Below, one piece after another: positions 1-33,322 of a stretch of DNA of 33,322 bases. The translations under genes were made by a program, and so were the position numbers. The notes beneath the pieces are model-generated. The model was not told where the DNA came from, made no database searches, and saw nothing but the letters and a program-made list of their open reading frames with translations. Origin of the DNA: Methylococcaceae bacterium (GTDB lineage: Bacteria; Pseudomonadota; Gammaproteobacteria; Methylococcales; Methylomonadaceae); assembly GCA_029937975.1 (NCBI GenBank), contig JAPYOW010000008.1, positions 1 through 33,322 on the forward strand. Direction: 5' to 3'. The first letter of the stretch is position 1. Each line of letters begins with the position of its first letter.

Positions 1-785
1 GACCCTCTATGGCTGATTGTCTTATTTCGTCCCATGGGCGTAGCGCCATCCTATTCCTCCTGATAAATATTACTTTTTTCAAACACTTAATTACAGATTG
101 TGTCATTAAAATTACTGCATATAATCACTATTGAGGTTTGACATGACAGACCATTACATCCTTTATAGCTATTGGCTGCAATGTGATTCATGTCGGGTTA
201 TGCAAGCTGTAGCGATTTGCAGTCCTGTAATGCCTTTTTGGTATTTTGGAAACCCAATATTCTTTACCCGCAACAAACGCTGGACTTGTTTTCCTTCCAA
301 GAAAAGCATCGAATATTTTAAGCGCAACAAATTATGAGCTCTGCAAACGCGTTTTCCAAGAGAATACGCTCCGTTATACGTTGTCGGCTTTCTCTCATTT
401 TGAAACAACCTGCTGACCCTGTCGATGACTTAATACTTGTTCGCAGCATTCCCTGACATGCCATGGCTTTTAATCGAATTTGCTTAAGCCCATTTCAGAA
501 TATACGCCTAATGAAATTAAATGACGTTTCCCCTACAGAAATAATTTAAGCGCCAATAGCATAAGCCATCCTGATTAATAATGACACTTAAGCCTTTCCA
601 ATCACTTAGACGCGAAGGCTTATCTTCGGGCCGTTAAGCCTACACGATAATATCTGATTTTATAAAATCACTGGCCATAATATGTTGTGGCATTTTATGA
701 CAGCGTTTTGATTCTAGCAGTTATCACAAAAGTTATAACACTTTTACTGAAATTGGCTGTTTTCATCTGGATTACTGCGGACAAT

Positions 786-821
786 AAAAAACCCGCGAAG
801 CCTTATGGCTTGCAGGTTTTT
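786..821 (-). terminator. Rho-independent terminator downstream of tRNA-Leu
   Basis: Minus strand reads aaaaacctgcaagcc-ataa-ggcttcgcgggttttttattg: imperfect GC stem followed by a T tract, about 30 nt past the tRNA 3' end. Confidence 0.7.
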
Positions 822-852
822 GGTCTTTATCGGACTACTCCGAACTTGCTGA

Positions 853-937
853 TGGTACCGAGGGTCGGAATCGAACCGACACTCCCGAAGGAATTGGATT
901 TTGAATCCAACGCGTCTACCAGTTTCGCCACCCCGGC
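853..937 (-). tRNA. tRNA-Leu (anticodon CAA)
   Basis: Reverse complement GCCGGGGTGGCGAAACTGGTAGACGCGTTGGATTCAAAATCCAA...GGTTCGATTCCGACCCTCGGTACCA; anticodon loop TTCAAAA, long variable arm, encoded CCA. Confidence 0.96.
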
Positions 938-991
938 AGCAAGCCCTTTATTATAATCTAGAATAAGTTAGATAGCTATCTCTATTTTAAA

Positions 992-1846
992 TTATGCTTC
1001 GAAAGTTACAGCCACTTTCAACTTCTTCATGGCATTTTTTTCTAATTGTCTGATCCGCTCCGCAGAAACATTATAACGCGCTGCTAGGTCGTGTAAGGTT
1101 GCTTTCTTATCCGATAACCAGCGACTCTTTAAAATATCCTGACTACGCTCGTCTAAATCTGACAATGCCTCTGACAATAAATTTTCTTTATGTCCCTTCC
1201 AGTCAGCATTCTCTAGTAACAATGCTGGATCTGCTGCATGCTGTTCTAGGTAATTAACGGGGGCAGAAAAGTCATCATTTGTATCATTCACTGGCATATC
1301 AAATGCCATATCCCGACCGTCTAGCCGTTTTTCCATTTCGTAAACAATTTTGATGTCTACATCCAGGTTTTTAGCAATGGCTTCGGCATCATCCTTAGAT
1401 AACCAACCCAAACCTGACTTTGATTTCCTTAAATTAAAGAAAAGTTTACGCTGTGCCTTTGTGGTAGCGACTTTAACGATTCGACAATTCTTAATGACAT
1501 ATTCATGAATTTCCGCTTTGATCCAATGAACGGCAAAAGAAACAAGGCGCACACCAACTTCTGGGTCGAAACGTTTAACCGCTTTCATCAACCCTACATT
1601 ACCTTCTTGCATCACATCGGCTAAAGGCAACCCGTAGCCACTATATCCACGCGCTACATAAGCAACAAAACGCAGATTCGACATCACCAGTTTACGTGCC
1701 GCTTCAAGATCACCAAAATCTCTGTATTGCACAGCCAGGTCATACTCTTGCTCTGGTGTCAATTTAGGAATCTGACTCACAGTATTCATATATGAATCAA
1801 AGGTACCTACCGATAAATTAGTGGGTAACGCCAGTGTGTTATCCAT
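992..1846 (-). CDS. rpoH: RNA polymerase sigma-32 factor RpoH
   Basis: ORF 992..1885; sigma-70 family regions (GYGLPLADVMQEGNVGLMKAVKRFDPEVGVRLVSFAVHWIKAEIHEYVI). Met at 1846 (MDNTLALPTNL) preferred: aagaggc RBS upstream, and the 1885 start lies inside the CIRCE palindrome. Confidence 0.95.
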   Translation of the reverse strand: MDNTLALPTNLSVGTFDSYMNTVSQIPKLTPEQEYDLAVQYRDFGDLEAARKLVMSNLRFVAYVARGYSGYGLPLADVMQEGNVGLMKAVKRFDPEVGVRLVSFAVHWIKAEIHEYVIKNCRIVKVATTKAQRKLFFNLRKSKSGLGWLSKDDAEAIAKNLDVDIKIVYEMEKRLDGRDMAFDMPVNDTNDDFSAPVNYLEQHAADPALLLENADWKGHKENLLSEALSDLDERSQDILKSRWLSDKKATLHDLAARYNVSAERIRQLEKNAMKKLKVAVTFEA

Positions 1847-1878
1847 AAAAGCCTCTTGGATTATAAAGTTGGTTGATT

Positions 1879-1905
1879 CTAGCACTCAAATGCTCGGAGT
1901 GCTAA
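1879..1905 (-). promoter_or_regulatory. CIRCE element (HrcA operator) in the rpoH leader
   Basis: Minus strand TTAGCACTC-CGAGCATTT-GAGTGCTAG; consensus TTAGCACTC-N9-GAGTGCTAA matched at 17 of 18 arm positions with exact N9 spacing. Confidence 0.88.
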
Positions 1906-1951
1906 TAATAAATTTAGTTCATGGCCTCGTTTTATTATTAGCTACCGCTGT

Positions 1952-2923
1952 CTATTCGGGGTTTATTTGTTTTAATTGGTAATGCAATACACCCCAAGCG
2001 CCTAAAATACCAAGGGATGAGGTAATGGCCAGCAGTGCCATGGTCTCTGTAAAACTTAAATAGAGTATATGAAAGGCACCATCGTAAAGAAACGATAAGC
2101 GTTCAATAGGCTGTTGCAACACACTCATCATTAAAGCCACTAATAGGCAGGCGAGTATGCCTGATAAAAAACCGAGCCAAAACCCCGCATACAGAAAAGG
2201 TCTCTGAATAAACGCGTGTGTGGCGCCGACTAATTTGGCTATTTGTACTTCATCACACCTGTTTTGTAATTCTAACCGAATACTGTTCCCTGTTATAAAC
2301 AATACGGCAAAACCCAACAAGGTACTGAGCAATGCGGCTCCTCGTTGCATAATTTCCATCATGGATTGCAGACGTTCAACCCATTGCATATCCATTTGAG
2401 TAAAATCAACCTGAGGTAACTGATTGAATTCTGCAAGCAAACTTTCTATACCTTGCATATCATCCAGACTATGACTGGGCAAGATTTGTATGACCATAGG
2501 CAAGGGGTTACTTTCTAAAACATCTAAAGCCTCCCCAAAACCGCTATATGTTTTAAATTCTTTGAGTGCCTGCGCCTTTGAAATAAAAATCACTTGTTGC
2601 AAACGGGGGTTTTTTCTTATTTCATCGGCTAATTGTTCGCCGGCTCTATCACCGACACTGGATTTAAGAAATAATGATATTTGATTGCTAGACTCGATAC
2701 TTCTGGTTAATTGCTGCACATTCGCAATTAACAAATAAAATCCCGATGCTAACGAAATAGCGATGGCCATCACCACAATGGTCATACTCATTGTGAACGG
2801 ATTTCTGAATAAACGGCCAAGACTGGAAAAAAGGGAGTGCGCATGAAGATACAAATAGGCCTGCAATTTATCGGTGAAACTCCTGCTTTGCCTGCTGTTA
2901 TGAGAATAGACTGTATTTTTCAT
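1952..2923 (-). CDS. ftsX: Cell division protein FtsX (permease)
   Basis: Position after ftsE, N-terminal TM, periplasmic domain and FtsX-like TM domain; overlaps ftsE by ATGA. Confidence 0.93.
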   Translation of the reverse strand: MKNTVYSHNSRQSRSFTDKLQAYLYLHAHSLFSSLGRLFRNPFTMSMTIVVMAIAISLASGFYLLIANVQQLTRSIESSNQISLFLKSSVGDRAGEQLADEIRKNPRLQQVIFISKAQALKEFKTYSGFGEALDVLESNPLPMVIQILPSHSLDDMQGIESLLAEFNQLPQVDFTQMDMQWVERLQSMMEIMQRGAALLSTLLGFAVLFITGNSIRLELQNRCDEVQIAKLVGATHAFIQRPFLYAGFWLGFLSGILACLLVALMMSVLQQPIERLSFLYDGAFHILYLSFTETMALLAITSSLGILGAWGVLHYQLKQINPE

Positions 2924-3582
2924 GGTGAGGCCGTTTTAAGTACACCGTGTTCCAGCTTTAATACTCGGTGCCCCATCTGCGTTAATAAACCGACATCATG
3001 ACTGGCAACCAACACGCTCACACCTACTGTTTGAAATTGTTCAAACAAACGCATGACTTCCACAGATAATTCAGGATCCAGGTTGCCTGTCGGTTCATCT
3101 GCCAAAATCAATTGTGGCTTGTTAATAACGGCTCTTGCAATACCCACGCGTTGTTGCTCACCCCCTGACAATGCCGTTGGATATTTTTTTTCTTTTCCTA
3201 ACAACCCCACTTTATCTAACGCCGCTCTCACTTTTCTGGCAATCTCATGATGTCCAAAGCCTGAAACCACCAGAGGCAAAGCAACATTATCAAAAATGGT
3301 TCTATCCTGTAATAACTTATTATCCTGAAAAATCAAACCCAGTTTTCTACGAATATACGGAATTTGTTTGCTGCTGACTTTATTTAAATTTTGTCCATCG
3401 AACACTATATGACCACGACTGCAGCGCTCCATCATGGCTATCAACTTTAATAACGTACTTTTGCCAGCGCCTGAATGACCTGTTAAAAAAGCCATTTCGC
3501 CTTGCTGCAAATGAAAGCTGACATCAAGCAAGGCATCACCCGCATCGGGGTATCGCTTACTGACATGGTCAAATTTGAGCAT
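2920..3582 (-). CDS. ftsE: Cell division ATP-binding protein FtsE
   Basis: ABC ATPase: Walker A GHSGAGKST, signature LSGGEQQRVGIARA, Walker B LILADEPTGNLD. Confidence 0.95.
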   Translation of the reverse strand: MLKFDHVSKRYPDAGDALLDVSFHLQQGEMAFLTGHSGAGKSTLLKLIAMMERCSRGHIVFDGQNLNKVSSKQIPYIRRKLGLIFQDNKLLQDRTIFDNVALPLVVSGFGHHEIARKVRAALDKVGLLGKEKKYPTALSGGEQQRVGIARAVINKPQLILADEPTGNLDPELSVEVMRLFEQFQTVGVSVLVASHDVGLLTQMGHRVLKLEHGVLKTASP

Positions 3583-3583
3583 C

Positions 3584-5584
3584 TTAGTCTGTCACAAACA
3601 AAGCATCGACAAAAGCTTTCGCATCAAAATCCTGTAGATCATCAATCCCTTCACCGACACCAATAAAACGGATCGGCAGGCCAAATTCTCTGGCTAAAGC
3701 AAAAATAACGCCACCTTTCGCCGTGCCATCTAGCTTGGTCAGTGCCAGCCCGGTTAATGCGACCGTGTCATTAAATATTTTGGCTTGCGACAAAGCGTTT
3801 TGCCCGGTACCTGCATCCAGCACCAATAAAACTTCATGCGGCGCTGTTTCATCCACTTTACCCATGATCCGTTTGATTTTCCTTAATTCTTCCATCAAAT
3901 TGGTCTTGGTATGCAAACGACCCGCAGTATCTGCAATGAGTACATCAATGCCTTTTGCTTTTGCTGATTGCACCGCATCAAATAAAACAGAGGCTGAGTC
4001 TGCTCCGGTATGTTGCGCTACCACTTGAATCTTATTGCGATCTCCCCAGGCTTGCAACTGTTCTACCGCCGCTGCTCTAAAGGTATCACCCGCAGCCAGC
4101 ATAACGCTATGGCCCTGACCCTGTAATCGCTTTGCTAATTTACCAATGGTTGTTGTTTTACCTACACCATTAATACCCACCACTAAAATAACAAAAGGTG
4201 TTTCTTGTTGCGGAATTTCAAGTGGCTGGCAACAAGGCTGTAAAATGTCCAGTAAACTTGCTTTTAAAACGGTTGCTAATGCTGCACCATCCTTTAATTG
4301 ATGTTTTTCTAATCGCTCAGTCAATTTTGAAATAATATCAGATGTGGTATCCACACCTACATCGGCCATGATTAAACTGGATTCAATCTGCTCCAGCAGA
4401 TCTTCATCAATGCCTTTTTGCGTCAGGCTTATGCTGGATAAGACGCCACCTAAACCTGTTCGGGTTTTCTGTAATTGTGTTTTTAATCTTAAATACAATG
4501 ATTCAGCGGAAGGCTCTTCATAAGCCTCTAGCTCTCTTGCCACATCGGCAACGGACTCTGCTGAAGATTCAACTTCAAGCGCTTCTGCCTGCTCATCAAT
4601 GAAAGCATATTTACTATAAAAACCAATAGCAATAAGTGGCATCATGAGTAATGCAGCCACTATATTATGCAGTATAGTCAAGCCTATAGGCGCTCCAAAC
4701 CGGATGCTCATGACGCCTAAGGAGATTTGTATCATCAGCAGAAAGCTTAAAGCCATTCCGGCCTTACGCACAGGACGTGAGTGTTTTTCCGAGGTGGCAC
4801 TCAATATTAACAAGGTCATTAATATAAAACTAATCCCCCCGCCCGCTCTATGCATCCAATGAACAGCCACTTGTCCATCAAAAGACAAGATACCGGCATA
4901 GCTTCTTTCTAAACCCGAAAGTAAATCTAATGCATTCAAATAATCGACGGCAGGTATCCATTGATTATTACAGCGAGGGAAATCTGAGCAGGTTAATGCG
5001 GCATTATTTTCACTGGTCCAAATGCCTAAAAAGATCTGCAGTAATAACGCGATAATGGAAAACCCAGCCAATAACCTGGGCCATGAATGCGAAGATTCAT
5101 TATGCAGTGTAATATTAGGTTGCACTCTTAAATACAGCCAATATAACAACCCAAACACAAAGAAACCGGTCAATAACTGTGCCATGAGCGTGACAGGCAT
5201 CGCATTCAAATCTACGACCCATTTATCCAGCACAAGATGAAATGCCACAATTCCCAATAATAAGAAAGTGGAAAAAACCGTCGAAAAACGACACTGTTTT
5301 TGTGTCCAGGCGGCTAAAGTCAGAACCACAATCAACAAGCCTAGAAAAGCCGAGCTATAGCGTTGAATTATTTTGGTCCAGGCTTTAGTAATATTGAATC
5401 GACTTTGTGGAAATTCCGCGGCGGCCTGTACTCTAAATTCCACATCATCTGAAACATATGCTTTTCCAAAGCAAGCCGGCCAGTCAGGACATGCCAAGCC
5501 TGAATTAGACACTTGTACAATAGAGCCCCAGAAAATAACTAATAGCGATACTAATAACGTAATTAAGGTAATTCTTCTAAACAT
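3584..5584 (-). CDS. Fusion: CtaA/Cox15-like haem A synthase domain (aa ~1-325) + signal recognition particle receptor FtsY (aa ~360-666)
   Basis: One continuous 666-aa ORF. N-part: GLACPDWPACFG, DFPRCNNQW, VHWMHRAGGG, LTILHNIVAAL (CtaA/Cox15). C-part: VVGINGVGKTTTIGKLA, AGDTFRAAAVEQLQAWG, IADTAGRL, LTKLDGTAKGG (FtsY). Acidic linker DEQAEALEVESSAESVADVARELEAYEEPSAES. Confidence 0.9.
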   Translation of the reverse strand: MFRRITLITLLVSLLVIFWGSIVQVSNSGLACPDWPACFGKAYVSDDVEFRVQAAAEFPQSRFNITKAWTKIIQRYSSAFLGLLIVVLTLAAWTQKQCRFSTVFSTFLLLGIVAFHLVLDKWVVDLNAMPVTLMAQLLTGFFVFGLLYWLYLRVQPNITLHNESSHSWPRLLAGFSIIALLLQIFLGIWTSENNAALTCSDFPRCNNQWIPAVDYLNALDLLSGLERSYAGILSFDGQVAVHWMHRAGGGISFILMTLLILSATSEKHSRPVRKAGMALSFLLMIQISLGVMSIRFGAPIGLTILHNIVAALLMMPLIAIGFYSKYAFIDEQAEALEVESSAESVADVARELEAYEEPSAESLYLRLKTQLQKTRTGLGGVLSSISLTQKGIDEDLLEQIESSLIMADVGVDTTSDIISKLTERLEKHQLKDGAALATVLKASLLDILQPCCQPLEIPQQETPFVILVVGINGVGKTTTIGKLAKRLQGQGHSVMLAAGDTFRAAAVEQLQAWGDRNKIQVVAQHTGADSASVLFDAVQSAKAKGIDVLIADTAGRLHTKTNLMEELRKIKRIMGKVDETAPHEVLLVLDAGTGQNALSQAKIFNDTVALTGLALTKLDGTAKGGVIFALAREFGLPIRFIGVGEGIDDLQDFDAKAFVDALFVTD

Positions 5585-5589
5585 TGTTG

Positions 5590-6186
5590 TTATCCAATCT
5601 GTGAAATTCTTAGTAATTTTTTCAAGTCAGTTTTGACTTTATAAGGGTCAAACCCCGGTTCATATTGCATCATTAAATTGCCAAACGGATCCATTAAGAA
5701 CAGCATACCTTCCGGCACATCTGCTTTTCTTATAGTTTTTAGCTTTTGTAACAGTGATGGAGCAGCACTTGCTCTTAACAAGCGCAAATCGTCTTTCCAC
5801 AATAATTTAGCGGCTTCCTTATCCATGTCCGAAAGAATAACCACCAACCGTCTAATCCGGGTTAATTCCTTATTCATCATCAGCCGTAACTGTTTTGTTT
5901 TATGGATGGCTTGCTGACACAAGTCACTGCACTGCTTCTGACTTATCACATTAAGTAGCACCCAATGACCATTTACCTCTTTCATGTTGCTCCGGGAAAA
6001 ATCATCAAAGCCGATAAATTCAGCCCTTTCTGTCGTTACCGGAGGCGTAATCAACTCACCATTATTCGTGCCTTTGCCACTCCAGTTCAGATTGGCCGCC
6101 ATATACCATGCCAAAACAAACGGTATCAAAGAGATAGCAAAGATAATAAGTATCGTTCTGTTGTTTTTTTTATGTTGTTCATTCAT
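5590..6186 (-). CDS. Membrane-anchored SCO-like cytochrome oxidase assembly protein
   Basis: 198 aa; N-terminal TM, thioredoxin-like layout (HWVLLNVISQKQCSDLCQQAIHKTKQ...; LFLMDPFGNLMMQY); lies between SURF1 and ctaA-like gene. Confidence 0.7.
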   Translation of the reverse strand: MNEQHKKNNRTILIIFAISLIPFVLAWYMAANLNWSGKGTNNGELITPPVTTERAEFIGFDDFSRSNMKEVNGHWVLLNVISQKQCSDLCQQAIHKTKQLRLMMNKELTRIRRLVVILSDMDKEAAKLLWKDDLRLLRASAAPSLLQKLKTIRKADVPEGMLFLMDPFGNLMMQYEPGFDPYKVKTDLKKLLRISQIG

Positions 6187-6913
6187 TGACTGTTCTACTA
6201 AAGCAAATAAATAAGAGGGTTAAAGTGATCGCCAAGCCAAACCATTGCACGGCATAAGCCATATGCTTTTCGACTGGCATTATCTTGATTTCCTGCCATT
6301 CGCGTAAATAACCTTCCTGCATTTCAGGATCTAATTCTATCTGGAATGATAGCAAGGGGTAGGCTAATTTCTTAGACAATATCTGAGAATCTACAACCTG
6401 TACCACTGATGGCCAACCTTTTGCAGGAATTTCCGCACCTGCCAGTAAAAGCCCAACCGCAGGAAAATGATTAATTCTTCCTGTCAGATGATTTTTTAAT
6501 GTGGTAATGGATAGGTCGGGTAAAACCCGCCTATCACTATTTAATGGCAGCCAGCCCCTGTTTACTAATACGGCCTGTTTTATACCATCAACAATAAAGG
6601 GCGTCATAATAAAATAACCGGCTTTACCTTGAACAATCTGGTTATCAATCAAGAATTGATGCTGGGCATCATAATAGCCAGTTAATTCAACTTTTCTGTA
6701 CCTGTAGTCTACGGCATTGTTAGCGACCAATGCTTGCGCTTCAAGTACTTCTGCTACGCCTGACTGTCGCTGTTTTTCTAAAAATACGCTTTTTTCTTCC
6801 GCCCGCCCTAATTGCCAATAGCCTAAGGAGACTAATAAGATCATAAAAAAAGCGTATAATATAAAGAATGAAATACTGAATTTATATGTTGTTCCAACAA
6901 AGTCTATTTTCAT
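6179..6913 (-). CDS. SURF1 family cytochrome oxidase biogenesis protein
   Basis: Two terminal TMs; LGYWQLGRAEEK, FLIDNQIVQGKAGYFIMTPF, VLVNRGWLP, HMAYAVQWFGLA motifs. Confidence 0.93.
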   Translation of the reverse strand: MKIDFVGTTYKFSISFFILYAFFMILLVSLGYWQLGRAEEKSVFLEKQRQSGVAEVLEAQALVANNAVDYRYRKVELTGYYDAQHQFLIDNQIVQGKAGYFIMTPFIVDGIKQAVLVNRGWLPLNSDRRVLPDLSITTLKNHLTGRINHFPAVGLLLAGAEIPAKGWPSVVQVVDSQILSKKLAYPLLSFQIELDPEMQEGYLREWQEIKIMPVEKHMAYAVQWFGLAITLTLLFICFSRTVNE

Positions 6914-6982
6914 TCTTAGTATCTTCTCGGCCTATTGCTGCCAAGCATACAGAACATTGTTTCCCGATAACTCACAACAGCC

Positions 6983-7240
6983 ATGTATATCAAAATATTT
7001 TTCATCACTGCCTTTGTTTTCATTCTTATTAGCTTAGGCTTCGCCTTGTTTAATCTCGTGAAGCATAAGGACCCAGAGCATTCTACCAAAACTGCTAAGG
7101 CATTGACCTATAGAATATGCATTTCACTGGCATTATTCATTATGCTGTTTATTGCTTATGCAACGGGCATGATAAAACCACAGGGTATCGGTGCCAGAAT
7201 CAACCAATTACAACACGATAAAATCCAACAAAATAAATAA
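6983..7240 (+). CDS. Twin-transmembrane protein, DUF2909 family
   Basis: 85 aa with two TM helices; LFNLVKHKDPE...TAKALTYRICISLALFIMLFIAYATGMIKPQGI; cox-cluster context on opposite strand. Confidence 0.8.
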   Translation: MYIKIFFITAFVFILISLGFALFNLVKHKDPEHSTKTAKALTYRICISLALFIMLFIAYATGMIKPQGIGARINQLQHDKIQQNK

Positions 7241-7364
7241 TCATAACCAAAACTCTAGCCCCGCTTTCTGTATAACCCCCAACAAAAAGCCTTTTAGTTT
7301 TATCGACCTCTACTATGCTCTTTATCTTGCCCACACACTTCCCGGAATAACTTGAAAACTTTGG

Positions 7365-7442
7365 GCTACCCTTGTTTTCCAGCGGCATTCCGGAAACTCA
7401 GGATAATAATCCTGACCTCGGGTTTTAGACGATGAGGGTAGC
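7365..7442. other. Candidate three-way-junction structured element (intergenic)
   Basis: Outer IR GCTACCCT (7365-7372)/AGGGTAGC (7435-7442), inner GTTTTCC/GGAAAC (7374-7380/7392-7397) and TCAGGAT-AATA-ATCCTGA (7398-7415). Confidence 0.4.
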
Positions 7443-7487
7443 AACGCCGCATAAACCCTCGCGCTATTAATTTTTGTATTCACTGAC

Positions 7488-7523
7488 AAAAAAAAAGCGT
7501 AGCCTTATCAGGCCACGCTTTTC
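7488..7523 (-). terminator. Intrinsic terminator after coxC (possibly bidirectional)
   Basis: aaaaaaaaagcgtagccttatcaggccacgctttt; minus strand gives a GC-rich stem followed by T9, ~20 nt past the coxC stop. Confidence 0.88.
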
Positions 7524-7543
7524 ATTCTGCGTTATCTGCTAGC

Positions 7544-8410
7544 TTACAGGATATAAACAAACACAAATAAGCCCAGCCATACCACATCAACAAAATGCCA
7601 GTACCAGGCAGCACCTTCAAAAGCAAAATGATTTTCTGGGGTAAAGTGCCCCTTCCAGCTTCTAAACAGGACGACTGATAAAATAATAGCACCGACGCAG
7701 ACATGAAAGCCATGAAAACCGGTCAGCATAAAGAAGGTAGAGCCATAAATACCCGAGCCTAAGGTTAATCCCATATCGTGATAGGCTTCATAATACTCAA
7801 AGGCCTGACATACAACAAATAAAAACCCCAAACCTACGGTCGCGATCAACCCTTTAATTAATTGATCACGATTTTTTGCTAATAAGCCATGATGTGCCCA
7901 GGTACAAGTTACACCACTGGTTAATAGCAATACAGTATTAATAAATGGCAGACCAAAAGCACCCATTTCTTCAAAGTCTCCCCCTAAGTTACCCGGACCA
8001 TTGGTTGGCCAAATCGATTCAAAATCCGGCCATAATAATGCGGTAGACTTTCCAGGGCCACCGCCTATACCAGCCAACCAATCTACCGATAAATTACGGG
8101 TATACCATAAGGTGCCAAAGAAAACAGCAAAGAACATGACCTCTGAAAAAATAAACCACATCATTCCCATCCGGTAAGATATTCCTACCCCATGGTTATA
8201 CATGCCAGATTCACTTTCACCCGCTTGCAATGTAAACCATCCGGCGAGCATGACAACGAAAATCAAAAAGCCAAAAAGCATTATGCCAGGTCCCATAGAA
8301 TTACCATTTAAATAATTGGCAAAACCAATAAATGTAATCATTAAACCCGCGGTTCCTATGATAGGCCAAACCGCCTTGTGTGGAATGTAATAAGCATCAT
8401 TTGTAGACAT
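7544..8410 (-). CDS. coxC: Cytochrome c oxidase subunit III
   Basis: Multi-TM; YYWHFVDVVWLGLFVFVYIL C-terminus, GFHGFHVCVGAI, FSEVMFFAVFFGTLWY. Confidence 0.95.
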   Translation of the reverse strand: MSTNDAYYIPHKAVWPIIGTAGLMITFIGFANYLNGNSMGPGIMLFGFLIFVVMLAGWFTLQAGESESGMYNHGVGISYRMGMMWFIFSEVMFFAVFFGTLWYTRNLSVDWLAGIGGGPGKSTALLWPDFESIWPTNGPGNLGGDFEEMGAFGLPFINTVLLLTSGVTCTWAHHGLLAKNRDQLIKGLIATVGLGFLFVVCQAFEYYEAYHDMGLTLGSGIYGSTFFMLTGFHGFHVCVGAIILSVVLFRSWKGHFTPENHFAFEGAAWYWHFVDVVWLGLFVFVYIL

Positions 8411-8426
8411 ACGCTACCTCTTGTAA

Positions 8427-8969
8427 TTATTTAACTGATATTTTTGTGTTATCAAAAAAAGTATAAGCGAGTGTGATAGTTTTATACTTTGTCGGTAATT
8501 CTGGATTAACAACAAATCGAACCGGCATGGTTTTACTCTGTCGGGGTTCGAATGTCTGCTCCGTAAAACAAAAGCACTCTGTTTTTTTAAAATATTCCGC
8601 TGCAGGCCCCGGTGTAATACTAGGAATTGCTCTAGCCACCATGGCTTTATCTGTGGTGTTTTCAGCATAAAAGTTCACCGTATAATACTGACCGGGATGT
8701 ACTTTTATTTTTCTTGTTTCCGTACGAAACACCATCGGCGCTGATTCATTAAGAGACGTGACAAACTCAATTGTGATGTCTCTATTTAAATCAATTTCGT
8801 AGTTTACTTCTGAGACGGCTTCAGCTGCCGTTTTACCATTCAGCCCTGTAATATCACAAAAAACATCGTAAATAGGCACCAAAGCATAACCAAAACCAAA
8901 CATAGCTATTACAATTAACACTAATTTACGCGCTAATTGCATGTTTTTTTTATCGACAGCCTCTCTCAT
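8427..8969 (-). CDS. Cytochrome c oxidase assembly protein Cox11/CtaG
   Basis: YDVFCDITGLNGKT, KTECFCFTEQTFEPRQSKTMPVRFVVNPELP. Start at 8969 (MREAVDKKN) is ATGA-coupled to the upstream mini-ORF. Confidence 0.93.
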   Translation of the reverse strand: MREAVDKKNMQLARKLVLIVIAMFGFGYALVPIYDVFCDITGLNGKTAAEAVSEVNYEIDLNRDITIEFVTSLNESAPMVFRTETRKIKVHPGQYYTVNFYAENTTDKAMVARAIPSITPGPAAEYFKKTECFCFTEQTFEPRQSKTMPVRFVVNPELPTKYKTITLAYTFFDNTKISVK

Positions 8970-9064
8970 TGAGAAAGTGCTTTTATAACAACACACACAT
9001 AGATAGTCGCGGATATTGCAATCAAAACCAAAGCTGTCAAAATATTCTTCGTTCTTATTTTCAT
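8966..9064 (-). CDS. Cytochrome oxidase small assembly-type mini-protein (32 aa, single TM), absent from the supplied ORF track
   Basis: MKIRTKNILTALVLIAISATIYVCVVIKALSQ*; TGA overlaps the cox11 ATG; a single-TM mini-ORF between coxA and cox11. Confidence 0.65.
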   Translation of the reverse strand: MKIRTKNILTALVLIAISATIYVCVVIKALSQ

Positions 9065-9143
9065 TTTATCACTGCACATTTCATCCAAAGGAATGACTTC
9101 CTTTGGATATAAAAATTAAGATTTTTCTCAACTCACGTTGACA

Positions 9144-10751
9144 CTAATAATGCTCTGTCGGAATTTTTTCTGGCGGTGTTAAAAATGTATGGTAAGGAGC
9201 CGGTGACGCAATCGTCCATTCCAGACCATGTTTACTAGCATCTTCCCAGACTTCATCTGTAGCCTTTTCACAGTCAGTGCCTTTAATCGTTTTATACACG
9301 ATATAAACAAAAAGCAACTGGCTAAAGCCATAAATAAAGGCTCCAATACTGGAGATCATATTCCAGTCAGTAAACTGTACTGCATAGTCAGGAATACGAC
9401 GTGGCATACCCGCCAAGCCTAAAAAGTGTTGCGGAAAGAATAGAATATTGACTGAAATCGCTGATAACCAGAAATGCAGTTTACCCAGTCTTTCGTCATA
9501 CATATTACCGGTCCATTTAGGCAACCAGAAATAACCACCCGCCATCAGCATAAAAATAGCCGCGGGCACCAGAGTGTAATGAAAGTGAGCCACAATAAAG
9601 TAGGTATCATGGTATTGAAAATCAACCGGTGCCAATGACATCATCAAGCCGGTAAATCCACCAATGGTAAATAACACAACAAAAGCAATTGAAAACAACA
9701 TAGGGGTTTCAAAAGTCATCGCGCCTTTCCACATGGTTGCGGTCCAGTTGAAAATCTTAACTGCCGTTGGCACTGCAATCACCATGGTGGCATACATAAA
9801 ATACAATTCACCCGCCAGAGGCATTCCCACCAAAAACATATGATGCGCCCAGACTATAAATGAAAGAAAAGCAATGGCCGCAGTCGCATACACCATGGAT
9901 GCATATCCAAACAAAGGCTTACGCGCAAACACAGGAATAATCGTTGAGGCGATACCAAAGGTCGGAAGAATCAAGACATAAACTTCAGGGTGTCCAAAGA
10001 ACCAGAAAATATGTTGATAAAGTACGGGATCTCCACCACCGGCCGCATCGAAGAAACTGGTATCAAAGAAACGATCGGTTAACAACATGGTTACCGCACC
10101 GGCAAATACCGGCATGATCGCTATCAGTAGAAAGGCAGTAATTAACCATGTCCAAACAAATAAAGGCATTTTCATTAATGTCATGGCAGGTGCACGCATA
10201 TTGAAAATAGTCGAGATAATATTGATGGACCCCATGATGGAAGAAATCCCCATCAAATGGATAGAAAAAATAGCAAAGGGCAGTGCATTGCCTGTTTGTA
10301 AGACCAACGGTGGATACATGGTCCAACCTGCAGCAGGCGCGCCGCCTTCCATAAACAAGGTACTGATCAATAATACAAAACCTGCGACCAGCATCCAGAA
10401 ACTCATATTATTCATACGAGGCAATGCCATATCGGGTGCACCAATCATCATCGGTATCATCCAGTTTGCAAAACCGACAAACCCTGGCATCACAGCACCA
10501 AAAATCATCACCAATGCGTGCATGGTGGTCATGGAATTAAAGAACTGAGGCTCAATAAACTGCATCCCAGGCTCAAATAATTCAGTCCGTATAATCAGAG
10601 CCATCAGCCCTCCCACAAAGAACATGACCAATGCAAATACTAGATACAACGTGCCAATGTCTTTATGGTTAGTGGTAATTATCCACCTTAAAAGACCCTT
10701 TGCAGGGCCGTGATCATGATGATCATCATGTTCAGCTGTCTCAGCAGACAT
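9144..10751 (-). CDS. coxA: Cytochrome c oxidase subunit I
   Basis: [35 protein letters not shown]; His/Asp-rich N-terminus [14 protein letters not shown]. Confidence 0.98.
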
Positions 10752-10808
10752 ACTTAATACCTCTTAAAAAGATTTAGAAACGATTCTGGGAAGATAAGGA
10801 TCAATAAA

Positions 10809-11963
10809 TTACTCATCATCTTCAACAGCAGCCAAAGTGGATTGTTGCTTTTGAATAACAGAAGGTTGAATTGAATCACCCACTGCATTCCCTAACCCAT
10901 TACGAATAAAGGTAGTCACTGAGGCAAAATCAACCGGACTCAACATCTGACCGAAAGCAGGCATCATCCCCTGACCCTTCATCATTAAATCGACTTGTGC
11001 GTCGATATCGCCAATCACAATGGGGCTTCCACTAATGGCAGGAAATACACCGGCCATACCGGCGCCATCGGCCATATGACAAGAAGCACAGTTGTTCGCA
11101 TAGACAGTTTCACCTTTTGCGATCAATTCTTCTTTCGACCACTCTTTTTGTGCTGCACTTTGTTCAGCTAAAGCCAGCGCTTTCTGCTCTTCAACCCAAA
11201 CCGCATAATCAGCTTTTTCCATCGCAATCACTACGATTGGCATAAAGCCATGATCTTGCCCGCATAATTCTGCACATTGCCCTCGATAAGTACCGGGCAC
11301 ATCAACCTCAGTCCAGGATTCATTAATAAAGCCTGGAACCGTATCTTTTTTCCAACCCAGGTCAGGAACCCACCAGGCATGGATTACATCTGCCGCGGTA
11401 AACAAAAAACGAATTTTGGTATGAACAGGAATAACCACTGGATTATCCACATTCAATAAATAATGAGGCACACTCGTCGGATCAATACCCGAACCTATCT
11501 GTCTCGCCCGATTACTTTCTTCATCCAGGCTACTGAAAAAATGAATGTCTTCATCAAGATATTCATATTCCCATTTCCATTGCCAGCCTGTCACTTTGAT
11601 CGTCATTTCAGCTTCCGAGGTATCATCCATATCTATCATGGCTTTAGTTGCCGGAATAGCCATCACCACTAAAATAATGGTAGGAATAATCGTCCAGATA
11701 ATTTCTACCGTAGTATTCTCATGGAATTGCTCCGCTTCATGTCCCATGGATTTTCGGTGATAATAAATCGAATAAAACATGGTACCAAAAACGACAACGC
11801 CAACAGCCACACATATCCACAATGCAATCATATGCATATCGTAGACTTCATTACTGATCCGGGTAACACCTTTCATCAAATTCAGCGTATAGTCAGCTTG
11901 GGCAGACCCAATACCTGACAACAATAGACTGAGAGCAGCAATAAGCTGCTTGGTTTTCTTCAC
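10809..11963 (-). CDS. coxB: Cytochrome c oxidase subunit II with fused C-terminal cytochrome c domain
   Basis: CuA motif CAELCGQDHGFM, TM hairpin, VTGWQWKWEYEY; C-terminal CASCH haem c motif. Confidence 0.96.
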   Translation of the reverse strand: MKKTKQLIAALSLLLSGIGSAQADYTLNLMKGVTRISNEVYDMHMIALWICVAVGVVVFGTMFYSIYYHRKSMGHEAEQFHENTTVEIIWTIIPTIILVVMAIPATKAMIDMDDTSEAEMTIKVTGWQWKWEYEYLDEDIHFFSSLDEESNRARQIGSGIDPTSVPHYLLNVDNPVVIPVHTKIRFLFTAADVIHAWWVPDLGWKKDTVPGFINESWTEVDVPGTYRGQCAELCGQDHGFMPIVVIAMEKADYAVWVEEQKALALAEQSAAQKEWSKEELIAKGETVYANNCASCHMADGAGMAGVFPAISGSPIVIGDIDAQVDLMMKGQGMMPAFGQMLSPVDFASVTTFIRNGLGNAVGDSIQPSVIQKQQSTLAAVEDDE

Positions 11964-12376
11964 GGAGTAGTCTCCAATTAGTAGTTATAAATTCGTATGC
12001 GTTTTTAAGGGACTGTTCCTTGTCACTGCTTAATCATTAAGGAACGAGTTTTAATCTCATCCATTCAGCTTGACACAAGGTTTTGGTTTCACAGCAACAG
12101 AAATAAATATAGACATATAGCAGACTACATATCTATTTATTAGCGCTTTTTAGCGCCAAAAGACAAGTCAAAATAGGATGCGATGAATCTTAGTTTCTTA
12201 AGACCCATGTTCCTTAAAAATTCACCACGCATAAAAAGGGCATTTTAACCTATGCCGGAGTTGTATTCCAGAACAGTGCTAAATGTTTTTAAAATTTATT
12301 CAGGATCCTTCCCTGAAAAATAAGCATATTATAATACAAGTAACTGTTATTACTCTATGTTTTTTAATAAAAAACA

Positions 12377-13054
12377 CTATAAAACTATTTGTGAAGCCAA
12401 GCTGTCAACATCAAGTTTTTCGGTATAGGGAAAAACCCCTAAGAGTGGAACTGAAACTCTATTTGCAATGCTTTCAATGTTTTCTTCGATACATGCCATG
12501 TCGGCATCCAGACACATAGCAAACCATCCGGCACATTGAACTTCATCAGCCGCTAATTGCTGCAGGGTTAATCGAGCATGATTAATACAGCCCAGTTTGA
12601 TCGCAACCACCAAAATGACCGGCAGACCCAAGGCTTTGACAACCGCTGACAGGTCCTGTTCTTCATTCAGAGGCACCAACCAGCCGCCTGCACCTTCGAC
12701 AATGACTACTTCTGCTTTTTCCTGTAATTTTTGAAAAGCAGTAACAATAACATCCAAATCAATTACATTTTCTCTGGCCGCCAAATGGGGTGCCACCGGC
12801 ATTTCCAATGCATAAGGATTTATCTCTTTATAATCTAAAGGCACAGAACTATATTCTTGTAACAACACAGCATCTTCGTTTTTAAGCTGCTTCCCCGCCC
12901 ATTCACAACCAGCAGCAACCGGCTTCATCCCCACAACAGAGTGTCCTTGTTGCTTGAAATAATGCATCAGTGCAAGCGTTGCCCAGGTTTTTCCCACCCC
13001 GGTATCGGTGCCCGTGATAAAAAAACCTTGCTTCATTTTCACATTTTTAGTCAT
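12377..13054 (-). CDS. bioD: Dethiobiotin synthetase
   Basis: FFITGTDTGVGKTWAT, MKPVAAG, VEGAGGWLVPL. Confidence 0.95.
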   Translation of the reverse strand: MTKNVKMKQGFFITGTDTGVGKTWATLALMHYFKQQGHSVVGMKPVAAGCEWAGKQLKNEDAVLLQEYSSVPLDYKEINPYALEMPVAPHLAARENVIDLDVIVTAFQKLQEKAEVVIVEGAGGWLVPLNEEQDLSAVVKALGLPVILVVAIKLGCINHARLTLQQLAADEVQCAGWFAMCLDADMACIEENIESIANRVSVPLLGVFPYTEKLDVDSLASQIVL

Positions 13055-13842
13055 CGAGTTGCCGAAATAAAAAGCACTTCATAAGTAGCCGGAATTAAGC
13101 CATTGACCCGGTATGTTTCATAGCTGTCTGTCATGGCTTGCATCTGCATCCGGCCTATTGTTTTTTGCTTACGCCCCGACATGACCTGGTTAGCGCCAAT
13201 CCCTTTTAACTCTTTCATTAACGCTATCACTGAGGGATACCCTGAGTGATAACATTTGCTTTCAATCCGGATATCTTTAAACCCTGCCTGTTGCAAGAAA
13301 CGAGTAAGTTCATCTACTGTATAAAAATCATTAACATGAGCATAATTATCAACTTGCGCCCAGGACTGTTTAAGCTCCTGTAATGTCTTGGCACCAAATG
13401 TTGAAAATAGCAAACGCCCTCCCGGTTTCAATACCTGCCTAAAATTTACAAACACTGCGGGTAAATTTCGGCACCACTGCAATGCTAAATTAGACACGAT
13501 AGTATCCATTGAATGGTTTGCGACGGGTAACTTTTCGGCATCTGCACAGACAAACTGAATATTACTCAAATGCTGTAACTTGCTTCGTGAGACTTGCAAC
13601 ATAGCGTGGGCAATATCCACGGCAATCATTTGCCGGACAGCCACATCTGACATCAATTGCTGCATTAAAAAACCGGTGCCGCAACCTAAATCTATCACGC
13701 ATTGCCGGGCTATATTTATGTCAAACATGGAAATAAAATCAAATCCGACCTGGCGTTGTAATGCCGCAGCACCATCATAGGTATGGGCTGCTGCATCAAA
13801 CGACTGTCTGATTTTTTTTGCCATGGAGTCAATCGCAATCAT
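13051..13842 (-). CDS. bioC: Malonyl-ACP O-methyltransferase
   Basis: SAM motif VIDLGCGTGFL, SNLALQWC, bio operon context. Confidence 0.93.
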   Translation of the reverse strand: MIAIDSMAKKIRQSFDAAAHTYDGAAALQRQVGFDFISMFDINIARQCVIDLGCGTGFLMQQLMSDVAVRQMIAVDIAHAMLQVSRSKLQHLSNIQFVCADAEKLPVANHSMDTIVSNLALQWCRNLPAVFVNFRQVLKPGGRLLFSTFGAKTLQELKQSWAQVDNYAHVNDFYTVDELTRFLQQAGFKDIRIESKCYHSGYPSVIALMKELKGIGANQVMSGRKQKTIGRMQMQAMTDSYETYRVNGLIPATYEVLFISATR

Positions 13843-14600
13843 ACAAAGCCACTAATCGTATTAACAACCAAAGCCTGATGCGATAAAAAAGGCACATGCC
13901 CTGCCCCTGGCACCATTATCCGCTTACTGTTAGCATATATCTTCTGCATATCTTCACCGACCTGCACAGGTATCAAGCTATCTTTATCGCCCTGGATAAT
14001 CATTAATGGACAATTCAATGCGCGTAATTCATCGCGTAAATCCGCTTGTTTTAGAATATCCAGCCCTTGTTTTAATACCGGCTCTTCGGGAGACGGACAT
14101 TCGTAAATTGCTTGTTTAAGGTCCTTCAATAGACTTTTTCCATGTGCTAGTCCATACACTTGCAAAGCAAGAAATCGCAACAATGTTGGCTGACAGCTTA
14201 GCTGCAAATTTTGCGCAAAATCGTCTAATAATTCGACTTGCATACCATGCCAGTCATCAGCTTGTATGAATTTAGGGTTTCCCGCCAGACAAATCAATGA
14301 ATCAATTCGATGCGGGTACTTTTTTGCCATCGTGAATGCAATGGAGGCACCTAAGGACCACCCTAACAGACAAAATGAAGATTCGGGAACTGCTTCCATC
14401 AAGACGTCAGCAATGCTTTCCAGAGTATAGGGCTCGATGGTGTCGCTGAAACCATGTCCCGGGATATCCAGACAGGTGACCTGGTAATGTTGAGCCAATT
14501 GCCGGGCAAAAGTTCGCCAAATACCACTATGCATCGCCCAACCATGAATAAGCACAATGGGCTTACCTTGCCCATATACTTCTTTATGAATTTTAATCAT
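13839..14600 (-). CDS. bioH: Pimeloyl-ACP methyl ester carboxylesterase
   Basis: Alpha/beta hydrolase: VLIHGWAMHSGIWR, LLGWSLGAS, GAGHVPFLSH. Confidence 0.92.
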   Translation of the reverse strand: MIKIHKEVYGQGKPIVLIHGWAMHSGIWRTFARQLAQHYQVTCLDIPGHGFSDTIEPYTLESIADVLMEAVPESSFCLLGWSLGASIAFTMAKKYPHRIDSLICLAGNPKFIQADDWHGMQVELLDDFAQNLQLSCQPTLLRFLALQVYGLAHGKSLLKDLKQAIYECPSPEEPVLKQGLDILKQADLRDELRALNCPLMIIQGDKDSLIPVQVGEDMQKIYANSKRIMVPGAGHVPFLSHQALVVNTISGFV

Positions 14601-15757
14601 GTTGTGACAGCAACCAAGGCATCCAGTAATTGATCCACCTGATGTTGTTCATGATCAGCCGAAAATGTAATGCGTAACCGGGATTCTCCTCGGGGCACGG
14701 TGGGGGGACGAATTGCGCTGACTAAGAATCCCTTCTCTAATAAATCATTGCTCCACTTTACCACGGTGTGACTATCGCCAACCATCAGGGGTTGAATCGC
14801 TGAAGCTGATGCCATTATGGGCAATCCCAGCTGCTCTGCACCACTACGAAAATGCGCAAGTAACCGGAACAATTTATCTCTTCGCCAATTCTCAACCATG
14901 ACCAGCTCAAGACTGGTACGTGTTGCCTCCGCTATCGCCGCCGGTAACGCGGTAGTAAACATATAACTCCGGGCTTTTTGGATCAAGGTTTCTATTAAAA
15001 CATGAGAACCTGCTATAAATGCACCGAATGTACCAAAACTCTTGCCTAAAGTCCCCATTAATACGGGCACATCGTCTTGCGTCAACCCATAATGCTCAAC
15101 GATTCCACCGCCGGTTTCTCCCAAAACACCAAAACCATGCGCATCATCAACCATTAACCAGGCATTATGCTTTTTTGCCATCACACTGAGCTCGGGCAAT
15201 AAAGCCAAATCGCCATCCATACTAAAAACACCATCCGTAACAATTAATGTCCGCCGATCATGAGGCTTGATTTTAGACTCGAGGTCTTCAAGGTCATTAT
15301 GAAAATAGCGTTTAAACTTTGCCCCTGACAACAAGCCACCGTCCAATAAAGAAGCATGATTTAAACGGTCCTGAAAAATACTGTCGCCCCGTGTTAACAA
15401 AGCAGCGATAACGCCCATATTTGCCATATAACCTGTTGAAAAAAGCAACACGCGTTCACGACCTGTGAATGCAGCTAATTCTTCCTCCAAGGCATGATGA
15501 CTGGCGGTATGACCACAAATCAAATGAGCCGACCCCGTCCCTACCCCATAACGACGACTCGCTTTTTTGAATGCTTCAATTACTTTGGGGTGATTCGCCA
15601 GGCCTAAATAATCATTACTGCTAAAATTGATCATGGGCTTGCCATCAACCCGTATATTCACACCTTGAGGTGATGAAACAACGCGCCTGGAACGATAAAT
15701 ATTCTGCTTTTTTAAGGCCGCCAGTTCATCTTCTAAGTCAGAAAAACCTACACCCAT
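14597..15757 (-). CDS. bioF: 8-amino-7-oxononanoate synthase
   Basis: NFSSNDYLGLANHP, DDAHGFGVLG, GTLGKSFGTFGAFI. Confidence 0.96.
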   Translation of the reverse strand: MGVGFSDLEDELAALKKQNIYRSRRVVSSPQGVNIRVDGKPMINFSSNDYLGLANHPKVIEAFKKASRRYGVGTGSAHLICGHTASHHALEEELAAFTGRERVLLFSTGYMANMGVIAALLTRGDSIFQDRLNHASLLDGGLLSGAKFKRYFHNDLEDLESKIKPHDRRTLIVTDGVFSMDGDLALLPELSVMAKKHNAWLMVDDAHGFGVLGETGGGIVEHYGLTQDDVPVLMGTLGKSFGTFGAFIAGSHVLIETLIQKARSYMFTTALPAAIAEATRTSLELVMVENWRRDKLFRLLAHFRSGAEQLGLPIMASASAIQPLMVGDSHTVVKWSNDLLEKGFLVSAIRPPTVPRGESRLRITFSADHEQHQVDQLLDALVAVTT

Positions 15758-16770
15758 TATGCGTAACTGGAACCACCTGAATGCAATCCTAATCGCTCAA
15801 ACAAAGCCAAATCATGATTCGTCATAGGATTGTCAGTGGTCAGTAATTTATCCCCATAAAAAATGGAATTTGCCCCGGCAAAGAAACACAGAGCCTGCAT
15901 TTCGTCTGACATTTCTTTTCTACCAGCAGACAAACGCACTCTGGATTCAGGCATTAAAATTCGGGCAACAGCAATGGTTCTGATAAAAACAATAGGATCC
16001 AGTGCTTCCGTGTTTTGTAATGGTGTGCCTTCAACTTGCACCAGCATGTTAATCGGTACACTTTCAGGGTGTTTCGGCAAATTGGCTAATTCAATTAATA
16101 AGTTTGCCCGGTCCACATCAGACTCGCCCATCCCGACTATGCCTCCGCAACAGACATTAATATCCGCATCTCTTACTCGCCCTAGAGTATCCAGCCTATC
16201 TTGATAAGTCCGTGTAGTGATGACTTCGGAGTAATATTCTTCCGAGGTATCCAGATTGTGATTGTAATAATCCAGGCCGCCTTCTTTTAACGCCATGGTT
16301 TGCTTGTCCGTCAACATTCCCAGTGTGACGCAAGTTTCCATGCCTAAAGCTTTGACCCCTTGAACCATCTCCACCACCCGCTCAATATCCTTATCTTTAG
16401 GACTACGCCAGGCAGCCCCCATACAAAAACGCGAAGCGCCCTGGTCTTTAGCAAGCTTGGCTGATTGAATAACCTGATCCACAGGCATTAAAGCTTCGGG
16501 TGTCAAATCAGCATCATAGCGTGCACTTTGTGGGCAATAGCCACAATCTTCAGAACAGGATCCGGTTTTAATACTTAATAAACTGCTTATTTGCACCTCA
16601 TTAGGATCAAAATTCTCTCTATGCATAGCTTGCGCTTTAAAAAGCAGGTCATTAAAAGGTAAGGCATATAAGGCTTGCACTTCATCTAATTGCCAATCAT
16701 TTCTAAGGCGTGAGCCAACAGCTAATTGTGCTTTTATGGATATTTGATCTATATTAGGATTCACTGACAT
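15757..16770 (-). CDS. bioB: Biotin synthase
   Basis: Radical [42 protein letters not shown]. Confidence 0.97.
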
Positions 16771-16855
16771 TCGTAGTATCTCTATGGCTTTATTTCATAC
16801 AGGTTCACAATATTTCAAGTCTGCATCTAAAAAAAACAGGATTTAGTAAACAGAC

Positions 16856-16888
16856 TTGTCAACCCTCTTTAACAAATATGGTAAACAA
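16856..16888. promoter_or_regulatory. BirA-operator-like inverted repeat between bioB and comF
   Basis: TTGTCAACC (16856-16864)-N15-GGTAAACAA (16880-16888), plus isolated half-site GGTTCACAA at 16802-16810. Confidence 0.45.
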
Positions 16889-17579
16889 TTGGTTTAATAT
16901 TATACAGGATAACCTGCTACCGCCTACCTGCATCTTATGTGGCCAGCATGGATTTGACTCTCAAGATATCTGTCACGCGTGTTTTATTGATCTTAAAAAA
17001 AACCTGTGCTGTTGCTCTCGCTGTGCAAAAATATTGAAAACAACCCAGCTAAAGCCTTTACTATGCGGGGCTTGCATCAGTCAAACCCCGGCCTTTGATG
17101 GCACTTATGCCCCCTTTATATACCAAGATGTTTTAGCTTATTTGGTCACTACTTTAAAATTCAATCATCAATACAAAAATGCCCGTTTACTTGGCTACCT
17201 GTTAGCTGATTATTTGCAGAAAACCGCTGAACTTCCAGAAATAATCATCCCTGTTCCGCTCCATCCACAACGATTTCGTGAGCGGGGATTTAATCAGTCG
17301 ATAGAAATTGCAAAATCGCTTTCCAGACACCTCAATATCCCTATTGATACGCAATCTTGTATCCGAAAGCGAAATACCCTGCATCAAATTGACTTGCCTG
17401 CCAGACAGCGACAGTCCAATATGAAACAAGCATTTAAAGTCAAACAGCCCATGAAAGCCCGGCATATTGCCATTTTGGATGATGTGATGACAACGGGCTC
17501 CACGGTGAACGAACTGGCAAAGGTGCTAAAACAATCCGGTGTTAATCGCGTTGATATCTGGGTCTGTGGTAGAGCTTAA
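16878..17579 (+). CDS. comF: ComF family phosphoribosyltransferase-like protein
   Basis: N-terminal Cys4 motifs (CILCGQHG, CCSRC), PVPLHPQRFRERGFNQS, ILDDVMTTGSTVNE. Confidence 0.92.
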   Translation: MVNNWFNIIQDNLLPPTCILCGQHGFDSQDICHACFIDLKKNLCCCSRCAKILKTTQLKPLLCGACISQTPAFDGTYAPFIYQDVLAYLVTTLKFNHQYKNARLLGYLLADYLQKTAELPEIIIPVPLHPQRFRERGFNQSIEIAKSLSRHLNIPIDTQSCIRKRNTLHQIDLPARQRQSNMKQAFKVKQPMKARHIAILDDVMTTGSTVNELAKVLKQSGVNRVDIWVCGRA

Positions 17580-17687
17580 AGGTCAATTTCATCGGCTAAT
17601 TTAACAAAAAAACAATCCGGCCACCTTACTGTCAAAGCCCCCAGAATTTATGCGCTCACGTTGTTGACAAACATGACATTGACTCGC

Positions 17688-18425
17688 TTACAAGCCCTGC
17701 ATAAGTCGTCTGCCATGCTGTCTTAACCACAGTCTCTGTTTCTGGTATTCAGGCAGATGTTGCGCAACTAAAGACCAGAACCGGGTTGAATGATTTCTTT
17801 CTTTGATATGGCAAAGCTCATGCACCACCACATATTCCAAAACTTCTGGCGGCGCCATGATTAACAGCCAGTTGATATGGATATCATTATGAATACCACA
17901 ACTACCCCAGCGACTTTTTTGCGTTTTTATTTTAACCAAACGAGGATACAGTTGATATTTTTCAGCATGTAATGCCACATAAGTCGTGACCCTTTTCCGG
18001 GCCTGAGCTTTCATCCAGTCCATTAAAGAAAGTCTGATCAACTCACTGTCATCTTGTCCCGGTGAACACGCAGAAAAACAGATCTTAAACTCCTGCTCAT
18101 GTAGTTCAATTTTTACTTTTTTCACGCTTGATGGCTGCAAGGATAACTTAATCTGCTGGCCTTGGTATGGGACTAAAACACCATCACTGTAATGCGCTGC
18201 GCCCCATTTTTTTTGGGCTTTAACTTCAATGTTTAATTTATTTTGTGCCTTCACTACCCAGTCTTGCTTCATGGATACAAAGGCATGAATTTGTCGCGCA
18301 CTGACTCGCATGGGAGCAACCACTTCTATTTTTTCTGTAGTCACAACAATACGTGTTTTTGTCGCTCGATGACTACGCCGAATAGTGTATTTAAAAGACA
18401 GGGTGTTAATCATTAATTCATTCAA
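17688..18425 (-). CDS. YgjP-like metallopeptidase (DUF45/M48)
   Basis: VVHELCHIKERNHSTRFW (HExxH-like) and KSRWGSCG. Confidence 0.9.
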   Translation of the reverse strand: MNELMINTLSFKYTIRRSHRATKTRIVVTTEKIEVVAPMRVSARQIHAFVSMKQDWVVKAQNKLNIEVKAQKKWGAAHYSDGVLVPYQGQQIKLSLQPSSVKKVKIELHEQEFKICFSACSPGQDDSELIRLSLMDWMKAQARKRVTTYVALHAEKYQLYPRLVKIKTQKSRWGSCGIHNDIHINWLLIMAPPEVLEYVVVHELCHIKERNHSTRFWSLVAQHLPEYQKQRLWLRQHGRRLMQGL

Positions 18426-18660
18426 AAAGTATGGTTGAGCATACGCCTTATTAACTCATTCCACATATTTAAACCCTATAGGGGCTGATCGATAAGCCTA
18501 GTGATGTTGCGATATCCTGAGCATGCCCCTGCGCCTCATTTTCTAAACAACCCCTGCTTTTATTAATACTCAACAGTAAATCAAGCCTGAAAACCACTAA
18601 GAACCTAACTGCAATCATTACTACCAGTTGTTTGGATAATGACATAATTGTTTCCTGTGA

Positions 18661-19050
18661 TTATTGATTGACCATACGCATGGCCAGTTGATCAAGGGAC
18701 GCGAGCAACCGTGTTTTGAGCACTTCATTGACTGTCATTTCTGCCATAGCTTTAGTCAGACACATCATCCACTGCTCTTTATCAGAGTGTTCGATAATAA
18801 ATTTAAGATGGCGCCGTCTTAGCCTAGGGTGCCCAAATTCCTGAATAAATAAATCAGGACCACCTAACCAGCCCGATAAAAATTTAAACAACGCTCCTTT
18901 TGCAATTGATAAATCCTGCGTATGCTTGCTTCTGATACCTTTAGCCTCAGGCAACGTATCCATATAAAAATAGAAACGTTCGACCAGAACCCGGAGCTGC
19001 GTCTCCCCGCCTATTAGTTCATATGGTGTTGATGTTAAATTCTCAGTCAT
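18661..19050 (-). CDS. Group II truncated haemoglobin
   Basis: YELIGGETQLRVLVERFYFYMD, FKFLSGWLGGPDLFIQEFGHPRLRRRH. Confidence 0.92.
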   Translation of the reverse strand: MTENLTSTPYELIGGETQLRVLVERFYFYMDTLPEAKGIRSKHTQDLSIAKGALFKFLSGWLGGPDLFIQEFGHPRLRRRHLKFIIEHSDKEQWMMCLTKAMAEMTVNEVLKTRLLASLDQLAMRMVNQ

Positions 19051-19166
19051 TTTTTTATCAATATACTGTAACTAATCGCTTCACTAAAATTACTTTCAAT
19101 TCAATGAAACTCTTGTAGTATTATAAGGTCATTTGAAGCAGTATTTTAACATAAGGAAACATTACC

Positions 19167-19835
19167 ATGCGATTACACACAGTGGCTTCTCATTCCGAAG
19201 CCAGCATTTTATCTACCAATAAAATGCTAAGAAATACCTATACTTTGTTGTCTATGACATTGGTTTTTAGTGCTGCAGCTGCAGGCTTGGCCATGTATTT
19301 AAATTTACCTCACCCTGGAATGATTATTACCATGGTTGGTTATTTTGGTTTACTTTTTTTAACGAGTAAATTTAGCAATAGTGCATTGGGTTTACTCTTT
19401 GTATTTGCTTTGACCGGCTTTATGGGACTTACACTAGGCCCCATTTTAAACATGTACCTGAATACTTTTAGCAATGGGCATGAATTAGTAATCACCGCTT
19501 TAGGCGGTACAGGTGTGATTTTTCTTGGTCTATCGGGTTATGCATTAACTACCCGTAAAGACTTTAGTTTTCTCGGTGGCTTTCTAATGGTAGGCGTTCT
19601 AGTTGCCTTTTTAGCCGGTATTGGTGCTATGGTATTTGCTATTCCAGCCTTATCACTAGCCGTTTCAGCCATGTTCATATTACTGATGTCTGGCCTGATT
19701 TTATTTCAGACCAGTGCAATCATTAATGGTGGAGAAACCAACTATATAATGGCAACAGTCTCTTTATACATTTCAATCTATAATTTATTTTTAAGCCTTT
19801 TACATTTATTGGCAGCATTTAACGGTGAAGACTAA
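19167..19835 (+). CDS. Bax inhibitor-1 / YccA family membrane protein
   Basis: Seven-TM profile; GLTLGPILNMY; C-terminal LYISIYNLFLSLLHLLAAFNGED. Confidence 0.93.
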   Translation: MRLHTVASHSEASILSTNKMLRNTYTLLSMTLVFSAAAAGLAMYLNLPHPGMIITMVGYFGLLFLTSKFSNSALGLLFVFALTGFMGLTLGPILNMYLNTFSNGHELVITALGGTGVIFLGLSGYALTTRKDFSFLGGFLMVGVLVAFLAGIGAMVFAIPALSLAVSAMFILLMSGLILFQTSAIINGGETNYIMATVSLYISIYNLFLSLLHLLAAFNGED

Positions 19836-20412
19836 CGCTTTATTCTTAAAAAACCCAATAGTTTTGGCTATTGGGTTTTTTTGTTTTACCCTGCTGAGCA
19901 GTGCCTGTGAATCAGCAAAAACACCGGCTCAAGTCACTGCAACATTTTGGAGGGCGATTTCTGAAAAGAATCTAAGTCTTGCTAAACACTATTGCAATAC
20001 CTCATCACAAACACTCCTTGATACGCCAACTGTTTTATTTGACCAGACCACTTTTGCTTATGGCAAAATTGTCATTGAAGGCAAGCATGCGACTGTAGAA
20101 ACCCGGGTATCCCCCCTCATCAACAAAAGATCATCCTTCACGACCGTTCTGATTCAAGAAGAAAATCACTGGAAAGTTGATTATCAACACTCTGTAGAAA
20201 ACCTATCGGGCAACTCTGTTAATGCTTTTTTTCAGGAGTTACATGCTTTAGGAAACAACATTAATCAGCAACTGGAACAACAACTCCCCATCCTCGAAAA
20301 AGAAATTAACGCTATTGGAAAGACATTAAAACAACACATTGAGGAATTTACAAATGAACTCAAGAACGCATTACCGGAAGAACAAAACAACCCTTATCAG
20401 AATACCATCTGA
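19825..20412 (+). CDS. Putative lipoprotein (DUF4878-like), GTG start overlapping the upstream gene
   Basis: Signal peptide KNPIVLAIGFFCFTLLSSAC then TPAQVTATFWRAISEKNLSLAKHYC...; starts at GTG 19825. Confidence 0.7.
   Translation: MKTNALFLKNPIVLAIGFFCFTLLSSACESAKTPAQVTATFWRAISEKNLSLAKHYCNTSSQTLLDTPTVLFDQTTFAYGKIVIEGKHATVETRVSPLINKRSSFTTVLIQEENHWKVDYQHSVENLSGNSVNAFFQELHALGNNINQQLEQQLPILEKEINAIGKTLKQHIEEFTNELKNALPEEQNNPYQNTI
19848..19882 (+). terminator. Strong intrinsic terminator inside the lipoprotein signal-peptide codons
   Basis: aaaaaacccaatag-ttttgg-ctattgggttttttt: 8-bp CCCAATAG/CTATTGGG core extended by A6/T6, then a 7-T tract. Confidence 0.85.
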
Positions 20413-20846
20413 TGAATGCTAGGTCCGCTGTCACAGGTTCGAATTTATTCGCACTCTGTAGCAAATAAGCTAACAGTAGGACAAGCATCGCAATAATACT
20501 TATTTTTTTGAGCGCTTTCCCACCTCATCCACTATTTCTACACTTTCTGCCATTTCAAATTCCACCTAAATATTGTTATTTCCGGGACCTTATTTAAGAT
20601 AAGCAAAATATTGACCAAGTATTAAAAAAAAATTATTTCAATTACTTATAATAAGTTATAAAATATAAATCACGACTCAGCCCCAAAGTTAGTCTTGAGA
20701 AACGGATAAGACAGGCAAAAAGATACGTTTAAGATAATTGCCTTATTAAATCTATACACCCCTCCCTAAAATAATTTAGACAAGCATATACCCCCGCAAA
20801 GTAGAGATAACACCCTAGCCTTTAAGCGAGAGAAAACACTAAATCC

Positions 20847-21599
20847 ATGAAACCAAAGGATCCCTTTTCAATTTTTATTGCCGATGACAATGAAATAAAT
20901 CGATTATTATTACAGTCTCAGCTTGAGTCACATTGTAATAATTTAACGCTGGCTGGCGATGGGAAAGTAGCTCTCGACTATCTACAAAAAAATAAGTATG
21001 ACCTGATATTACTGGATTTGCATATGCCATATTTGAGTGGACGCGATCTGATAAAAATCATAAAAAAAGCAGATGCCATTAATAAAGATTCACCCGTCGT
21101 TGCTATTACTGCTCACACACAACGCCATCAAAGACAATCACTGATCGATATAGGATTTGATGAATGTCTGATAAAACCTATTCTCCAGGAAGAATTAACC
21201 ACCATACTCAACCTATGGCTACCGACTTCATCACAAGCCAATCTGGATCAGCATAATTACAGCTATACTTCCGCAATGCTGGAAAAAACTGCGGGCAATA
21301 AAGAACTGGCATCGACTCTTTTCTATAAATTGTTTTCTGAACTCCCGACACAAACTCAAATAATCGAGAATGCATTAGCGATAAATGACTTGAAGCTTGC
21401 CAAACAAATAACCCACAAACTGCATGGTTCTGTCAGCTTTTGTGGCTTTACAGAGATTCAGGCCAAAGTAAATGATCTAGAAACCAGCCTGATAGTAAAT
21501 GACCATCAGTCGATCCAATCGCATTTTGTTGCTGTAAGAAACAAGATCATTGATTTTATGAAGTCGAGAACCACCATTCTTGACGAGTTAACGCATTAG
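20847..21599 (+). CDS. Response regulator receiver domain + Hpt domain protein (no output domain)
   Basis: REC: IADDNEINRLLL, LILLDLHMPYLSGRDL, AITAH, LIKPI; HPt: AKQITHKLHGSVSFCGF. Confidence 0.88.
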   Translation: MKPKDPFSIFIADDNEINRLLLQSQLESHCNNLTLAGDGKVALDYLQKNKYDLILLDLHMPYLSGRDLIKIIKKADAINKDSPVVAITAHTQRHQRQSLIDIGFDECLIKPILQEELTTILNLWLPTSSQANLDQHNYSYTSAMLEKTAGNKELASTLFYKLFSELPTQTQIIENALAINDLKLAKQITHKLHGSVSFCGFTEIQAKVNDLETSLIVNDHQSIQSHFVAVRNKIIDFMKSRTTILDELTH

Positions 21600-21767
21600 C
21601 ATCACCCCCCTCTAAAACCGGCGCCTTACACTCTCCCTCTTTAATAAAGTACACTTTATCAACCCATTTAAATCCTGAAGTCTTATCCATCACCTTGATC
21701 AGGATTTTGTCTTTAGCGCTTTGTTGTCTGCTGCAGACGAACAGTAGACTTTGTTGTGACTCACAGA

Positions 21768-21790
21768 AAAATAACGGCTGGAATCAGCCG
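21768..21790 (-). terminator. Intrinsic terminator of the dnaX-ybaB-recR-hinT strand
   Basis: Minus strand CGGCTG-ATTC-CAGCCG followed by TTATTTTT. Confidence 0.65.
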
Positions 21791-21953
21791 CTTAAAACTG
21801 CTGTCTGCATTCTCGCTTATATTTGGATAACGGGAGGCTCGGTGTCATAGGATGCAGAGCGTCCTTAGAAAAATACCTACACGCAGCGCGAAACCAGGTC
21901 TATCCTACCAGCCAGAGTTAGCGATAAACGTATATGAGCTTTTATATGCTGAT

Positions 21954-22292
21954 TTAACCAGGAGGCCAGGTGAGCTGTCTGCCACCTAATAAATGCATAT
22001 GCAAATGATACACTTCCTGCCCCCCCTGTTTATTACAATTAAAGACGGTTCTATAACCCTCTTCGGCCAAACCTTCCTGTTTGGCTAATTGAATGGCACA
22101 CTGTAACAAATGACCGCTGAGCGTTGCATCCTCCAGATCATTCAAGGTCGCAACATGTGCTTTAGGAATAATTAATATATGCACCGGGGCTTGTGGGTTG
22201 ATATCTCTGAAGGCCAAAACATGCTCATCTTCAAAAACCACATCGGGTTTAATTTCACCTGTCACCATCATACAAAACAAACAATCCGTCAT
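21954..22292 (-). CDS. HIT family protein (HinT-like)
   Basis: CLFCMMVTGEI, PVHILIIPKAH, HLHMHLLGGR. Confidence 0.94.
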   Translation of the reverse strand: MTDCLFCMMVTGEIKPDVVFEDEHVLAFRDINPQAPVHILIIPKAHVATLNDLEDATLSGHLLQCAIQLAKQEGLAEEGYRTVFNCNKQGGQEVYHLHMHLLGGRQLTWPPG

Positions 22293-22318
22293 TTTTTTAT
22301 TCTCATCTGAATATTCAT

Positions 22319-22918
22319 CTACGGCATATCCCGTCGCCCATCAAAAGCATGAGACAAGGTACCACTGTCAATAAATTCAAGCTCTCCTCCCATAGGCACG
22401 CCATGTGCAATTCTACTGGCTTGAATATGATACTTCCTAGCTACTTCAGCAATATAATGTGCCGTAGCTTCACCTTCCACGGTGGAGTTAGTGGCTAAAA
22501 TAATTTCTTTGATCAGCCCTTGAGAAAATCGTTGTTCTAGCAGCTCCATACCTAATTCATCCGGCCCGATACCATCAAGCGGTGACAACCGTCCATTTAA
22601 CACAAAATAAACGCCTTTAAAAACGACGGCCTGATCAACTACCCACACATCTGCCGGACTTTCTACTACACAGACAATGGATTGATCTCTGGCAGCATGC
22701 GCACAAATTTCACATAAAGGTAGTTCCGTTAATGTTCTACACTGCTGGCAATGGCCGATTTCATCAATCGCTCGCCGTATAGTATCGGCTAATTGCTTTG
22801 CGCCTTGTTTATCCCGTAGCAGCAAATGAAATGCCATGCGCTGTGCTGATTTTGGCCCCACGCCAGGCAAACAACATAAGGACTGAATTAACTGACCCAG
22901 TAGTCCCTTTCCCTGCAT
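22319..22918 (-). CDS. recR: Recombination protein RecR
   Basis: LCCLPGVGPKSAQRMAFHLL, CQQCRTLTELPLCEIC, ATNSTVEGEATAHYI. Confidence 0.96.
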   Translation of the reverse strand: MQGKGLLGQLIQSLCCLPGVGPKSAQRMAFHLLLRDKQGAKQLADTIRRAIDEIGHCQQCRTLTELPLCEICAHAARDQSIVCVVESPADVWVVDQAVVFKGVYFVLNGRLSPLDGIGPDELGMELLEQRFSQGLIKEIILATNSTVEGEATAHYIAEVARKYHIQASRIAHGVPMGGELEFIDSGTLSHAFDGRRDMP

Positions 22919-23241
22919 TAGAATGGCATTTGAAAACCAGGAGGCAAAGGGAGTCCTGCAGTTAATTCTGCCATTTTTTCTTTTTTCATTTTAGACACTT
23001 TATGTACCGCATCATTAATGGCTGCTGCCACCAAGTCTTCCAGCATGTCTTTATCATCCGCTAATAATGAATCATCAATGGTCACCTTTCTGACTTCGCG
23101 CTTGCCCGTCATTAAGATAGAAACCAGACCGGCACCGGCTTCTCCATGAATTTGCATGGAAGCTAATTCATCCTGCGCTTTTTTTACATCCTCTTGCATT
23201 TTTTGGGCTTGTTGCATAATGTTACCCAGTGCATTTTTCAT
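22918..23241 (-). CDS. YbaB/EbfC nucleoid-associated protein
   Basis: [36 protein letters not shown]; overlaps recR start. Confidence 0.95.
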
Positions 23242-23508
23242 AACTTCTCCGCGTTTGTAATGGCTGTTGTAATTTGAAACATGTGTAATCTAGTGTAGAT
23301 TTTATAAAATTCCATGTATTTTTACCATGAAGCCAATGCATATTTTGCATCTTGAACATATACCTCCATGCAATATATTCATGGCCCTCACGGTCTAAAC
23401 CAAGGACAGGAAACCGACATAAATAAATTCATACGCCCGGTTTTATATCAAGGCTCCGCCTCCTGAGTGCCTGATAACCCTGCTTACCCGGTGCTGAATC
23501 AGACCTGT

Positions 23509-25110
23509 TTATCGCGATAAAGGTTCAGTCGTCCCAGGCATGACCCGGGCATCAAAATGATCTTTCAAAGCCTGAACATTTTCATCTGTATTTATTGAAT
23601 CTACCGCATCCTGCTGTCGTTGCTCACCTTTCTGTATGATTTTCTTAGCCGGGGTCTCCCCCTGAATTTCGCCGAATTCAATGGTCAACTTGACTGGGTG
23701 AGAACAATATTGCTGTAATGCTGTTTGTAGCTTTTCTTCCGCGCGAGGCGTTTTCAGCTCTGCATATCCAGAATCTAACAGTAAATTACAAACTTTATCA
23801 TCCAGACCTTTCAATACACAGTTACTGGCCAGTTGCAGTGCAAAGCCTCGTAGTTTCATTTTAGCAACCATCTCTGACCAGCTTTTTACCTCACCCTTCT
23901 GCTCAGCTGCGCTTTCGTCTACCGGTCTTTCTTTAACCGCTAGGGGCGTTGCCTCGGGTGCTGGTTTTATAACGCGAGCTTGATTTTGTCCAGCAACATT
24001 AACCTTTTGCTTTTGATCTGACGCTGCGGAGTTATCCGGTCTAAACGTGAGCATTCTCAGCATCACCATTTCAAACCCACTGCGTGGGTCAGGCGCCAAA
24101 TCCAAATCTCCCTGGCCCTGCAAGGCTATTTGGTAAAACAATTGAACATCTTCGGTAATAAGTAGCTGGGCCAGCTTAGGAATAATATCTGAGGCGCAAT
24201 CATTATCCACAAAGCCGGGAATCATTTGCGTGATGGTGACTCTATGTAAAACCGCTAAAACCTGCTGCAAGATTGCTGAAAAATCCGGTGTTAATTGTGA
24301 AACATCGGCTATTTTCTGTAGCAATTCAACGGCATTATTATTGGCTAATGCCAGTAGAATATCATCGACAGGCTGCTGCGCAACAGTACCCAGCATCGTT
24401 GTCACTGTTTCTAGCGCAACTTCGCCATTGCCAAAAGAAATCGCTTGATCAAGCAAACTTAACCCATCCCGCAAACTTCCATCCGCAGCACGGGATAAAA
24501 GTTTTAATGCGCCAGTATCAAACTTTATCTTCTCTTGTGCCAATATAAAGCACATCTGTGTGCTAATTTGCTCAGGCAGTAGTCGTTTAAGATTAAATTG
24601 CAGACAGCGAGATAAAACAGTTACCGGTATTTTTTGAGGATCAGTGGTCGCTAATAAAAATTTAACATGAGGTGGCGGTTCTTCTAAAGTTTTAAGTAAT
24701 GCATTAAAACTATGGCCAGATAACATATGCACTTCATCAATCAGATAAATTTTATATTGCCCTTGATTTGGGGCATATTGTGCATTGTCCAATAAATCCC
24801 GGGTCTCTTCCACTTTTGATCGTGAAGCCGCATCCACTTCAATTAAATCTAAAAACCGACCCTCGTCGAAAGCCATACAGATATTGCATTTACCACAAGG
24901 ATTTGAATCTGTCAGATTTTCACAATTCATTGCTTTTGCCAAAATTCTGGCAACTGTAGTTTTACCTACACCGCGGGTACCGGTAAACAAATAAGCATGA
25001 TGAAGTCGATTATGTTGCAAGGCATGAGACAAGGATTGACTAACATGTTCTTGACCGACAAGCTGGGTAAAATTCTGGGGGCGCCATTTTCTGGCTAAGA
25101 CCTGATAAGC
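23509..25110 (-). CDS. dnaX: DNA polymerase III subunit tau/gamma
   Basis: MAYQVLARKWRPQNFTQLVGQEHV, GTRGVGKTTVARILAKAMNC, CGKCNIC, IDEVHMLS. Start trimmed from 25164 to 25110 because the longer ORF overlaps the SRP RNA. Confidence 0.95.
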   Translation of the reverse strand, partial: AYQVLARKWRPQNFTQLVGQEHVSQSLSHALQHNRLHHAYLFTGTRGVGKTTVARILAKAMNCENLTDSNPCGKCNICMAFDEGRFLDLIEVDAASRSKVEETRDLLDNAQYAPNQGQYKIYLIDEVHMLSGHSFNALLKTLEEPPPHVKFLLATTDPQKIPVTVLSRCLQFNLKRLLPEQISTQMCFILAQEKIKFDTGALKLLSRAADGSLRDGLSLLDQAISFGNGEVALETVTTMLGTVAQQPVDDILLALANNNAVELLQKIADVSQLTPDFSAILQQVLAVLHRVTITQMIPGFVDNDCASDIIPKLAQLLITEDVQLFYQIALQGQGDLDLAPDPRSGFEMVMLRMLTFRPDNSAASDQKQKVNVAGQNQARVIKPAPEATPLAVKERPVDESAAEQKGEVKSWSEMVAKMKLRGFALQLASNCVLKGLDDKVCNLLLDSGYAELKTPRAEEKLQTALQQYCSHPVKLTIEFGEIQGETPAKKIIQKGEQRQQDAVDSINTDENVQALKDHFDARVMPGTTEPLSR

Positions 25111-25144
25111 CATGAGAGACTGTGAGGAAAATAGAAGATTGGGC

Positions 25145-25254
25145 GGAAACTGTGCCAGCCACATCCCGGCACACGAATCTGCTGCTACCGTTGCTCCCTT
25201 CCGGACCTGGCGGAGTTTACAGCGTATCGTTGCGAGAGGACCAACACAGTAACC
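25145..25254 (-). ncRNA. ffs: Signal recognition particle 4.5S RNA (small bacterial SRP RNA)
   Basis: Minus strand GTTGGTCCTCTCGCAACGATACGCTGTAAACTCCGCCAGGTCCGGAAGGGAGCAACGGTAGCAGC...GTGTGCCGGGATGTGGCTGGCAC; GGTCCGGAAGGGAGCA core; ACTGTG/CACAGT terminal pairing. Confidence 0.95.
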
Positions 25255-25540
25255 ATAATGTGTTTTTCAATCAGTCACTGAAAGAATCGCTATTATGCTG
25301 CAATCAGTCGCATTAGGCAACCCTTCATTTTAATAATTGGCAATTCTATTTAAACCAGAGGGGGATAACGCAGAGTTTACTTAAAGGGGAAATCACCGGA
25401 ATCCGCGAGGAGCCTTTTCAAGGCAGCCGATAATACAACTGTTTAGATTTCGGGACTCTACAAATACTCCATAGCCACCAGCAAAATGGATGTGTTCCTC
25501 GTGTTAGCATAGTTCGTTGGCAACAGCACCGTAACTCCAC

Positions 25541-26884
25541 TCATGGTAAGTACACCTGCCATTTCATACCGCCGAGTGTTTCACTGGTACTAGCACTTAG
25601 CTGGCCACCCAACAAGGCTGTTAATTCACTGACAACAGCCATGCCGATTCCATGGCCTTGCATATGCTCATCAGCTCTGACACCGCGCTGCAATATTTCA
25701 ACCAGTTTTGCTTCCGGGATTCCAGGACCATCATCTTCAATTTGTAACAGCAATGAAAATTTAGCGCTCTTCTCTTTTTTAAGCCGAACCAAACTGATCT
25801 GTACCTGCTGATCACACCACTTCGCGGCATTGTCCAGCAAATTTCCGGCGATCTCATAGACATCGCCTGCTTCACCATACATAAAAAAACTGTCATTATG
25901 GGTAAAAGAAAAAACTATGTTCTTGTCAGAATAAACCTTCTCTAGCGACAAAATTATTTTGTCTATAATCTCTGCAATATCAACCTTACCGGCTAGTTTT
26001 TTTTGTCCTTTTGCTGCCGCTTTCTGCAATTGATATTCGACAATATCATTCATCCTTGAAATTTGTTCTTCAACAGTTTCTTTATTAACCACCGATGTTT
26101 CTATGCATCCTCTCAAAATTGCCAGCGGGGTCTTTAAACTATGTGCCAGATCCGACAAGGTATTTCGATACCGCTCCAGGTGAGCACGTTCACTACTGAT
26201 CAAAGCATTTAGATTACCGGCAAGCCCCTTTAACTCAATCGGATACTGGCCATTCAAACGGGTTTTCTTTCCTGCTTCAATATCCTCTAAATCGTTAACA
26301 ATAATTCTTAACGGTTTTAAACTCCAGCGTAAAACAAAAAATTGAATCAGTACTAACAGCGCCCCAATAAAAAACAGCCAGGTTCTCAAGGTCACTCTAA
26401 ACCTACCGACCTGATGGATTACAAAAGATTCATCTTCAGCCACTGTAAAAACATAGTGATTTTCTATGCCTTTTTTATTCTCCCATATAATTGAATAATG
26501 AAGAACAAAGCGTTTATTGTTATCTTTTACAAATATTAACTCGCCGGGCTTTAACGGTAATGAAGGGGATAGGTCGATGCCAATGGCTGAAGCGGATCGC
26601 CAAATCAAGATATTATCTGTTTGATTAATAGCAGCATATAAACCTGAACTGGGATTAGAAAATCGAGGCTCACGCAAGGATCGTGGCATTTTCATTTTGC
26701 CAGCATCTGTCATTTCTGCAACGGCCAATAGGGAATAAAGATGAACCTGAAGTGTTTCTTTCAGCCCTTGTTCTGTACTTTCTCTAAACCCTTGCTCTAA
26801 AACAAAAGCAACCAGGGCAAAAAATGCGGTTAAAACAAATCCTGCGGAAATGAATAATCGAAAACTGAGGGATTGAATATTCAC
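25541..26884 (-). CDS. Sensor histidine kinase (PhoQ-like)
   Basis: LSDLAHSLKTPLAILRG H-box, AGNLLDNAAKWC N-box, EDDGPGIPE, GHGIGMAVV; two TM helices. Confidence 0.92.
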   Translation of the reverse strand: MNIQSLSFRLFISAGFVLTAFFALVAFVLEQGFRESTEQGLKETLQVHLYSLLAVAEMTDAGKMKMPRSLREPRFSNPSSGLYAAINQTDNILIWRSASAIGIDLSPSLPLKPGELIFVKDNNKRFVLHYSIIWENKKGIENHYVFTVAEDESFVIHQVGRFRVTLRTWLFFIGALLVLIQFFVLRWSLKPLRIIVNDLEDIEAGKKTRLNGQYPIELKGLAGNLNALISSERAHLERYRNTLSDLAHSLKTPLAILRGCIETSVVNKETVEEQISRMNDIVEYQLQKAAAKGQKKLAGKVDIAEIIDKIILSLEKVYSDKNIVFSFTHNDSFFMYGEAGDVYEIAGNLLDNAAKWCDQQVQISLVRLKKEKSAKFSLLLQIEDDGPGIPEAKLVEILQRGVRADEHMQGHGIGMAVVSELTALLGGQLSASTSETLGGMKWQVYLP

Positions 26885-26919
26885 ACTATACCCTTCGCTA
26901 GCATTAGGAAGAAAACCAT

Positions 26920-27597
26920 TTACTCTGTCTCTTCTGAAATTCTATATCCACGCCCCCTCAGGGTTTCAATGGGTTTGGTTTTGCCTTGAGGATCTATTTT
27001 CTTACGTAACCGACCGATAAACACCTCAATAACATTGCTATCTCGATCAAAATCCTCATCATAAATATGTTCCGTTAGTACGGCTTTAGAAATCACTTCC
27101 CCTTTACGAAATAATAAATATTCCAGTACTTTATATTCAAAAGCCGTTAACTCTACTTTTTTTTCATCCACACGGACTTCTTGAGACAAGGTATCCAACT
27201 TTATATTGGCATAGGTCAGCACAGGATGTGCCTTACCCTGAGATCGTCTAAGCAGGGCATTCACGCGCGCTAACAGCTCTTCAAAATGAAAAGGTTTAGC
27301 CAGGTAATCATCTGCCCCGGCCTCCAAACCTTCCACTTTCTCTTGCCATCGACTTCTAGCGGTTAAAATCAAAACAGGTATAGAGATCTGCTCCTTTCTT
27401 AATCGCTTTATTAATTCTATCCCTGAAAAATCAGGTAATCCGATATCAATAATAGCCACATCTATCGGATACTCCATTGCCAGGTAATAGCCATCATGAC
27501 CGGTATTTGCCACATCAACAGCGAATCCTTTGGTTGAAAAAAATGTTTGGATTTGTTCACACAAAGTAATTTCATCTTCGACAATCATGATCCGCAT
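26920..27597 (-). CDS. OmpR/PhoP-family response regulator
   Basis: MRIMIVEDE, DIGLPDFSG, LTARSRWQEKVEGLEAGADDYLAKPF; winged-helix C-terminus IGRLRKKID...LRGRGYRI. Confidence 0.95.
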   Translation of the reverse strand: MRIMIVEDEITLCEQIQTFFSTKGFAVDVANTGHDGYYLAMEYPIDVAIIDIGLPDFSGIELIKRLRKEQISIPVLILTARSRWQEKVEGLEAGADDYLAKPFHFEELLARVNALLRRSQGKAHPVLTYANIKLDTLSQEVRVDEKKVELTAFEYKVLEYLLFRKGEVISKAVLTEHIYDEDFDRDSNVIEVFIGRLRKKIDPQGKTKPIETLRGRGYRISEETE

Positions 27598-27609
27598 CGC
27601 TGTTGTTCC

Positions 27610-27867
27610 TTATCGAATGATTTTCCCGGAATCTACATCCACCTTGATATATTGAACGCGACCATCTGCTGTCAATACTTTAATGATATGTACATTATTG
27701 CCATTGACAACTTCTGTTGTCGCATCCAATATCTTACTTTTACTCTCTTTAATTATTTTTTTTGTCGCTTCGTCCAGACTTAAAATAGACAAAAGAAATG
27801 CACTATTTGCAAAAGCAGACGGTATTAAACAAAGAGATAACATTAAAACTTTAATCAAAGTTCGCAT
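27610..27867 (-). CDS. Small exported PepSY-domain protein
   Basis: Signal peptide then DEATKKIIKESKSKILDATTEVVNGNNVHIIKVLTADGRVQYIKVDVDSGKII. Confidence 0.82.
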   Translation of the reverse strand: MRTLIKVLMLSLCLIPSAFANSAFLLSILSLDEATKKIIKESKSKILDATTEVVNGNNVHIIKVLTADGRVQYIKVDVDSGKIIR

Positions 27868-27945
27868 GGTAAACCCATAAATTTAGTCGATTAATATTTA
27901 TTAAACATAGTGTAAAAAATTCCGCATGAACCCAGACTGAATTTT

Positions 27946-28929
27946 TTAATGCATTGAGAAACCACTGATCGCACTTCCCAAAGCATGTCCAAATGAAGCA
28001 CCCAATTTACCCACCAGTTTATCTAATAATCTTTCTTGTGGCGTAAAATTTATTCTCTTTTTAGCACCGAGAACATCTCTCGCTACTGAATCAACACTAC
28101 CAAAACCATCCGCCAAACCAAGTTTAACACCTTGCTCACCGGTCCAGACCAAACCTGAAAAAAGATCTTCCGTTTCAGTTAAACGATCACCTCGACCTTG
28201 ACGAATAGCAGCAATAAACTGCTGATGCACATTATTCACTAAGGATTGCATATGCTGGTTTTCTTCGCTATTGACCGCGGAAAAAGGATCCATTAATGCT
28301 TTATGTTTTCCGGCAGTAATGAGTCGCCGATCAATACCCAGTTTTTCCATGGTATTAACAAAGCCAAAACCATTCATAATAACGCCAATAGAACCAATCA
28401 TACTCGATTGACTCACATAAATATTATCTGCAGCCGCCGCGATATAATAGCCCCCGGAGGCACAAATATCACTGACCACCGCATGGATAGGTATATCAGG
28501 ATACTTTTCTTTCAACCTTCTGATTTCAGCAAAAACATAAGCCGACTGCACGGGACTACCACCCGGTGAATTTATATTTAAAATAACACCCTTGGTTTTT
28601 TTATCTTTAAATGCCTTTCTTAAGCCGTCAATGATACTCTGTGCATTCGCTGCCTCACTCTCGGCAATCACACCGACCACATCAATCACGGCGGTGTGCT
28701 CTTCATCACTGGCACTCATGCTTTTCTCAAATTTTGGATAAACAGCCATCGCGCCAATACCCAGGAGATAAATAAACATTAACATTTTAAAAAACACACC
28801 CCACCGTCGGGCACGACGCTGTTCCGTGACCGCTGCCATTGCCAGTTTTTCAAGCACACCCCTTTCCCAGCCAGGTGTTTCGCTATGACCATCCTTGCTT
28901 TCTATCGTGTTATTCTGTTGATTTTCCAC
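27946..28929 (-). CDS. S49 family signal peptide peptidase (SppA-like)
   Basis: NSPGGSPVQSAYVFAEI, CASGGYYIAAAADNIY, MIGSIGVIM. Confidence 0.93.
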   Translation of the reverse strand: MENQQNNTIESKDGHSETPGWERGVLEKLAMAAVTEQRRARRWGVFFKMLMFIYLLGIGAMAVYPKFEKSMSASDEEHTAVIDVVGVIAESEAANAQSIIDGLRKAFKDKKTKGVILNINSPGGSPVQSAYVFAEIRRLKEKYPDIPIHAVVSDICASGGYYIAAAADNIYVSQSSMIGSIGVIMNGFGFVNTMEKLGIDRRLITAGKHKALMDPFSAVNSEENQHMQSLVNNVHQQFIAAIRQGRGDRLTETEDLFSGLVWTGEQGVKLGLADGFGSVDSVARDVLGAKKRINFTPQERLLDKLVGKLGASFGHALGSAISGFSMH

Positions 28930-28932
28930 TCT

Positions 28933-29589
28933 TTAAAACCTTTCTAATAATTCAGTTGTATGTTGTAAATTCAGCAATGGATTATAGCGCTGTAATTGCT
29001 CAGAAGAATTTGCACCACATGATACAGCAATAGCTGAAATACCTGCATTCTTTGCCATTTGCATATCATGAACCGAGTCCCCCACCATCACCACTCTTTC
29101 TTTGGGTACATCCATCGCAGCCATGATTTCTTCAAGCATATCAGGCTGTGGCTTAGAAGCAGTTTGATCGGCACATCGCGTGATATGAAAAAAATCGTCT
29201 AGGCCCGCGCCTTGCATAGCCTTAGTCAAACCAGCATGACTTTTTCCGGTGGCAACCGCCAGTTGATACCCTGATTTTTTAAGCGTCAATAACATGCCAT
29301 GCACACCGGTAAACAAATCTTTCTGTGACATTTGTTTTGAGAAAAATGCCTGACTATAACAAGCTATAACTTGAGCCTGAAGCTTTTGATCAATGTGCGG
29401 AAATAATTTCTCCATGGCTTTATCAATGCTGAGGCCAATGATATCCTTTGCCGCTTGCTCGCCCGGTATTTTACAAGCATTTTCAGCCGCTGCCGTTTGT
29501 AAGCAATGCACTATCCAGTCTATTGAATCAACCAGTGTGCCATCCCAGTCAAAGATAATTAAATCAAATCTGTCTTTCACTTTTACCAA
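28933..29589 (-). CDS. HAD-IA family hydrolase (phosphoglycolate phosphatase-like)
   Basis: LIIFDWDGTLVDS, LAVATGKSHAGL, MVGDSVHDMQMAKNAG. Confidence 0.92.
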   Translation of the reverse strand: MVKVKDRFDLIIFDWDGTLVDSIDWIVHCLQTAAAENACKIPGEQAAKDIIGLSIDKAMEKLFPHIDQKLQAQVIACYSQAFFSKQMSQKDLFTGVHGMLLTLKKSGYQLAVATGKSHAGLTKAMQGAGLDDFFHITRCADQTASKPQPDMLEEIMAAMDVPKERVVMVGDSVHDMQMAKNAGISAIAVSCGANSSEQLQRYNPLLNLQHTTELLERF

Positions 29590-29664
29590 AACCTTTTCTA
29601 AGCTTTATTTGTTGCATGTCATTCGACATGCAGTGAATCCTTATTCATGGATTAAAGGTTCACA

Positions 29665-30630
29665 TTATGCTGACTGCACTTCCATTTTCTTTAACTGTTT
29701 TTCCAGCTCGTCGGCTAAAGGTGCTTTAAAACACATCACATCAGCTGTTACCGGGTGAGCAAATTGTAGTTGTTCAGCATGAAGAAACAATCGTTTGAAG
29801 CCTTTTTTTCTTAGACTCTTGTTCATATCCTCATCTCCATAACGAGTATCCCCTACAATAGGATGGCCTAGCCAGGCAGCATGAACTCTTATTTGATGGG
29901 TACGCCCTGTTTTAGGTGAGGCCTGGACCAAGGTAAGAGAGGAGTATTTCTGTATTCGTCTAAAAGATGTTTCAGCAGATTTACCGGCCTGACTCACTTT
30001 TACCATGCGCTCTCCCCCTTTACCAGTACTCCTTAGAAGAGGGGCGGTAACACACTGTTTCTTTCTGTCCCATTCTCCTGCTAATAAAGCAATATAGGTT
30101 TTTTTAACACCATCCCCTCGAAAAAGATCATGCAACTTCCTTAGTGCCGATCTTTTTTTTGCTACCAGCAAACAACCTGAAGTATCTTTATCCAGCCGAT
30201 GTGCTAATTCCAGAAACCGGGCATCGGGCCTTAATACTCTTAATGCTTCAATCACCCCCGAACTAATCCCGCTACCGCCATGTACCGCAAACCCTGCGGG
30301 TTTATTCAGAACCATTAACACGTCATCTTCGTACAAGATACCATGTTCAAGACTGTGTTTTAGCGTCGGTGTTAAATCAACATCATTATTTCGGGTGGCC
30401 ACCCTGACCGGGGGAACTCTGACACTATCGCCCACCGCCAGACGATACTTATTATTAATACGTCCTTTGTTAACTCTGACCTCACCCTTACGAATAATTC
30501 TATATATTCTTGTTTTAGGAACGCCTTTCAACAGAGTAATCAAAAAATTATCAATCCGCTGACCACTATTTTCTTCGGTGATTTCAACCCACCGAACTTT
30601 AGGTTTAACACTTATATCTTCCAATTTCAT
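29665..30630 (-). CDS. rluC: 23S rRNA pseudouridine synthase RluC
   Basis: S4 domain QRIDNFLITLLKGVPKTRIYRIIRKGEVRVN; LAHRLDKDTSGCLLVAK; TGRTHQIRVH; divergent from rne. Confidence 0.94.
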   Translation of the reverse strand: MKLEDISVKPKVRWVEITEENSGQRIDNFLITLLKGVPKTRIYRIIRKGEVRVNKGRINNKYRLAVGDSVRVPPVRVATRNNDVDLTPTLKHSLEHGILYEDDVLMVLNKPAGFAVHGGSGISSGVIEALRVLRPDARFLELAHRLDKDTSGCLLVAKKRSALRKLHDLFRGDGVKKTYIALLAGEWDRKKQCVTAPLLRSTGKGGERMVKVSQAGKSAETSFRRIQKYSSLTLVQASPKTGRTHQIRVHAAWLGHPIVGDTRYGDEDMNKSLRKKGFKRLFLHAEQLQFAHPVTADVMCFKAPLADELEKQLKKMEVQSA

Positions 30631-30731
30631 GGGGCTAATAATAACAGCATAAGCAATCTATTGACCGTTTAAATTGATACAAAGCATAAATATTGTTATA
30701 TTAGAAGGTTGTAGTTTATAAAAACTATCGA

Positions 30732-30829
30732 AAAGCTTGATTTCTGGATAGCCGAAAGGTCAGTACTTATAGTGCTGCCCGGGAACCTATTCAAAACCCG
30801 TGACACAAATAAGTATGCTTTCAAGCTTT
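30732..30829 (+). other. Candidate structured RNA element in the rne-rluC intergenic region
   Basis: Closing stem AAAGCTTGA/TCAAGCTTT; inner hairpins CAGTAC-TTATA-GTGCTG and CGGG...CCCG; GAAA loop; possible pseudoknot GGATAG/CTATTC. Confidence 0.45.
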
Positions 30830-31280
30830 ATTAACGGGAAAACATATGATAGCTTTTAACAGCAAAAAAAGGATTGAAATACGATCAGCATTGTTTTAAA
30901 TATGCCCGCATCAAGACCACGATGACAGGCAAGCAGCTTATAACAAACAACAATCTGACTACGTTTCAAACCAAACAGAATTCTGGGTTTTATCGCTCGA
31001 CCCATCATGAGCGATGTCGCTCCTAATAGAACAAAAAATACTAATTGGCAGGTGTGAAAAAATAACACCCTGCAATAGCAACAGAACTTATTTCGCCGGC
31101 TTACGATTATAAATTCGATATCAGAATTTAACAAAACTGCGTCATAAAACGTTATTAAATCGGCAAGAATTTAAAAATTTTAAATTTCGTGAATTATTCA
31201 CCTTTTGCAAAAGTCTGTTCAGGAATACATCCATTCCTTAGTACTTCTATCATGGATCAAAAACATACAAGGACTATACA

Positions 31281-33322
31281 ATGAAAAGAATGCTTATCAA
31301 TGCCACACAACCTGAAGAGTTGCGTGTTGCTTTGGTAGACGGTCAAAAGCTTTATGATTTTGACATCGAACTTCCTGCTAACGAACAAAAAAAATCCAAT
31401 GTCTACAAAGGTATTATTACTCGAGTCGAACCCAGTCTTGAGGCCGCCTTTGTTAACTATGGCGCGGAAAAACACGGATTCCTGCCCTTTAAAGAAATTT
31501 CAGCGAAATACAGATCTAGCTCAGCATCAAATTCAAAAGCCCCCTTCAAAGAAGGCCAGGAAGTTGTCGTTCAAATTGAAAAAGAAGAACGTGGCAACAA
31601 AGGTGCAGCATTAACCACCTATATTAGTTTAGCCGGTACCTATTTGGTACTCATGCCAAACAACCCTAAAGCAGGGGGTATTTCCAGACGCATTGAGGGT
31701 GAAACCCGCAATGAATTACGCGAAGTGATGGCGGCACTGGAAATTCCAGAACACATGGGACTGATCGTACGTACAGCGGGCTGCGGGAAAAATACCGAAG
31801 AACTACAGTGGGATTTAAATTATCTCCTACAACTCTGGGAAGCGATTGATCGTTCCAGCTCAGAACAACAGGCGCCTTTTCTTATTTTTCAGGAAAGCAA
31901 TGTCATCATCAGAGCACTGCGCGATCACCTAAGAAATGAAATCGATGAGATTTTAATAGACAAAGAATCCTCTTTCAAGCTAGTACAAAATTTTCTGAAA
32001 CAAGTAATGCCACATTTCTTACAAAAGGCAAAACTGTATCAGGACAGCGTCCCTTTATTTAGCCGCTACCAAATTGAGTCACAAATTGAAACAGCCTACA
32101 ACCGTGAGGTTACACTACCCTCCGGCGGCTCAGTTGTAATTGATTACACAGAAGCTTTAACCTCTATCGACATTAACTCTGCACGCGCCACCAAAGGTAG
32201 TGACATTGAAGAAACTGCTTTAAACACCAATCTGGAAGCGGCTAATGAAATAGCCCGTCAACTCCGTTTACGCGATTTGGGCGGCTTATTTGTCATTGAT
32301 TTCATTGACATGATGGCCAATAAAAACCAAAAAGCAGTGGAAAACCAATTACGCGATGCATTAAAAATTGACCGGGCAAGAATCCAAACCAGTCGTATTT
32401 CACGCTTTGGGTTACTGGAAATGTCCCGACAACGATTACGCCCTTCTTTAGGTGACGCCACTCAGCTGACGTGTCCACGTTGTAAGGGAGAAGGTTCAAT
32501 TCGTAACATCGAATCTGTAGCCCTGTCTGTCTTACGCATTATAGAAGAAGATGCCATGAAAAAAGGCACCTCCAAAATCGTTGCTCACTTACCCATTGAA
32601 TGTGCTACTTTTCTGTTAAATGAAAAACGACATGCCATACAAGAACTGGAAACACGTCGTAAAATTGATATTGTAATATTACCTAGCAAACACCTTGAAA
32701 CGCCGGCTTACAATGTTGAACGCATAAAATCGGACGATACTGACGAAAAACCGAGCCATTTGAAAATCAAGGCAGAAACCATTTCAGTGCCTGAATTTAT
32801 TCAAAAATCGTCGCATGTGGCTGAAAAACCAGCCATCAAAGAGTTTCTTCCTGATGCTCCCGCGCCTGTTCGTAACAAAAAATCGTCATCCAGCCTAATC
32901 CAGCGTTTCTGGCACAAACTAGTCGGTAACTCCGAAGACATAACTACAACATCCACTGCTGACAAGACAAAAACCACCAAGAAAAGTAGCTCAGAAGAAA
33001 AACCACGAAGTAATCGTAACAGAAACAAAAACGAGCGCCCAAGACGAAGTAACAACCAGAACCGCAATCCACGTCGAAATAACCCCAACCAGGATAGCCC
33101 GAAAAACACGACTGCCGAAGAAAATACCCGCTCTCAAAACGAAACACCGGCTAACACCGAGTCAGAGCAAAATAAACCCACTAATCCACAGCCTAGAAAC
33201 AAAACCAGAAGAGGCCCCAACAGAAGACGTAATCGCAACCCAAACCAAAGAAATCCTGAGCAAACAGCAGAAAAATCTTCAGAAACAAATACGGCCAATC
33301 AAACCCCCAAGCAACCGTCAAC
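31281..33322 (+). CDS. rne: Ribonuclease E, truncated by window end
   Basis: [77 protein letters not shown] Zn-link; basic Arg/Asn-rich C-terminus. Not in the ORF track because no stop lies in the window. Confidence 0.97.

Follow-up and report, generated by a model that had tools for sequence, protein, structure and literature searches.

A predicted HrcA operator overlapping promoter-like elements upstream of rpoH in gammaproteobacteria that carry hrcA

The heat-shock sigma factor gene rpoH of a Methylococcaceae bacterium is preceded by a CIRCE palindrome, the predicted operator of the repressor HrcA. Comparison with other genomes shows that such a predicted operator at rpoH is the rule in the gammaproteobacteria that keep HrcA, and not an oddity of one genome. 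The following can be read directly from the sequences: (i) the site; (ii) its cognate repressor gene; (iii) the conservation of the site; (iv) its loss together with hrcA; and (v) its overlap with promoter-like elements specific to rpoH. As to function, the palindrome is very probably a working HrcA operator that overlaps the promoter of rpoH and would release the synthesis of sigma-32 (the rpoH product) upon titration of GroE.

The window (i.e., the whole stretch of DNA analysed, 33,322 nucleotides in length) carries rpoH on the minus strand at positions 992-1846. The encoded protein is identified as RpoH by two curated models (TIGR02392: 391.6 bits, cut-off 323.1). By RpoH, the closest named relative (89% amino-acid identity) is a member of the Methylococcales that lives in symbiosis with the sponge Iophon, followed by matches that come mostly from methanotrophs. 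A likely Shine-Dalgarno sequence, AAGAGG, lies at 1852-1857 (minus strand). Upstream of rpoH are found ftsX (1952-2923, minus strand; TIGR00439, 324 bits), ftsE and then a gene ending in FtsY; the order ftsX-rpoH is common to the window and E. coli. At 3584-5584 (minus strand), a single frame of 666 aa carries COX15-CtaA (heme A synthase) at residues 4-315, followed by the SRP receptor FtsY at residues 383-663. Of the other genomes of the family that were tested, six match this frame over its full length and a seventh (G015) matches residues 63-666; since the one-frame arrangement recurs in this manner, it has the appearance of a gene fusion common to the lineage. In one draft genome (G013:C67:2572-3162), the rpoH match is limited to residues 89-284 and includes a TAA stop.

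On the rpoH (minus) strand, positions 1905-1879 read TTAGCACTC-CGAGCATTT-GAGTGCTAG, which agrees with the HrcA/CIRCE operator palindrome, TTAGCACTC-N9-GAGTGCTAA, at 17 of 18 consensus positions. The 25-bp core, TAGCACTC-N9-GAGTGCTA (1904-1880), is a perfect CIRCE. The first-pass annotation had already described a 17/18 match at 1879-1905 that ended about 30 nt before the rpoH ATG (1846); both statements are borne out, the core lying 33 nt upstream of that ATG as measured here. No other position in the window matches CIRCE at three or fewer mismatches, and 100 dinucleotide shuffles of the window yielded no match at that threshold. It is extremely improbable that the palindrome is instead the intrinsic terminator of the ftsYEX operon: the inverted repeat does lie just past ftsX, but no T tract follows it, a terminator scan has no entry there, and the palindrome has the very letters of a CIRCE and goes along with hrcA.

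The assembly that contains the window (2.2 Mb, 133 contigs) holds two CIRCE sites at two or fewer mismatches, namely the one at rpoH and a perfect one before groES. A third, degenerate CIRCE with three mismatches precedes the gene cluster hrcA-grpE-dnaK-dnaJ (G000:C98, L147), unlike the two perfect sites. On the same contig there is an assembly gap between hrcA and grpE, where a stretch of N is flanked by two similar sequences; the gap and the degenerate site together account for the positions about 7470 and 8597-8621 of this entry. The hrcA gene of this cluster is intact and encodes 345 aa (TIGR00331, 318.9 bits; PF01628, 4.6e-62), with both the DNA-binding domain (PF03444) and the C-terminal domain present. 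The repressor gene and the further CIRCE sites for which the first-pass annotation had proposed to look are both present in the genome.

Conservation of the site was followed at increasing phylogenetic depth. Within the Methylococcales, 29 of the 30 whole-genome loci have a CIRCE at rpoH with zero or one mismatch, and the protein match begins 31-50 nt further downstream. Six further loci (G026, G030, G033, G035, G037 and G040) have it at the same threshold, at 32-175 nt, and the G036 locus has none at one mismatch or fewer. When 42 named genomes were searched for hrcA, all those with the gene (14/14) had a CIRCE at rpoH and all those lacking it (28/28) had none at two or fewer mismatches. In the class-wide sample, with hrcA absence scored on draft genomes, the site at two or fewer mismatches is found in 53 of 58 hrcA-positive versus 1 of 15 hrcA-negative genomes (Fisher p 4e-10). 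Five hrcA-positive genomes of this sample thus lack a rpoH CIRCE at that threshold; the lone hrcA-negative genome with a site (G096) has it altered by one base, and its congener G229 retains hrcA. Because species are related, independent contrasts were counted on a quick RpoH tree: among 11 supported pairs, 8 agree with the association, none opposes it and 3 show no difference (median p 0.008). The first-pass annotation had interpreted the site as an HrcA operator at an unusual location, through which HrcA would repress rpoH and give rise to a serial heat-shock cascade. That interpretation stands as regards hrcA, the other CIRCE sites and conservation, the palindrome being kept across the class and usually absent or altered where hrcA has been lost. 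It has to be amended as regards both unusualness, since a CIRCE at rpoH is the common state in hrcA-carrying gammaproteobacteria, and the leader hairpin discussed below.

At shorter range, the three members of the window's genus without a detectable hrcA (G001, G002 and G008) have one base altered in the rpoH site and the four with hrcA (G000, G004, G006 and G007) have a perfect core, a comparison of three versus four drafts that are 95-99% complete, so that hrcA absence could partly correspond to missing sequence. G001, in which no hrcA was detected, retains a perfect second CIRCE. In other genera, G020 and G036 have neither hrcA nor the rpoH site. In G015, hrcA is split by an apparently transposase-like insertion (L140, G015:C2:53000-55500), with approximately its last 117 residues aligned, and the rpoH CIRCE is still perfect, which counts against a simple story of co-loss. 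This last case, the degenerate CIRCE before hrcA, and the congeners with lost hrcA and altered sites would also fit an operator fallen into disuse in a reduced, possibly symbiotic genome and persisting by chance. Nevertheless, in the window's genome hrcA is intact and the rpoH and groES sites both have perfect cores, and we consider such a relic improbable.

Further information comes from the promoter-like elements with which the palindrome overlaps. The rpoH upstream regions were aligned on CIRCE, with positions counted from the first T of the core. In this alignment, a candidate sigma-E-type promoter is apparent: GGAACTT at -17 to -11 and TCTnA at +6 to +10, separated by a 16-nt spacer. In the window, the corresponding candidate elements on the minus strand are (i) a -35 element, TGAACTA (1915-1921; 5/7 to the relatives' consensus), whose position relative to CIRCE is conserved; and (ii) a -10 element, TCCGA (1894-1898), 16 nt away and inside the left arm and loop of CIRCE. 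Taken as a whole, the window's TGAACTA-N16-TCCGA scores 8/11, a moderate sigma-E match. When sites are scored as GGAACTT-N15..17-TCTnA, a value of at least 9/11 is reached by 32 of the 54 sites from the class, the other 22 falling below it, and by 17 of the 29 from the Methylococcales. The genome encodes RpoE (TIGR02939, 310.2 bits, above the cut-off), and the adjoining gene product is RseA-like (RseA_N, 25.2 bits against a cut-off of 24).

A second candidate element is an extended -10 formed by the right arm of the palindrome itself. Across rpoH sites, the right arm plus AAAT reads TGCTAAAAT; in the window, the right arm and four further bases give TGCTAGAAT (1876-1884, minus strand). The last T of this extended -10 is found in 91% of rpoH sites, as compared with 6% at groES (Fisher p 3e-11) and 37% at hrcA (Fisher p 1e-5). 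At the groES CIRCE sites (L235-L251), a TATTAT-type -10 ends at the palindrome, and the loop letters and the 3' flank are distinct. Among the aligned sites compared, those at groES and hrcA do not have the rpoH-type promoter elements. As the last T is biased toward rpoH and the groES sites follow a TATTAT-type -10, the operator overlies predicted -10 regions specific to rpoH. A fourth CIRCE-like site was seen in one genome (L274, G113:C1:2420888), with no groES, hrcA or rpoH recognised alongside.

The sigma-E-type promoter also occurs without the operator. Marinobacter, Halomonas, Chromohalobacter and Porticoccaceae, which lack hrcA, retain GGAACTT-N16-TCTAA or a near match to it, and in other groups lacking hrcA, such as Legionella and Shewanella, no sigma-E-type match above shuffles was found upstream of rpoH. 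In E. coli, GAACTT-N16-TCTGA is located behind ftsX, with the same layout and spacing as in the CIRCE-bearing relatives, and this element is known as the sigma-E promoter P3. E. coli differs in having no CIRCE at rpoH (the best match has 7 mismatches), and a control search for HrcA in E. coli K-12 gave no match. As for sigma-70, the best candidate of the scan in the window (TATAAT at 1865-1860 with TTGAGT at 1889-1884; 10/12) was set aside as less likely, since its start would lie near the Shine-Dalgarno sequence and, by eye, the only genus of the family to share it with the window's own is one other.

The location of these elements bears on a leader hairpin, which the first-pass annotation had also suggested and which has been put forward for certain Bacillus transcripts that contain a CIRCE. 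In this case, the palindrome would mainly act at the RNA level, its hairpin altering the stability or translation of the rpoH mRNA from within the leader, HrcA being secondary. The 27-nt element does fold alone (-10.5 kcal/mol, z -4.0), as any such palindrome must. But the conserved promoter-like elements put the predicted starts inside or downstream of the palindrome, and hence the rpoH RNA would lack one arm or both; besides, the exact CIRCE letters are kept, beyond mere pairing, and the site tracks hrcA. A main role as a leader hairpin is, therefore, very unlikely.

Since the element overlaps the promoter, and this with elements that are missing at the groES and hrcA sites, HrcA most likely keeps RNA polymerase from rpoH and in this way couples the sensing of GroE titration to sigma-32 synthesis. 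Control of HrcA by GroE is known in Bacillus and others, and we infer the same control here, together with HrcA binding and rpoH repression. At normal temperature, GroE-activated HrcA would bind positions 1879-1905 and, once bound, would occlude RNA polymerase at the sigma-E-type promoter and at the overlapping extended -10 promoter. Once GroE is titrated by misfolded protein, HrcA would release the operator and sigma-32 synthesis would rise together with groESL. The sigma factor that would use the promoter could, judging from its letters, be sigma-E; if this reading is true, a single promoter would make rpoH responsive both to stress in the envelope and to folding stress in the cytoplasm.

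The HrcA/CIRCE systems at groESL and hrcA-grpE-dnaKJ involve the same operator and repressor, likewise placed on a promoter, but their targets are chaperone operons and here the target is a sigma factor. Permina and Gelfand (2003) reportedly described the heat-shock regulons of beta-, gamma- and epsilonproteobacteria, and their study may already list some rpoH CIRCE sites. It is the source that Rodionov and colleagues give for gamma- and betaproteobacteria (PMC545781). For Geobacter sulfurreducens, Rodionov and colleagues predicted in 2004 that rpoH is preceded by a CIRCE at -51 (PMC545781, Table 8). That case is alike in its consensus operator before rpoH, the HrcA repressor family and the similar distance, but it concerns a deltaproteobacterium, a single genome among those studied, and the accessible text of that source reports no overlapping sigma-E promoter (PMC545781). 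In the open literature searched on HrcA with rpoH (methanotrophs; Xanthomonas, Xylella and Bordetella) and on HrcA with RpoE, neither the class-wide pattern nor the sigma-E overlap was found to have been reported before. Hence, a CIRCE at rpoH as such is already known from the Geobacter prediction, and what appears to be new, as far as that search goes, is its generality in the class and the promoter overlap.

Pseudoalteromonas represents a particular situation. In all 26 genomes of this genus (L115, L283-L307), the sole CIRCE at zero or one mismatch is the one before rpoH; the search covered up to two mismatches, and the remaining matches all have two. In the one genome of the 26 that was searched for hrcA, the HrcA protein is divergent and is encoded beside grpE. 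Since the rpoH operator is the only strong CIRCE left, Pseudoalteromonas HrcA looks like a dedicated rpoH regulator.

A wider evolutionary reading, which we regard as evenly balanced between right and wrong, can be proposed for the class. The ancestral rpoH promoter of HrcA-keeping gammaproteobacteria would be a composite gate, made up of a sigma-E promoter (P3 in E. coli) and an embedded extended -10 promoter under one HrcA operator. As the sigma-E promoter would sit under that operator, sigma-32 synthesis from it would need both free sigma-E (envelope stress) and the loss of active HrcA. The hrcA-less groups, among them E. coli, Pseudomonas and Vibrio, would then be derived, with the dedicated HrcA of Pseudoalteromonas forming part of the same reading.

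The usual picture, drawn from E. coli, attributes the control of sigma-32 to mRNA thermosensing, DnaK and FtsH, and assigns HrcA to a separate circuit. According to the present survey, the sigma-32 and HrcA circuits would be wired in series at the rpoH promoter in most hrcA-carrying gammaproteobacteria. Such wiring is directly testable in cultivable hosts and, with the two circuits in series at rpoH, GroE availability could set the synthesis of sigma-32 while DnaK sets its activity.
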